Positions 1 through 64,000 of a stretch of DNA of 64,000 nucleotides are shown here, one piece after another. The stretch's first letter is position 1. The number at the start of each line of letters is the position of its first letter. The position numbers were made by a program, and so were the translations under genes. The stretch comes from Pseudomonadota bacterium (GTDB lineage: Bacteria; Pseudomonadota; Alphaproteobacteria; UBA1280; RI-95). The stretch covers positions 1 to 64,000 of the forward strand of contig WGLU01000008.1 of NCBI GenBank assembly GCA_016125375.1, in the 5' to 3' direction. The notes under the pieces are model-generated. The model saw only the letters and a program-made list of their open reading frames with translations. It was not told the origin of the DNA and ran no database searches.

Positions 1-1
1 G

Positions 2-340
2 CAGGTGTTGTGTGATGCGGCGGTGCCTGCTACAGCGGCCTATACCAACCCGCCGGCTTGCCCGGGCAGCCAGAAACTGTATTGGACCGGCGGCGCGTGG
101 ACATGTATCGCCGACCAGGGTTTGACCTCGGAGAGCGACCCTCGTGTAGGCAGCCTGACCAGCGGCAAATGGTGTACATCTGACGGTTCCCGCGTGAACT
201 GCACATCAGATGCACCATCAGGCTCCACCACCACAACAACGACAGGTAGCTGTAGTGTCTGCTGTGACAACGTGTGTCGCGGTGGTGGTTGCGGCGGTAT
301 CTACTGCTCCGGCGGTGATGACGACTTTGGTGACTGGTAA
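2..340 (+). CDS. 3' part of a Cys-rich, Thr-tract protein (5' end outside window)
   Basis: Frame is open to the window edge; ends ...STTTTTTGSCSVCCDNVCRGGGCGGIYCSGGDDDFGDW*; followed by a terminator. Confidence 0.6.
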   Translation, partial: QVLCDAAVPATAAYTNPPACPGSQKLYWTGGAWTCIADQGLTSESDPRVGSLTSGKWCTSDGSRVNCTSDAPSGSTTTTTTGSCSVCCDNVCRGGGCGGIYCSGGDDDFGDW

Positions 341-365
341 TTCACTTTCCTATCAGGAAAAAAGA

Positions 366-390
366 AATGCCGCCCGATGGGCGGCATTTT
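366..390. terminator. bidirectional intrinsic terminator between convergent genes
   Basis: aatgccgcccgatgggcggcatttt, with an A-run on the other side. Confidence 0.8.
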
Positions 391-401
391 GCTGACAGGG
401 G

Positions 402-2408
402 TTAGTGCTTGTAGTTCTTCTCGAACACAGGCCACCACAGCTCGGGGTATTGCTCCATAGTGTTCCAGTTCAGTGCCCATGATGGTGCCTTGTCCTTCGG
501 CAGCCAGGTGACATCACCAAAGATGTCCTTCATGCGCTGATCCATATTCATATGGTCACCATGGCCACCATAAAGTGCCGACCAGCGGCGGTTAACCACA
601 TGAATAGGCGCCTTGATTTTTGAAACAAAGCCTTTCAGCAGGTTGCTCAACTCGTCAGGTTTGCAGACATAGGTTCCGATACGGCGCCAGGGGTCGAACA
701 GGAATATCTGGTCAAAGTTTTGTTCTGTCGATGCAGCGGACAGGAGCGGCAGCGCGCCGGCATTGTTGGCGATGCCCACAATCCGCTTGTAGCCACTCGC
801 CTTGAGCCAGATGGCCGCATTGGTAAAGTGCTGGTCGGAGGAACGGATACCCCACAGGTAACGGGGATTTTCGCAGTCGGCATTCAAAAACTCCGGCGGC
901 ACCCCATCCGACTTCCCGTAGGAATAACGCTGCATAACAAACACGTCGCCGTAGTTCATGAGCTTTTTAATCGTCGGCATTGCCAGCATGTCGTACACAC
1001 GGGTAGACCGGCTAAAGGAACGGGTTGTTGTTCCATGCGACAGCAAAAAGGCTGTATCGCTCGGGTTTTGCGGATCCTTTTTGTACAGGCGCACATCCAG
1101 CATACCACCCATCGAGGCCAAACCCTCGTTCTGCGGGCGCGGGTAGATACCATCTACATAACCACGGCGCACGGCCTCTTCCATGATTTTTGTTACCTCG
1201 TCGATTCCACGACGCGCAACAAAAGGCAGGCCAGCCACACGCCTTACATCATCTTCCGTCAGGTATTCGGCAAGGCCTTTTTCAAGATAGAATACATCAC
1301 CATTGTTCACCTTGATGAACAGGTCTTTCAAAGTATCCTTGGCACCTGCCTCATCCAGCGCCTCCTCCATCTGGAGGGCCATCAGTGGCGCCATTGCGTG
1401 CTTGAAGGCATAGGCATCTATCGGGGATGCGCTGTCCAGACCTTTCCAGTTTTTGGCAAAGTCAGTGTTCTTATGTCCCCAAAGACGCTGGTCAATCGGT
1501 TGGGACTTTTCATCCCCGTCGCCCATGTAACCCAAAGTGTCGAGCATCTTTTCGTACAATTGGCGGCTACGTTCTACAGCGTTGTTCGCGTAGACAAAAC
1601 TGGCCCAGCCGGCAAGCAGGGCGTCGTAGTCGGCCAGACTTAACTCCGGTTTTTGGGCACTAAAGTCGATTTTCAGGTTGGCGCGACGCTGACGCTCTTT
1701 CGGGCCAAGCTCCGGGTGCGGATAAACTTTGGTGTAAAGACGAACAATATCCTGAATCAGCTCTTCATCCAGTTTGGGGTGATCGAACGGCAGGTCGACA
1801 ACCGCCAGACCGGGGCCCTCATCCGGAGCCAGCAACTGGCTTGGCCCATCACCACGGAAGCCGAAAGCTTCCCGCATTTCTTTAATTTCTTCATCTTTTA
1901 TAGGTTCCATGCCACGTAGCTTGCCGCTGCGCATGTCACCTGTGGTGACGAGCCAGTCGAATGTCGGGTGCTCGCTGTTCTCGCCAAAGCCTTTGGGGAA
2001 CAGGGGAGCAATAAGCTCGTTAAAGGTTTCGATTTTCTTAACCAGCATGTCCACGTCGGGTTTCTGGACGTTTTCAGGCGTATAGAGGCGGATTTCGAAC
2101 GGGGCTTTGGGCAATTTAATGGTGCGCTTGGCATATTTGTCGGTATTCACCAAAACACCTGACTCACCTTCCGGAAAAGTGGCACAGCTGTCTTTGATTG
2201 TTGCACCCAGCGGCAGCCATTTTTCTGGCACGGTATAAGACATACCACCGTTCTTAAACACACGAATGTTTGCTGCATCTACCGTTTTGTGGCCGTCGAA
2301 TGCTATCTCCTCGGTATAGGTGGGGAGGAGATCGCACCGTGGTGCCGCAACTGCGGACGAAAACGGCGCGGCAACAAGGGCCAAAACGGAAAGCGCGCGC
2401 AAAGTCAT
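402..2408 (-). CDS. secreted 668-aa protein with alpha/beta-hydrolase-like C-terminal region
   Basis: Signal peptide MTLRALSVLALVAAPFSSAVAA; LLSHGTTTRSFSR and RIVGIANNAGALPLLSAA resemble oxyanion and nucleophile-elbow regions. Confidence 0.6.
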   Translation of the reverse strand: MTLRALSVLALVAAPFSSAVAAPRCDLLPTYTEEIAFDGHKTVDAANIRVFKNGGMSYTVPEKWLPLGATIKDSCATFPEGESGVLVNTDKYAKRTIKLPKAPFEIRLYTPENVQKPDVDMLVKKIETFNELIAPLFPKGFGENSEHPTFDWLVTTGDMRSGKLRGMEPIKDEEIKEMREAFGFRGDGPSQLLAPDEGPGLAVVDLPFDHPKLDEELIQDIVRLYTKVYPHPELGPKERQRRANLKIDFSAQKPELSLADYDALLAGWASFVYANNAVERSRQLYEKMLDTLGYMGDGDEKSQPIDQRLWGHKNTDFAKNWKGLDSASPIDAYAFKHAMAPLMALQMEEALDEAGAKDTLKDLFIKVNNGDVFYLEKGLAEYLTEDDVRRVAGLPFVARRGIDEVTKIMEEAVRRGYVDGIYPRPQNEGLASMGGMLDVRLYKKDPQNPSDTAFLLSHGTTTRSFSRSTRVYDMLAMPTIKKLMNYGDVFVMQRYSYGKSDGVPPEFLNADCENPRYLWGIRSSDQHFTNAAIWLKASGYKRIVGIANNAGALPLLSAASTEQNFDQIFLFDPWRRIGTYVCKPDELSNLLKGFVSKIKAPIHVVNRRWSALYGGHGDHMNMDQRMKDIFGDVTWLPKDKAPSWALNWNTMEQYPELWWPVFEKNYKH

Positions 2409-2598
2409 TACAAATGGTACCTTCGTTATTTATCCGAATAACGGCCATTGTACGCCATATTAACGCACCTGTAAAAACGTTATACCTCCGCCTGCGGCAG
2501 CGCACCAAAAGCCTCTTTTCATCCCTGAAAATGGGCGTAGAATGTGCCCGTACGGTTAAAGCCGTAATGTATGTCAACTACTGCATGGATATCCTGCC

Positions 2599-5500
2599 AT
2601 GAACGGACAAGTGTCCCTCCGCCCTGCCTACGCCAGCAATAACCCGCTGAAAGCCACTTTTGCTGACGATAATCTTCACGCACGCCTTAAAAAACTGATT
2701 ACCGCGCACGCGCCAAAGGGAGAGAGCAAAGACCTGTTGTCCTTTGCGGATATTTACTTCCGCGGCATCCCGAGCGCTGAAATGACGCCCTACAGCGATG
2801 ACGCAATCCTCAAACAAATTACGGATGCTTATGTCTTTTTCAGCAAACCGTTGACAGCCAGCGTAAAAGTGGCGGCAAGCAACCCGGCCTACAGCCACAA
2901 CACGGTCATCCACATCAATATGCCGGACCAGCCGTTCCTGGTGGATAGCGTCTGGGCGGAAATCGGTCGTCTGGGGTACGAAGTGCACCACACCTTCCAC
3001 CCGATTATTGCGACCAAGAGAGACGGCAAAGGCAACCTGAAGGAGTTTGCTCCTGCCGGAGGTCATGACAAGGGTATGGCAGCAGAGTCGCTGATGCATG
3101 TAGAGTGCGACCGCGCTGCGGATGGCGACCTGAAAAATCTGCAAAACCGCATTCAGGCTGTGCTGGAAGATGCCCGCACAGTGGTGGAAGACTTCCCCAA
3201 AATGACTGGCCACCTGCAGGAAATTCTGAGCTACATGAAGGCCCACCCGGGTCCGATTGTTGAACAGCATGCCGAAAATCTGGCCTTCGTAGAATGGCTG
3301 CTGGACAACCATTTCATCTTCCTCGGTTACCGCAAGTATGATGTAACCCGCAAGGACGGTAAGACCTACATGCAGGTTTCCAAAAAAACCGGTCTGGGGA
3401 TTATGCGCGACGATGCCACCTCTTCCGTCAGCACAGCCAAAACGCTCGAGGATTTGGCCCCGAACATGCGCCGCTATATCAGCGGCCAGGAACAGGTCAC
3501 CATTACAAAGGCGCTGACCAAATCTACCGTGCACCGCCGTGCCGATATGGACTATCTGGGCATCAAGATGTTCGACAAGGAAGGCCGCGCAATTTGCGAG
3601 CACCGTTTCCTCGGTCTGTTTACCTCTCGCGCCTACACCTGCATGGCTAGTGATATTCCGCTGATTCGCCAGAAGATTTATCACGTGCTGGAGGTTGAGG
3701 GTAACCATGCCACAGGCGGTCACAACCACCGTACACTGGTGAACATTCTGGAAACCTATCCCCGCGATGAACTGTTCCAGATTTCTACTACCGACCTGCA
3801 ACGCATCGCTTCCGGCATCCTGCACCTCAAGGCCCGCCAGCACTGCCGCCTGTTCGTCCGCCGTAGCGACGATGAACGGCTGGTCAGCGCGATGGTCTAC
3901 GTGCCGCGTGACAAGGTGACCCGCAACCTGCGCAGCCGCATCCAGAAAGTACTGGCCACGGCCTATCAGGCACAGGATGTGGAATATCAGGTTTATGTCG
4001 GCGACCTGCCAATGGCCCGCCTGTTCTTCAAGATCCGTGTCGAGGAAGGTGCCAAGGCCAACCTGACCGACGAAGAGGTCGAGAAACACATCATCAAGGT
4101 TGTCCAGTCGTGGGATGATGCCCTGTTGCAGGAACTGACCCGTATTCATGGCGAACATACCGGCCTGCAACTGCACCGCAAGTACGCTGGCGCTTTCCGT
4201 GCCGGTTACCGCGAATACACCGACGTGTACATGGCAGCAACAGATGTGATGCATCTGGAGAAAATCGATGGCGGTGCCGACTTTGCCGTGTCGCTTGCCC
4301 CGTTGGCTGACGGTCAGACTACCAGCCTGAAAATCTTCCGCCCCGATGCCCCCGTCAACCTGTCGGACATCATGCCGATTATGGACCGTATGGGCCTGTT
4401 CGTCGCCGAAGAGCACCCCAACAAAGTTAAGCGCGGTGACAAGACCGTCTGGATTCACGACTTCCATGTGCGACAGCCGGATACCTCCACCCGCGAGATG
4501 ACAGACCCCAAACTGGTCACCCGCCTGACCGAGGCCCTGCGCCTTGTCTGGGCAGGCGAGATGGACAACGACCGCCTGAACAGCCTGATTACGGGCGGCA
4601 ACATGGGTGTAGAAGCCATCATCGTCCTGCGGGCGTTTGTGGCCTACATGCAGCAAACAGCGACCAAGTACTCGCAGGAGTACATCCGCAGCGTGCTGGT
4701 CAAACACCCCAAACTGGCCGGCAAACTCTGGAAGATTTTCGAAACGCGTTTCAGCCCTGCCTATAAACTGAGCGAAGCTGAAAAACAGGAGAAAATCCTG
4801 ATTGCCGAACTGAACGACGGCCTGCGGGACGTATCGGTGCTGGACGAAGATGTTATCATTCGCCAGATCCTGGCCATTATCAGGGCAACCGTGCGTACCA
4901 ACGCCTTCGCCCGTGCTAGCATTACCGCGCCCCTGGCGTTCAAAATCCGTTCTTCATCGGTGCCGGACCTGCCAAAGCCGCACCCGCTGTTCGAGATTTT
5001 TGTCTACCACACTGTGGTTGAAGGCGTGCACCTGCGCGGCGGCAAGGTAGCCCGTGGCGGCATCCGCTGGTCGGACCGTGTTGCCGACTACCGCACCGAA
5101 GTGCTGGGCCTGATGAAAACACAGATGACCAAAAACGCCGTTATCGTACCGGTTGGTTCCAAAGGTGGCTTTGTGCTGAAAAAAGCACCCTGCGATATGA
5201 AAGACCTTGCCAGCTGTGACCGTGACACGTTGGCAAAAGCCGTAAAAGATGCTTACTCCACCTACATCCGTACCTTGCTGACAGTGACGGACAACATTGT
5301 GGACGGCAAAGTCATTACCCCTGTGGACGTGCGCCGCTACGACGACGAGGATCCCTACTTTGTTGTGGCTGCCGATAAAGGGACGGCCACATTCTCTGAT
5401 ACGGCCAACGGTATTTCTGCTGATATGGGCTTCTGGCTTGGCGATGCTTTCGCCTCCGGCGGTTCGCAAGGCTATGACCACAAGGGTATGGCCATTACCG

Positions 5501-7479
5501 CACGTGGCGCGTGGGAGTGCGTCAAACGCCACTTCCGCGAACTCGGTACCGACATCCAGTCCGAGGACTTTACCGTCGTCGGTATTGGCGACATGGCGGG
5601 CGACGTATTCGGTAACGGCATGCTGCTGTCCAAGCACATCTGCCTGCAAGTAGCCTTCAACCACATGCACATCTTCATCGACCCGACCCCGGATGCGGCA
5701 AAATCGTGGACCGAGCGCAAACGCCTGTTCACCACACCGCACACCACATGGGCCGACTATGATGCCAAACTCATCTCCAAGGGTGGTGGCGTGTTCTCCC
5801 GCAAGGCGAAGAGCATCCCGCTGAGTGCCGAGATGAAAAAACTGCTCAAGCTGAACAAGGCAGAAGCATCGCCGAACGAGATTATCCGTGCGGCATTGAA
5901 GATGGAAGTCGACCTGCTGTGGAATGGCGGCATCGGGACCTTCATCAAAGCTGTGAGTGAGAACAACGTTGACGTGGGTGACCGCGCCAACGACGACATT
6001 CGCATCAACGGTAAGGAACTCAAAGCCAAAGTGGCCGGCGAAGGCGGCAACCTTGGCATGACCCAACTGGGACGTATCGAATACGCCCTCAGCGGTGGCC
6101 GCCTGAACACCGACGCGGTGGACAACTCCGCCGGTGTGGCCTGCTCAGACCACGAGGTCAACATCAAGATCCTGCTAACGCAAGCCATGCTCGACGGCAA
6201 GCTGGATATCAAAGCCCGCAACAAGCTGCTGGCAGAGATGACTGACGAGGTTGCCGCCCTTGTGCTGCGTGGCAACTACCTGCAATCGCAGATCATCTCC
6301 CAAAAACTCCAGACAGATGAAAATCTGCCCACCCTGTGCCGTCGCCTGATGCGCAGCCTGGAGAAGAAGGGCATGCTCGACCGTAAGATCGAGTTCCTGC
6401 CGGATGATGAAGCGATTGACCAGCGCATTCAGGCCGGTAAACCGCTGACCCGTCCGGAAGTGTCGGTCCTGCTGGCATATGCCAAAATGGACCTCTATAA
6501 TAACCTGTTGGCTTCGGACCTGCCGGATGACGCAGCGCTGCTGCCATATCTGGTGGATTACTTCCCGACGCCACTGGGTAAAAAGTTCCGCGCGCAGATG
6601 GAAAACCACCGCTTGCGCCGCGAAATTATTGCGACACAGGTCACCAACGAAATCGTCAACCGTATGGGCATGACCTTTGTTGCCCGTATGCGCGAAGAAA
6701 CCGGCCACACAGACGCGACAATTGCCCGGGCGTTCATTCTGGCCAAACGCCTTTACCAGATGGACGACAAATGGGCCGCCATTCAGGCGCTGGACAACAA
6801 AATCCCAGCCGCCGCCCAGATGGATATGCTCGAGGTCATCCGCAAACTGGCCGAGTATGTGACCTTCTGGTTCCTGCGCAACGGCACAATGCCGCTGAGC
6901 ATCGAAGATACCTTCAAACGCTTCGAAAAACCGGTAACCGAGGTTATAAAGGCCCTGCCCAAGCACATGACGCCGAGCATGATCAAACGCTTCAACGAGC
7001 GCGTGCACGGCTGGCAAAAACATGGCCTGCCCAAACAAGAAGCCGAGGACACCACACTCGCCAGCATGCTTAACAGCGCGCAGGATGTTGCTGCCACAGC
7101 ACTGGCTACCGGCCGCAAGGTGCCCGAGGTGATGGACCTGCACTTCCGTATTGGCGAACGTCTGCAAATGGATGTGCTGCATATCAAGGCTCGTAACATC
7201 CCCATAGCCAACAACTGGCAACGTGTGGCTGCACTGGGCATTATTGATGACCTGTACACCTATCAGAAGGACATCACCGCCCAGGTTATCCGGACCGAGG
7301 TCAGTGCCCATAAAGATGCTGACGGCGCCCTGACAACCTGGCTGCACAAACGTGCCAAGAGCGTGGACCAGTACGAACGCCTGCTGTCCGAAATCAAGGG
7401 CTACGGCACGCCGGACCATGCCATGTTCAACGTGGTGCTGGGCCAGCTAAAGGGCATTACATCCCAAAGTGTTGAGTAA
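2599..7479 (+). CDS. gdhB: NAD-specific glutamate dehydrogenase, large (~180 kDa) type
   Basis: 1626 aa; recognisable stretches such as GGKVARGGIRWSDRVADYRTEVLGLMKTQMTKNAVIVPVGSKGGFVLKK and GGNLGMTQLGRIEYALSGGRLNTDAVDNSAGVACSDHEVN. Confidence 0.95.
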   Translation: MNGQVSLRPAYASNNPLKATFADDNLHARLKKLITAHAPKGESKDLLSFADIYFRGIPSAEMTPYSDDAILKQITDAYVFFSKPLTASVKVAASNPAYSHNTVIHINMPDQPFLVDSVWAEIGRLGYEVHHTFHPIIATKRDGKGNLKEFAPAGGHDKGMAAESLMHVECDRAADGDLKNLQNRIQAVLEDARTVVEDFPKMTGHLQEILSYMKAHPGPIVEQHAENLAFVEWLLDNHFIFLGYRKYDVTRKDGKTYMQVSKKTGLGIMRDDATSSVSTAKTLEDLAPNMRRYISGQEQVTITKALTKSTVHRRADMDYLGIKMFDKEGRAICEHRFLGLFTSRAYTCMASDIPLIRQKIYHVLEVEGNHATGGHNHRTLVNILETYPRDELFQISTTDLQRIASGILHLKARQHCRLFVRRSDDERLVSAMVYVPRDKVTRNLRSRIQKVLATAYQAQDVEYQVYVGDLPMARLFFKIRVEEGAKANLTDEEVEKHIIKVVQSWDDALLQELTRIHGEHTGLQLHRKYAGAFRAGYREYTDVYMAATDVMHLEKIDGGADFAVSLAPLADGQTTSLKIFRPDAPVNLSDIMPIMDRMGLFVAEEHPNKVKRGDKTVWIHDFHVRQPDTSTREMTDPKLVTRLTEALRLVWAGEMDNDRLNSLITGGNMGVEAIIVLRAFVAYMQQTATKYSQEYIRSVLVKHPKLAGKLWKIFETRFSPAYKLSEAEKQEKILIAELNDGLRDVSVLDEDVIIRQILAIIRATVRTNAFARASITAPLAFKIRSSSVPDLPKPHPLFEIFVYHTVVEGVHLRGGKVARGGIRWSDRVADYRTEVLGLMKTQMTKNAVIVPVGSKGGFVLKKAPCDMKDLASCDRDTLAKAVKDAYSTYIRTLLTVTDNIVDGKVITPVDVRRYDDEDPYFVVAADKGTATFSDTANGISADMGFWLGDAFASGGSQGYDHKGMAITARGAWECVKRHFRELGTDIQSEDFTVVGIGDMAGDVFGNGMLLSKHICLQVAFNHMHIFIDPTPDAAKSWTERKRLFTTPHTTWADYDAKLISKGGGVFSRKAKSIPLSAEMKKLLKLNKAEASPNEIIRAALKMEVDLLWNGGIGTFIKAVSENNVDVGDRANDDIRINGKELKAKVAGEGGNLGMTQLGRIEYALSGGRLNTDAVDNSAGVACSDHEVNIKILLTQAMLDGKLDIKARNKLLAEMTDEVAALVLRGNYLQSQIISQKLQTDENLPTLCRRLMRSLEKKGMLDRKIEFLPDDEAIDQRIQAGKPLTRPEVSVLLAYAKMDLYNNLLASDLPDDAALLPYLVDYFPTPLGKKFRAQMENHRLRREIIATQVTNEIVNRMGMTFVARMREETGHTDATIARAFILAKRLYQMDDKWAAIQALDNKIPAAAQMDMLEVIRKLAEYVTFWFLRNGTMPLSIEDTFKRFEKPVTEVIKALPKHMTPSMIKRFNERVHGWQKHGLPKQEAEDTTLASMLNSAQDVAATALATGRKVPEVMDLHFRIGERLQMDVLHIKARNIPIANNWQRVAALGIIDDLYTYQKDITAQVIRTEVSAHKDADGALTTWLHKRAKSVDQYERLLSEIKGYGTPDHAMFNVVLGQLKGITSQSVE

Positions 7480-7493
7480 GGCACACACCGCTT

Positions 7494-7519
7494 AAAACCC
7501 CGCCACGGCGGGGTTTTTT
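7494..7519 (+). terminator. intrinsic terminator
   Basis: aaaaccccgccacggcggggtttttt. Confidence 0.85.
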
Positions 7520-7603
7520 GTTGCCCTGTCGGACAGGATTGGGTAGATTGCATACAATTTCTTATCTTCTGTTTCTTTTGCCTGTCTTCAGGAGTGCCTC
7601 CCC

Positions 7604-8587
7604 ATGACACTGACCTCCAGCCTGCGCACGCGCATGCTCCAGAACGCACAGTCCATTCTGGACGTCCACAACTGCCCCGTCCGCATCAACGGCCGCAACC
7701 TGCTTCAGGTGGCCAAAACCATCACCGGCGGTGACCTCACCGACTGGGATTTCTATCTTCCCGCCGCCCTGCGCAAGGACAGCCTGTCCCCCATGTACAA
7801 GAGCCTCGACGACACCCTGATGGATGTGGCGTGGTTCTTCTGGGCACAGTCATCGCTGAACTACTGCTACTGGTACCACGACGATAAAGGTGCCCTGCAG
7901 CACTGGGTCTACAAGGGCAAGAAAGGTTCTTCCGGCCTCGTGGTGCTGATGCAGGAACTGTACGAGACCACACCTCTGTTCGGCGCCGACACGGCCGCCA
8001 TTCGCACCTATATGGGCAACCTGGCCGCCTCCGACATGTGGGACCTGCCCCTGCCCGATGCGCGCTTCGACCAGTTGAACACCGTGTTCAATCACGTCGG
8101 CCCCGCGACGTTCAAGCGCATCTTCGCCAAGGCCAAGCAGGCCGACGGCAGCTGGCACATGAGCGCCGATCTGGCCAAGGAACTGGCGGATGCCTATGCA
8201 CCCAGCTTCACGGATGCGGGTTTCCTCAAGCGTGCACAGCTGGCGCTGGGCATGACCGGTGCCAATTTCATCGCCCGCGGGCAGAAGGTCACCTTTGACC
8301 TGACCGCCTACGCCGACTACCGCGTCCCGCAGGTGCTTCGTCACCTCGGCATCATCGGCTACAGCGCCGCCCTGTCCGATACGGTGGACAGCCAGCAGAC
8401 CCTCCACCACCAGAGCGTGGAGGAACTGTCCATCCGCGCGGCCACCATCGTGGCCTGCGCACGACTGGCCAAGCTGACCGGCCTGACCGACGCCCACATC
8501 GACGCGTGGCTGTTCATCCAGACCCGCAATGCGGCGTTCGAGGCTGACGCCAAGCCGTTCCACCTGACGGTGACCGAAGCCTATTAA
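7604..8587 (+). CDS. hypothetical protein, 327 aa
   Basis: Long ORF, RBS-like aggag, C/T-rich leader, own terminator; no family recognised. Confidence 0.8.
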   Translation: MTLTSSLRTRMLQNAQSILDVHNCPVRINGRNLLQVAKTITGGDLTDWDFYLPAALRKDSLSPMYKSLDDTLMDVAWFFWAQSSLNYCYWYHDDKGALQHWVYKGKKGSSGLVVLMQELYETTPLFGADTAAIRTYMGNLAASDMWDLPLPDARFDQLNTVFNHVGPATFKRIFAKAKQADGSWHMSADLAKELADAYAPSFTDAGFLKRAQLALGMTGANFIARGQKVTFDLTAYADYRVPQVLRHLGIIGYSAALSDTVDSQQTLHHQSVEELSIRAATIVACARLAKLTGLTDAHIDAWLFIQTRNAAFEADAKPFHLTVTEAY

Positions 8588-8592
8588 CGGAT

Positions 8593-8623
8593 AAACCCCC
8601 TGCCGGATGGCAGGGGGTTTTTT
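8593..8623 (+). terminator. intrinsic terminator
   Basis: aaccccctgccggatggcagggggtttttt. Confidence 0.85.
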
Positions 8624-8628
8624 CGTTT

Positions 8629-9159
8629 TCAGAACTCGCCGTTGGCGCTGACCTTGTCGTAGCCGGCTTGCGGCAGCAACGTTGGCTTGCGCTTGAAGAC
8701 GACCCGGTAGTGAACACGGGCGAAACGCGGCTGTGACTCGTCATACACGGTGACGGACACATGATCCACGTACAGGTGCGGCGGATACGGCACCTCGATT
8801 TCGCCAGCGCCCAGCACGTAGGAAGGCAGCGGCTTCATCTGCGCCGGGACTTCCTCGTCGCTCCACGGCCACGGGCTTTCTTCCCAGAGGTTGGGCTCCA
8901 GCGGCACGTCGTAGTCGGGCATCAGGACGAGGCGGCAATCCGGCTCATCGCTGTCTTCACGGTGAATGATGATTTCGGATCCGCCGTTGGCGAACGGCCG
9001 GACCCGCATGTCGTAGTAGAAGCCGTCGCACACCAGATCAGGACGGGGCGGGAAGACGGCGTGGTAGAACACTCGCAGAGTGCGTTTGGCAATATGCCAG
9101 AGCAGCCAGAGGACAAAGCCCGCTGCTGCCAGCTCGATCAAGAAGAGAAGCGTCCCCAT
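8629..9159 (-). CDS. hypothetical membrane-anchored protein
   Basis: ORF with N-terminal TM MGTLLFLIELAAAGFVLWLLW; caggag RBS upstream of ATG at 9159. Confidence 0.7.
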   Translation of the reverse strand: MGTLLFLIELAAAGFVLWLLWHIAKRTLRVFYHAVFPPRPDLVCDGFYYDMRVRPFANGGSEIIIHREDSDEPDCRLVLMPDYDVPLEPNLWEESPWPWSDEEVPAQMKPLPSYVLGAGEIEVPYPPHLYVDHVSVTVYDESQPRFARVHYRVVFKRKPTLLPQAGYDKVSANGEF

Positions 9160-9271
9160 GGGGGTATCTCCTGTGCTTGCGCGCGGGAAAAGGATGAACA
9201 AAGAGAAAAGGCATGAAAAAACTAAAAAACGTGCTTAGGACTGTAGGCCACCAGCCCCGTTACCCGCAAGG

Positions 9272-9300
9272 AAAAAAAGCCCCCGCATGTGCGGGGGCTC
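9272..9300 (-). terminator. intrinsic terminator of trpS
   Basis: minus strand gagcccccgcacatgcgggggctttttttc. Confidence 0.85.
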
Positions 9301-9310
9301 TTGGCTGTTT

Positions 9311-10321
9311 TCAGCCCTGACGGGGCGTAAAGCCGATTTTCGCATAAACCTCGGCCAGCTTTTTATTAGCACGGGCACGCGCTTTGGCCGCCCCTGCCGC
9401 CAGCACTGCATCCAGCTGTGCCGTATCAGCCATCAGTTCTTTATGGCGAGCCTGTACAGGCGCAAGTACGGTAACCACAGCTTCAGCCACCGCCTTTTTC
9501 AGATCGCCATAACCTTTGCCGGTGAACTGTGCCAATGCTTCCTCAGGTGTCTGGTCATGGCAGGCGGCATAGATGGCCAACAGGTTGTACACGCCCGGCT
9601 GCTTGTCTTTATCCAGACGAATCATGCCTTCGTTATCGGTCACAGCCTTCATGATTTTTTTGCTGATGGTCTTTTCATCCTCGTGCAGGAACACAGTACC
9701 CAGACTATCCACCGACTTGCTCATTTTACTGGTGGGGTCTTGCAGGTCCATCACACGGGCGGCTGCTTTGGGTGCCACCATTTTAGGCACCACAAAGGTG
9801 GGGCCGTAGATGCCGTTAAAACGCTCGGCAACATCGCGGGCAAGCTCGATATGCTGTTTCTGGTCGTCGCCGACCGGTACCTCGTGAGTATCGTACAGCA
9901 GAATATCTGCAGCCATGAGGGCGGGATAGGCAAACAGTCCGGCATTAATGTTGTGTTTATGGCGGGCGGCTTTGTCTTTAAACTGGGTCATCCGCTCCAG
10001 CTCACCCATTTGGGTGAAGGTGTTCAGAATCCACGCCAGTTCGGCATGGGCGGATACATGGCTTTGGGCAAACAGCGTGCATTGGGCAGGGTCAAGGCCG
10101 CTGGCCAGATACCACGCCACACCACTGTAGGTGCGCTGGCGCAGTTGGGCAGGATCCTGACGAACGGTAATGGCGTGGAGGTCGACCACGCAGAACAAAC
10201 TGTCGTTCGCACCCTGAAAGTCCTTAAAGCGCTTGAGCGCGCCGAGATAGTTGCCGAGGCTCAGCTCACCGCTGGGCTGAATACCGGAGAAAACGGTCTT
10301 ACCGCTCATGTTAGGAATCAT
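9311..10321 (-). CDS. trpS: tryptophanyl-tRNA synthetase
   Basis: 336 aa; FSGIQPSGELSLGNYLGAL, KMSKS motif. Confidence 0.97.
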   Translation of the reverse strand: MIPNMSGKTVFSGIQPSGELSLGNYLGALKRFKDFQGANDSLFCVVDLHAITVRQDPAQLRQRTYSGVAWYLASGLDPAQCTLFAQSHVSAHAELAWILNTFTQMGELERMTQFKDKAARHKHNINAGLFAYPALMAADILLYDTHEVPVGDDQKQHIELARDVAERFNGIYGPTFVVPKMVAPKAAARVMDLQDPTSKMSKSVDSLGTVFLHEDEKTISKKIMKAVTDNEGMIRLDKDKQPGVYNLLAIYAACHDQTPEEALAQFTGKGYGDLKKAVAEAVVTVLAPVQARHKELMADTAQLDAVLAAGAAKARARANKKLAEVYAKIGFTPRQG

Positions 10322-10365
10322 CCTTCTTTATTCTTTATTGCAGGGCGCTGGACGGCGGGAGGAAA

Positions 10366-10442
10366 TGTTGCTTTGTTAACGCTCGTGGCGCGCAGCGTAC
10401 TTGAGGTACGTGAGCACCGCGAAAGGCGGAAACAAAGCAACA
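10366..10442. repeat. long palindromic (REP-like) hairpin element upstream of trpS
   Basis: perfect 12-bp arms TGTTGCTTTGTT (10366-10377) / AACAAAGCAACA (10431-10442), with inner CGTAC ttgag GTACG. Confidence 0.75.
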
Positions 10443-10468
10443 GATGACCTGCCGGACAAGCCCCGAGC

Positions 10469-11797
10469 CTAAGAGGCGATGCGCTGCGCCTTCTGCGCTT
10501 CCTTCCGCGCATACATATCCTTGTCTGCGGCATTCAATATATCATCGGGTACGCAGCTGTCTACCCGTCCGTCAAACTCGCGCACACCGACGCTGGCGTT
10601 GACCTGAACGGTTTTACCGTGGGCGGTGACTGTAAGCCCCTCCAGCGCAGTGCGGATATGCTCGACCTTATGGCTTGCCTGCTGGGTATCCACTTCTTCC
10701 AGAATCACGGCAAACTCGTCCCCGCCGATACGGGCAACAGTATCGGTTTCGCGCATGGTTTTGCGCAGCACGTCGGCAACGGCTTTGAGCGCCGCATCAC
10801 CGGCTTTGTGGCCGAAAGTATCGTTAACGGATTTAAAGTCATCCATATCGATAAACAGCACAGCACCCTGACGTTTATAACGCTTGGCATTGGTCAGCGC
10901 GGCGCGGAAGTTCTGGTCGAACACCATGCGGTTGTACAGGCCGGTCAGGTGGTCCTGCGTTGCAAGACGCAGCAGCTCTGCCTCGCTGGCTTTACGGGCG
11001 GAAATATCGACCGCCTGCACAATGGCGTAAGGCTCGCCAGCGGCGTAGTCACGGGCCAGCGACATACTGACAGATACCCACAGGCCCTTTTCGCCTTTGG
11101 TCGCAAGGCGCACTTCCATCCCGTCGTAGGAACGGCTGCCGTCGAGCACTTTATCCAATGCTTTGGCAAAGACGAGCTGGTCATCCGGATGGATCAGGCC
11201 GACAATACTTTCCGCCGTCATCTGCTTGAGCGGGCGGTCAAAAAACTTCTGGAAGGCGCGGTTAACCATCACCGGGCGGGTGTTGGTACCGACAAAGCAT
11301 ACGCCGTAGGGCGCATATTCAAAAACGCTGGCAAAGCGGTCACGCAGGCCCATGTATTCGCGGCGGATGCGGATGGTTTCGGTCTGCACACGGACAATAC
11401 CGACAACCTGTTTAATCTCGCTCCCTTCGGTCACGGGCAGCAGGCGGATGCGCAAATGCTGCAGGCGGCTGCCGTCTACGTCGGCATCCACTTCAAACTC
11501 AACGGGCTGGAGGACACGCCCAAGCTCTTGCAATTGCAGGCGCAGGCGACGCCAGTGGGCACGGGGCAGAACTTCGCACAAATGATGACCAACAAGGTCG
11601 CGGCGCAGCAGACGGGCCAGCGCACGGTTGGCGGTAGACAAACGCCAACGTCCCTCGTCCGACGGGACGGCAGTAAACACGCCGTCGGCCACATGCTCCA
11701 GCGCGAGCGCCAGGGCATCAGTCGTTGCAGCAGCATAAGGTGCGTTTGTCATCGGTCTGGCTTCCATCTCCTGTTCCCCGGCTGAAAAACGGCGCAT
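10469..11797 (-). CDS. PAS-domain diguanylate cyclase (start may be 11752)
   Basis: GGDEF in RETDTVARIGGDEFAVILEE, with RxxD I-site 5 aa upstream; PAS-like N-terminal region. Confidence 0.93.
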   Translation of the reverse strand: MRRFSAGEQEMEARPMTNAPYAAATTDALALALEHVADGVFTAVPSDEGRWRLSTANRALARLLRRDLVGHHLCEVLPRAHWRRLRLQLQELGRVLQPVEFEVDADVDGSRLQHLRIRLLPVTEGSEIKQVVGIVRVQTETIRIRREYMGLRDRFASVFEYAPYGVCFVGTNTRPVMVNRAFQKFFDRPLKQMTAESIVGLIHPDDQLVFAKALDKVLDGSRSYDGMEVRLATKGEKGLWVSVSMSLARDYAAGEPYAIVQAVDISARKASEAELLRLATQDHLTGLYNRMVFDQNFRAALTNAKRYKRQGAVLFIDMDDFKSVNDTFGHKAGDAALKAVADVLRKTMRETDTVARIGGDEFAVILEEVDTQQASHKVEHIRTALEGLTVTAHGKTVQVNASVGVREFDGRVDSCVPDDILNAADKDMYARKEAQKAQRIAS

Positions 11798-11861
11798 CGG
11801 CGCGGTTTTTCACACGAAGTGCTTTGATGTGGGGAAGCGCGGATACGCTTTCAAGCCCCAT

Positions 11862-11891
11862 CTGCAACATATTATACAGACCATGTTGCAG
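11862..11891. promoter_or_regulatory. inverted repeat overlapping a -10 promoter element of the GGDEF gene
   Basis: CTGCAACAT-N12-ATGTTGCAG; minus strand contains TATAAT between the arms. Confidence 0.55.
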
Positions 11892-11928
11892 TGCAGGGTA
11901 GTGTATACATAAAACAGGTTTTGCCAAC

Positions 11929-12708
11929 CTATTTTTTCGGGGTGGCCTCCAGCCGGATACGCGCCCGCAGGTACGACAGCAACGGATATAGCCCCGCGCA
12001 CAGCGCAATCAGGAAACCGAGCGCCCCTTCTTTGTACCCCTTGCGGGCCACGTAGCACTTGAAAAAGCGGGAAAAGAAACGTCGGATATTGTTACCAAGC
12101 GAGCCGATATCGCCGCTTTCCAGCAGATCCTCGGACCGGGCACGGCTGTAGCTGAGCAGGCGTTTCAGCATATCGTCCACATCATCATCCACGTAGTGGA
12201 GCAACAGATGGGTCAGCGGCGCGCCTTCCGTTCCTGTCCATGTCAGCGACGGATGCAAGCGTTGACGGCCCCAGACTTTTGTCCCCTTGCGAAACAACCC
12301 GGGCCGGGCGGAGGTGCCAAAACTTGCTCCCCAGCCATATTTGACCAGCCGCTTGCCGATGATGTTACCAATTGGCACAAGGTGGCGGTCGGCTGTGGAG
12401 GTGCTGATAACGCGACGGATTTCCTTCGCCAGTTCCGGCGGCACATGCTCGTCGGCATCAATTTCCAGAATCCATTCGCCGTCGCAAGCCGCAAGACCTG
12501 TATTCCGGCGGTCGCCCTCAATCTCCCAACTACCCTCAATAACTTTCGGGTTGAAGGGCTTAATCAGCTCTTTGGTCTTATCGGTACACTTATCCAGCAC
12601 CACGACCAACTGGTCGGCAAACTTGAGCCGCTGGAGGCATGCGACGATGCGTTTCTCCTCATTATGGGCAACAACAAGGGCACTGAGTTGGATGGGTGTA
12701 GCAGTCAT
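11929..12708 (-). CDS. glycosyltransferase family 2 (WaaE/KdtX-like)
   Basis: LSALVVAHNEEKRIVACLQRLKFADQLVVVLDKCTDKT; DGEWILEIDADEHV. Confidence 0.85.
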   Translation of the reverse strand: MTATPIQLSALVVAHNEEKRIVACLQRLKFADQLVVVLDKCTDKTKELIKPFNPKVIEGSWEIEGDRRNTGLAACDGEWILEIDADEHVPPELAKEIRRVISTSTADRHLVPIGNIIGKRLVKYGWGASFGTSARPGLFRKGTKVWGRQRLHPSLTWTGTEGAPLTHLLLHYVDDDVDDMLKRLLSYSRARSEDLLESGDIGSLGNNIRRFFSRFFKCYVARKGYKEGALGFLIALCAGLYPLLSYLRARIRLEATPKK

Positions 12709-13661
12709 TTGTCGGACTTTCCTTTATCAAGCAGCATCAGGCAGGCTTTGACCACATCGGGCAACGGGATACTGTCCATCAGGGTACCTGTTGTGCGGTG
12801 ATCATAATCCGGCGCACCGATGAGCTCTGCATAAGGGGTCGTGGTTTTTACAATCTTTACCCGTTTGCCGACCGGTGCGTAATGTTCGGCAATCGACGGG
12901 CCAAACAGGGCAACAATGGGTGTGCCGGTTGTGGCGGCCACGTGGGTGATACCGGTGTCGTTCCCCACATACAGGACGCAGCGTTCGATACAGGCCCGCG
13001 CCGTCAGCAGGTCAATTTTGCCGACAAGATTCAGCACCTCCTCGCCCAGAGCCTGGGTAATGGGGGTAATCAGATGCTCCTCGCCCGGACCGCCAAAAAT
13101 AACAATCCGTGCTTTTTGTAACTGCGGACGCTCGGTACGCAGGGCATTCACCACCGCCGCAAAGTTTTCCGCCCGCCAGCGTTTGCCTTCCCAGTTCGCT
13201 GTCGCGCCGAGGCCGATAAACATATCTCCGTCCGGCAGCAACCCTTCCGCATTCACCCGACTTGCCGCCGTCGGCCACAAAGTCGGCATGGGCGCAGGGG
13301 TAAGGCTCATGGTGGCGGCCACACTCTGACTGCGGTGTTCATCCCCCGCTTTGGGCTGGATGTAGCGCTTGCACGTCCACAAAAAGTAGCTGAGCGCCGT
13401 CCGGCGCAGGTCCACCACCACGTCCCAACGCGTTCCTACCGTTTGCGCCCACAGCCGCAGCCAGTGACGGGCAAACCGTTCCTTACGCAGCACAATCAGC
13501 TTTTGCAGGTTGGGGAACCCCGTAAAAAGCCCTGCGGCAGCCGGTCCGCAGACAATGGTAAAACGTGCCTTCGGGTACGTTGCCAGCAAATGGGCCAGTA
13601 ACCCTGTAGACAGAACAGCGTCGCCAATGCGGTTAGAGGTGATAAACAGAATGTTTTGCAT
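12705..13661 (-). CDS. glycosyltransferase family 9 (heptosyltransferase-like)
   Basis: MQNILFITSNRIGDAVLSTGLLAHL; LYVGNDTGITHVAATTGTPIVALFGPS. Confidence 0.88.
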   Translation of the reverse strand: MQNILFITSNRIGDAVLSTGLLAHLLATYPKARFTIVCGPAAAGLFTGFPNLQKLIVLRKERFARHWLRLWAQTVGTRWDVVVDLRRTALSYFLWTCKRYIQPKAGDEHRSQSVAATMSLTPAPMPTLWPTAASRVNAEGLLPDGDMFIGLGATANWEGKRWRAENFAAVVNALRTERPQLQKARIVIFGGPGEEHLITPITQALGEEVLNLVGKIDLLTARACIERCVLYVGNDTGITHVAATTGTPIVALFGPSIAEHYAPVGKRVKIVKTTTPYAELIGAPDYDHRTTGTLMDSIPLPDVVKACLMLLDKGKSDK

Positions 13662-13687
13662 GGCCCTTAGGAGAACTGACACAAAAT

Positions 13688-13744
13688 AAAAAAGCAACCC
13701 CTCCGAGAGAGTCCTACCCTAAAAGCTCTCTTTGTTGCTTTTTT
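13688..13744 (-). terminator. terminator hairpin overlapping the 3' end of the Panacea ORF
   Basis: AAAAAAGCAAC (13688-13698) / GTTGCTTTTTT (13734-13744), with inner GAGAG/CTCTC stem. Confidence 0.7.
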
Positions 13745-14190
13745 GCCAGCTCAACCAAATCAAGATAGCTACCTTTTGGCTGGCTGAGTACAGGGTACGT
13801 ACCATAAACATGGTCTATAAATTGCCTAAAATACATGTGCTGAGTTTCCTCCAAAACTTTATCTAGAGTCTCTCTTTCATGTTTTTTTAGTCGCACATGG
13901 GTATTTCCAACGTTGGGCAATCTCTCAACTTGCTTCTTAGGAGCGCCATAGAAATTTTTAGTTTCAACTATTTCAAAGCTATCAGAGCCAGAAATTGCCT
14001 CCACTACATCCTTCACATAGGGTCCGTAATTATCGAACTTCCACCTAATGTCAGTGAGTTGTTTCCCAGTTTCTACTGCTGAAAGCCAGTCTGCTAAATA
14101 AATCGTTTTGACCATTCTTGCATCTGACAAGGCTTCTTTTCTAGTGTACTTGTCATAGATATACGCAATAAAATCAATTAGTAAAGACAT
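13714..14190 (-). CDS. Panacea/DUF4065 (SocA-like) domain protein
   Basis: 158 aa; MSLLIDFIAYIYDKY...DARMVKTIYLADWLSAVETGKQLTDIRWKFDNYGPYVKDVVEAI. Confidence 0.75.
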   Translation of the reverse strand: MSLLIDFIAYIYDKYTRKEALSDARMVKTIYLADWLSAVETGKQLTDIRWKFDNYGPYVKDVVEAISGSDSFEIVETKNFYGAPKKQVERLPNVGNTHVRLKKHERETLDKVLEETQHMYFRQFIDHVYGTYPVLSQPKGSYLDLVELAKKQQRELLG

Positions 14191-14233
14191 ATTGCCCTCC
14201 TACCGAGATATTTTGTATACACATAAGATGTAA

Positions 14234-15178
14234 TCATGCTTCAGCCATAACTTCAACCAGTCTCATTAAATTCCCCCCCTGATCCCCCTTAAGGAAAACG
14301 GTTATTTTCTCCTGAAAGTCGGCCGGGAAGGATTCTGGACAGGTTTTCTCAATGACCACCGTAGCGGTCTTTTGCGTTCCACTAGAGTCATACAGACAGA
14401 ACGAAAGATAAGCTCTAGACTTCATTTCAAACTCCCTAACCGTAGACTTGGTAGGTGTTCTCATCTTCTTTTTCATATCGCTATAATACAAATGGAAGTC
14501 TTCATCTGGATCTGGAAGACCATAAACCTCAATGAAGGCTTTATCACTATTCATCGTTTCATGAATAAGGCCACATGCCTTGCCATCATTTTTAAGTGGA
14601 TATACCCCTCTACCCTCAGAGCTGTCGTATAATTTATTGCCCGAATATCGGCCAATTTTTTTGTATATTTTATTCTTCTGGTCTAAAACATAAACACTAA
14701 CTCTGTAGTTTGAGTTCATGTTCAGCCTTTTAGACAGTTTCTGAAGCTGCTCTCTCATAAGCTCAGGATTAGCCCCTCCGCCTGAAAGACGAAGCAAAAA
14801 GTCATATGAGCGTGAAGTTTTCAGGTCGGTGCGCCAGAACCATAACACCCATATACACAATGCACCAGCGAACCCGTAAGATGCATTATGCAGGTAGTGT
14901 ACGTAAGCAGCGTTGTCGGGCACAAACTTCGGAAGCCAGTCATGTAATCTTTCATACGAGGGGGTCACCGCGTACAAGCCTTTGGTTGCTCCTATCCATA
15001 GACTTAGCAAGGAATACAATGATTTTGAGACATTCCTCTTGCTATACCCCAACACCTCTTCGACTGCTTGTATCATGTGGAATCGCTTTTTCCAAAGCCA
15101 CGGGGACGTGTGGCATACCACAATGTACACCACCACGGGCACGACAAATATGTACAGAATTTTCTCTAAGTTTGTCAT
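14234..15178 (-). CDS. two-TM protein with possible GAF-like cytoplasmic domain; operon partner of the Panacea gene
   Basis: TM1 ILYIFVVPVVVYIVVC, TM2 GFAGALCIWVLWFW; RVSVYVLDQKNKIYKKIGRYSG...KACGLIHETMNSDKAF...SFCLYDSSGTQKTATVVIE; 43-bp gap to next gene. Confidence 0.65.
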   Translation of the reverse strand: MTNLEKILYIFVVPVVVYIVVCHTSPWLWKKRFHMIQAVEEVLGYSKRNVSKSLYSLLSLWIGATKGLYAVTPSYERLHDWLPKFVPDNAAYVHYLHNASYGFAGALCIWVLWFWRTDLKTSRSYDFLLRLSGGGANPELMREQLQKLSKRLNMNSNYRVSVYVLDQKNKIYKKIGRYSGNKLYDSSEGRGVYPLKNDGKACGLIHETMNSDKAFIEVYGLPDPDEDFHLYYSDMKKKMRTPTKSTVREFEMKSRAYLSFCLYDSSGTQKTATVVIEKTCPESFPADFQEKITVFLKGDQGGNLMRLVEVMAEA

Positions 15179-15353
15179 TTAGCGTATATTCAGCTTACCT
15201 AGGACTATCCATGAACCTATAACCGCTTCTTGAATAAAGCTAAGCATATCAACAAAGCTCCACTACACCATACCCAATAAACGCTACTGTGTTCAAATGA
15301 GATCACTCAAATTACCCATCACCCTGTCACTCCCCAGCAAACGACAGCCAAAC

Positions 15354-15392
15354 ATTAAAAATCCCCCACCTTGCGGTTGGGGGATTTTTAAA
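15354..15392 (-). terminator. intrinsic terminator of tRNA-Arg
   Basis: aaaaatcccccaaccgcaaggtgggggatttttaat on minus strand. Confidence 0.8.
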
Positions 15393-15468
<76 letters not shown>

Positions 15469-15636
15469 GCAGCAGTGGTTTTATTATCAGAACTTTTACC
15501 GATTGCAAAGAAAGAAATTGCAAAAAAAAGGAAGTGCCGTAAAACTTACAACCTGCTTGCGCCATAGGGGCTAAAAAGCTATGATGAGCGCTATATTCCT
15601 GATGCGCATAGGAAAATCAGAAAAACACAGGCATTT

Positions 15637-16818
15637 ATGAACATGTTCAGAGTTTCAACCGTCGCTCCCCTCGCCCTTGCTCTGGCTCTGGCGGGCTGCT
15701 CCAGCATCGAAAATTTCCTGGTGCCGGAGGGTTCATCCTCCTCTTCCGCAGCAGACCTGCGCACCGAAACAGTTACCAGTAGCGCCAAGCGCGATCTGAA
15801 AGACCTGAACGACGCCTATGTGCAGAACGCGACAGGCCTCCTGCAGAACAACATTTCCACCCAGCAGGACAACTTTAAGGGCCGTGTTGCCAACTACGAG
15901 AACATCAAGACCGACATCACCACATCGGCACAGAACTACCTGAATCTGATTTCCCAACTGCGCGCCCAATTGCAAGTCGGCACCACCCCCGGCAACCCGG
16001 CAATGATTGCGCTGCTGGAGAAGGCTGCCGATGTCCGCAGCACCCTGACCGCACGCGTCAATGACCTGCAAAACTTTGGCAACCTAGTCAGTAAAGACAT
16101 TACTCAGGTCGGCTTTTTGACCCAGACCGTCGGTAACGCCATGGCACTGGCCGGCGGTACCGAGGGTGACCGTACCGTCTTCCAGCAAATGGGTCTGGAA
16201 ACGAAGCGTTTGGGCCAAGACTACCTGATCCTGATGCAAGACGTGAACCTGATGATTATCCACCAGCGCGTCATGGGCACAACACTGGATAGCGAGTATG
16301 AAGAGCTGTCCACACTGGTTCGCCAAGGCCTGAACAGCAACCCGCTGGCTGCCCAAGCCTTCCAGCTGAGCGCCCTGAGCAACACAGCCGCTACTGCCGT
16401 CCCTGCACAGACCAGCATGCCAGCAGCTCCTGCCGCTGTGGCCACACCGGTTGCCAAATCCCAGCCGCTGGCTGCCAGCAGCGCAGCCCAGCCATCGACG
16501 CTTGAAAAGCTGGCCGACAAGGAAATCCTCTACGTTGTCAGCAAAAGCGAGCGCAAGTCCGGCTTTGAGCAGGAACTCTACGACGCCGTTTCCAAAGCCT
16601 ATGCCGACGACCAGAACATCAAGTTCCATATTCTGGGTGTCGCGCCGATTGGTGCCAACGCCGCCGAGACAAATACCCTGAACACAGCCACCAGCGGAGA
16701 GATGGAAGCCTTCCTGAAAGCTATGGTGGATATGGGTGTACCGGTAAGCCGCGTAACGTTGGAAGTTGCCAACAGCTCCAAAGTGGACGAGCCGGAAGTC
16801 CGCCTGTACAAACAGTAA
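15637..16818 (+). CDS. putative lipoprotein, 393 aa
   Basis: LALALALAGCSS lipobox. Confidence 0.75.
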   Translation: MNMFRVSTVAPLALALALAGCSSIENFLVPEGSSSSSAADLRTETVTSSAKRDLKDLNDAYVQNATGLLQNNISTQQDNFKGRVANYENIKTDITTSAQNYLNLISQLRAQLQVGTTPGNPAMIALLEKAADVRSTLTARVNDLQNFGNLVSKDITQVGFLTQTVGNAMALAGGTEGDRTVFQQMGLETKRLGQDYLILMQDVNLMIIHQRVMGTTLDSEYEELSTLVRQGLNSNPLAAQAFQLSALSNTAATAVPAQTSMPAAPAAVATPVAKSQPLAASSAAQPSTLEKLADKEILYVVSKSERKSGFEQELYDAVSKAYADDQNIKFHILGVAPIGANAAETNTLNTATSGEMEAFLKAMVDMGVPVSRVTLEVANSSKVDEPEVRLYKQ

Positions 16819-16830
16819 CAGGCGCGTACC

Positions 16831-17451
16831 GTGGCCCTGCCACCCGACAGCTATGTTTCCGAAAAAGCGGCCATTCTGGCCGCTTTGCGTAGCCCCTTCC
16901 TGTATATCCTGATGGTTGCCGTCACCGTGCCCTGCGTCATCAACTTCCACCACAGCCCGCTTATGGTCGCCCTTGCGCTGGTTTTTGCCTACGGCTTGTG
17001 CCTGAGCACCATCGTCGACCTCAAGTTCATGATTTTGCCGGACAGTATCACCCTGCCGCTGATTGTTCTCGGCCTGTTCGCTCCTCAACTCCTTTTTGGC
17101 CAGAGCTGGCTTATTACATGGCTGGGCGGTGCAGTCGGGTTTGCGCTGTTTGGCGGTATCTCGTGGGGGTTTTATAAACTGCGGGGCTACCCGGGCATGG
17201 GTTTCGGGGATGTGAAGTTCCTTGCCCTGCTCGGCGTCTGGTGCGGCATCATCAGCCTGCCATTGATTTTGCTGGTCGCCACATTCAGCGCCATTCCAGT
17301 CTTTATGGGGCACAAATGGTACTTTAAAACCACCGAACCCACCCCTCTGCCGTTCGGGCCTTTTCTGGCATTTGGGGGCCTTGTCAGCTTTCTGTATGCG
17401 GATGTGTTGTGGTCGTTTATCATAAATCTACGTCAGACAATCGGACTGTAG
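16831..17451 (+). CDS. type IV prepilin peptidase (A24), catalytic domain only; GTG start
   Basis: LSTIVDLKFMILPDSITLPL and GYPGMGFGDVKFLALLGVW (GxGD); no N-terminal Cys-rich methylase region. Confidence 0.82.
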   Translation: MALPPDSYVSEKAAILAALRSPFLYILMVAVTVPCVINFHHSPLMVALALVFAYGLCLSTIVDLKFMILPDSITLPLIVLGLFAPQLLFGQSWLITWLGGAVGFALFGGISWGFYKLRGYPGMGFGDVKFLALLGVWCGIISLPLILLVATFSAIPVFMGHKWYFKTTEPTPLPFGPFLAFGGLVSFLYADVLWSFIINLRQTIGL

Positions 17452-17461
17452 ACAGGATAAG

Positions 17462-17734
17462 ATGATAAAAAACCTGCTTATCTTTTTGGCCAACCTTGCC
17501 CTGCCCTTCATCTTGTTCGCCATTCGCAACTGGGTGTGGCGTTTGTGGCTTGCCCGCCAGAAGCATAAACGCCCCGAGCAGGTCACGCCCCCTACGCTGG
17601 ACTTCAGCCGCGCGCTGCGCCTCGTTTTCTACGGTCTGTTGATGTTCTTCCTGTTTATGGTTGCCCTGCGTATGAGCGATAACACCGCTTCCCCGCGCAC
17701 GCCGCGCAGCAGCGATACGGTGATTGATTACTAG
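17462..17734 (+). CDS. small membrane protein (possibly DUF6111-like)
   Basis: 90 aa, two hydrophobic segments, closely spaced with cca. Confidence 0.6.
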   Translation: MIKNLLIFLANLALPFILFAIRNWVWRLWLARQKHKRPEQVTPPTLDFSRALRLVFYGLLMFFLFMVALRMSDNTASPRTPRSSDTVIDY

Positions 17735-17735
17735 C

Positions 17736-18998
17736 ATGGACGTGCGCATCCCCGCCAACCTTGTCACCCGTGGCCTGATGAAGGTATTCGAGGCGCTGGA
17801 GCCCTACCCGACTATGATGGTCGGCGGTGTGGTAAGGGACGCAATTCTTGGCATTGCCGCTAATGATGTGGATATTGCCACTGCTGCAACGCCGGACGTT
17901 GTTATTAAACAACTCGGCATCAAAGGTATCACCACGCACCCGACGGGCATCGACCACGGCACGGTGACCGCCGTTGCCGATGGCGAGAAGTTTGAAATCA
18001 CCACCCTGCGCAAAGATCTGGCGACCGACGGCCGCCATGCGGAGGTTGCATTCACCGACCAGTTTGAAGAAGATGCCGCCCGCCGCGACTTTACCATCAA
18101 CGCCATGTACATGAGCATCGACGGCGACCTGTTGGACTTTCATGGCGGACGGGACGACCTTGCTGCCGGCGTGGTGCGCTTTGTAGGCACACCGGATGCC
18201 CGCATACAGGAGGACTATCTGCGCATTCTCCGGTTCTTCCGCTTTTTTGCCCGTTTTGGCAAACAGGCACCGGATGCGGATACCATCCGTGCCCTCTACA
18301 CACACCGTAGCGGCATGAACCAGCTTTCTGCCGAGCGTAAAACCCATGAATGGTGGAAGCTGCTGTCAGCAGAAAACCCCGTCCTTGCCATCCACATCAT
18401 GGCAGCAACCCATGTGACGGAGGCGCTGGGGCTGAATCCCTTGGCACCGGACGCCCTCACACAGCTACAAACCGTCTTTCCCGCATTCACCAACCCTGCC
18501 ATTCGTTGGGCCTGCCTGCAATGGCAGGCGGAGGATGTGGCCGTACTGACCGACAACACTAACTTTGCGCTCAGTAACGATCAGAAGGAAGCGCTGGCCG
18601 CCCCCTTTAATGTCCGCCATGTGGAGCTGGACCCGGATCACCCCAACCGGACGGCCTACCGGACGCCGATTGATGCCCTGACGGCCCGCTTTGCGCTGGA
18701 CGCGGTGCACGGCAAACGCCCCATGGAAGGTACGCGGGAAGATATCGAGATGCTGCGCAGCCTGCAACTGCCCAAGTTCCCGATTAATGCCGCTCAGATT
18801 ATGGCCAAGGGCATCCCCAGTGGCCCGCAGGTTGGCGAGTTGCTCCGCGAGCTGGAAAACTGGTGGGTGGAGAGCGACTTCCCCAGCAAACGTGCCGCTC
18901 TGGTAAAAATGGACGAGCTCTGTGACGTGGTAAAAACCAAACTCAAAGCCGAGCAGGAGGCCATGCGCGCCGCCCAGCAACGAGGCCGTAACGCCTAG
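17736..18998 (+). CDS. cca: CCA tRNA nucleotidyltransferase / poly(A) polymerase family
   Basis: MMVGGVVRDAILGIAANDVDIATAATPD; RRDFTINAMYM. Confidence 0.93.
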   Translation: MDVRIPANLVTRGLMKVFEALEPYPTMMVGGVVRDAILGIAANDVDIATAATPDVVIKQLGIKGITTHPTGIDHGTVTAVADGEKFEITTLRKDLATDGRHAEVAFTDQFEEDAARRDFTINAMYMSIDGDLLDFHGGRDDLAAGVVRFVGTPDARIQEDYLRILRFFRFFARFGKQAPDADTIRALYTHRSGMNQLSAERKTHEWWKLLSAENPVLAIHIMAATHVTEALGLNPLAPDALTQLQTVFPAFTNPAIRWACLQWQAEDVAVLTDNTNFALSNDQKEALAAPFNVRHVELDPDHPNRTAYRTPIDALTARFALDAVHGKRPMEGTREDIEMLRSLQLPKFPINAAQIMAKGIPSGPQVGELLRELENWWVESDFPSKRAALVKMDELCDVVKTKLKAEQEAMRAAQQRGRNA

Positions 18999-19618
18999 CG
19001 CCTGAGGCCGACCAGTATCGCCGCCTGTGCATCGCGCCGACCGTAACGGATCATCTCGCGGAACTTCTTCTGGGCAATGGGCATATTCACACAATCGGCC
19101 AGTTGCTGATTCTCCTCGACATCAATAAAGGGTTCATGCACGTAAACGGTGTCGGTATCCATGTGGGTGATGACCATCCAATGGGCCTCGATACCGTCGG
19201 CAGTCAGGACAATCGGCACGTACCCTTCCTTGCGGGCTAGTTGTAAATCACTTAAGCCAAAGCGCCTGTTCTCTGCGGACAGACCTTCTTTTTCCGCACG
19301 TGACTTGTCGTGACCTTCCATCATCAGCATGATGTTTTTGTGGCTCTGTTTACGGGTCCAGTCGGAAAAAAGGTCGTCTGTATTCCACAGCCACAGCTGA
19401 ATGTCCAGCCCACGATTCATGGCGGCCAGCCCAAGCGCATGGGGCGCACAGCCGGGGTGGCCGTCGCCCATGAAAATGCTGTTCGCTTCACGCCAGATGC
19501 TGAACTCATCCTCGCGACGCAGCACATACCCGGGGTCGAGCATTTTCATGGCCATCATCAGACAGGCAGGGCCGCAGGTAAACTCAGTCGTTTGGGCGTA
19601 GTAGGTGTCGGTACGCAT
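18995..19618 (-). CDS. peptidase C39-like family protein
   Basis: YYAQTTEFTCGPACLMMAMKML catalytic-Cys region; EAHWMVITHMDTDTVYVHEP. Confidence 0.7.
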   Translation of the reverse strand: MRTDTYYAQTTEFTCGPACLMMAMKMLDPGYVLRREDEFSIWREANSIFMGDGHPGCAPHALGLAAMNRGLDIQLWLWNTDDLFSDWTRKQSHKNIMLMMEGHDKSRAEKEGLSAENRRFGLSDLQLARKEGYVPIVLTADGIEAHWMVITHMDTDTVYVHEPFIDVEENQQLADCVNMPIAQKKFREMIRYGRRDAQAAILVGLRR

Positions 19619-19752
19619 CCGGCGTGCTTTCTTCTTGTTATTCCCTTATGGGGGAGCGGATAAAAACGAACCTTGCAGGGGATAACATTGCGCCGCAAAA
19701 CCAGACTGGTAAACTACCCTTAAGAACCACCGACAAAATAGGAAGACCCGCC

Positions 19753-21573
19753 ATGTCCGCACAGCCACACACCGGAGCCGAAAATATCCGTTGGGATTTG
19801 ACCGACCTTTATAGCGGTATCCAGGATCCGAAACTGATGGCCGACGTACAGGAACTGGGTAAACTGGCCGCCGACTTTGCCAAAACCTACAAAGGCAAAC
19901 TGGGCACCAAACTGGGCGCGGCGTTGACCGCCTATAAAAAAATCGACAATCTAACCAGCCGCATTTTTGTGTTCCTGTACCTGAACCAGTCGTGCGACGG
20001 GGCCAACCAGACCATTCAACAGGTCATGGCCAAAGCACAGGAAAGCTGGGCAATGGCCAGCGCCAACCACCTGACGTTCTTTGAGCACGAACTGGCCGCG
20101 CTGGATGCTAAGACCTATAAAATGCTGTTGCAAAGCGACCCGGTCGTTACCCATCACCAGCCAATGCTGGACCACATCCGCGCGCAGGCCAAATACCTGC
20201 TGAGCGAAGAGGTGGAACGCGCCCTGACCCTGCGCAGCCCCTTTGGCCCGTCGGAATGGGGCAACTATTTTGACGAGGTCGAGGCCGAAGTGACCTTCGA
20301 CTTCAAAGACAAGAAAATGAACATCTCGGAGATTCTGCACATCCTGTCCGAAAGCACCGACCCTGCCGAACGCGCCGCAGCCCTGAAGGTGACCAATGCC
20401 GGCATCAAGGACCACATGGCCAAAGTCATGGCCCGCGCCCTGAACGCCACCATCGGCCAGAAGAATATCGAGGACATGGAACGCGGCTACCCCAGCACCA
20501 TGGCCAGCCGCAACATCAGCAACAAAGTCACCGACGATGTGGTGGCCGCCCTGCACACAGCCGTCAATACCGAGGGCGCCCGCCAGGCCCGCCGCTACTA
20601 CCGTCTGCTGGCTGCCCATCTGGGCATGGACAAACTCAAATGGTCCGACCGCAACGCCAAACCCTTTAAAATGTCGGACAAACTCACCCCGTGGGACGAG
20701 TGTTTGACCATCGTGACCGAGGCCTATGGCACTTTCAGCCCCACGCTGGCCGAGCTGATCCAACACATGGTCGACAGTAAATGGGTAGACGCCCCCACCT
20801 ACAAAGGCAAAACCGGCGGCGCGTATAACTACTCGGTCGAACTGCCGCAAGGCGTACGCAGTTACACCTTCCTCAACTATCTGGGTTCTGCCCGCGACGT
20901 CATGACCGTCGCACACGAGTTCGGCCACGGCGTTCACGGCCTGCTGGCCGGTAAAAAACAGGGCGGCCTGATGATGCAGGCGCCGATGGCCTATGCAGAG
21001 ACCGCCAGCATCTTTGGCGAGATGGTCACCTTCAACTATCTGCTGGGCCGCACCACCAGCGACAAGGACAAGCTGGCCCTGCTGATGGGCAAGAGCAGCG
21101 ACTTCCTCAACAGTGTCTGCCGCCAGATTAGTTTCTCCTCTTTCGAGCAGCGCATTCACGCTGCCCGAAAAGACGGGAAACTGACAGTTGATGACTTCAA
21201 TAGCCACTGGATGTCAGTTACCGAAACCATGTACGGCGCCAGCGGCGATGTGTTTGTGTACGAGGATATGGACCACATGTGGGGGTATGTGTCCCACTTC
21301 CTGCGGCCGTTCTACGTGTACGCCTATGCGTTTGGCGAACTGCTGACCCAGAGCCTGTTTGCGGTTAAAGACCAGTTTGGGGAGGAGTTTGAACCCCTCT
21401 ACCTCGACCTGCTGCGCGCCGGCGGCACCAAAGACGCCGTTGCCCTGCTGAAGCCTTTCGGTCTGGACCCGACGGATCCGGCCTTCTGGATGAAAGGGAT
21501 TTCCGCCAGCATCGGCACATGGCTGGACGAGGCCGAGCGCCTGAGCAACGCACTGGGCGTGAAGGCGGCTTGA
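19753..21573 (+). CDS. pepF: M3 family oligoendopeptidase F
   Basis: VAHEFGHGVHGLLAGKKQ, MAYAETASIFGEM. Confidence 0.93.
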   Translation: MSAQPHTGAENIRWDLTDLYSGIQDPKLMADVQELGKLAADFAKTYKGKLGTKLGAALTAYKKIDNLTSRIFVFLYLNQSCDGANQTIQQVMAKAQESWAMASANHLTFFEHELAALDAKTYKMLLQSDPVVTHHQPMLDHIRAQAKYLLSEEVERALTLRSPFGPSEWGNYFDEVEAEVTFDFKDKKMNISEILHILSESTDPAERAAALKVTNAGIKDHMAKVMARALNATIGQKNIEDMERGYPSTMASRNISNKVTDDVVAALHTAVNTEGARQARRYYRLLAAHLGMDKLKWSDRNAKPFKMSDKLTPWDECLTIVTEAYGTFSPTLAELIQHMVDSKWVDAPTYKGKTGGAYNYSVELPQGVRSYTFLNYLGSARDVMTVAHEFGHGVHGLLAGKKQGGLMMQAPMAYAETASIFGEMVTFNYLLGRTTSDKDKLALLMGKSSDFLNSVCRQISFSSFEQRIHAARKDGKLTVDDFNSHWMSVTETMYGASGDVFVYEDMDHMWGYVSHFLRPFYVYAYAFGELLTQSLFAVKDQFGEEFEPLYLDLLRAGGTKDAVALLKPFGLDPTDPAFWMKGISASIGTWLDEAERLSNALGVKAA

Positions 21574-21666
21574 CAGCCCGGACATACGGGCACATATTCG
21601 GGGAGATGTCACTTTTCTTGTCTTTTCCCCGACCTAACGTGCGCTGTGGCGCGCTAAGGATATAAC

Positions 21667-22125
21667 ATGAGCAACGGTCACCTGTTTCAGACGGGATGGT
21701 ACCTGTCCAATAACGGTGTCTCCCATCACGTCGTCGGTTTGGCCCAACATTCCGAGACCGGCGCGTTCTACCTGCTGGATGCCACTGACCCAAGCGACTG
21801 GCACGTGCTGGAGCTGACCCGCTTCGCCGACCAGAACGCCAACGGCAAAGGCCCGGCCTACACCCTGGTGCAAAAGACCGACGGCAAGGTGTACTTTGTC
21901 ACCCCCGCCATCGAGCCCGGCACCTACCGCCACTTCAAGGGCAAGACCTACGATATCTACGGCACCCTGCGTGACGAGAACGGCCAGACGCTGGTGCTTT
22001 ACCGGCCGACCTACGGCCAACGTGCCCTGCTGCTGCGCCCGCTGGCCATGTTCACCGAAGAGGTGGACCGCCCGGAAATCCCCTACAAGGGACCGCGATT
22101 CTGGCTGATGGGCACCCGCCCCTGA
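21667..22125 (+). CDS. DUF1653-domain protein
   Basis: PGTYRHFKGKTYDIYGTLRDENGQTLVLYRPTYGQRALLLRPLAMFTEEVDRP. Confidence 0.75.
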   Translation: MSNGHLFQTGWYLSNNGVSHHVVGLAQHSETGAFYLLDATDPSDWHVLELTRFADQNANGKGPAYTLVQKTDGKVYFVTPAIEPGTYRHFKGKTYDIYGTLRDENGQTLVLYRPTYGQRALLLRPLAMFTEEVDRPEIPYKGPRFWLMGTRP

Positions 22126-22140
22126 CACACCCAAACGGTT

Positions 22141-22168
22141 GAGCCTCCCCTGTGGAGGCTCTTTTTTG
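22141..22168 (+). terminator. intrinsic terminator preceded by CCAAACGGTTGA
   Basis: gagcctcccctgtggaggctctttttt. Confidence 0.85.
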
Positions 22169-22189
22169 TGCAAATATCGCGTGCTTTGT

Positions 22190-22219
22190 TTGACAGCGTA
22201 TACAAAGCATCCCTATATT
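22190..22219 (+). promoter_or_regulatory. sigma70-like promoter of second M3 peptidase
   Basis: TTGACA-N18-TATATT. Confidence 0.6.
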
Positions 22220-22303
22220 CCTAAGTATTGGACTTTTGTCCCACCTCTAACGTCCCTTTTCTTCTTTTTCCCCTGTTCTTTTTCCCTCCCGGGAGAAATC
22301 ACC

Positions 22304-24118
22304 ATGACCAAAAAGACCCTTCCGCGCTGGAATCTGGAGCGTCACTTCGGGTTTTCCAGCCCCTACGATCCGGCTCTCGACACCGCTGTCGACAAGCTGG
22401 TCGCCGACATCGCCGCGTTCGGCAGCACCTACACGGGCAAGCTGAACACCAACCTGCTGGCTGCGCTCACCACCCTCGAAGAACTGGTCACGCGCCAGAG
22501 CCGGGTGATGAACTACCTCAGCCTGTCCAAGTCGACGGACGAGACCGACGAGAAGCTGTCCAAGCGCTACGGCGCCCTGGCACAGAAGGTCGGGCAGGCT
22601 TCGGCCGCGCACATGACCTTCTTCGATCTCGAGTTGGCCAACCTGTCGGACGCCGACGTCGACGCCCAGATCGCCGCCAATGCGGATCTGGCCAAGTACC
22701 GCAGCCTCATTGCGGATGCCCGCGTCGAAAAGCCCTTCCAGCTCGCGCCGGAAGTCGAGGCCGAACTCGCCGCTCGCGGCTCGTTCAGCGCCGTCGGCAC
22801 GGCGGTGAAGTTCTATGACCGCAAGTCCGCGGGCCTGACCTTCACCTTCCTGGGCAAGACGCTCAACCTGGAGTCGCTGCTCGAGTACCTGAGCCACGAT
22901 GACGAGGAGGTCCGCCGTGCGGCGATGATCATCCTCAACGATGGGCTGAAGGGCCATGCCGACGTGGCTGCCCTGTCGCTCAACGCCATCGCCGGCAACT
23001 GGTTCATCAACAACAAGCGCCGCGGCTACAAGGGCCTGCGCGACGCCCGCAACCGGAGCAACAAGGCCCCGGACGCGGTGGTCGACGCCCTGCTCAACGC
23101 CATCCGCACCGACGGTGTGGTCATGAGCAAGCGCTTCTACCAGCTCAAGAAGAGCATCCTCAAGAAGACCTCGGGTCTGGAGACCTTCGACTGGTCGTCC
23201 CGCAATGCCAAGATCACCTCCGGCGGCAAGTCCGACAAGGTGAGCTGGGAGGAGGCGGTCCAGATCGTGCACGACGGCTACGCCAAGTTCAGCAAGACCA
23301 TGGCCGGCCTGTTCATGCAGATGGTCAACGAGGAGCGCATCGACGTCCCGTCGGTTCCGGGCAAGCGCGGCGGCGCCTTCTGCGCCGGTGTGACGCCGGA
23401 AATCGGGCCGTTCCAGCTGCTCAACTTCAACGGCACGAAGCGTGACGTGATGACGCTGGCCCACGAATCGGGCCACGGCTGCCACGACTACTTCGCCTAC
23501 AAGCAGGGCACCCTGCAGTACCATCCGGGCCTGACGCTGGCCGAAACCGCCAGCATCTTCGGCGAGATGATCGTCTTCCGCGATCTGCTGGACAAGACTG
23601 CCAGCAAGGAGGAGCGCCTTGCGCTGCTCATGTCGAAGATCGACGACATCATCAACTCGGTGGTTCGCCAGGCGAGCTTCGACCGCTTCGAGGAGCTGTT
23701 CCACACCGCCCGTCAGGACGGCGAGGTCAGCGCCGACGAGGCTTCGGGCTTCTGGAAGCAGACCGTGGCCGAGTACTACGGCGAGGCCGGCGATGTTTTC
23801 GACAACTACGAGAACATCGAGAACCTGTGGGCGTACGTGGGGCACTTCCATCACGTGCCGTTCTACGTCTACGCCTACGCGTTCGCCGACCTGCTGGTGG
23901 GTTCGCTCTACCTCGAGTACGCCAAGCAGCCGCAGGGCTTCGAGCAGAAGCTCATCGACCTGCTGTCGTCCGGCGGTACCGTCGGTCTGAGCGAAGTTCT
24001 GGCCCCGTTCGGGCTGGATGCGTCGGCCCCGACCTTCTGGAACGACGCGCTCAAGCGCCATCTCGGCGCCCTGATCGCGGAGGCCGAGCAGCTCGCCGCC
24101 GACATCGGTCTGGCGTAA
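22304..24118 (+). CDS. M3 family oligoendopeptidase F, second paralog
   Basis: LAHESGHGCHDYFAYKQG, LAETASIFGEMIVFRDLL; 604 aa from ATG 22304. Confidence 0.93.
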   Translation: MTKKTLPRWNLERHFGFSSPYDPALDTAVDKLVADIAAFGSTYTGKLNTNLLAALTTLEELVTRQSRVMNYLSLSKSTDETDEKLSKRYGALAQKVGQASAAHMTFFDLELANLSDADVDAQIAANADLAKYRSLIADARVEKPFQLAPEVEAELAARGSFSAVGTAVKFYDRKSAGLTFTFLGKTLNLESLLEYLSHDDEEVRRAAMIILNDGLKGHADVAALSLNAIAGNWFINNKRRGYKGLRDARNRSNKAPDAVVDALLNAIRTDGVVMSKRFYQLKKSILKKTSGLETFDWSSRNAKITSGGKSDKVSWEEAVQIVHDGYAKFSKTMAGLFMQMVNEERIDVPSVPGKRGGAFCAGVTPEIGPFQLLNFNGTKRDVMTLAHESGHGCHDYFAYKQGTLQYHPGLTLAETASIFGEMIVFRDLLDKTASKEERLALLMSKIDDIINSVVRQASFDRFEELFHTARQDGEVSADEASGFWKQTVAEYYGEAGDVFDNYENIENLWAYVGHFHHVPFYVYAYAFADLLVGSLYLEYAKQPQGFEQKLIDLLSSGGTVGLSEVLAPFGLDASAPTFWNDALKRHLGALIAEAEQLAADIGLA

Positions 24119-24131
24119 GCCAATAACGAAG

Positions 24132-24168
24132 AAAACGCCCTGCTAACCATGCAGGGCGTTTTTTTTGT
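24132..24168 (+). terminator. intrinsic terminator
   Basis: aaaacgccctgctaaccatgcagggcgtttttttt. Confidence 0.85.
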
Positions 24169-24207
24169 GCCCAACTCCATATAGTATAGAGGGAAAGGAG
24201 AAGAAAA

Positions 24208-25521
24208 ATGCCCGTAAACCGCCGTTTATTCCTATCATCTCTGGCAACAGGGATTGCCGGAGCTGCTCTGGCGGAAGGCGCGCACACCGTTTACGGCAAC
24301 AGCCCGCAAGAAAAAAACACCGGTATCCCGAAAGAGCTTGAGAATCTGATCCTTTACAGTGGCGGGCAGTCGGGTAATCTGCTCTCTGACACGCCTTACC
24401 ACCTGCGTGGGGGCAAAAGCTGTGTTCTAACAGAAATTCGCCTGAAAGACGGCTCTGTACGCCGCACCCACATTCCGATAGAGGGCGCCCATTTTCCATT
24501 CATTTCCCCCAAACATAACCGCATCGTCATGCTCGACCAATATGGTACGCAAGGCGCAGTGCTGGATATGGACCACCGGCTGATAAAGCTTTTAGACGCG
24601 CCCGAAGGTTACTTTTTCAGCGGTCACGGCTTGCTGCTGGAAGGCACTGACCGGATGGTTGCGAGTTTATATTTCAGGAACCCTGCCTCTATTGCCGATC
24701 AAGGCAGGCTGATGGTCATCAACATAGGCGGTGAGGAACCTGTTATCGAGGACCTTGTCCCCTCTCACGGTTTGCAGCCCCATGACATGGCCTACATGCC
24801 CGGGCATGATATGTTTGCCATTGCCCATGCAGGCAGCACCTTCCATTACTACGGCGTCAAAGACAAACGTTACCTGCGTGAAATTGTTGAGCCGGGTATA
24901 TCCCTCGTCCGCGCTTCCGACCTCCAGCAGGTCAAGTTCCTCAAAACCCCCCTTCCGGCAGAAATCACGCACCTAGATGTGCGCGACGACGGAAAGATCG
25001 TCTGCTGCCTGCAACAGCAACTCAATACCTCCGGCCAGACATCCGCCGATGCGGACAAAATGATTGCCGAAGAGTTCCCCCAGAAAGATATTCTTTTCAA
25101 ACCGATAGAAATGGAGCACGGCCGCCACAGCCACGGTGTATCGTTGAGTCTGCCTGCTCTGTTGGTTGACCCTGACACCGGCGAGAGCACGCCGTTTATG
25201 ATTAACAAAACCCACCAGCGCCACGCACAGAGCGTGCGCTACCACCGCCAGACGGGAACAACCGTTGTGACTTACCTGCTGGCCAACGGCCTGCTGTTTT
25301 TGGACAAGGACAACAAGGCCGAAGTTATCCCGGCATCGGATCTAGGCTTGTACTCGGTCGCATCGGTCGCCGACTTGCCGGATACACCGTACATGGCGAT
25401 TGGCGGCGTGTTTGACGATGTTGCCATTGTAGATATGCGCACACGTAGGACTGTTCATACCATACGGGTGCCCTTGCTAAACGCAGCCCACTTGACGGTA
25501 CGCTCGGTACAAGGAGCCTAG
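24208..25521 (+). CDS. Tat-exported DUF1513-like protein, copy 1
   Basis: NRRLFLSSLATGIAGAALA twin-Arg signal; FSGHGLLLEGTD, PSHGLQPHDMAYMPG, GKIVCCLQQQLNT. Confidence 0.75.
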   Translation: MPVNRRLFLSSLATGIAGAALAEGAHTVYGNSPQEKNTGIPKELENLILYSGGQSGNLLSDTPYHLRGGKSCVLTEIRLKDGSVRRTHIPIEGAHFPFISPKHNRIVMLDQYGTQGAVLDMDHRLIKLLDAPEGYFFSGHGLLLEGTDRMVASLYFRNPASIADQGRLMVINIGGEEPVIEDLVPSHGLQPHDMAYMPGHDMFAIAHAGSTFHYYGVKDKRYLREIVEPGISLVRASDLQQVKFLKTPLPAEITHLDVRDDGKIVCCLQQQLNTSGQTSADADKMIAEEFPQKDILFKPIEMEHGRHSHGVSLSLPALLVDPDTGESTPFMINKTHQRHAQSVRYHRQTGTTVVTYLLANGLLFLDKDNKAEVIPASDLGLYSVASVADLPDTPYMAIGGVFDDVAIVDMRTRRTVHTIRVPLLNAAHLTVRSVQGA

Positions 25522-25523
25522 AC

Positions 25524-26810
25524 ATGACAATAAATCGACGTAAATTCATAACCGGAGTTGGCGCTGCCGCAGCTGCCAGTTCGGTACTGGGGCGCACTAC
25601 GCCAACGGCACATGCGCAAAGCGATATGCCGCTCCATGACGCTCTCAAAAAATTTGTCATCTACGGTGGCGGTGTCCGCGCTAGCCAACTTGTACGCAAC
25701 CCATACCATTTTCGCCGTGGACATTCCGCTGTTTTGCACAAAGTCACACTGAACGACGAGGCAATTACACAAACAATTGTCCGCGCAACGGGCGCGCACT
25801 ATCCCTTTGTGTCCGCCAAGCATGACCGTATTTCCATTTTTGGCCTATATAGCCCGGAGTGCGTCATTCTGGATATGGATCACAAAGTTGTGAAGGCCTT
25901 TACAGCCCCCGAAGGCTATATTTTCAGCGGTCACGGCCTGCTGCTGGAAGGGACCGACAACCTGCTCGTCGGCCTGTACCGCACCAAACCGCAAACCATC
26001 AAAGACGAAGGCATGTTGATGGTCATCAATATTGCAGGCGAACCCAAAATTGAAAGCACCATGCCCTCCCACGGTCTGCAGCCCCACGACATGGCCTACC
26101 TGCCGGGCAAAGAAAGTATTGTCCTTGCCCACGCGGGCAGCACACTGGACCACTACGGCGACAAGGAACACCGCTACCTGCACGAGATCATCAACCCCGG
26201 CCTGACGGTGCTGGACGCCAAGACCCTGAACATGAAAAAGTTCGTCCGTATCCCCAATACGGCAGAGGTTTCGCACCTGGCACCGCGTGATGACGGGCAA
26301 GTTCTCTGCTGTCTGAACCAGAAGCTCAATATTTCCGCCCTCAACAAGGGCATGGCTGATGCTGTGATTAATGACGAGTTCAAAGGGATGGACTTTGTTA
26401 TTTCGGACATGGAGTTCGAGGATAGGAACTATGGCATTTCCCTGCCCCTGCCCAGTGTTCTGGTCAACCTCGAGACGGGCAAGACAACAGACTTCATGCC
26501 GGCCCCCAACCACCAGCGTCAGGGGCAAACAGTCGCATTCCACAGTGCAACCAGAACATCGGTTGTCAGCTACATCCGTTCCGGCGGTCTGCTGTTCCTT
26601 GATGCTGATGGCAAGTCTGAAGCAATTCACTCGCGCGACATAGGCCTGTATCATGTCAGTGGCCTGACCGACCTGCCAGGTACGCCCTACATGGCCATGT
26701 GCGGTTACCATAACGACATCAGCATCGTTGATATGCGCACACGCAAATCGGTTCACACCATCCGTATGGACATGCTGCGCGCATCGCATATAGTCGCTCA
26801 CGAAATCTAA
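25524..26810 (+). CDS. Tat-exported DUF1513-like protein, copy 2
   Basis: NRRKFITGVGAAAAAS; FSGHGLLLEGTD, PSHGLQPHDMAYLPG, GQVLCCLNQKLN. Confidence 0.75.
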   Translation: MTINRRKFITGVGAAAAASSVLGRTTPTAHAQSDMPLHDALKKFVIYGGGVRASQLVRNPYHFRRGHSAVLHKVTLNDEAITQTIVRATGAHYPFVSAKHDRISIFGLYSPECVILDMDHKVVKAFTAPEGYIFSGHGLLLEGTDNLLVGLYRTKPQTIKDEGMLMVINIAGEPKIESTMPSHGLQPHDMAYLPGKESIVLAHAGSTLDHYGDKEHRYLHEIINPGLTVLDAKTLNMKKFVRIPNTAEVSHLAPRDDGQVLCCLNQKLNISALNKGMADAVINDEFKGMDFVISDMEFEDRNYGISLPLPSVLVNLETGKTTDFMPAPNHQRQGQTVAFHSATRTSVVSYIRSGGLLFLDADGKSEAIHSRDIGLYHVSGLTDLPGTPYMAMCGYHNDISIVDMRTRKSVHTIRMDMLRASHIVAHEI

Positions 26811-26827
26811 GGCAAAGGAGAAGACCA

Positions 26828-28126
26828 ATGCCCATTAACCGCCGCCTCTTCCTGTCATCTGTTGCCTCTGCCGCGGCAGGCAGCGCCGCCACGGCCGCCT
26901 TTGGCAAGCATACAGACACGCGAGAAAACGTTGTAGCAGGCAGTGACCTGAATGTACTGGACAAGTTTTACATCTACACCGGCTGCAACTATGGCAACTA
27001 CCGTGGCGAGAACCCTTACCATTTCCGCCGCGGGCACGAGTCTATGCTGACAAAGGTCAGCCTGAAGAACGACGCCGTCACCCAGTCTACTGTCGCCGCA
27101 GGCAGCTCCCATTACCCTTTCGTTTCCCCTAAACATGACCGCATCGTCATGCTCGACCAGTACGGTCCGAAGTGCGTTGTGCTAGATATGGATCATAAGG
27201 AAGTAACCGCCTTTCCTGCGCCTGAAGGCTATATTTTCAGCGGCCACGGCCTGTTGTTGGAAGGCACGGATAACCTTGTTATCGGCCTGTACCGGATTGG
27301 CCCCAAAACCCTCGAGGATGAGGGCATGCTGATGGTAATGAACCTCGCCAACAGCACTCCCACCATCGACAACAAGCTGCCCTCACATGGCCTGCAACCG
27401 CATGATATGAGCTTTATGCCTGGCAAAAAACTCATGGCAGTCGCGCACGCCGGCTCCACTCTCCACCACGAAGGTAAAAAAGAGTTCCGTTACACACGGG
27501 AGATCGTCAATCCGGGTATTGCGCTGCTCAACACCTCGGACCTGAGCCTGAACAAGTTTCTGCGCACACCCGAGAATGCCGAGGTTACGCACCTTGCCGT
27601 CCGGGACGACGGGAAAATTGTCTGCTGCCTGAATCAGAAGCTCAATACAGGCGGGCTCAAACACCGCGAGGCCGACCTGCTGCTCGCCGACGAATTTAAA
27701 ACCACCGACTTTTTGCTGGATGAAAGCGAGATGCGTGACCGCGGCGGCGGTGTATCACTCAGCCTGCCGGCGCTGATGGTCGACCCTGAAACAGGCCAAT
27801 CCACTCCGTTCATGGAAAGCATCCGTTACCAGCGTCAAGGTCAAAGCGTTGCCTTTAACCAAGTCACCGGCACAACTGTTGTCAGCTTTCTGGTATCCAG
27901 CGGTCTGCTGTTCATCGGCAGGGACGGCAAAGCCGAAGCCATCCCCTCCGGTAGCTTCGGTATCTATAACGTCAGTGGTCTGGCTGATATTCCGGGCACC
28001 CCCTACATGGCCATGTGCGGTCACAAATACGACATGGTTATTGTTGATATGCGGACCCGCAGCGTTGTGCATACCATCCGTATGCCCATGTTGCGCGCCA
28101 CGCACCTTGTTGCACAGACTGTGTAA
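26828..28126 (+). CDS. Tat-exported DUF1513-like protein, copy 3
   Basis: NRRLFLSSVASAAAGSAA; FSGHGLLLEGTD, PSHGLQPHDMSFMPG, GKIVCCLNQKLNT. Confidence 0.75.
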   Translation: MPINRRLFLSSVASAAAGSAATAAFGKHTDTRENVVAGSDLNVLDKFYIYTGCNYGNYRGENPYHFRRGHESMLTKVSLKNDAVTQSTVAAGSSHYPFVSPKHDRIVMLDQYGPKCVVLDMDHKEVTAFPAPEGYIFSGHGLLLEGTDNLVIGLYRIGPKTLEDEGMLMVMNLANSTPTIDNKLPSHGLQPHDMSFMPGKKLMAVAHAGSTLHHEGKKEFRYTREIVNPGIALLNTSDLSLNKFLRTPENAEVTHLAVRDDGKIVCCLNQKLNTGGLKHREADLLLADEFKTTDFLLDESEMRDRGGGVSLSLPALMVDPETGQSTPFMESIRYQRQGQSVAFNQVTGTTVVSFLVSSGLLFIGRDGKAEAIPSGSFGIYNVSGLADIPGTPYMAMCGHKYDMVIVDMRTRSVVHTIRMPMLRATHLVAQTV

Positions 28127-28723
28127 ATGGACCCGCGCAAAGACTGGCCGGCCTACTTTAAAGCCGCGCGCTCCTTCGAGACCCGCCCCACAACCCGTTT
28201 TGCGCTGGGCAAGTTCCATGCAGAAAGCAGAGGCGGTTTTGCCATCGACCTCGGTTGCGGCAACGGCACCGACACCCACGCCATGCTGTTGGCCGGCTGG
28301 GAAGTTTTAGGCATCGACGCTTCTGCTGAAGGACTTGCCGAACTGGCCGCGCGCACAGACCTTCCCAACCAGACGCACCTCAAGCTGGAACAAAATACAC
28401 TGGAGAACGTGCGCTTGCCTGCGTGCCTTTTCTTAAATGCGAGCTTCGTCCTGCCTTTCTGCAACCCTGAACACTTTACCGATGTTTGGGAACGGATTGT
28501 CGCAGCCATCCAGCCAGGCGGGCGCTTCGCGGGGCAGTTTTTCGGCCCCAGGGACAGCTGGAAAAGCGCAGGCTATGCCCTGACCCATACCCGCACACAG
28601 GTGGAGGAGCTGATGCGCCCCTTCCAGATTGAAATGCTCCGCGAAGATGAGCGCGACGGTGCCGATGCCACGGGCACACCTAAACACTGGCACGTGTGGC
28701 ACACGGTTGGCCTTAAAAAATAA
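28127..28723 (+). CDS. class I SAM-dependent methyltransferase
   Basis: FAIDLGCGNGTDTHAMLLAGWEVLGIDAS; starts immediately after copy 3 stop. Confidence 0.88.
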   Translation: MDPRKDWPAYFKAARSFETRPTTRFALGKFHAESRGGFAIDLGCGNGTDTHAMLLAGWEVLGIDASAEGLAELAARTDLPNQTHLKLEQNTLENVRLPACLFLNASFVLPFCNPEHFTDVWERIVAAIQPGGRFAGQFFGPRDSWKSAGYALTHTRTQVEELMRPFQIEMLREDERDGADATGTPKHWHVWHTVGLKK

Positions 28724-28800
28724 AGACCTTTGGCCCATTAACTTGCCGGTACCAACCTGCTATGCTCACCTGAATACAAAAAGTAAAAAGGAACCCCGCC

Positions 28801-29745
28801 ATGCTGGTCGAACTGAATGCCTATCTTGCCTTCTTTGTGGGGCTGGTGATGCTGTCCGTTTGCGGGGACTGGCTGGTTACAGGGGCTGCACGTCTGGGTA
28901 AAATCTTCCGCCTCTCGGCTGTCTTTATCGGCGTGTGCATTATCGGTTTCGGTACATCCTTACCGGAAATGCTGGCTACGGTCTCTGCTGCGACCAAGGG
29001 AGCCTCCGGCCTTGCGCTTGGTAACGTCATCGGCAGCAACATCGCCAACATCGGCCTGATTATGGCTGTCGGCCTCCTCCTGACTGCAGGGCATATCGTT
29101 CTGGATAAAGCCCGTGGAGATTACTATCTGATGGTTGCGGCAACCGCGGCGTTTGTCGGGGCAGGCATGTCCGGAGATTTGACCTGGCCTGTGGGCGTAG
29201 CTTTTCTGGCGGGGCTAGCCGCCAGCATCTGGCTGTCCATGCGTCTTGGCCAAAAACACTACAGCCACGAGATCAACGAAGCCGAAGATATCGACCTCAA
29301 CCTGACGCACGCGCTGCTGCTGGTTGCCATGGGGCTGCTGGGCCTGTTTGCCGGCGCAGAACAACTGGTCAAAAGTGCCATTGTCATCGCGCAGGACTGG
29401 GGTGTGCCGGACAAGGTCATTGGGCTGACCATGGTTGCAATCGGCACCTCCCTGCCCGAGCTGGCAGCCACCCTGTCCGCTGCCCGTCGCGGCGAATCAG
29501 ACATGATTGTCGGCAACATCCTTGGATCTAATATTTTCAATCTTCTGGGTGCCGCAGCAGCAGGCAGTTTGTTTGCCAAACTGGAAACCGCCGATATGCA
29601 CACCGACCTGATGGTCATGTCTGCCTTTACCTGCGCCATGGCACCGCTCTTTATCCTGCGGAATCCCCCTTTGCGACTGGCAGGGGTGGTTTTTGTAGCG
29701 GCATATCTGGGTTATGTCGGCTACACAGCACTTATGGCCTTGTAG
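28801..29745 (+). CDS. calcium/sodium antiporter (CaCA, YrbG-like)
   Basis: Duplicated alpha repeats GFGTSLPEMLATVSAATKGASGLALGNVIGSNIANIG and IGTSLPELAATLSAARRGESDMIVGNILGSNIFN. Confidence 0.93.
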   Translation: MLVELNAYLAFFVGLVMLSVCGDWLVTGAARLGKIFRLSAVFIGVCIIGFGTSLPEMLATVSAATKGASGLALGNVIGSNIANIGLIMAVGLLLTAGHIVLDKARGDYYLMVAATAAFVGAGMSGDLTWPVGVAFLAGLAASIWLSMRLGQKHYSHEINEAEDIDLNLTHALLLVAMGLLGLFAGAEQLVKSAIVIAQDWGVPDKVIGLTMVAIGTSLPELAATLSAARRGESDMIVGNILGSNIFNLLGAAAAGSLFAKLETADMHTDLMVMSAFTCAMAPLFILRNPPLRLAGVVFVAAYLGYVGYTALMAL

Positions 29746-29814
29746 GGTTTTTGCTCGACTTCGGCGTGAATGCCCCTAATATGTTAAGGAAGCCTCAACC
29801 GACGGAACGCTGTT

Positions 29815-30714
29815 TTGGATACAACGCATACGCCGTTTTTGACTGCAAATAACATCGACTTGGTGATCCCAACCCGTCGCGGCGTGACCTTTATTACCAA
29901 ACTGTTCGAAGAGGCTGCCCAGAACCCGGACTGGATGCGCCACACTTTCATCATCGTTGTCGACACCGAAGACCCGGACCACTACGACCAGATTAAGGCC
30001 TGGTACCGCGCCGCCAAGGAAGAATTGCCGCTGCCCTGGCTGACGTTGGAACTCGCCCATCCCGAAGCAAAAGGGAATGTATCGCGCCTGCGCCAACAGG
30101 GGCTTGAGCTTGGCCACAACGCACACGTTTACTTTCAGGATGACGACGACCCGTTGCCCAAAGGGCTAGAGAACCGCATCCGCCTCATGAAAGAGCAGGA
30201 TTGGGACGCCGTTTACGGTGTAACAGAAACCACCACTTCCCGCGGCCAGCTGATCGAGCGTTTTCCGCCGATTGACCCGTCCGGCAATTACACATTCGAC
30301 CCTGTTTTCGGCTCCAAGCTTTTTCCGACTTACCTGCACCCGTCCAGCGCTCTGTTCCGCCGGACCGTGTTCGAGAAGTACCCCTTCTTTGACGGGACTC
30401 AGTACCACATTGCCGGCAATGCGGCGTTTTTTGTCCGCCTGCTGAACGGCGACGCCAAGGTTACTGCCCTGCCTGATACAGTCCGCCGTGCCGTACAGCA
30501 CGAGGATAATGTCAGCGAACCCATCATGCCGGGCTGGCAACGGAATGACTTGGCCGAAGATGTACGCCATTGGCTCAAGTACGTCAAAGACAGTGCCGTT
30601 GCCGAGTTCCATGAGGAGATCGCCCAGATGCTGGAGTCTGGCGAAATCACGACTTTCAAAGAAATTGACGCCATTGTGGAAGACGCCATCGACAGCGGCC
30701 GATTCCTGCCCTGA
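29815..30714 (+). CDS. GT-A-type glycosyltransferase-like protein (TTG start)
   Basis: [37 protein letters not shown]. Confidence 0.65.
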
Positions 30715-30764
30715 CACCCCATGACCCTGTAGACTTTTTCACCCGTTCATTGTACATAAGCGGC

Positions 30765-31880
30765 ATGGACACACTCGACTTCGTCAAACCGCGCCGCAAG
30801 ACCCGCCAGATCCGTGTGGGGAATGTGCTTGTTGGCGGCGGTGCCCCCATCAGCGTACAGAGCATGACCAATACGCCAACAGAGGATGTTGCGGCGACAG
30901 TTGGCCAAATCCTCAAACTCAGTGATGCGGGCGCAGATATCGTCCGCGTGTCATGCCCGACAGTAGAGGCGACGGACGCTCTTAAAGACATCGTCAGCCA
31001 GTCGCCCGTGCCCATCGTGGCCGATATTCATTTCCACTATCAGCGCGGCATCGAGGCTGCCAAGGCCGGTGCTGCCTGTCTGCGCATCAACCCGGGCAAC
31101 ATCGGCAATCAGAGCCGCGTACGCGAGGTTGTTAAAGCCGCGCGTGACCACGGGTGCAGTATGCGCATCGGCGTGAATGCAGGCTCGCTGGAGAAGCACC
31201 TGCTGGAAAAATACAAGGAACCCTGCCCGGAAGCCATGGTGGAGAGCGCTCTTTTCCATGCGGCGTTTTTGCAAGAAGAAGATTTCCACGACTTTAAAAT
31301 ATCGGTTAAAGCGTCCAACGTGGCCATGGCTGTAACCGCCTATCGTATGCTCTCTGAAAAACTGGATTACCCCCTCCACCTCGGCATCACCGAATCCGGC
31401 CCCCTGCGTTTGGGTCTTGTCCGCTCTGCCATTGGTCTGGGCATGATGCTGCAGGAAGGCATTGGCGATACAATCCGCGTATCACTCGCCGCCGACCCGG
31501 TTGAAGAGATTCATGCGGGCTTCAACATTCTCAAATCCCTGAACCTGCGACACCGCGGTGTGAACATTGTGGCATGCCCTTCCTGCGCACGTCAGGGTTT
31601 TGATGTCGTTAAAACTGTTGCGCTGCTGGAAGAGAAACTGGCTCACATTACAGAGCCCATGACCGTGTCCATCATCGGCTGCGTGGTTAACGGACCGGGT
31701 GAAGCGCTCAAGAGCGACATCGGCCTGACAGGCGGCGGTAACGGCACCCACATGGTTTACATGGCGGGCAAGCGCGACCACCAAACATCCACGCAGGATA
31801 TGGTCAGTCATATTGTGGATTTGGTCGAACAAGCCCAGGCCAACCGTCTCAAGGTTCGCATTCAGCCCGAAAATGCCTGA
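30765..31880 (+). CDS. ispG: flavodoxin-dependent 4-hydroxy-3-methylbut-2-enyl-diphosphate synthase
   Basis: [46 protein letters not shown]. Confidence 0.96.
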
Positions 31881-31892
31881 TTTATGTTGCAA

Positions 31893-31930
31893 AAAGGGCA
31901 CAGAACATGCCCTTTCCCGTATTTTTTTCA
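31893..31930 (+). terminator. possible terminator after ispG
   Basis: aaagggcacagaacatgccctttcccgtattttttt. Confidence 0.5.
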
Positions 31931-32000
31931 TGCCATCCCTTTACAAGGCATGTCCCAACCGCGTTTACTTAAAAGAAAACAATAAAAGACGGACTTCCTC

Positions 32001-32759
32001 ATGAAGCGGGAATTTTCTTTGCCTGCCGGTTTTGCTGGCCGTGTATGTTTTCTGGCCATTGCCACTTTCAGTTCAATTGCTCTGGCGCCGTCGGCCCATG
32101 CGCAGATTATCGTTCAGGAAGTTGTCCGCTACATCAAACCAAAGCAGCGCCCTGTTGAAAACATCCTGCTCAAAAACACCGATGACAAACGCTCGTTCGA
32201 AGTGACGACAGACGTCATCCGCGAAATCGGTAGTGGCTCACCAGACCGGACACAGGAACCAACCAAAGATATCATTATCGCCCCGCCAAGTTTCATCATC
32301 AAACCGGGTGAAACCAAACTCACCCGCATGGTCCTGAGCAAGCCTGCCGACCCGAATGAAGAGCGCATTTACCGTGTTCACTTCCGTCCGGGCAAGGGCC
32401 GTACACCGGACGCAGATGCCAAACCAGACCCGCAAGGCGGTGTCAAAACACAGATAACCTTCGTGACGACAACGGGCATGCTGATTCTTGTCGCCCCACA
32501 GAACATGGACCCCAAACTCACCTATACCCGCGACAAGGATGCGATAACCTTCAAAAACGACGGGAACGTTACACTGGATATCCGCCGATTTGACAATTAT
32601 TGCTTCGATCAGGAGCAAAAAGACTGTATGGACCTGCCGGGTTATCGTCTGTATCCGGGACAGTCCTGGAGGCTCGAGATACCGGGAAACAAACCCGTCC
32701 GCTACAACTACTCAGCCTATGAAGACATAAGGTCGATAACGGTTGATGCGCAAAACTAA
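32001..32759 (+). CDS. periplasmic fimbrial chaperone-like (PapD-type) protein
   Basis: Signal peptide; PPSFIIKPGETKLTRMVLSKPADPNEERIYRVHFRP. Confidence 0.78.
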   Translation: MKREFSLPAGFAGRVCFLAIATFSSIALAPSAHAQIIVQEVVRYIKPKQRPVENILLKNTDDKRSFEVTTDVIREIGSGSPDRTQEPTKDIIIAPPSFIIKPGETKLTRMVLSKPADPNEERIYRVHFRPGKGRTPDADAKPDPQGGVKTQITFVTTTGMLILVAPQNMDPKLTYTRDKDAITFKNDGNVTLDIRRFDNYCFDQEQKDCMDLPGYRLYPGQSWRLEIPGNKPVRYNYSAYEDIRSITVDAQN

Positions 32760-35211
32760 GCTTTTACTGGCTTTTTCTTTCTGCCTGTCCATCATGGCAG
32801 GTGTGGTGCCTGCCTTTGCCCAGCAGTCCGATGACCTGCCTGCAGCGGAAGCAGCTCAGGCAACGCCAATGCCTGCCAGCGATGTACCTCTTACCCCTGT
32901 AGAACAGGTGGTGCCGAATGACCTGAGCCAACAGCTGACGGACCCAATGACCGACCCCAACGCCATTACACTGGTGTTCGACCTTTATGTCGGCGGGCGC
33001 TATCAGGGTGACGTCGTTGTGACCTATACCGACACGCTGCTTACCCTTCACGATCCTATCGGTGCTTTGGATCTGGTGCCCAACCTCAAAGATCCAAAAG
33101 CTCTACTGCCGCTGTTCAGGAACCCGATTGAGACCGAGCGCGTAATGCCCGGCCTTGGTCGCGTCACCATCAACCGGAACCTATTCCGTATTGAGGTTTC
33201 TATTGAACCCCAACACCTGATTATCCAGAAAATCGATGTCACCGAAGAGAACCTGGAGCCGGAAGAAAAGTTCACTGCGCGTACAGACTTCCGCGCTACT
33301 GGTAGCACCGATTTTGACAGTGACCCGACACGCCTATCGGTTCAACACTTTAGCCAGCCAAGTTTTGGCCGTAACCGCATCGACTGGCAAGGGACCATGA
33401 ACCGTGGCAAAGGCTACGACCTGACCGACCTGGCCTACGCTTTTGAAACAGGCAAACTGACCTATAAAGCTGGTCTGCTCGAAACAGAGGGGCAACGCTT
33501 TGCGGGCAGTAGAAGCTTTACAGGCTTTGAAGTTGGCACAACGGAAAAAACACTTTTCAACAACCCGCTGCTTGAAGGTACCCGTTTGGAAGTCTTCGTA
33601 CCAGAAGCCGCAAAAGTGGATATTTTCCGTGGTGATCAGTTGCTCTTCTCCCGCACACTTGATTTTGGCCTACAGGAAATTGACACCTCCCGTTTCCCGA
33701 ACGGCAGCTATGAAGTTGAGATTGTCATTACCGACCGCAGCGGCACGGAAACCCGCGAACGCCGCCTGTTCACACGCACACGTACGTTGACCCCCTTTGG
33801 CAAACCGCGCTGGCGCGCCCAGGCCGGCTTGCTGCGGGATAACATTGACGCCACCGCCACACCGGTTATGGAAGGATCTTACAGCGAACGTGTAAACGAT
33901 AACATTGAGCTAGGCGGCTCTGTTTACGGCGGCGAGGACAAGCTGATTTTCGAGGGTTCGCTCAAAACTGTTTGGGGAAGCAACAAGTTTGAGAGCAACC
34001 TGTCCTGGACGCCTGACAACGATCTGGCCATCTACAACCAGTATGATCGCGATTTTGACTGGGGCAACCTGTATCTGAACTATAGCAAAACCCTGATGGG
34101 CCACGATGATCCCGAGAATGACGACCCAAGCGTGTTCGATGCCCTTAGCCGTAAAAACGAATCGATGTCATTCGTTACAAACCTGCGCCTAGAAAGTGCC
34201 ACACTGTCTCTTAAAGCTAACCGTAACCGCTCGGCACAAGGGAATGTGAATTACTCCTATGGCCCGAGCCTGCGTTACCCCCTTATCAGTAAGCGCCCCC
34301 ACCGTTTAGACCTCAACCTGGACTGGGTTGAAACAAACGCCGGGAACAATTCCGGTGCTTTCTTGCGTTACACATACAGCCCGGAAGGCCGATATACTTA
34401 CACCAGCAACCCTGGTGTCCGGCGTACAGCGACAGAAACAAGCTTTAACATTGCCAATACCGTGCAAATGCGCTCTAAAGATGCCACTGGTCTTGGCTTG
34501 AGCGGCAACCTGCAAAGCACGACATTCCGAGGCAGCGAGCGGACAACCCAGCGTACGGCTTTGGGTGTTGGCTACAAAACGGGTACATCAAACCTGACCA
34601 TGAACGCCATCTCCAACCAGAACAGCAATAGCGAAAACACGCAAAGCATGAGTCTGGAAGCCTATACGGCCATCCTTTATGCCGATGGCAAACTCGCCTT
34701 CACCGGTAACCGCGGCCGCGACGGTGCGGTGTTGGTTGTTGAGCTTACCGGCAATGCCAAGGGTCAAAAAATGAACATCGTGGCGAACGGGCGAACCATC
34801 GGCTCTGCCCTCGTGGGGGAGAAGGTGGCCATTTACCTTGAACCGTTCAGAACTTACACCTTCGAGCTGCAAACGGCTGATAAAAATGACCTCGCCAGTT
34901 TCACGACCGAGAAGTACGTCACAACCCTCTACCCGGGTAACGTGACAACCCGTCAATGGATGGTTAATAAAGCTATTCTGGCTTTTGGCCGGGTTGTGGA
35001 TATCACTGGTAAACCGATTGCCTGGAAGCGTCTATCAGGACTGCGCGACAAGAATGTTCTGACCGATGGATACGGCTACTTCACTGTTGAATATACCGGC
35101 AAAGAGACGCCGTATATCAACGCGGAGAGCACCCGCTGCACATTTGCCATGCCCTATATTCAGGACGACACGGAATACTTTATTAACGTAGGGGATATCG
35201 TGTGTCTGTAA
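32746..35211 (+). CDS. outer-membrane usher, CS1/TcfC-like
   Basis: 821 aa; signal peptide; LEVFVPEAAKVDIFRGDQLLFSRTLDFGLQEIDTSRFPNGSYEVEI; overlaps chaperone gene by 14 bp. Confidence 0.8.
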   Translation: MRKTKLLLAFSFCLSIMAGVVPAFAQQSDDLPAAEAAQATPMPASDVPLTPVEQVVPNDLSQQLTDPMTDPNAITLVFDLYVGGRYQGDVVVTYTDTLLTLHDPIGALDLVPNLKDPKALLPLFRNPIETERVMPGLGRVTINRNLFRIEVSIEPQHLIIQKIDVTEENLEPEEKFTARTDFRATGSTDFDSDPTRLSVQHFSQPSFGRNRIDWQGTMNRGKGYDLTDLAYAFETGKLTYKAGLLETEGQRFAGSRSFTGFEVGTTEKTLFNNPLLEGTRLEVFVPEAAKVDIFRGDQLLFSRTLDFGLQEIDTSRFPNGSYEVEIVITDRSGTETRERRLFTRTRTLTPFGKPRWRAQAGLLRDNIDATATPVMEGSYSERVNDNIELGGSVYGGEDKLIFEGSLKTVWGSNKFESNLSWTPDNDLAIYNQYDRDFDWGNLYLNYSKTLMGHDDPENDDPSVFDALSRKNESMSFVTNLRLESATLSLKANRNRSAQGNVNYSYGPSLRYPLISKRPHRLDLNLDWVETNAGNNSGAFLRYTYSPEGRYTYTSNPGVRRTATETSFNIANTVQMRSKDATGLGLSGNLQSTTFRGSERTTQRTALGVGYKTGTSNLTMNAISNQNSNSENTQSMSLEAYTAILYADGKLAFTGNRGRDGAVLVVELTGNAKGQKMNIVANGRTIGSALVGEKVAIYLEPFRTYTFELQTADKNDLASFTTEKYVTTLYPGNVTTRQWMVNKAILAFGRVVDITGKPIAWKRLSGLRDKNVLTDGYGYFTVEYTGKETPYINAESTRCTFAMPYIQDDTEYFINVGDIVCL

Positions 35212-35238
35212 AGGATGTCAGTTTTTTCAGAAAAAACA

Positions 35239-35548
35239 TGATATACTAAAAATGTCTAACAATTCCGCCCCTACTCTCTGGTAAAACTGGCGACTGTCAG
35301 GGGCGGCTAAAAATTCCCTTTTGTGCATGCGCAAAAGAGGAAGAGTCGGGCGAGAGTTTGCCCGTAAGCAGCAAGTAGCTGTGCGCGGTCACAAAACCCG
35401 CGGGTTTTGCAGGTAACAAAGTGTTTTGGCACGGTCCCTGCTTAGCTGACGGACGTTACTATACCGGCAACATGCTTTCCGGTCTGCGTTCAGAGTAAGG
35501 GCCTCAAGATCCTTACCAATACGAATAAACAAAACGAGGATATATCCA
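35239..35548 (+). promoter_or_regulatory. extended -10 promoter plus ~300-nt hairpin-rich leader of pilin gene
   Basis: TG-A-TATACT at 35239-35247, followed by several perfect inverted repeats including CAAAACCCGCGGGTTTTG (35392-35409). Confidence 0.6.
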
Positions 35549-36109
35549 ATGCTGAAACATATCGCTTACGCTGCCGGTGCCCTGTTGCTGTCCGCAACAT
35601 CTGCAATGGCTGCCACTGCTGACGGTACCCAAGGCGCAACATCCACAGGTACCATTGATATTTCTATCCAGATTTTGGAAGAAGTGAACATTCTGGGTCT
35701 GACTACCGACTGGGGTGCAGGCGCCGGTAACGGTATTGACTTCGGGGTATGGGACTCTTCGTCCGTTGCCAACGAAACTCAAACCATCTCCGTCTGCGTT
35801 TACCGTAACAACGGTACGGACTATGACGTAACTGCCGATACCACAGCTGCTGGTAACGCCTTCCTGTTGGAAGGTGCGTTGGTTCCTGCCAACACAATTG
35901 CCTTCACAGTTGACTGGGATACAGCTGGTGTGAACCAGGCTCTGACGGCAACAACACCATTCACCGCTTCTACCGGTGATAACGACCCGACATGCTCCGG
36001 TCTGTTCCCGATCAACGTGCTGTTCACAATCCCGAACGCCAACTTGGCCGCACAGACCAACCAGGACACCTACTCTACTCAGGTGAACTTCCAGATCGAC
36101 CCTCAGTAA
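35549..36109 (+). CDS. putative major pilin subunit
   Basis: Signal peptide MLKHIAYAAGALLLSATSAMA; beta-rich 186-aa protein directly downstream of usher. Confidence 0.65.
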   Translation: MLKHIAYAAGALLLSATSAMAATADGTQGATSTGTIDISIQILEEVNILGLTTDWGAGAGNGIDFGVWDSSSVANETQTISVCVYRNNGTDYDVTADTTAAGNAFLLEGALVPANTIAFTVDWDTAGVNQALTATTPFTASTGDNDPTCSGLFPINVLFTIPNANLAAQTNQDTYSTQVNFQIDPQ

Positions 36110-36126
36110 GGGTTACTGGTCAAGGG

Positions 36127-36153
36127 AAAGGGCGCTTTTGCGCCCTTTTTCTT
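36127..36153 (+). terminator. intrinsic terminator
   Basis: aaagggcgcttttgcgccctttttc. Confidence 0.8.
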
Positions 36154-36270
36154 TTATCTTTCAGCATATTAACCAACATTTGTCATATGTTTTTCTATTG
36201 ACCGTTATGGTAAAGCGGAGCAAAATACATTTGCTATACCCTATAAGACTAAAAACAAGAGATACATCCC

Positions 36271-37791
36271 ATGACCGCGCTCCTTAACCTCATTCGGACC
36301 ATTTCGATTCGTTGGCGCCTGCGCGTCAGCTTTTTTGGTATCAACGTGATGCAGGTTTGTATGGCCGCCATCGGCATTATCCTTGCCGGTTACCTGTATA
36401 CCGACATGATCAAGATGAGCGACAATGCCGCCAAGGCCAACGAGGTGCAGGCCATTTTAAAGGGCCTGAACAATGGCGCGCTGGAGCTGGCACACCTGAC
36501 TATCGCAAATACCGAAGAAGACATTAAAAAGCAAAGCGTCCACGTACGGACAAACATGGATCAGGCCCGTGCCCAGCTGAAAAAAATTGCCGAGGAAAGC
36601 CAGTTTGACGCTGAAGAAGCAGCTCTTTTTCAGGGCCTTCAACCGGCTATCGAGCAATTTATGCGTGAATCGGATGTCATCATCAATTACGCCATGCGCA
36701 ACCAGGACACACTGGCCTTTGACGCCATTTTGCAGATGGACGATGTGTTGGAAAAGGTCAATACATCTTTCAGTACTTTCACCTCTTACGAGACAGAGCG
36801 CGCTACCCACATGAGTGGCGAGGCCTCCAAAATTCACGACATGATGTTCTACGGCATGATGTCCCTGACGGTTATCGGCTTTGCTCTGGCCCAGATTACC
36901 GCCTACCTGGTGACGCGCTCCATTACCGATGCTGTGGGCGCTGTTTCGAACCAGCTGAACGAACTGGCTCAGGGTGACGCCAACCTGACTGTCCGTATCC
37001 CGACCAAAGGGCGTGATGAAGTGACAGACCTGTCGAAAAATTTCAATAATTTCGCCCAGAAAATTAACGACATTCTGCGCACTGTCCGCTCGTCGGTGGA
37101 TATGGTCGGCGCATCCTCTCAACAAATTGCCTCCACCGCTCAGGAAATCGAGGGGAACATCCAGCACGAACAGACAGCTCTGCAACAGATTGTGACCGCA
37201 ATTAACGAGGCTTCCAGCACAGTTACCGACGTCAGCCACATGGCCCGTTCGGCTGCCAGCAACGTAGAGGTTATTGCTCAGGAAGCGGCACAGGCCGACA
37301 CGGTGATGCAGGACCTGATTGAGAACTCCAGTACCATCACGACAGTGGTCAAGGTAATCGACGATATCTCCGAGCAAACCAACCTGCTTGCACTGAACGC
37401 AGCCATCGAAGCTGCCCGTGCAGGCGATGCCGGACGCGGGTTTGCCGTGGTTGCGGACGAAGTGCGCAAGCTGGCGTCCAACACAAGCAAATCCACAAAA
37501 GAGATCAACGAGGTTATTGCCGTTCTGCAATCCAACATTCAACGTACACAACAGGCCCTGACCAAAATCAGCGGTTCCATACGCGGGATTAATGAAGAGG
37601 TGAACAAGGTCTCCTCCGCGACCGGTCAGCAATCCAGCACGATTGAGCAAATCAGCGCTACCGTGCGGGAGTTCTCGGCCCAGATGAACAATACCTCGGC
37701 CGCCATGGTGCAAACGAGTGCCGCCACCAATGCGTTGGCAACTGAAGCCGCAAAACTCTCTGACGAGGTTTCCGTCTTCAAACTGAAATAA
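36271..37791 (+). CDS. methyl-accepting chemotaxis protein
   Basis: HAMP region and signalling hairpin [37 protein letters not shown]. Confidence 0.96.
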
Positions 37792-37801
37792 CTTACTGAC
37801 A

Positions 37802-37832
37802 GAAAAAGGCCGCCAGATGGCGGCCTTTTCTT
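37802..37832. terminator. bidirectional terminator
   Basis: aaaaaggccgccagatggcggccttttctttt. Confidence 0.8.
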
Positions 37833-37844
37833 TTGCAATCATCC

Positions 37845-38558
37845 CTATGGACGCAGGTAAACCGTCGCGTTGATATTCACATCAACCGACTGGTCAGACC
37901 CATCTGCCACAGGCGCAGCAGCAAAGGAGGCACGAGCGCTTTCCATCGCCATACCCTTCATCATCATCGGACGGGGGACATAACCACCGTTACCATAACT
38001 GACTTCGGCAATCTGGACATTGGTTTTGCCAAGAACCTGTCCCATACGCTGTGCCCGCTCCATCAGTTTTTTCAGCGCTTCTTCCAGCAGGTCATCTGTG
38101 AGGCTGGCAGCCTTCTCGCGGGAGAGGTAATAGGTCATGCCGGATGACAGGAACCCAAGCTTCTGTAATTCGCCCGCCAGATTCAGCAGAACCGTCGCAT
38201 CGGCGCTATCCAGCTCGATGGACTGCGATGCCTGCCACTGGGGCGGTTCATCGTTGCTGCTGATGCGGTAAATACTGTAACCGCCGGTCGATACATCTAC
38301 CTTGTTATATCGGCGTGCAAGGCTCAGGGCACGGCTCATTTTATCATTCACGCGTCCTTGCAGACTTGCCGGGTCACCACCGCGGTCCTCGACCCGCAGG
38401 CTTGTGCTGATGCGGTCCTGCGCAACTTTGCGGCTGGCACTTTCAGTCAAACTGACAACGGTTACGTCAACAGGCAGCAGCGGATTATCGCGGTCCTGCG
38501 CAAATGCCTGCGGCGCTGCAAGCAGGGCACATGTGGCCAGCAAAAGGCTTCTGGTCAT
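37845..38558 (-). CDS. SIMPL (DUF541) domain protein, exported
   Basis: Signal peptide; VSTGGYSIYRISS...ALKKLMERAQRMGQVLGKTNVQIAEVSYGNG. Confidence 0.8.
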   Translation of the reverse strand: MTRSLLLATCALLAAPQAFAQDRDNPLLPVDVTVVSLTESASRKVAQDRISTSLRVEDRGGDPASLQGRVNDKMSRALSLARRYNKVDVSTGGYSIYRISSNDEPPQWQASQSIELDSADATVLLNLAGELQKLGFLSSGMTYYLSREKAASLTDDLLEEALKKLMERAQRMGQVLGKTNVQIAEVSYGNGGYVPRPMMMKGMAMESARASFAAAPVADGSDQSVDVNINATVYLRP

Positions 38559-38682
38559 AAAAAAGCTCCTTTTTCCTTATTTTTTACCGGGTACAGGTTG
38601 CAATTCACGCAAGGGCGTGCTAAATACCGCCTCTTTGCAAATACCTTCCTTACCTTTTTAACCCGAATATGAGGGAAATACC

Positions 38683-39039
38683 ATGACCACGGACCTCTCT
38701 GCGCGCGTGTCGCCGGATGTGACCCTGCGGCATATCACCTTCGCCAAAGGCGTTCCGGTTCCCCTGACCCATGACGAGCTTGACGAGGCCTTTCTGGCCA
38801 CCAAGGCCGGCCAGCGTTACAAGTATGCGCTCGATGCCTTCGTCACCGCCTGGGCGCAGCACGAAGCCTTCATGGCCAGCCGCCCGACGGGCGAACGCTC
38901 CAGCGACAGTGCCAGCCTCGACCTGCATGGTCAGCTGACGGCCTCGCTGGTTCTGGGCGATGCCGCCCGCAAACTCATCCGTGTGGCTTCCAGCCGTCCG
39001 GTACGGCTATACGCCGCCCGCCGCCGTGGTGAAAAGTAA
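38683..39039 (+). CDS. hypothetical protein, 118 aa
   Basis: RBS gaggg, C/T-rich leader, own terminator. Confidence 0.65.
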   Translation: MTTDLSARVSPDVTLRHITFAKGVPVPLTHDELDEAFLATKAGQRYKYALDAFVTAWAQHEAFMASRPTGERSSDSASLDLHGQLTASLVLGDAARKLIRVASSRPVRLYAARRRGEK

Positions 39040-39071
39040 CCGCGGCAAAACCTTCTGCCTGTACAAACGTT

Positions 39072-39100
39072 AACGCCAGCATGTTTTTGCTGGCGTTTTT
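39072..39100 (+). terminator. intrinsic terminator
   Basis: aacgccagcatgtttttgctggcgttttt. Confidence 0.8.
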
Positions 39101-40028
39101 ATTTTGGGAAAACCTGTCCGGCCTGAGGAAAAGCAGTCCGCAGTAAGGATGACTTAACCATCATCTGCCGCACCTGTACTTCCGCCGGTGCCAGCATATC
39201 AATTCTGCCTCTGGGGAACGAACGGCTGCGAATATAGATATCCTGCCCGTTAAAGACGTGATGCCCCTCTTCCGGCGCACTCCCCAGTACCCGTGCAAGC
39301 GGCACGGATAGAGCCACATCGGCCGTACCGTCCATACTCAACAGAAAAACATAGTTTAACGGGTCATCCGGTGTATCGATATCCGCCAGCTTCAGGTTAT
39401 GCACGCCTCGCCTTCTGACATCCCCACCTGTGGGAACAACAACTTGCATCTGCGTATCGGCGGCATAGATATCCCCCAGCGTGCTGATATAGAAAGGCCG
39501 CATAACCAGTTGCTTACCGACAGCATGACCACCAACAGCCCTCGCGGGGAGGGGCAGCCACGGACTTTCGTACCGGTTATCAACAAACAACGGCAGCTGG
39601 TTGGACAGTAACCCTGACAGATAAAACCTCTGCACATCCATTTTACCGACCTCGAACGATGCCGGCTCCGGCTGCCAGATGCCAACAACGCCGGAAGGCA
39701 CATGCCATACCACAGACTGGACGCGCGGGGGCGCAACATCATTCACAACCTGACGCCGGGTCAGCAATCCCACATGATAGGCGATCGACATGCCAGGGGC
39801 GTCCAGACTGACCAGAAAAGCTGTATCAGGCGGCAACTTGCCCATAGCTTCGGCAATTGCGACTGTCTGGGGGTTATCCAGCTCGCGTTTGGCACTTGCC
39901 TCGTCCCGTGTTAGGTGCTGCACGTCAATGGTGGGGTTATCAAAGCGCACCGTTAGCTCTTCCCCATAGGCAACAGGGGCGCACAGCGCCCCCATCATCA
40001 AACCGAGCAACCATGCTCTCAGGGCCAT
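39099..40028 (-). CDS. hypothetical secreted protein, 309 aa
   Basis: Signal peptide MALRAWLLGLMMGALCAPVAYG; overlaps hemF 3' end. Confidence 0.65.
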   Translation of the reverse strand: MALRAWLLGLMMGALCAPVAYGEELTVRFDNPTIDVQHLTRDEASAKRELDNPQTVAIAEAMGKLPPDTAFLVSLDAPGMSIAYHVGLLTRRQVVNDVAPPRVQSVVWHVPSGVVGIWQPEPASFEVGKMDVQRFYLSGLLSNQLPLFVDNRYESPWLPLPARAVGGHAVGKQLVMRPFYISTLGDIYAADTQMQVVVPTGGDVRRRGVHNLKLADIDTPDDPLNYVFLLSMDGTADVALSVPLARVLGSAPEEGHHVFNGQDIYIRSRSFPRGRIDMLAPAEVQVRQMMVKSSLLRTAFPQAGQVFPK

Positions 40029-40870
40029 TTAACCTCCGGCGGCATACTCATCAGAATTGCTTCTGTGTTGCCATTTGTCTTCAACCCAAACAGGGTACCA
40101 CGGTCATAGAGCAGATTAAACTCCACATACCGGCCACGGCGCACCAGCTGATGCTCGCGTTGCTCGGGCGTCCATGGCAGGTCTTTACGGCGTGCAACAA
40201 TATCCGCATACGCCGTCAAAAAAGCATCACCCACGGCCTGTACAAAGGCAAAGTCTGCCTCCTCGCTGCCACTTTCCAGATTATCAAAGAAAATACCGCC
40301 CACGCCGCGGGGTTCATTCCGGTGGGGCAGGAAGAAATACCGGTCGCACCATGCTTTGTACTCGGCATAGGCATCCGGCCGGTAACTGTCGCAGGCGGCT
40401 TTCAGGTGGGTGTGAAAGCTCTGTGTGTCCTCCTCGAACGGAAAATACGGCGTCAGGTCCGCACCGCCGCCAAACCATGCCTTTGTGGTGACAATACGGC
40501 GCACGTTCATATGCACGGCAGGTACCAGCGGGCTGCGCATGTGGGCAACCAGCGATACACCGCTGGCCCAGAACTGCGGGTTTTCCTTACTGGCGCCGGG
40601 AATAGACGGGGCAAACTCGTCGGAGAAGCGCCCATGAACGTGGGAAAAGTTCACGCCCACTTTCTCGAACACGTCGCCTTTCATCACGCGCATCTCGCCG
40701 CCGCCCTGCATCAGGGAGTCCGGTTCCTTCTGCCACGGTGTTTTCTCAAAGCGGCCGACACCGTCCAGCGATTCAAAGCGCGCGCAGATGCGGTTCTGCA
40801 AATCCTGAAAATACGCAATCGCCCGTTCGGGCATATCGGCAGTCGTCATTTTTTTAGCAGCTTCGGCCAC
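40019..40870 (-). CDS. hemF: aerobic coproporphyrinogen III oxidase
   Basis: AWFGGGADLTPYFPFEEDTQSFH, RGVGGIFFDNLE, YVEFNLLYDRGTLFGLKTNG. Confidence 0.97.
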   Translation of the reverse strand: MAEAAKKMTTADMPERAIAYFQDLQNRICARFESLDGVGRFEKTPWQKEPDSLMQGGGEMRVMKGDVFEKVGVNFSHVHGRFSDEFAPSIPGASKENPQFWASGVSLVAHMRSPLVPAVHMNVRRIVTTKAWFGGGADLTPYFPFEEDTQSFHTHLKAACDSYRPDAYAEYKAWCDRYFFLPHRNEPRGVGGIFFDNLESGSEEADFAFVQAVGDAFLTAYADIVARRKDLPWTPEQREHQLVRRGRYVEFNLLYDRGTLFGLKTNGNTEAILMSMPPEVKWP

Positions 40871-40906
40871 GTTGGCACTCCTTCACTCAGGTTCGCTGGG
40901 ATGCTA

Positions 40907-41365
40907 TCACGCTTTGGATAATTGTCCAGTTTTCATCAGGCCCATAAACAGGCTCATCCCTACGGATTGCGCCAGATTGAGGGAGCGTTCCCCCTCCACC
41001 ATCGGGATACGGATGCGTGCATCGGCACGGTCATGCGCCTCCGGCGGCAGGCCATGACCTTCGTTCCCGAACAGCAGAATGTCGTTTGCCGCAAAGCTAA
41101 AGTCATCCAAACGGTTTTCGGCAAATTTGGTCAGCGCAACAAGACGCACCCCTTCCGGCAGCGCATCCAAAAAGTGCTGCCAGCTTTTATGGCGGATAAT
41201 CTGTGCCCGCTCCAGATAGTCCATGCCAGCGCGGCGCATCCGCGGCTCATCCCACACAAAGCCCATAGGCTCAACCAGATGTACCGGACAGCCAAAACAT
41301 ACAGCGGTACGAATAACAGCCCCCACGTTCTGGGCAATTTCCGGCTGGAAAAGACAGACCTGCAT
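40907..41365 (-). CDS. trmL: tRNA (cytidine(34)-2'-O)-methyltransferase (SPOUT)
   Basis: PEIAQNVGAVIRTAVCFG; LLFGNEGHGLP; RIPMVEGERSLNLAQSVGM. Confidence 0.93.
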   Translation of the reverse strand: MQVCLFQPEIAQNVGAVIRTAVCFGCPVHLVEPMGFVWDEPRMRRAGMDYLERAQIIRHKSWQHFLDALPEGVRLVALTKFAENRLDDFSFAANDILLFGNEGHGLPPEAHDRADARIRIPMVEGERSLNLAQSVGMSLFMGLMKTGQLSKA

Positions 41366-41441
41366 TTACATTCCCTGATAACTTGCGTTACATAAGGCCA
41401 ACACCATAAAATGCTTTCACGGACAAGAAAAGTAAGAACAG

Positions 41442-41972
41442 ATGATTAAAGCCCTGCCCTTCCATATTTACAGCCCTGCGGGGGAGGTTTTGTCCGGCTT
41501 GTTACAGCCGGGTGGTGAAACAACATACACCGCGCTCGGCCTTGAGCCGGATATGGGGCTGAGCCCCTCCACCCCGGTTCTGCTGGTGGTTTTCAACCTT
41601 AATGAGGACCTGCCCGGCGCCAAAGGTGTGGGGGCTAATGCCCGCAGCCTTTTTGGTGATCCTGCTCCCGTGCGGGAGTTCCGTTTCTGCCGCCAGTACG
41701 CAAGCGAGGCACCGGACCGCCGGACGCGCAACCGGGGCCAACTGTTCCTGTCCGGCAGGCCGGAACGCCTGTCCGAAGTTTTTCAGCATCTCAGCCACGT
41801 TGCTGCCGACCACTGCGGTCAGACCGATGCTGTGCTGCTGGCAGCCGGTTATGCCATGTTCCTGTATCAGGGGGATTTGGTCTGTGCGCCGTGTGACAGT
41901 AAAACAGCAGAGAAGTTCCACCCGCAGGAACCTGCCGCCTTCCGCGCTGTTTTGCGCACCCTTAAAAGCTAG
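41442..41972 (+). CDS. hypothetical protein, 176 aa
   Basis: ORF between trmL and the convergent DUF1704-like gene. Confidence 0.55.
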   Translation: MIKALPFHIYSPAGEVLSGLLQPGGETTYTALGLEPDMGLSPSTPVLLVVFNLNEDLPGAKGVGANARSLFGDPAPVREFRFCRQYASEAPDRRTRNRGQLFLSGRPERLSEVFQHLSHVAADHCGQTDAVLLAAGYAMFLYQGDLVCAPCDSKTAEKFHPQEPAAFRAVLRTLKS

Positions 41973-43114
41973 GCGCGCAGCTTCAGCAGATCGTCGTATG
42001 TCAGCCAGTTGGTGTAGAGGGCGGGCAGGACAGCCTGTCCTTTTTCAACCGCAAGGCGGGTAAAAAAGTCCTGACTGGCGCCGTAAACAAACTCGTAACT
42101 ACGGTAGAGCGGATGGTTGCCAAGACTGTTCAGACTATGGGCTACCTTTCCTTCTTCCCGCCACGGCAGCCAGCGACGCACCTCGTCCACCACCAGCTCA
42201 AGCGGGGTACCACCATGCAGGCGGATGTGGGCATTATGCCAGACCAGACCGGAAAAATGACTGAGCGCGCAGCGTGTCTGCACCAGCGGCTCCTGCGCTT
42301 CGGGGATTTGCCAGAACAGCGGCAGGGTTTGCGCCAGCCCCTCGCTCTGGAACTGCTCCGGCCCGTGCACGGTGGTCAACCCCAGCCATGCTGGCAGTTC
42401 GCCCGCTGCAATTCTGCTGCGTAGAATGGACATCTGTACCAGATGCGCAAACAGCTCGTGCAGTGCCAGTTGAATGCTGCGCGCGCGCCAGTGCTGTTTC
42501 ATATGACGGCGGTTGAAGCGAAGGCGGAAAGCATTCCCACGGCCATCCACCCAGGCAGCCCAGTACTGGTCGACCTCGCCAAAGCTGATATCAACCGTAA
42601 AATCGGCTTTGCTGCCAATCAATGCTTCCAGCTGCGGTTTATGGCGGGTCAGGAAGTCGGTATAGAAATCAGCCACATCCTTCTCGGCAATTTCCGTATC
42701 CCTAGTCTCCAGATTCTTTTCCGTGTCCTTATCCAGTGCCAGTTGCCACGGCGCCAGACGGGCTGTCAGGCTCTGGCGGGCAGCATCCAGCACATCGTCC
42801 CCGTACAGGGCAAAACGGAACCCTTGGGTCGCCGCAATGTACGGCTCAAAATCCCAATGCTCCCCCATACGGTTACGCAGAAAAGCCTCATGGGCGCCAA
42901 GGCGGCGATACGCCAGCGGGTTGGCCTCGCGCTCGGCACGGCGGCGCAGGGCTTTGACGGCCAGCAGCACATCCCAACGGCTGGCAAAGTCGGTACCGCC
43001 GTCGGCATCCAGCAGGTTGAAGTCGATAACCGCGTCCGCGCCGAGGGATTTTTCCAGCCGGTCCCACCCCAGCAGCAGGTCAACATAAGCGGTATCGAGA
43101 GAGGGGGCGGTCAT
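41969..43114 (-). CDS. putative DUF1704-like (tyrosine-carboxypeptidase-like) metallopeptidase
   Basis: HELFAH (HExxxH) plus QSEGLAQTL, reminiscent of the QEGLA motif. Confidence 0.55.
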
Positions 43115-43187
43115 GGCGGGTTTCCTTTACGCGGGCTTGCAAAACGTGGTAAATTCTAACCGATTTTTCAGACAGGAGAGCTTAAAA

Positions 43188-44360
43188 ATGGCCGCCACAC
43201 TCAACCCGCATGACCCGTTGATGTTCGATACGCTGCTGAGTGAAGAAGAACGCATGGTCCGCGACGCCACGCGTGACTTTGTAAAGACCGTCATGGAGCC
43301 GAAAATCCTCAAGGCGGCACGCGAGGGGCATTTCCCCATGGAGTTGGCCCGCGAGATGGGTGAGATGGGCCTGTTTGGGGTCACCATCGACGGCTACGGC
43401 TGCGCCGGCATGAACTACGTGCAGTACGGCCTGATTAACCGCGAGGTCGAATACTGCGACAGCGCGTTCCGCTCTTTCCTGTCCGTCCAGAGCTCGCTGG
43501 TCATGCATCCCATTTACACGTGGGGTACCGAGGCACAGAAGCAAAAATACCTGCCCAAACTGGCCAAAGGCGAATGGATCGGCTGCTTTGGCCTGACCGA
43601 GCCCAACCACGGCTCCGACCCCGGCAGCATGCTGACCCGCGCCCATAAAACCAACGGCGGCTACGTCCTCAACGGCGAAAAAACATGGATTACCAACAGC
43701 CCCGTGGCCGACGTTTTTGTGGTCTGGGCGAAGGACGACGCCGGCGATATTCGCGGCTTTGTGCTGGAAAAAGGCATAAAAGGCCTCAGCGCACCCAAAA
43801 TTGAAGGCAAGATGAGCCTTATGGCCTCGGAAACCGGCATGATTGTGATGCAGGACGTTTTTGTGCCGGAAGAAAACAAGTTCCCCGAGGTCAAAGGCCT
43901 CAAGGGGCCGTTCTCGTGCCTCAACTCGGCCCGTTATGGCATTGCCTGGGGGGCCATGGGTGCTGCGCAGGCCTGCTTTGACCAATCGCTCTGGTACACC
44001 ACTGACCGCGAGCAGTTCGGCAAACCGCTGGCGACCAAGCAGCTCATCCAGTTCAAGCTGGCCAGCATGTCTACGGAAATTGTCAACGGTCACCTGTTGG
44101 CGCTGCAACTCGGCCGCCTGAAGGATGCAGGTACGGCTACGCCGGACATGACCTCCTACGCCAAGCGCAACAACGTCGCCAAAGCTTTGGAAATTGCTCG
44201 TATGGCGCGGGATATGCACGGTGGCAACGGCGTGTGCGACGAGTACAAGATCATGCGCCACATGGTCAACCTTGAAGCGGTGAATACCTACGAAGGCACA
44301 GCTGATATTCATGCACTGATTATCGGTCGCGCCCTCACCGGCCATCAGGCCTTCGCTTAA
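43188..44360 (+). CDS. gcdH: acyl-CoA dehydrogenase, glutaryl-CoA dehydrogenase-like
   Basis: [62 protein letters not shown]. Confidence 0.9.
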
Positions 44361-44461
44361 GACCCGCGCATTTTCTGCTTGTAAAAGCCCGGCAGAGGGG
44401 CTATCAGGAGGGGAGTATTGCTTACCCTCCTTGCCTTTTTGCTACCCCGAAAGGAACTACC

Positions 44462-44719
44462 ATGAAGGCCTTCATCAACGCCCTTCAGAGCGGCTTCGCG
44501 GCCGTCAAAGCCCCCATCGCCACCCGCATGGAAACCGTCCGCGCTGCCAACGAGGCCGCCGACCGTATCCAGCGTGCCGGCGAAGGCTACATCACCCGCC
44601 CGCGTCGCGGCTTCTCGGCGTTCGAGATGGACCTGATCAAGAGCGACACCGTGCCGGCCTGCTGGGCCAAACACGCCGCCGTTCTCAAGACCGAATACGC
44701 GGCCATGCAGGCCGCCTGA
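44462..44719 (+). CDS. hypothetical protein, 85 aa
   Basis: RBS aaggaa, C/T-rich leader, own terminator. Confidence 0.65.
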   Translation: MKAFINALQSGFAAVKAPIATRMETVRAANEAADRIQRAGEGYITRPRRGFSAFEMDLIKSDTVPACWAKHAAVLKTEYAAMQAA

Positions 44720-44736
44720 ACCACGATCGAACGAGC

Positions 44737-44767
44737 AGAGCCTCCCACACAGTGGGAGGCTCTTTGC
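44737..44767 (+). terminator. intrinsic terminator
   Basis: agagcctcccacacagtgggaggctcttt. Confidence 0.8.
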
Positions 44768-44781
44768 TTTTTGTCATAGCC

Positions 44782-45330
44782 CTACCTGTAAGGGTCAACG
44801 ATGACCAGAGTCCGGTCGGATGTACGGAACATCACATCACCACCATGCAGGTCACGGGGAATATCTTTTTGTGCACGTATCACATCGGCGGCATCACGCA
44901 GGTCACGCGGCAGGCCGTGCGCCTCGCCAAAAACAACATAGGTCATCAGCTTGTCCCGCTGGGGGTGCAACTCTCTCGGCAGCACATCAAGCTTTTCCAT
45001 TACGGTGACAAGACTGCCATCCGGCAGTGTGCGGTGAGCATGCACCTTGGGAAAGTGCTTGTTGTCTGCGTGGGTCTGGCAGAGCTCGGCATGGCGGTCG
45101 AATCCATTATCCGGGCCGGAAACACGCACCACATACCGCCCGCAGGGCGAGGCCGCTACCCGACCATTTTTACCATGTCCGCATTTTTGCCAGCCTGCTT
45201 CGCCAAAGGCCCTGACCATATCCTCGCGGGTGCGTCCGTACTGGCCTTCAAACCTGTGTACCATCTCGTCAAACGGACTCTCTTCCCGCTCTGGCAGGTC
45301 TGGCATCTGGCTGCGGTTTTCTAAATCCAT
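44782..45330 (-). CDS. protein-kinase-like fold protein
   Basis: PRDLHGGDVMFRTSDRTLVIVDPYR resembles a kinase catalytic loop plus metal-binding Asp. Confidence 0.6.
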   Translation of the reverse strand: MDLENRSQMPDLPEREESPFDEMVHRFEGQYGRTREDMVRAFGEAGWQKCGHGKNGRVAASPCGRYVVRVSGPDNGFDRHAELCQTHADNKHFPKVHAHRTLPDGSLVTVMEKLDVLPRELHPQRDKLMTYVVFGEAHGLPRDLRDAADVIRAQKDIPRDLHGGDVMFRTSDRTLVIVDPYR

Positions 45331-45358
45331 AGGGTTTATTATGGGGTGTTTATGACAA

Positions 45359-45388
45359 AAGAAAACCACCCCTTTTCAGGGGTGGTGA
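45359..45388 (-). terminator. intrinsic terminator
   Basis: minus strand ccacccctgaaaaggggtggttttctttt. Confidence 0.8.
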
Positions 45389-45392
45389 ACGC

Positions 45393-45737
45393 TTACTCGA
45401 AAATATCGGTATTCAGGGGCAGCGGCTCACCCAGCCACAGCGGGTGGATGGTGTGGTCGGAGAGGTCATCCCCCGTTTCCGGGTGGACCAGAACCGACAG
45501 GCCGGCACGGTTGAGCATCAGCAGCGGCACGATGTGCGGGAACAGATGCGGCGGGAACGCCACCTGATACATACCGACCGGATGCGGGCCGACCGGACGC
45601 TCGTGCACGCGGCCGAGGCGGGCATCCGCCAGCTGTCCCAGCACATCGCGCAGGGCGAGTGCGGTCTGCTTTTCGGCCTCGTTACGGAAGTAGATATGGG
45701 CATGGTAGCCCGTGATGTCGCTGATGGGACGAGTCAT
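45393..45737 (-). CDS. DOPA 4,5-dioxygenase family protein
   Basis: GYHAHIYFRNEAEKQTA...HERPVGPHPVGMYQVAFPP...LMLNRAGLSVLVHPETGDDLSDH. Confidence 0.88.
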   Translation of the reverse strand: MTRPISDITGYHAHIYFRNEAEKQTALALRDVLGQLADARLGRVHERPVGPHPVGMYQVAFPPHLFPHIVPLLMLNRAGLSVLVHPETGDDLSDHTIHPLWLGEPLPLNTDIFE

Positions 45738-45858
45738 GGGTTTATCCTCGCAGGAGAGGTGTAAAACGGCAATCAAGTTCTGCCCCATAGTACCTGTACA
45801 TGCCAGACATGCAAGTGTATCCTGCTGTGGCTAACCTTTTTAAGGCAAGGAGCCACTC

Positions 45859-47070
45859 ATGACTGCTGCCCCGCTCGACGGTATTCGCGTTCTTGACCTC
45901 TCCCGCGTGCTGGCGGGTCCCTGGTGCAGCATGACTCTGGCCGATATGGGGGCCGACGTCATTAAGATAGAAAGTCTGGAGGGGGATGACACCCGCAGCT
46001 GGGGCCCGCCCTTCATCGAACGCGGCAACCATAAGCTCAGCGCCTATTTTTCATGCGTCAACCGCAACAAGCGCTCCGTGGCGGTAAACCTGAAAGACCC
46101 CAAGGGGCAGGATATCGTCCACCGTCTCGCCCGTCAGGCCGATGTACTGTTGGAAAACTTTAAAACCGGTGGTGCTGAAAAACTGGGCGTCGGCTACGAA
46201 CAGCTCCGGACCGAAAACCCGGCACTGGTCTACTGTTCCATTTCAGGCTACGGCCGTACGGGCAGTAAGGCGCACGTGCCCGGCTACGACTTCATCATAC
46301 AGGCAGAGGCTGGCCTGATGAGCATCACCGGCCCATCCGGCGGCAAGCCCTACAAAGTCGGCATGGCTGTGGCTGACATCACCACCGGCATGAACGCCAC
46401 CACAGGCATTCTGGCGGCTCTGTTTGCCCGCACCCGCAGCGGCAAGGGCCAGCATATCGACATTTCGTTGTACGATACGCAGCTCCAGTGGTTGGGTAAC
46501 GTTGCCAGCAATGTGCTCTTCAGCGGTCACGACGCACGTCGCTGGGGCAACAACCACGCCAACATCGTCCCGTATCAGATGTTTGAAGCGGCAGAAAACA
46601 CATGGCTGGTTGTGGCCTGTGGTAATGACGGTCAGTGGCGCCACCTGTGCACCATTCTGGGCAAACCGGAATGGCAAACCGACCCCAAATACGCCACCAA
46701 TCCAGCCCGCGTGACCAACCGGGATGACCTGACCCCGATGTTGCAGAAAATTTTTCTGACCCGTCCGGCTGCCGCGTGGCTCAAAGACATTGATGCGGCA
46801 GGCATTCCCTGCGGGCATGTGCGTACCGTTAAAGAAGCGATTGATGACCCGCTGACTACAGAGCGCGGCATGCGCCTACATATGCACCAGCCGGTGCTGG
46901 ATACGGATATTCCGCTGCTCGGCTCGGCCCTGCATTTTTCCGAAACACCAGTCCGCTACCACAGCGCGCCGCCCGTGACCGGACAGCACACCGAAGAAGT
47001 GCTGGGCGAGCTCGGCCTGTCCAGAGACGATATCCGCGCACTCGAACGGGACAAAATCATCGGCCTGTAA
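45859..47070 (+). CDS. CaiB/BaiF family CoA-transferase
   Basis: LDGIRVLDLSRVLAGPWCSMTLADMGADVIKIE; NRNKRSVAVNLKDPKGQ. Confidence 0.93.
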   Translation: MTAAPLDGIRVLDLSRVLAGPWCSMTLADMGADVIKIESLEGDDTRSWGPPFIERGNHKLSAYFSCVNRNKRSVAVNLKDPKGQDIVHRLARQADVLLENFKTGGAEKLGVGYEQLRTENPALVYCSISGYGRTGSKAHVPGYDFIIQAEAGLMSITGPSGGKPYKVGMAVADITTGMNATTGILAALFARTRSGKGQHIDISLYDTQLQWLGNVASNVLFSGHDARRWGNNHANIVPYQMFEAAENTWLVVACGNDGQWRHLCTILGKPEWQTDPKYATNPARVTNRDDLTPMLQKIFLTRPAAAWLKDIDAAGIPCGHVRTVKEAIDDPLTTERGMRLHMHQPVLDTDIPLLGSALHFSETPVRYHSAPPVTGQHTEEVLGELGLSRDDIRALERDKIIGL

Positions 47071-47181
47071 GCCCTCCGCGCTTGAAATAACGTCCGTACG
47101 CCCCCATTTCGTGAGCATCGTCTTGTGCGATGCATTCTGCTTTGCCGTTTCCTATCCCCCTCCGAACACGAGGAACTCATC

Positions 47182-47994
47182 ATGTTCGACGACCTCAAAG
47201 ACTTCGATCCGCTCCTTCACGAGCGCAAAACCCTCAAGGACATCGCGTCCGGCATCACGGTCGGTCCGTATCTGGTCAGCATGCTGCTCGGTCTGGTTAC
47301 TGGCAGCGCTCTGCTGCTCGGCATCATCACCGCCACGTTTGCGGCCACGTTCACCCTCACCATCATGCTGGGCAAGAACAGCAAGCACACCAAACTGGTT
47401 GCTGCCATTCTGACCTTCAGCCTGTGGAGCACGGTGACCACGTTCTGGGCGATGTTCGCCACGGTTCCGTCGTTCGATGCCATCCATGCACTGTCGTCCA
47501 TCGTCACGGTCACCCTGACGGCGCTGCTCATGCGCTTCTGGGCCGGGCGGCTGTACGACAAGGCCCTGCGCGTCATGAACGAACGTATCCGGAAGGCCCG
47601 CGAAAACGGGACCTACCACGATCCGTTCGAGTCCATGTTCGCCCACGGTTTCAGCAAGGCCGGCTTCGGCCCCGGGTTCGGTACCCGCTCCGGTGCACAA
47701 CAGCGCGCCGGATTTGGTCCCAACAACCCGCGCAATGCGTGGCAGAAACCCTTCGAGGATGACATCCGCCGCGCCCGCGAGCGTGCCGCTGCCCAGCAGC
47801 AGGCAGGCGAACTGGCCAAGGCGTACGAAACCCTCGGCGTTGCCAGCACTGCTGGCAAGGACGACGTCAAGAAGGCCCACCGCAAACTGGTGGCCATGTA
47901 CCATCCGGACCGCACCGGCAATGCCGGTACGGCCAAAATGGCAACGGTCAATGCCGCCAAGGACCTTATCTACAAGGCCAACGGCTGGACCTGA
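47182..47994 (+). CDS. membrane protein with C-terminal J-domain
   Basis: LAKAYETLGVASTAGKDDVKKAHRKLVAMYHPDRTGNAG (HPD motif); three N-terminal hydrophobic segments. Confidence 0.85.
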   Translation: MFDDLKDFDPLLHERKTLKDIASGITVGPYLVSMLLGLVTGSALLLGIITATFAATFTLTIMLGKNSKHTKLVAAILTFSLWSTVTTFWAMFATVPSFDAIHALSSIVTVTLTALLMRFWAGRLYDKALRVMNERIRKARENGTYHDPFESMFAHGFSKAGFGPGFGTRSGAQQRAGFGPNNPRNAWQKPFEDDIRRARERAAAQQQAGELAKAYETLGVASTAGKDDVKKAHRKLVAMYHPDRTGNAGTAKMATVNAAKDLIYKANGWT

Positions 47995-48007
47995 CCACCA
48001 AACGGTT

Positions 48008-48037
48008 GAACCGCCCCTCAGGGGGCGGTTCTTTTTT
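48008..48037 (+). terminator. intrinsic terminator preceded by CCAAACGGTTGA
   Basis: gaaccgcccctcagggggcggttctttttt. Confidence 0.85.
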
Positions 48038-48208
48038 ATGACAAGTGTTTGCAGTGTCTATTCTTTTTTGTTTGACGCGCCTGCTCCCATCCCGTAAAAA
48101 AAGGCCGATACTTCATACCTTTCCTTTTTTCCCGTTTACGACCTCCTTACGTTTTTCCTTGTGCAAATTTTGCGTTCCATTTCTTTCGTGATGTAAAGGA
48201 CAACGGTT

Positions 48209-48625
48209 ATGTTCAAGTCCGCTTCTTTCCTCGCTGCCGCTTCCCTCGCGGTTCTCCTTCTCGCCGGCTGTCAGACCACCGGCACCAGCGCCCCCGCGCC
48301 CGCCGCACCCCAGACCGAAGTCGTCAAGGCCGACGTCGACGTCAGCGGCCTCTGGAAGGGCACCTTCACCAACCGCAAGGGCCAGACCTACCATGTCGAG
48401 TTCACGCTCGCGGTGGACAACGGCAAGCTTTCCGGCCACGCCTATCTGCCGGCCAGCACCTACGACAAGCGCCCTGCGGTCACCGGTACGGTTTCCGGCA
48501 ACAAGGTGAGCATCTACAACCCGAGCAGCAACTTCCACTACGAGTTGACGCTCAGCGCCGACGGCAAGACCCTCAGTGGCAAGGTCATCGGCAGCAATCC
48601 GGGCACGATGCAACTGACCCGCTAA
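48209..48625 (+). CDS. putative lipoprotein, 138 aa
   Basis: LAVLLLAGCQTTG lipobox. Confidence 0.78.
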   Translation: MFKSASFLAAASLAVLLLAGCQTTGTSAPAPAAPQTEVVKADVDVSGLWKGTFTNRKGQTYHVEFTLAVDNGKLSGHAYLPASTYDKRPAVTGTVSGNKVSIYNPSSNFHYELTLSADGKTLSGKVIGSNPGTMQLTR

Positions 48626-48636
48626 CGCGATACGGA

Positions 48637-48665
48637 ACACCCGCCGAAAGGCGGGTGTTTTTTTA
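48637..48665 (+). terminator. intrinsic terminator
   Basis: acacccgccgaaaggcgggtgttttttt. Confidence 0.85.
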
Positions 48666-49409
48666 TGCCGGAATGACAATTCCCTTGTCTATCAGCGTCT
48701 CCAGGTGGACTGCAAGTTCTGCCCTGTCGACGGCAGATGCAAACTCCTTAACCACGATATCCAGCGCCTCGGAGGCTTTTACAGACTGTTCTGTGGCAAC
48801 AATCTGCAACAGTCGGGCAACGGCGGGCGCCAGTTCCATAAAGCGCACACGGCTCACCTCGTCCCGCCAGACCAGCAGAAAAGTCATGGCCACGGGCATC
48901 TCGGTCGGCATAAAATCCGGGCTCAGGCGGTGCACCGGCCACTGGTAAGCCAGCGGCAGGGCCAACGGGCTGAGTGTCAGGTTGTCTGTGTAGCTGTCAG
49001 CCCGTTGGGTTTGTGGTTCTTCCTCGCTGACTTCCAGCACAAGTTCCACCCATTCGTAGTGGGCCAGTTCAACCTGCCATGGGCGTTCGGGCGGAACGGG
49101 CTGGGTTTGCAGCCACGTAAAAAACTCTTCCGGAATATCCCTGAAGTACGGCGACTGGCATAAATGCCCGGCAAAGAACTGGCGGAACAGACCATGCCAT
49201 TCCTCTTTACCCAACAGTTTTTTCAATACCGGGAATGTACGTGCAGCCATGCCTTCCATGTTGCTGTAAAACAGCTGACGGTAAATGCCCATCCGACGGG
49301 CGTCGCAGTCAGGCGGCAGAGGGGCTTCTTCAGGGTTACGGATGTAGGCCGTAAAAGCAGCCTGTGCTGCCATAAATCCCGGCTGGTTAGACCGCTTGGC
49401 GGACGGCAT
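48663..49409 (-). CDS. DUF2063 (HvfC/BufC-like) RiPP partner protein
   Basis: FTAYIRNPEEAPLPPDCDARRMGIYRQLFYSNMEGMAARTFPVLKKLLG; overlaps DUF692 gene. Confidence 0.85.
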   Translation of the reverse strand: MPSAKRSNQPGFMAAQAAFTAYIRNPEEAPLPPDCDARRMGIYRQLFYSNMEGMAARTFPVLKKLLGKEEWHGLFRQFFAGHLCQSPYFRDIPEEFFTWLQTQPVPPERPWQVELAHYEWVELVLEVSEEEPQTQRADSYTDNLTLSPLALPLAYQWPVHRLSPDFMPTEMPVAMTFLLVWRDEVSRVRFMELAPAVARLLQIVATEQSVKASEALDIVVKEFASAVDRAELAVHLETLIDKGIVIPA

Positions 49410-50289
49410 GCTGCCCCTCCCCCTTGCGGTGTTTGTCCTGCAAGGCGTTGATGGTGGCAACCTCCCCCATCAGTTCCGTCAGGGGCGGAATGTTAAAATC
49501 CCGTTCCAACAGTGTGGGGCGTACGCCTACGTGCGCATAGGCCGCATCCAGCAGCTGCCAGACAGGGTCAATCACATCCGCGCCGTGGGTATCCACAATC
49601 AGGTCCTTATCTTCCACATAATGTCCGGCCACATGGATATAGGCCACACGCTCTGCCGGCATCTTTTTCAGAAATGCGTATGGGTCATAGCGGTGGTTCA
49701 CACTGTTAACGTAGATGTTGTTTACATCCAGCAGCAGGTCACAGTCTGCCTCGCTCAGCACGGCGCTTACAAACGCCGCCTCATCCATCTCCGGTGCAGG
49801 CATGGCGTAGAACGACACGTTCTCAATCGCAATCCGGCGCTGGAGGATATCCTGCACCCGGCGGATACGACCTGCCACGTAGGTAACAGCTTCCGATGTA
49901 AAGGGGATAGGCATCAGGTCATACAAATGACCATCGTCACTGCAATAGCTCAAATGTTCGCTGTAAAGGGGGACGTTAAACGTATCCAGAAAACTGCCAA
50001 CATCTTTCACAAAGGTTTCATCGAGCGGGGCGGGGCTGCCCAGAGACAGGGAAAGGCCGTGACAGTAAAGGGGTTTGGCTTCCATCGCGCGGCGGAAATC
50101 GGTCGCAATTTTACCGCCCAGACGGATCCAGTTTTCGGGCGCAACTTCGTAAAAATCCACTTCAGGTGGCGGGGCATCCGCCAGGGTTTTTACCAGTTCG
50201 CGCCGCAGGCCCAGACCCGCACCATGGTTTGCCATGGCATGGGTCTGAGCGCTCGCACGCGGATAGGTGCTTAGTGGGCTGCGCCGCAC
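49387..50289 (-). CDS. DUF692 / MNIO multinuclear iron-dependent oxidative enzyme (HvfB/BufB-like); start uncertain
   Basis: GAGLGLRREL, YSEHLSYC, IENVSFYA, LLLDVNNIYVN, YIHVAGHY, DTHGADV. Confidence 0.92.
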   Translation of the reverse strand: MRRSPLSTYPRASAQTHAMANHGAGLGLRRELVKTLADAPPPEVDFYEVAPENWIRLGGKIATDFRRAMEAKPLYCHGLSLSLGSPAPLDETFVKDVGSFLDTFNVPLYSEHLSYCSDDGHLYDLMPIPFTSEAVTYVAGRIRRVQDILQRRIAIENVSFYAMPAPEMDEAAFVSAVLSEADCDLLLDVNNIYVNSVNHRYDPYAFLKKMPAERVAYIHVAGHYVEDKDLIVDTHGADVIDPVWQLLDAAYAHVGVRPTLLERDFNIPPLTELMGEVATINALQDKHRKGEGQHAVRQAV

Positions 50290-50624
50290 TTGGCTTCACC
50301 GCACTTGTGTTCGCCGGACTTGCCATGATGCTCGTCGGCAGCACCTTCGTGCTCTTCATCGCCGCCCATCATGTTCTCGCCGCACTTGCCTTCGCCGCAC
50401 TTGTTCTCGCCGCACTTGCCTTCCATGCCTTTTTCTTCACCGCATTTGTGGTCGGCAGCTTTGTGCTCGGCTGTGTGCTCGGCCACTTTGTCAGAAGCCA
50501 TGTAACCGCCCTTCAGTTCGGTCATGGATGTAGCAGGGGCAGCAGCAGCGCCGGCTGCGAAAGCAGCGGAGCCAACAGCGGCAGTCAGAGCAAAAGCCAG
50601 AACTTTCTTCTCAGTCATTTTCAT
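50271..50624 (-). CDS. Cys-rich RiPP precursor (HvfA/bufferin-like) 1
   Basis: MKMTEKKVLAFALTAAVGSAAFAAG signal; HKCGEEKGMEGKCGENKCGEGKCGEN...EHKCGEAKCGAAH; RBS gaggg. Confidence 0.88.
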   Translation of the reverse strand: MKMTEKKVLAFALTAAVGSAAFAAGAAAAPATSMTELKGGYMASDKVAEHTAEHKAADHKCGEEKGMEGKCGENKCGEGKCGENMMGGDEEHEGAADEHHGKSGEHKCGEAKCGAAH

Positions 50625-50726
50625 AGAATTATCCCTCAAAAAAAACGCGTTATTTTTGTTAGACCCGCCCCCCTGGCGGGGGACGGGCAGGAACATAATA
50701 ACGTGTTCGGGTTGTTGACGTTATTG

Positions 50727-51068
50727 TTATTTTGGCTCGGCTGCGTCCAGAATCATTTTTGCTGCGCCGCAGGTAGCCTCGCCGCACTTATGTTCGGCAG
50801 CTTTAGCACCGCATTTGTGTTCGGCTGACTTGCCTGCTTTGTTCATCATTTTCTCGCCGCATTTGGCCTCGCCACACTTATGTTCACGGCTCTTGCGGGC
50901 GCCACATTTAGCTTCACCGCACTTTTGTTCTGCCATTTTCTGGCTCATGTCAGTTGTCGGTTTAGTCATTGTTTCCTGACTGGCAGGTGCGGCCTGGGCA
51001 GCGGCCAGACAGGCGCCGGAAAATACGGTGGTCAAGGCAAACGCCATCATTTTCTTTTCGGTAGACAT
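50727..51068 (-). CDS. Cys-rich RiPP precursor (HvfA/bufferin-like) 2
   Basis: MSTEKKMMAFALTTVFSGACLAAAQA signal; EQKCGEAKCGARKSREHKCGEAKCGEK...EHKCGAKAAEHKCGEATCGAAK; RBS gagggga. Confidence 0.86.
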   Translation of the reverse strand: MSTEKKMMAFALTTVFSGACLAAAQAAPASQETMTKPTTDMSQKMAEQKCGEAKCGARKSREHKCGEAKCGEKMMNKAGKSAEHKCGAKAAEHKCGEATCGAAKMILDAAEPK

Positions 51069-51144
51069 TGGGTAAATCCCCTCAACTGGTTGGTTAGCTA
51101 ACAGGTGTTGTGTTCTGATTCGCCCCATTGCCCCGGGAGGTTAC

Positions 51145-51175
51145 AAAAAAAATTGCCCCTCCGTCAGGAGGGGCA
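51145..51175 (-). terminator. intrinsic terminator of kbl
   Basis: minus strand tgcccctcctgacggaggggcaatttttttt. Confidence 0.8.
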
Positions 51176-51187
51176 GCATCACGCCAT

Positions 51188-52396
51188 CTATGCAGCGCCT
51201 TTGAGGAGCCCGACCTCGCGGCCGACGCTTTCCAGCGCGTTCAGCACTGTATCCATATCCGATTTGCTCAGTGCGGCGGAAATCTGCACACGGATGCGCG
51301 CCGTGCCTTCCGGCACCACCGGGAAGCCAAAACCCGTCACAAAAACGCCTTTTTTCAGCAACTTATCGGCAATGCTAATGGCAAAGGCGGTATCCCCGAC
51401 AATAATCGGCACAATAGCGCTCTCCCCGTCTAGCGGCTTAAAGCCGCGCTTTTGCAGGCCGTCACGGAAGTACTGGGTATTGCTGTGCAGAGTATCGACC
51501 ATTTTGGGATTCCCGAGCATGGTTTTAACCGCTGCCATTGCCCCACCTGCCGTAGCGGGCGAAATACCGTTGCTGAAAATGTGCGTGCGCGAGGCCTGCA
51601 CCAGCATATCAATCACATGTTTGCGGCCTGCTACGTAGCCGCCCGCGGCACCACCCAGCGCCTTGCCGAGCGTACCGGTGGTGATATCCACCTCGTCCAT
51701 CAGGCCGTAGTGCTCGGCCGTGCCGCGACCTGTTTTGCCCATCACGCCCACGCCGTGGGAATCATCCACAATCACTGTCGCGCTATACTGTTTAGCCAGT
51801 TTGACAATCTCCGGCAGGTTGGCAATGTCCCCTTCCATGGAGAACACACCGTCCGTCACAATCAGGCGGGCGGGTGCGTTTTTATGCTGTTCCAGCAGCT
51901 CTTTCAGATGCGCCATGTCGCTGTGGCGGTAAACAGTTTTCTCGACCCCTTTTTTGACCAGCCGCATACCGTCGATAATGCAGGCGTGGTTGAGCTCGTC
52001 AGAGATAATCACGTCACCCGGTTGTGTGAGTGGTGCAAACAACCCCATGCTGGCCGCAAAGCAGGACGAATATGTCATGGCGGCTTCGGTTTTGTGCAGC
52101 TTGGCGAGTTCGGTTTCCAACTCTTCGTGCAGGGTCATGGTGCCGCAGATAAAGCGCACCGATGCCGTACCCGCACCATATTTTTTAACAGCGTCGATAC
52201 TGCCCTGTACCACCGCAGGGTGGTCCGCCAGACCCAGGTAGTTGTTGGAGGACATAACAATGACCTCACCCCCGGCCTCGCGCATGGAGGTATGGGCAGC
52301 CATGGGGCTGTCCAAATGGCGGAGGGTTTTATAGGTACCAGCTGCTTTCAGACCGTCAATCTGTTCGGCCAGGCGTGTATCAAGGGCTGTACGCAT
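51188..52396 (-). CDS. kbl: glycine C-acetyltransferase (2-amino-3-ketobutyrate CoA ligase)
   Basis: PLP aminotransferase-fold 402 aa; VMSSNNYLGLADHP, VDDSHGVGVMGKTGRGT; adjacent to tdh. Confidence 0.95.
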   Translation of the reverse strand: MRTALDTRLAEQIDGLKAAGTYKTLRHLDSPMAAHTSMREAGGEVIVMSSNNYLGLADHPAVVQGSIDAVKKYGAGTASVRFICGTMTLHEELETELAKLHKTEAAMTYSSCFAASMGLFAPLTQPGDVIISDELNHACIIDGMRLVKKGVEKTVYRHSDMAHLKELLEQHKNAPARLIVTDGVFSMEGDIANLPEIVKLAKQYSATVIVDDSHGVGVMGKTGRGTAEHYGLMDEVDITTGTLGKALGGAAGGYVAGRKHVIDMLVQASRTHIFSNGISPATAGGAMAAVKTMLGNPKMVDTLHSNTQYFRDGLQKRGFKPLDGESAIVPIIVGDTAFAISIADKLLKKGVFVTGFGFPVVPEGTARIRVQISAALSKSDMDTVLNALESVGREVGLLKGAA

Positions 52397-52410
52397 TGGG
52401 GGATTCCTCC

Positions 52411-53445
52411 TTAAAACTTCAAGACAACCTTACCGGCTTTACCTTCTTCCATCAGGGTAAAGGCCTCGGCAAAGCGTTCGGCAGGCAGAACGTGGGTGAT
52501 GATTTTATCCACGGCGTCGGGGTTGGTGCGGACGAAGGTATCGACCTGATACCACGTTTCGAACATCTTGCGGCCAATGATGCCTTTCACGGTCAGGCCT
52601 TTAAAGATGATGGTCGACGCCACATCCAGCGTGATGGCCTTGGGCGGAATACCCAGCATGGCAACCTCGCCCCCCATGGCCAGCAGGGTCATGCCCTGTT
52701 GAATGGCCTTCTCGTTCCCGCTCATTTCCAGCAGCACGTCTGGCATGGCCGCGTTGGTAAAAGCCTTAATCTTGTCATTGGCACCGCTCTGGGTTGGGTC
52801 CAGCGTCATATCAGCGCCCAGTGCCTCGGCCATGCGGCGTTTGGCCTCTTGCGGCTCCAGCACAATCACTTTGGCCGCACCGCGCGCCTTGCTCATGGCC
52901 ACAGCCATCAGACCAATGGCACCCGCGCCGGTAATCATGACGGTCTTACCGGCCAGATTAAACGCGCTCACCGTGTGCATGGCGTTACCCAGCGGGTCAA
53001 AAATCGCCGCATGCGCATCCGGAATATCCGGGTGGATTTTCCACAGGTTGCTGGCCGGCATTACCACTTCGTTGGTGAAGGCACCATCACGGTCCACGCC
53101 GATAATCTGGGTATCGACACACAAATGCCCCTGCCCCGTCCGGCAGAAACGACAGACACCACAGGTGATGTGGCACTCGGCCGAAACCCGTTCGCCCACC
53201 GTGTAACCGCTTACTGCGCTACCCATTTCCACAATATTGCCAACAAACTCGTGACCCAGCACGGTCGGCACTTTTACACGGCCCTGGGCCCAGTCATCCC
53301 ATTTGTAAATATGGAAGTCGGTCCCGCACACACCGGCATGGCTGACCTTGATGCGGACGTCGTTAGGTCCGAGTGTCTTTTGCGCGTTCAGACGGTCTTC
53401 GGCCCAAAGGCCTTTTTCAGGACGGTTTTTAACAATGGCAAACAT
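52411..53445 (-). CDS. tdh: L-threonine 3-dehydrogenase
   Basis: VSHAGVCGTDFHIYKWDDWAQGRVKVPTVLGHEFVGNIVEMG; 344 aa. Confidence 0.96.
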   Translation of the reverse strand: MFAIVKNRPEKGLWAEDRLNAQKTLGPNDVRIKVSHAGVCGTDFHIYKWDDWAQGRVKVPTVLGHEFVGNIVEMGSAVSGYTVGERVSAECHITCGVCRFCRTGQGHLCVDTQIIGVDRDGAFTNEVVMPASNLWKIHPDIPDAHAAIFDPLGNAMHTVSAFNLAGKTVMITGAGAIGLMAVAMSKARGAAKVIVLEPQEAKRRMAEALGADMTLDPTQSGANDKIKAFTNAAMPDVLLEMSGNEKAIQQGMTLLAMGGEVAMLGIPPKAITLDVASTIIFKGLTVKGIIGRKMFETWYQVDTFVRTNPDAVDKIITHVLPAERFAEAFTLMEEGKAGKVVLKF

Positions 53446-53530
53446 CGGGCGGGCCTTCCCTGTTGACTTAAAACGCCATCAGTTTACGCCACCCGTGCCC
53501 GATTGCAACCAATGGGCACGCACACGCACA

Positions 53531-53570
53531 CAAAAAAAAGAACCCCCGGATGACCGGGGGTTCTTCGTTT
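53531..53570 (-). terminator. intrinsic terminator of the ExbB-like operon
   Basis: aagaacccccggatgaccgggggttctt with flanking T-run on minus strand. Confidence 0.8.
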
Positions 53571-53576
53571 GTGTCG

Positions 53577-54485
53577 TTACCGCTTGGGCGGCAGGTTGCT
53601 GCCCGGCACCTCGAAGGTGATGGAGCCGTCGCTATCCTGCTTCTGGGGGTCGTCGTTCTGAGCCGTGCCGGGAGTACCCTGCTGGCCCTGACCTTGACCT
53701 TCGCCTTCGCCCTGAGCCTGGGCACTACCGTCCTGACCGTTCTGGCCGTTCTTACCGTCCTGGGACGGCAGTTCGACCATGATGTCAGGCTTACCCTGGC
53801 CCTGACCCTGACCGGAGCCTTGGCCCTGGCCTTGGCCCTGACCTTGCCCCTGGCCCTGCTGACCCTTGCCCTGGCCGTCCTTGCCTTCCGGCTCGGTGCC
53901 ATGGACCTGGTCCCACGCCTTCTGCGCCTTTTCCGCGAAACCGCGGTTACGCTGGCCGTTTTCACCGGTCAGCGGCAGCGAGCAGAGGTGGCTACCCTGC
54001 GGGTAGAGCGGGTTGTAGGACAGCCACAGGTGCAGTTCGGTCAGCCCCTCTTCCGTCCCGATGGGACGGGCGAGCAGCTTGTACTTGACCTTCTGCCGCA
54101 CCATGACCGGCTTGCCATCCTCACCGAGGACGGGTTTGCCGTCGGCACCAACCTTGGGCACCATGACCGGGTTGCTCTGATCGTCGAGATCGAACACACG
54201 GCAGGTGTCGTCCGGGGTACCGATGTACTGGGTCCGGTAGAGCGTGTGGTAGTGCTGCTGATAGGCCTCGGGCCGGCTCAGCTCCACCACCACGGTGGCG
54301 ACGAACAAGGTGACGCTAGCCACCGTGATCGGTACGATCAGCACCAGCGGGATCTTGCGACCCGTGGCGTGGTTGATGACCATGGTGCCGACCAGCGCGA
54401 GAAGCGCAATGGACGAGATGACACCGAAGGCCATGAGATAGGCGCCGTTACCGGACGCCAGCAGATGTACGAGGAAGTCAGTCAT
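53577..54485 (-). CDS. two-TM hypothetical protein with Gly-Gln-rich tail
   Basis: ISSIALLALVGTMVI and LVLIVPITVASVTLFVATVVV; GQGKGQQGQGQGQGQGQGQGSGQGQGQGK. Confidence 0.7.
   Translation of the reverse strand: MTDFLVHLLASGNGAYLMAFGVISSIALLALVGTMVINHATGRKIPLVLIVPITVASVTLFVATVVVELSRPEAYQQHYHTLYRTQYIGTPDDTCRVFDLDDQSNPVMVPKVGADGKPVLGEDGKPVMVRQKVKYKLLARPIGTEEGLTELHLWLSYNPLYPQGSHLCSLPLTGENGQRNRGFAEKAQKAWDQVHGTEPEGKDGQGKGQQGQGQGQGQGQGQGSGQGQGQGKPDIMVELPSQDGKNGQNGQDGSAQAQGEGEGQGQGQQGTPGTAQNDDPQKQDSDGSITFEVPGSNLPPKR
53791..53880 (-). repeat. hexanucleotide-like imperfect tandem repeat encoding (GQ)n
   Basis: ccctggccctgaccctgaccggagccttggccctggcc... encoding GQGQGQ. Confidence 0.8.
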
Positions 54486-54495
54486 CGCTGTCTCC

Positions 54496-55251
54496 TTACT
54501 GGTTGCAGCGGCCGCCGTTACGCAGACCCGTAGCGATACGGATCTGGTCCGACGGAGCCTTGCTGACGGAGCCAGGGATCAGGTTACCCTTGTCGTCGAT
54601 GCGGAACTCCACACCGAGTTCTTGGCCGTGGTTCGTCAGTTTGACGTCCCAGGTGACCGTGAACATGTCCGGGCGACCCTGATTGATGACGATCTTCAGC
54701 CGGGTGACGATCGGGTTGGCCTCGTCCACATACTCGCCGCGGGGCGAATACAGGTGCGTGGTCACCCAGTAGGTGCCGGCCGGCAGCGCTTTGGCACGGG
54801 CGCCAACAACCTCACGGTTGATGTCGCTCTTGACATCGCTGCCATCCCAGCCACGGTCGTCCTCGTCCAGCTTGAGCAGACGGGTCTGCCGCATGCTGGA
54901 AGGATAACCGACCACCTGGCATGAGTTATCGGTGCCGATGTACGCGACCCAAAGGTCGATGTCCGCACGCGACAGGCCGTCCCGGAGGGAGACCTTCTCG
55001 CGAGCGAGCAGTTCGGCACGCGACGTGTCAGGATGCGCAACTTCACGCTCCGAGATCGTGGGATCCCAGTAGGAGGTGATGTAGAGCGCGCTATCCTCGG
55101 GTTCGATGGGCGGCGTCCGGATGGTCATGTAGACCACCGCGACGAGCAGCGAGATGAGAATCGGCAGGATGATGTTCCAAGGAACGTCAGAGCCCGCCAC
55201 ATCCGCAGCGTCGTCTCGGAAACCGCCCCGCTTACGCGGATTGCGGATCAT
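54496..55251 (-). CDS. single-TM hypothetical protein
   Basis: N-terminal TM WNIILPILISLLVAVVYMTI; same-strand neighbours within ~20 bp. Confidence 0.7.
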   Translation of the reverse strand: MIRNPRKRGGFRDDAADVAGSDVPWNIILPILISLLVAVVYMTIRTPPIEPEDSALYITSYWDPTISEREVAHPDTSRAELLAREKVSLRDGLSRADIDLWVAYIGTDNSCQVVGYPSSMRQTRLLKLDEDDRGWDGSDVKSDINREVVGARAKALPAGTYWVTTHLYSPRGEYVDEANPIVTRLKIVINQGRPDMFTVTWDVKLTNHGQELGVEFRIDDKGNLIPGSVSKAPSDQIRIATGLRNGGRCNQ

Positions 55252-55268
55252 TTTGTCCTCCTAACGGA

Positions 55269-56066
55269 TCAACTTTCGGACTTGAGGATGGCCTCCACTT
55301 CCGCCATCCGAGCGTCGTCGTTGACGATGGGCTCGAAGTCGGTCAGCGTGATGGCCTCGATGTCGTCCGCCAGGGACTCGATCTCGCGCTCGTAGCGACC
55401 ATGGAACTGCAGCAGGATGATGTTGCCGAACATGCCGACCAGCGAGGTCAGCACGGCCACACCGACGCTGGTGAGCACCGTGGCGATGACCCGGAGGCCC
55501 GCCTCGATGTCCGCGCCGTTCACCGACGACAGATCGATGGACTGCAGGCCGACGGCGACGCCGAGGAAGGTCCCCAGCAGGCCGAACTTGACCAGCAGAC
55601 TACCGTACTGCGCGATCGGGGCAACCGCCCGCGACAGGCCCGACGCCAGATGGCCACTGAAGGCCCCCAGTTGGATCGGGTAGCGCGCGTTCTTCTGCTT
55701 GGAGCCGACCATCCGCGCCACGAAGGTGGCAACGGCAGTCTTTTCCAGGCCGTCCTTGAACACCTTCCCCGCGAACAGCTCGGCCACCTTGTGGGTGGCG
55801 TCGATGTCGTCGCGGTTCATGTGGTCGCGGTAGACCATGAAGGCGTGCCGCTCACGGTCGAGACCGGGCGTGGCACGGAAGACGTGCGCGATGAGCGTGT
55901 AGATGAAGACCGCCGCGATGAAGCCGACCGTGATGAGCACGAACGGCTTGAACGGGATGAGCGTCTGGATGTAGCCGAAATGGTACGCGGCATAGAAGCC
56001 GGCGACCAGCAGACCGGTCCACCAGATCAAGCTCCAGACGAGCTTCTTCGGAGAGTTGGAAAGCAT
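55269..56066 (-). CDS. MotA/TolQ/ExbB-like membrane protein
   Basis: LVKFGLLGTFLGVAVGLQ...GLRVIATVLTSVGVAVLTSLVGMFGNIILLQFHGRYE; RBS caggag upstream of 56066. Confidence 0.75.
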   Translation of the reverse strand: MLSNSPKKLVWSLIWWTGLLVAGFYAAYHFGYIQTLIPFKPFVLITVGFIAAVFIYTLIAHVFRATPGLDRERHAFMVYRDHMNRDDIDATHKVAELFAGKVFKDGLEKTAVATFVARMVGSKQKNARYPIQLGAFSGHLASGLSRAVAPIAQYGSLLVKFGLLGTFLGVAVGLQSIDLSSVNGADIEAGLRVIATVLTSVGVAVLTSLVGMFGNIILLQFHGRYEREIESLADDIEAITLTDFEPIVNDDARMAEVEAILKSES

Positions 56067-56085
56067 GGGAATGCTCCTGTTTACA

Positions 56086-56115
56086 GAGAGGAGAGAAGAG
56101 AAGAGAAGAGAAAAG
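56086..56115. repeat. pentanucleotide repeat in operon leader
   Basis: gagag gagag aagag aagag aagag aaaag. Confidence 0.85.
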
Positions 56116-56357
56116 ATGCGAGTGAGTGTCCAAAGATAAGCACAGGCAAGCTTGGCGCCTGTAGTGTGCGTCCAGCGCATCAACCACAGAGAAATCCCGT
56201 GCAACCTTGATTTAGGTTACTCAGTGCATGAAAGATGAACAAAAGGAATGCGGGATTACCCAATTCACGGCCGGAGCCGCAAATGCGCTATGACTTAAAA
56301 TCTAGAAACCCCGAGCACCGTTTGCAAACAAAAAATGCCTTTTTCGTATACAAATAG

Positions 56358-56400
56358 CAAAAAAAGTTTTGCCACCCCTTCCGGTATGGCAAAACCTTTC
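56358..56400 (-). terminator. intrinsic terminator of aspS
   Basis: minus strand gttttgccataccggaaggggtggcaaaacttttttt. Confidence 0.8.
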
Positions 56401-56423
56401 TGCAAAAAGCTCAGTTTTGAGCC

Positions 56424-58235
56424 TTAACTGGCCTTTACTTGCTGCTGACCCGGAATACTGGTGTGCCGGATGTTCAGCTCGCGCAATTGTTGTTCGCTCA
56501 CTTCACTCGGTGCGCCCATCATCAAATCCTGTGCGCGGCCGTTGAGCGGGAAGGCAATAACCTCGCGAATGTTCGGCTCGTCGCACAGAATCATCACGAT
56601 GCGGTCAATGCCCGGGGCGTTACCGCCGTGTGGCGGGGCGCCCAGTTTGAAGGCGTTAATCATGCCGCCGAACTTGGCATCCACCGTTTCCGCACTGTAA
56701 CCGGCGATTTCGAACGCCTTGTACATCACCTCTGGGCGGTGGTTACGGATGGCACCGGAGGAAATCTCGTACCCGTTGCACACCAAGTCATACTGGAATG
56801 CCTTGATGGTGAGCGGGTCCTGACCTTCCAGCGCTTCCATCCCGCCTTGCGGCATGGAGAACGGGTTGTGGGAGAAGTCGACCTTCTTGTTATCCTCGTC
56901 GTACTCGTACATCGGGAAGTCGACAATCCAGCACAGGCGGTACTGGTTTTTATCAATCAGATCAAGCTCTTCAGCCAGTTTGGTACGAACAGGACCAACC
57001 ATCTTCATCACCTGATGCTTGCCGCAGGCCATAAAGAACACGACGTCGCCTTTGCCCATACCGCAGCGGGTGAAGATTTCTTTCACCTGTGCATCGCTCA
57101 GGAACTTGGCAATCGGGCCTTTGAACTCGCCCTCTGCGGTGCAGGTAATGTACCCCAGACCACCGGCGCCGAGGTCGGTTGTCGCCCAGCTGACCAGCTT
57201 GTCGAACCAGCTGCGGGGCTTGTCGGCTGCCTTAGGTGCCGGAATGGCGCGGACGTGACCGCCGTTTTTCAGCACGCCTTTGAAGGCGGTGAACTCGGAG
57301 GCCTCAAAAATATCAGCCACGTTCTGCACCACCAGCGGGTTACGCAGGTCAGGCTTGTCGGAACCGTACTTCATCAGCGCTTCGTCGAACGGGATGCGTG
57401 TAAACGCTTTGCTGTCGGTACCGGTCACCACCTCTTTACCATCGGCAAAGTGGCGAAACAGGTCACCAATCACATCTTCCATAACGGCGAAGATATCGTC
57501 TTGAGTGACAAAGCTCATTTCCATATCGAGCTGATAGAACTCACCGGGCGAGCGGTCAGCGCGGGGGTCTTCGTCACGGAAGCACGGGGCAATCTGGAAG
57601 TATCGGTCATAGCCGGCCACCATCAGCAACTGCTTGAACTGCTGCGGCGCTTGCGGCAGTGCGTAGAACTTGCCCGGGTTCAGGCGGGACGGAACCAGAA
57701 AGTCACGCGCGCCTTCGGGCGAGGAGCTGGTCAGAATCGGGGTCTGGTACTCGCGGAAGCCGTTATCCCACATCTTGCGGCGCAGGAAGGCAATCACGTC
57801 GGAGCGCATTTTCAGGTTATGCTGCAGGCGTTCGCGGCGCAGATCCAGCATGCGGTATTTCAGACGCAGGTCCTCGGGAATAGAGTCATCGGCAAGTGCC
57901 CAAGGGAGTTTCTCGACCTTGGAGAGGATTTCCATGCTCTTTACTTCCAGCTCAATATCGCCGGTTGCCATGTTCGGGTTTACCTGTGCGGCGTCACGTT
58001 TGACCACCACACCGGTTACCTTGACAACGCTTTCCAGCGTCAGGTGGGTGACGTCATTAATCAGACCGCAATCGGGATGGAAAACAATTTGTGTCACGCC
58101 GTAATGGTCGCGCAGGTCGATGAACGCTACGCCACCGTGGTCGCGGCGGCGGTAAATCCAGCCGGACAGGCTTACGGTTTGGCCAACGTCTTTGGTGGTC
58201 AGCTCGCCACAGGTATGTGTGCGGTAGATGGACAT
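56424..58235 (-). CDS. aspS: aspartyl-tRNA synthetase
   Basis: 603 aa; [57 protein letters not shown]. Confidence 0.97.
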
Positions 58236-58368
58236 GATATTTAACCTTTACCCCTAAAAAATACGCAAAAAACACCCTATCTGATAAACTAAGAGGCACA
58301 TCGCTTCAAGGAAGAAACAACAAGAACGCCCTTAAATGTTCTGCGCCGCAGCAAGACAGGATGCCACA

Positions 58369-59364
58369 GTGACCAAAAACCGCAACCGGATTTTCGCCCT
58401 TTTCCTGCTTCTGGCGCTTGCCTTCTGCCAAGCTTCCTTCGCTCAGGAGGCACCCACACCACCAGGCAAAGATGCGGACGATGCCACGCGGGAGAAATTT
58501 TACCTCGAGATCGAACGCCACATCGCCAACGTGTTCAAACTGGCAGGCGAAGAAGAGAACCCCTGGGCACCAAAACCCCGTACCCCGACAGAAGTCGAGC
58601 TGCTGCGCAAACAGCTGGAACTGGATGGCTATTCCTTCACGCCTGCTGGCTTTCTGGACGCGGTAAAGGCCGGCAACATGGCCGCTATGCTGCGTTATCT
58701 GGATGCGGGGATGCCCGTCAACACCACTAACACCTCCAACCAGAACGCCCTGTTTTTCGCGATTATCGGCGACCAGATTCCAATGGCACAGGCACTGATT
58801 GGCTACGGTGTACGGGTGAATATGGCCAATACGCTGGAAGAAACGCCACTCATGATTGCCGTTGCCAAAGGCAACCCGCACATGGTCGCCCTGCTGCTGG
58901 ATGCGCGGGCCGACCCCAACACTTCCAACCAAAACGGCTGGAACAGTCTGCACTACGCCGTGTACGACAACAACATTCCCATGGCGGCCCTACTGATCGC
59001 CCGCGGTGCCGACATTGACCACATCAACAAGCTTGGCTACACGCCCTTGATGCAGGCAGCCTGGAAGGGCTTTGAGGAGATGGCCCGCTTCCTCATTAAA
59101 ATGGGGGCCAGCCCTGTCCCGCGCGACAATAACGGCAATAACGCCTTGCTGGTCGCCGTTACCTACAAGCAATACGACATTGCCAAGTTCCTTCTGCAGA
59201 ACGGCGCCAACCCTAACGACGAAAACTACCGTGGCTGGAAGGCACTGGATATCGCCCTCGACCAGCAGGATATGGATATGGCCAACCTGCTCTATGCGTA
59301 TGGTGCCACGACACCGGGCACCCAATTACCGGTAGAAATGCCCGACGCCACCCGCATCCGCTAA
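58369..59364 (+). CDS. exported ankyrin-repeat protein (GTG start)
   Basis: Signal peptide; repeated ETPLMIAVAKGNPHMVALLLDARADPN / YTPLMQAAWKGFEEMARFLIKMGASP / NALLVAVTYKQYDIAKFLLQNGANPN. Confidence 0.88.
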   Translation: MTKNRNRIFALFLLLALAFCQASFAQEAPTPPGKDADDATREKFYLEIERHIANVFKLAGEEENPWAPKPRTPTEVELLRKQLELDGYSFTPAGFLDAVKAGNMAAMLRYLDAGMPVNTTNTSNQNALFFAIIGDQIPMAQALIGYGVRVNMANTLEETPLMIAVAKGNPHMVALLLDARADPNTSNQNGWNSLHYAVYDNNIPMAALLIARGADIDHINKLGYTPLMQAAWKGFEEMARFLIKMGASPVPRDNNGNNALLVAVTYKQYDIAKFLLQNGANPNDENYRGWKALDIALDQQDMDMANLLYAYGATTPGTQLPVEMPDATRIR

Positions 59365-59368
59365 TGCT

Positions 59369-59396
59369 AAAGACCCGCCAGCGGCGGGTCTTTTTT
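59369..59396. terminator. terminator between convergent genes
   Basis: aaagacccgccagcggcgggtctttttt. Confidence 0.8.
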
Positions 59397-60898
59397 CAGG
59401 CTGTTTTGTCTGCCCCGTCCACCGGGTCATGGATGGGGTGACCGGGGACCTTGCGCTTGCGCAACAGCAGCACATACGGGTAGCTCATCAGGTGACGCCA
59501 GCCGCTTACCGACGATACGGACCGGAACATGTTGGATGTTTTCTGCTGCATCAGACGGGTCACCACCTCTTTTGGAGCCTTGCCCTTTTCCTGAATCCGG
59601 CCCAGCAAAGGTGTGGACATCAGCACCAGCAAGGCGGCAAGGCAGAACAGGAACTCGTACCCGTGCAGGGAGTAGGCAGTCATGTCGCCACTCTCGGTGG
59701 ACGACTGCCATTCGATGTGCACAACAAGGTGCATCTGGTCCAGCTTGTCCGCCAACCAGCCACCGGACAGGGCAGCCGCTGCTGCGGCCATATTCGCCAG
59801 CAGTGCAGCTGTCGCCGCATAGCCTGTCACTTTGTTTTTTGGGGCCAGCTTCAGGCTGATAACGGCCGTCGACAGAGTAACCCCGGCCAGACCGACGCCC
59901 ATCAGCATGTGAATAATCAGCAGCAACGGCACGGTAAACATATGCTTCTCGGGCAACGCGGTGAACGGCCACAGCAGCAGACCTGCAACAAAGAACGGCA
60001 GACAGGCCGCCAGCGATGTAGTGTGCGAGAATCGGTCCGACACCATGCCCCACCATTTAAAGAACGGCAACTGCATGAACTGACCCAGAGCCCAGAAAGC
60101 GGTCACATAACCAACAGGCAGGGACAGGCTGTCCAGCATGTACACAGGGAAGAACGGCACCGCAATATTGACCGAGAACAACAACGCCAGCATAAAGGCA
60201 ATCAGGCGGCGGAAGTTGGTATCCTGCAACGGCTCAATCAGCTGTTTGAGCATGCCGGATGTAGCGGTCATGCCGATTTCGGCCTCGGGCAGGTTGTACA
60301 GCTGCCACAGGCTGCAAAGCCCCATCACAAAGGCCACGGCGAAATAGGCGGAGAACAATGGCAGGAGCATGTCGTGGTTCACAAGGTCCAGCAGCACCGC
60401 GGCCAGCAGGGCGGCTATTGTCCCCAGCATGGTAAACAGGTTCAGGCGGTTACCGAACAGACGCCCCAGCAAGCGCTCGGGAATCAGGTCACGGATAAGA
60501 CCGTTCCACGGCCCGGAACCCCAGCCACCGCCCAGCTCGCGCAGGAGCACGCAAATCACCAGCATTTTAAGGGCAACAGCCTTGTTTTCTATCCACGGTA
60601 CAAAAATCATCGCCCCAAGGGAAAGGCGGTAGACGGCAGAGCCCCAAAGCATGACAAACCGTCGCTTGCGCAACTTGCTGACGGCAAAAACAGCCGGCAA
60701 CTGCATAATCTGGCCGACAAAGGGGAAGGAGGCAAGCAGACCCACGTGAATCGCACCCGCACCCAGTTCAAGTGCCAGCTTGACCAGCAGCACCCCGCTG
60801 ACGAGGTTGACCATGATACCGGAGAACGCCCCCTCCACAATCAGACGGGTCAGAACTTTACGGATGGGGCTGGACGGCGCAAGCGGTGTTTCGGGCAT
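59396..60898 (-). CDS. MFS transporter
   Basis: 500 aa, many TM segments, alternating hydrophobic pattern. Confidence 0.85.
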   Translation of the reverse strand: MPETPLAPSSPIRKVLTRLIVEGAFSGIMVNLVSGVLLVKLALELGAGAIHVGLLASFPFVGQIMQLPAVFAVSKLRKRRFVMLWGSAVYRLSLGAMIFVPWIENKAVALKMLVICVLLRELGGGWGSGPWNGLIRDLIPERLLGRLFGNRLNLFTMLGTIAALLAAVLLDLVNHDMLLPLFSAYFAVAFVMGLCSLWQLYNLPEAEIGMTATSGMLKQLIEPLQDTNFRRLIAFMLALLFSVNIAVPFFPVYMLDSLSLPVGYVTAFWALGQFMQLPFFKWWGMVSDRFSHTTSLAACLPFFVAGLLLWPFTALPEKHMFTVPLLLIIHMLMGVGLAGVTLSTAVISLKLAPKNKVTGYAATAALLANMAAAAAALSGGWLADKLDQMHLVVHIEWQSSTESGDMTAYSLHGYEFLFCLAALLVLMSTPLLGRIQEKGKAPKEVVTRLMQQKTSNMFRSVSSVSGWRHLMSYPYVLLLRKRKVPGHPIHDPVDGADKTA

Positions 60899-61113
60899 TT
60901 TTCAGGGCATTCTATCAATCGTTTTGGATTGCCCCTGTATTAGGCCACATACGCCCCTTTTTCAACACCCCATAACGTAAATATTTTCAGGGCGTGCGGA
61001 TTATTTTGTATACACACCTTGCCTCTTGCCCGTAGTCTGCCTATAACCGATACCAAGCGCACCTCAGCGTGCTATCTGTTCTGCCCTTTTCTTTCCCCTG
61101 TCAGGAGCTTGCT

Positions 61114-61617
61114 ATGCAAGACTTTCACTTCCGTATCCGCTATGTTGGCGGCCCCGATGCGACCAAGAAGGTTCTGCCGGAATGGCAGAACATCGCCGTC
61201 GCCGACCTCGTGCTGTCCCACGGCGCGTTCATTACGGCCAAGCCGTGCTCGGGCACGGGTGGTCTGCGCGATGCCATCATCGAAAAGGCTCTCTTCCACG
61301 AGCGCAATGTCGCCAGCGGCGCCTTCACGCCGGCCATGGAACTGCCGTTCCTCGCAGGCGACAAGCTCAGCGGTGTCGAACTCGACGATGCGGCGCTGAA
61401 GGACTACGCCAGCCAGCACTTCGTCCGCGTGCGCACCATGGTCAAAGCCCTGGTCGACCGCTGGGCGCTGGCCACCAACGCCCCGTACAGCGCGTTCGCC
61501 TGCGACATCATCCCCCAGGGGATGCCCGATGCCGATGCCTACCGCGCCACCGTGGACGCAACCGGCACGGTCAGCATCCAGCGTATCAACACGCTCGATG
61601 CCGACAAGCTGAACTGA
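61114..61617 (+). CDS. hypothetical protein, 167 aa
   Basis: caggag RBS, C/T-rich leader, own terminator. Confidence 0.75.
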   Translation: MQDFHFRIRYVGGPDATKKVLPEWQNIAVADLVLSHGAFITAKPCSGTGGLRDAIIEKALFHERNVASGAFTPAMELPFLAGDKLSGVELDDAALKDYASQHFVRVRTMVKALVDRWALATNAPYSAFACDIIPQGMPDADAYRATVDATGTVSIQRINTLDADKLN

Positions 61618-61629
61618 CCCGCCAAACGC

Positions 61630-61660
61630 AAAAGCCGCCCCTCACGGGGCGGCTTTATTC
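61630..61660. terminator. terminator between convergent genes
   Basis: aaaagccgcccctcacggggcggctttatt. Confidence 0.75.
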
Positions 61661-61665
61661 GTTTG

Positions 61666-62880
61666 TTACGCAGCCTTGGGTTCGAGCTCGGCCAACACTT
61701 CCTTCAACTGATCAATCGACCAGTCGATTTCGGCCTCGGTAATCACCAGCGGCGGCGCAAAGCGGACGACGGTCTCGTGGGTTTCCTTGCTCAGGATACC
61801 CCGTTCCATCAGCTTTTCGCACACGCTGCGGGCGGTCGCCAGTTTGGGGTCGATGGCCACACCGATCCACAGGCCCTTACCGCGCACGTCGGTAATCAGG
61901 CGGCTGTTGATGGCGTTCAGCTTGCCCATCATGTAGGCACCCAGCTTGGCGCTGCGCTCGGCAAGTTTTTCGTCTTCCAGCGTCTTGAGCGCCTCGAGGC
62001 CGACAGCCGCCGCCAGCGGGTTACCGCCAAAGGTGGAGCCATGGCTGCCCGGGTTGAACAGGTCCATGATATCCTTGCGGGCCACGAACGCGGACACCGG
62101 CATCACGCCGCCGCCCAGTGCCTTGCCGAGGATCAGTCCGTCGGGACGGATACCCTCATGCTCGAAGGCAAACATTTTGCCCGTACGACCAAGACCGGAC
62201 TGGATTTCGTCCAGAATCAGCAGCACATTGTGCTTTTTGCACAGCTCGGCGGCTTTTTTCAGCCAGCCGGCAGGCGGTACAACAATGCCGGCCTCGCCCT
62301 GAATGGGCTCGACCAGGAACGCACAGGTATTCGGGGTGATGGCAGCTTCCAGCGCGGCGATATCGCCATAGGGAACTTCCACAAAACCCGGTGTAAAGGG
62401 ACCGAAGTCAGCCTTGTAGTCCGCATCGGACGAGAAGCTGATGATGGTCGTGGTCCGGCCATGGAAGTTGCCGTGGGCGACGATGATTTCCGCCTTGTTC
62501 TGCGGAATCTTCTTCATGCGGTAGCCCCAGCGGCGGGCCGCCTTGATGGCGGTTTCCACAGCTTCGGCGCCGGTGTTCATGGGCAGGGCAACGTCGAGCC
62601 CGGTCATGTCGCACAGTTTCTCGAGGAAAGGTGCCAATGTATCCGTATAAAAGGCCCGCGAGCAGATGGCCAGCTTGCTGGCCTGGTCGGTCAGCGCCTT
62701 GATAAGCCGCGGATGACCGTGGCCGTGGCTGACTGCCGAGTAGGCGGACATCATATCCAGATACTTGTTACCTGCGTCATCCCACAGCCATACCCCCTTG
62801 CCGCGCGTCAGCACGACGGGCAGTGGCTTGTAGTTATGCGCACAAAAGGTGTTTTCCTTTTGGATGGTGCGGTTGGTCAT
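61666..62880 (-). CDS. rocD: ornithine aminotransferase
   Basis: YLDMMSAYSAVSHGHGHPRLIKAL, LILDEIQSGLGRTGKMFAFEHEGIRPDGLILGKALGGG. Confidence 0.95.
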   Translation of the reverse strand: MTNRTIQKENTFCAHNYKPLPVVLTRGKGVWLWDDAGNKYLDMMSAYSAVSHGHGHPRLIKALTDQASKLAICSRAFYTDTLAPFLEKLCDMTGLDVALPMNTGAEAVETAIKAARRWGYRMKKIPQNKAEIIVAHGNFHGRTTTIISFSSDADYKADFGPFTPGFVEVPYGDIAALEAAITPNTCAFLVEPIQGEAGIVVPPAGWLKKAAELCKKHNVLLILDEIQSGLGRTGKMFAFEHEGIRPDGLILGKALGGGVMPVSAFVARKDIMDLFNPGSHGSTFGGNPLAAAVGLEALKTLEDEKLAERSAKLGAYMMGKLNAINSRLITDVRGKGLWIGVAIDPKLATARSVCEKLMERGILSKETHETVVRFAPPLVITEAEIDWSIDQLKEVLAELEPKAA

Positions 62881-63781
62881 GACCAATCCTCCCGGTTTGT
62901 TGAAAAAAAGAAAGGAGCAACTCCATGGCCAGCGTGGCGGTTTTGCCGCCTTTGTCGAGCGTGGGGTTGAACTCGGTGATTTCTATGGCTTTCAGGCGGT
63001 TGTCCACTGCCAATCCTTTCAGGCAGGGAGCCACCTCTTTAAAAGATAAACCGCCCGCGGCGGGGGAACCGACACCGGGCGCTTCTTGTGGGTCAAACGC
63101 GTCAAGATCAATACTGAGGCCGAAACCTACCGTGCCCGTTGTGACAATGTCAAGCGCATCCGCCCACACGGCGGCAAAACCACGTTTGCGCACGTCGTCC
63201 ATGTAGAACACGCGCACGCCCAGTTCGTTCAGCAACTTCTCCTCGCCCTTTTCGTAGGAGCGCATGCCGATCATAGCCATGTGCTGCGGACTGATCTTTG
63301 CCTTTTCGGACAGGATGTAACGCATCGCATCGGCGCCATGACCCAACAGGCTGGCAACCGGCATGCCGTGGTAGGCGCCGGATGGGCTGGTTTCAGGCAC
63401 GTGTGCATCCATATGGGCATCCACCCAGATAAGGCCGAAGTTACCTTCCGCCTTCAGTGTGGTCGTCACACCGCTCCATGTCCCCGTGGCAATGGCGTGG
63501 TCGCCACCCAGTACCAGTGGCAGTGCTCCCTTGTTCAGGGCGCCGGATACAGCCTGTGCCAAACGGCGGGCATGCTCGGTAACCAGTGGCAGTGCATCGG
63601 CCGGGGCAATCGCTGCCTCACCCTTGTTGGCATACACCATGGCGGTCAGCTCGGCATCTGCACCTGCGTCTTGCAGGGCATCTACAATTCCTTGTTCAAT
63701 CAGCCATTCCGGCCCTTGGGAAGTTTCACGGATCTGCGCACCCCAACCGGAGGCCGCACCAATAACGGAGACGGGTTTCAT
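62834..63781 (-). CDS. rocF: arginase (ureohydrolase)
   Basis: LVLGGDHAIATGTWSG, IWVDAHMDAHVPETSPSGAYHGMPVA, SIDLDAFDPQEAPGVGSPAAGG; ATG at 63781. Confidence 0.94.
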   Translation of the reverse strand: MKPVSVIGAASGWGAQIRETSQGPEWLIEQGIVDALQDAGADAELTAMVYANKGEAAIAPADALPLVTEHARRLAQAVSGALNKGALPLVLGGDHAIATGTWSGVTTTLKAEGNFGLIWVDAHMDAHVPETSPSGAYHGMPVASLLGHGADAMRYILSEKAKISPQHMAMIGMRSYEKGEEKLLNELGVRVFYMDDVRKRGFAAVWADALDIVTTGTVGFGLSIDLDAFDPQEAPGVGSPAAGGLSFKEVAPCLKGLAVDNRLKAIEITEFNPTLDKGGKTATLAMELLLSFFQQTGRIGHDQPHHPKGKHLLCA

Positions 63782-63805
63782 GCACTTCTCTTGCATTGTT
63801 ACGGA

Positions 63806-63845
63806 CATAAAAAACCGGCTCAAGGGTAACGCCCGAGAGCCGGTT
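63806..63845 (-). promoter_or_regulatory. terminator-like hairpin with T-run in rocF 5' region (candidate attenuator)
   Basis: minus strand AACCGGCTC tcgggcgttaccctt GAGCCGGTTTTTTATG, ~25 nt upstream of the rocF ATG. Confidence 0.55.
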
Positions 63846-63909
63846 GTCCAAGCTTTTTCGCCCAGGTAGCTGAGCGTGTGCAGCATAAATCCATCTATAG
63901 TGACCAAGC

Positions 63910-63935
63910 AAAAAGCCGCCCTTAGGGCGGCCTTT
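63910..63935. terminator. terminator hairpin of a neighbouring gene
   Basis: aaaaagccgcccttagggcggccttt. Confidence 0.7.
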
Positions 63936-64000
63936 CGCTGTTTTTTACGTATTACACATGTTGGTGATTCATGACGGTGTTTGCCATCCAAAGGCCGAAC

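Follow-up and report, generated by a model that had tools for sequence, protein, structure and literature searches.

What is the role of the long stretch that separates the usher gene from the pilin gene in a chaperone-usher locus of an alphaproteobacterium of the UBA1280 lineage? We have analyzed this locus in a window of 64,000 nucleotides (the whole stretch of contig WGLU01000008.1 presented here; its genome is G000), starting from an original prediction that saw in the gap a single hairpin-dense leader of about 300 nt, possibly a riboswitch or an sRNA. The genes run from a glycosyltransferase-like and an ispG-like one through the PapD chaperone and the usher, which has TcfC and CooC_C domains, to the gap and the pilin-type gene, followed by a terminator and a chemotaxis receptor gene. 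The flagellar and ispG-like names used here come from recognition of the sequences and not from family searches, except where family evidence is given. The main features around the gap are:

32001..32759, + strand: PapD-type periplasmic chaperone gene (Pfam PF00345, 3.4e-6)
32743..35211, + strand: usher gene of the CS1/TcfC-CooC type (Pfam PF16967 and PF15976)
35212..35548, + strand: usher-pilin gap; no longer intergenic gap was found in the window
35549..36109, + strand: pilin-type gene, 186 aa, signal peptide judged by eye
36122..36153, + strand: intrinsic terminator-like hairpin 3' of the pilin gene

The succession chaperone, usher, gap and pilin was also found in three other genomes of the same order, G003, G005 (with two pilins) and G002, whose ushers are 29–33% identical to that of the window over the alignment and whose usher-pilin gaps measure about 228–378 nt. 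The product of the pilin-type gene gave no Pfam or NCBIfam match in profile searches, and is akin to the pilins at these syntenic loci. Directly 3' of it in the window lies a gene for a methyl-accepting chemotaxis protein (36271-37791), and G005 and G002 have a similar gene after the pilin. More pilin-like genes, with no adjoining chaperone or usher, were detected near a thrS-like gene in G005 and G003 (L024:3630-5889 and L025:5348-6440).

At the pilin-proximal end of the gap we found a sigma-54 promoter that the original prediction had missed, from which a much shorter leader is predicted:

35427..35442, + strand: sigma-54 (-24/-12) promoter TGGCACGGTCCCTGCT, by sequence match, with GG at 35428-35429 (-24) and GC at 35440-35441 (-12)
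35453..35548, + strand: predicted pilin mRNA leader of about 96 nt, its start placed 12 nt after the C of the -12 element

The invariant GG and GC are 10 bp apart (GG-N10-GC), and 7 of the 8 scored flanking positions agree with TGGCACG-N4-TTGCW. Equivalent sites, with 6–8 of the 8 scored positions, were present 5' of the pilin in five other genomes, the three mentioned above and two of another order (G087 and G391). The aligned promoters are TTTTGGCACGGTCCCTGCTT in the window, TTTTGGCACGGTATATGCAA in G003, TTTTGGCACGGTCTGTGCAA in G005 and AAATGGCATGACTCGTGCAT in G002, and in the other order CTTGGCACGGCCATTGCTT in G087 and TTGGCACGTAGGTTGCTT in G391. When the gaps were compared side by side this promoter was the one thing in common, and in the five loci tested only 0–1.5% of the shuffled gaps contained such a site. 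That the gap is regulatory and probably lifts the pilin independently of the usher, as had been proposed, fits well with a promoter in this position. The idea of a single leader of about 300 nt does not, with a conserved internal promoter that predicts transcription from 35453. Another start had been suggested further upstream, near 35254, after an extended -10. The letters are indeed there, but we found neither a sigma-70-type site of at least 9/12 nor an equivalent in the relatives.

The exact pattern TGGCACGNNNNNTGCW occurs at six sites in the genome of the window, including the one described here, where base counts predict about two by chance. Four of the others are directly 5' of flagellar units (flgK, the flgI operon, flgB and flgF), and the sixth precedes a gene for a small conserved protein of 58 aa, whose counterpart in G005 also follows a sigma-54 site. 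This small uncharacterised protein (58–75 aa, with the motif DIFEIID/DVFEIIE) lies behind an exact sigma-54 promoter at L041:1284-1460 and L099:1252-1479. Allowing one mismatch there was no enrichment in the own genome (102 matches against 116 in the control). In the relatives the exact pattern was enriched over the reversed control, e.g., 13 vs. 1 in G003 and 15 vs. 2 in G087, with matches preceding flgF, flgG, flgB, flagellin and motA genes.

The genome codes for three full sigma-54 activators, with the AAA+ loop GAFTGA in two of them (L027 and L028) and GAFSGA in the third (L029), and these together with the flagellar sites imply the presence of rpoN. One activator has FlbD as its best family match (524 bits, under the strict cut-off of 750) and its gene adjoins fliN-like and motA-like genes. 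A pilin promoter like the flagellar ones of the same genome and an FlbD-like activator beside flagellar genes make co-control with the late flagellar genes the likeliest wiring, with FlbD as the presumptive activator. The sequences thus suggest that the adhesive pilus is turned on along with motility. A Gibbs search for a common activator-site motif gave results within the null, and the palindromes located at -52 and -125 share none with the flagellar promoters. A match to a Caulobacter-like ftr site (CCGGCAACATGC at 35464) was discarded, as 1.5 such matches are expected by chance in the window.

The repeats listed in the original prediction proved exact in letters and coordinates, and most of them lie upstream of the sigma-54 promoter:

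35239..35247, + strand: TGATATACT, the earlier extended -10, probably no promoter
35265..35306: inverted repeat CCGCCCCT/AGGGGCGG 5' of the sigma-54 promoter, its arms separated by a loop of 26 nt
35318..35337: imperfect palindrome CTTTTGTGCATGCGCAAAAG, centred near -125 relative to the predicted start, possibly bound by an activator
35347..35364: inverted repeat CGGGC/GCCCG
35392..35409: perfect 18-bp palindrome CAAAACCCGCGGGTTTTG, single copy, centre about -52, candidate DNA site
35463-35483 and 35495-35516: small hairpins of the predicted leader, ACCGG/CCGGT and GTAAGG/CCTTAC

The excess of inverted repeats in the gap is real but modest. There are six perfect stems of at least 6 bp in 35212-35548 against 2.5 expected from dinucleotide shuffles (P 0.027), and the longest has 9 bp (P 0.023). 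Folded as a single RNA, 35254-35560 is only mildly better than its shuffles (z -1.8). The stretch upstream of the predicted start (35212-35452), where four of the six listed repeats lie, the 18-bp palindrome among them, gave z -3.4, whereas 35453-35560 folds as by chance (z +0.2). The description as hairpin-dense is thus true of the DNA 5' of the promoter and not of the predicted leader. Another intergenic stretch of the window, 7480-7603, folds strongly (z -4.9) and is perhaps a terminator.

The comparison with relatives indicates that the hairpins do not form an element conserved in kind and position. In G003 and G005 the promoter lies shortly after the end of the usher gene, and the stretch that folds well (z -3.6 and -4.9, respectively) comes downstream of the promoter, within leaders of about 339 and 262 nt, while in the window it is upstream; the leader of G002 has 47 nt and little structure. 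No counterpart of the stems of the gap was found at the homologous loci, an absence that the original prediction itself had named as speaking against a structured RNA. A DNA search with the gap over its own genome and 95 related genomes recovered only the gap itself and chance matches. The Rfam search that had been recommended (Rfam 15) gave nothing over the gathering threshold in the gap or the window, the best score being 16.5 bits, against 48 required, for Clostridiales-1. A novel riboswitch or sRNA spanning the whole gap, which the serial hairpins, the structured pilin leaders of relatives and the conservation of one such leader within a genus might recall, is therefore very improbable in view of these negative searches and of the conserved promoter in its interior.

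More plausible, yet still doubtful, is that the hairpins between 35265 and 35409 work in the mRNA, with transcription reading through from the usher into the pilin and the stems hindering decay or being processed to leave a stable pilin mRNA, by analogy with other fimbrial operons. The upstream z value leaves room for such a role. No intrinsic terminator (a G+C-rich stem followed by a T-run) was found on the + strand of the gap, and strong folding is also predicted 3' of the promoter in G003 and G005, but the stems are not conserved and the structure changes sides of the promoter among genomes. Read-through of this kind can coexist with the sigma-54 promoter.

Distant relatives suggest that long pilin leaders can be functional. 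In G087 and G391, two species of one genus, identity is 45% upstream of the promoter and 90% from the start to the ATG (L026:6088-6269 and L138:1320-1500), above the 64% found at third codon positions of the pilin. Conservation sets in at the promoter itself. Such a sharp edge and such identity point to a constrained leader, acting either as RNA or as downstream enhancer DNA; its sequence is absent from the window. A small ORF in the G087 leader was dismissed because of a frameshift in G391. That the conserved stretch would be enhancer DNA similar to the Caulobacter ftr sites is a possibility to which we give limited weight. Downstream ftr elements are known for Caulobacter sigma-54 flagellar promoters, according to the title of a paper of 1993 that PMC3096577 cites. 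Against this, conservation in G087 and G391 covers about 180 nt up to the ATG, beyond the need of a few sites, and the Gibbs search retrieved no shared motif. In another pair of genomes (G388 and G389) tandem pilins have a common two-hairpin leader with CAGGUA in a loop (L139, L140, L144, L145 and L147). Its pair statistics, over four sequences, were not above shuffles, a covariance model of it (R1) found no match in the gap of the window, and no Rfam family was detected among the pilin leaders of the relatives, this type included. The likeness of GUAGGUAA in the G005 leaders to the c-di-GMP-I core was also abandoned when Rfam showed no such match.

At the end of the predicted leader there is a second conserved element:

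35536..35547, + strand: conserved 12-mer GAGGATATATCC, Shine-Dalgarno plus 10-bp palindrome, 1 nt 5' of the ATG

The 12-mer, one base and the ATG are found together at four pilin starts of three genomes (G000, G003 and both pilins of G005). There is one other copy in the order, within an ankyrin-like reading frame, and GAGGATATATCCNATG occurs elsewhere in 2 places over 386 genomes of the class, about the chance number. The Shine-Dalgarno accounts only for the GAGG within it; ATATATCC makes up one half. Its spacing to the ATG is constant, while its distance to the start predicted from the promoter ranges from about 85 to 325 nt, and the second pilin of G005 has the 12-mer and no sigma-54 site. 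Its role is therefore most likely in translation initiation. A different block, AAAGGAAAATCGCGATG, is conserved near the ATG of the pilin genes in the other order (L026 6250-6275, L138, L145 and L147).

CsrA is a candidate for the translational regulator, by analogy with the flagellin of Bacillus subtilis. It would bind AGGAU over the Shine-Dalgarno of the short leader and FliW, freed at flagellar assembly, would relieve the repression, a scheme that we regard as rather unlikely. Of six genomes of the order, five code for CsrA; FliW adjoins it at the five loci examined, and both lie in the flagellar cluster. The GGA coincides with the Shine-Dalgarno as in CsrA targets (GAGGAT, 35536-35541), a location of CsrA known for flagellin (PMC7652899), and GAGGAUAU resembles the SELEX consensus RUACARGGAUGU from the same source. 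However, CsrA targets usually expose an unpaired GGA in a hairpin loop, and here the GGA and UCC of the 12-mer can pair as a small hairpin, GGA-UAUA-UCC, in the fold predictions for G000 and G005; pairing of the GGA lowers CsrA binding (PMC7652899). The ACA of the consensus is absent and the 96-nt leader contains only one GGA. The csrA and fliW genes are adjacent in a flagellar cluster of G000 (contig C6, L127:950-1656), and the Caulobacter genome taken as control has no csrA. More broadly, GAGGAUAUAUCC could be an element peculiar to this order that controls translation at the start of chaperone-usher pilins and is recognized by a regulator of the flagellar checkpoint, either CsrA-FliW or some other factor; we put this forward as a speculation with a small chance of being right.

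That sigma-54 controls flagella and type IV pili is well established, and in PilR-RpoN systems it raises the major pilin from its own promoter. The locus described here would have that feature in common with them, but its pilus is of the chaperone-usher type and no PilS-PilR was seen nearby. To the sigma-54/FlbD class III-IV flagellar promoters of Caulobacter and other alphaproteobacteria it is similar in the -24/-12 form, the FlbD-like activator and the exact matches before flagellar operons; it differs in driving a chaperone-usher pilin and in having only candidate activator sites. The usher with TcfC and CooC_C domains and the PapD chaperone are those of CS1/alternate chaperone-usher (TcfC/CooC) pili, although in this case the pilin is under all Pfam thresholds, has its own promoter and is followed by a chemotaxis receptor gene. 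The Hag-FliW-CsrA system of B. subtilis likewise has csrA and fliW adjacent in a flagellar cluster and a GGA over the Shine-Dalgarno, but the putative target here is a pilin and the GGA is predicted to be paired.

Taking all this together, we consider it highly probable that the usher-pilin gap is a promoter region plus a short leader, giving a separate sigma-54 pilin transcript, most likely under flagellar-type co-control. The promoter at 35427-35442 would start this transcript near 35453, so that the cell could produce more of the major subunit than of chaperone and usher, and could do so only while an enhancer-binding activator is active. Late flagellar genes and pilin would share this control through the FlbD-like activator. 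The repeats 5' of the promoter are best interpreted as DNA sites, either for the activator or architectural, or as hairpins in read-through usher mRNA, and GAGGATATATCC over the ribosome-binding site probably serves to control translation initiation. Read in this manner, most of the conspicuous hairpins of the gap would fall outside the pilin mRNA. If translation through GAGGAUAUAUCC were indeed regulated as speculated above, both it and sigma-54 transcription would couple pilus production to flagellar assembly. A promoter of the flagellar type that is conserved in front of a chaperone-usher pilin gene suggests joint switching of attachment and motility in this little-studied bacterial order.
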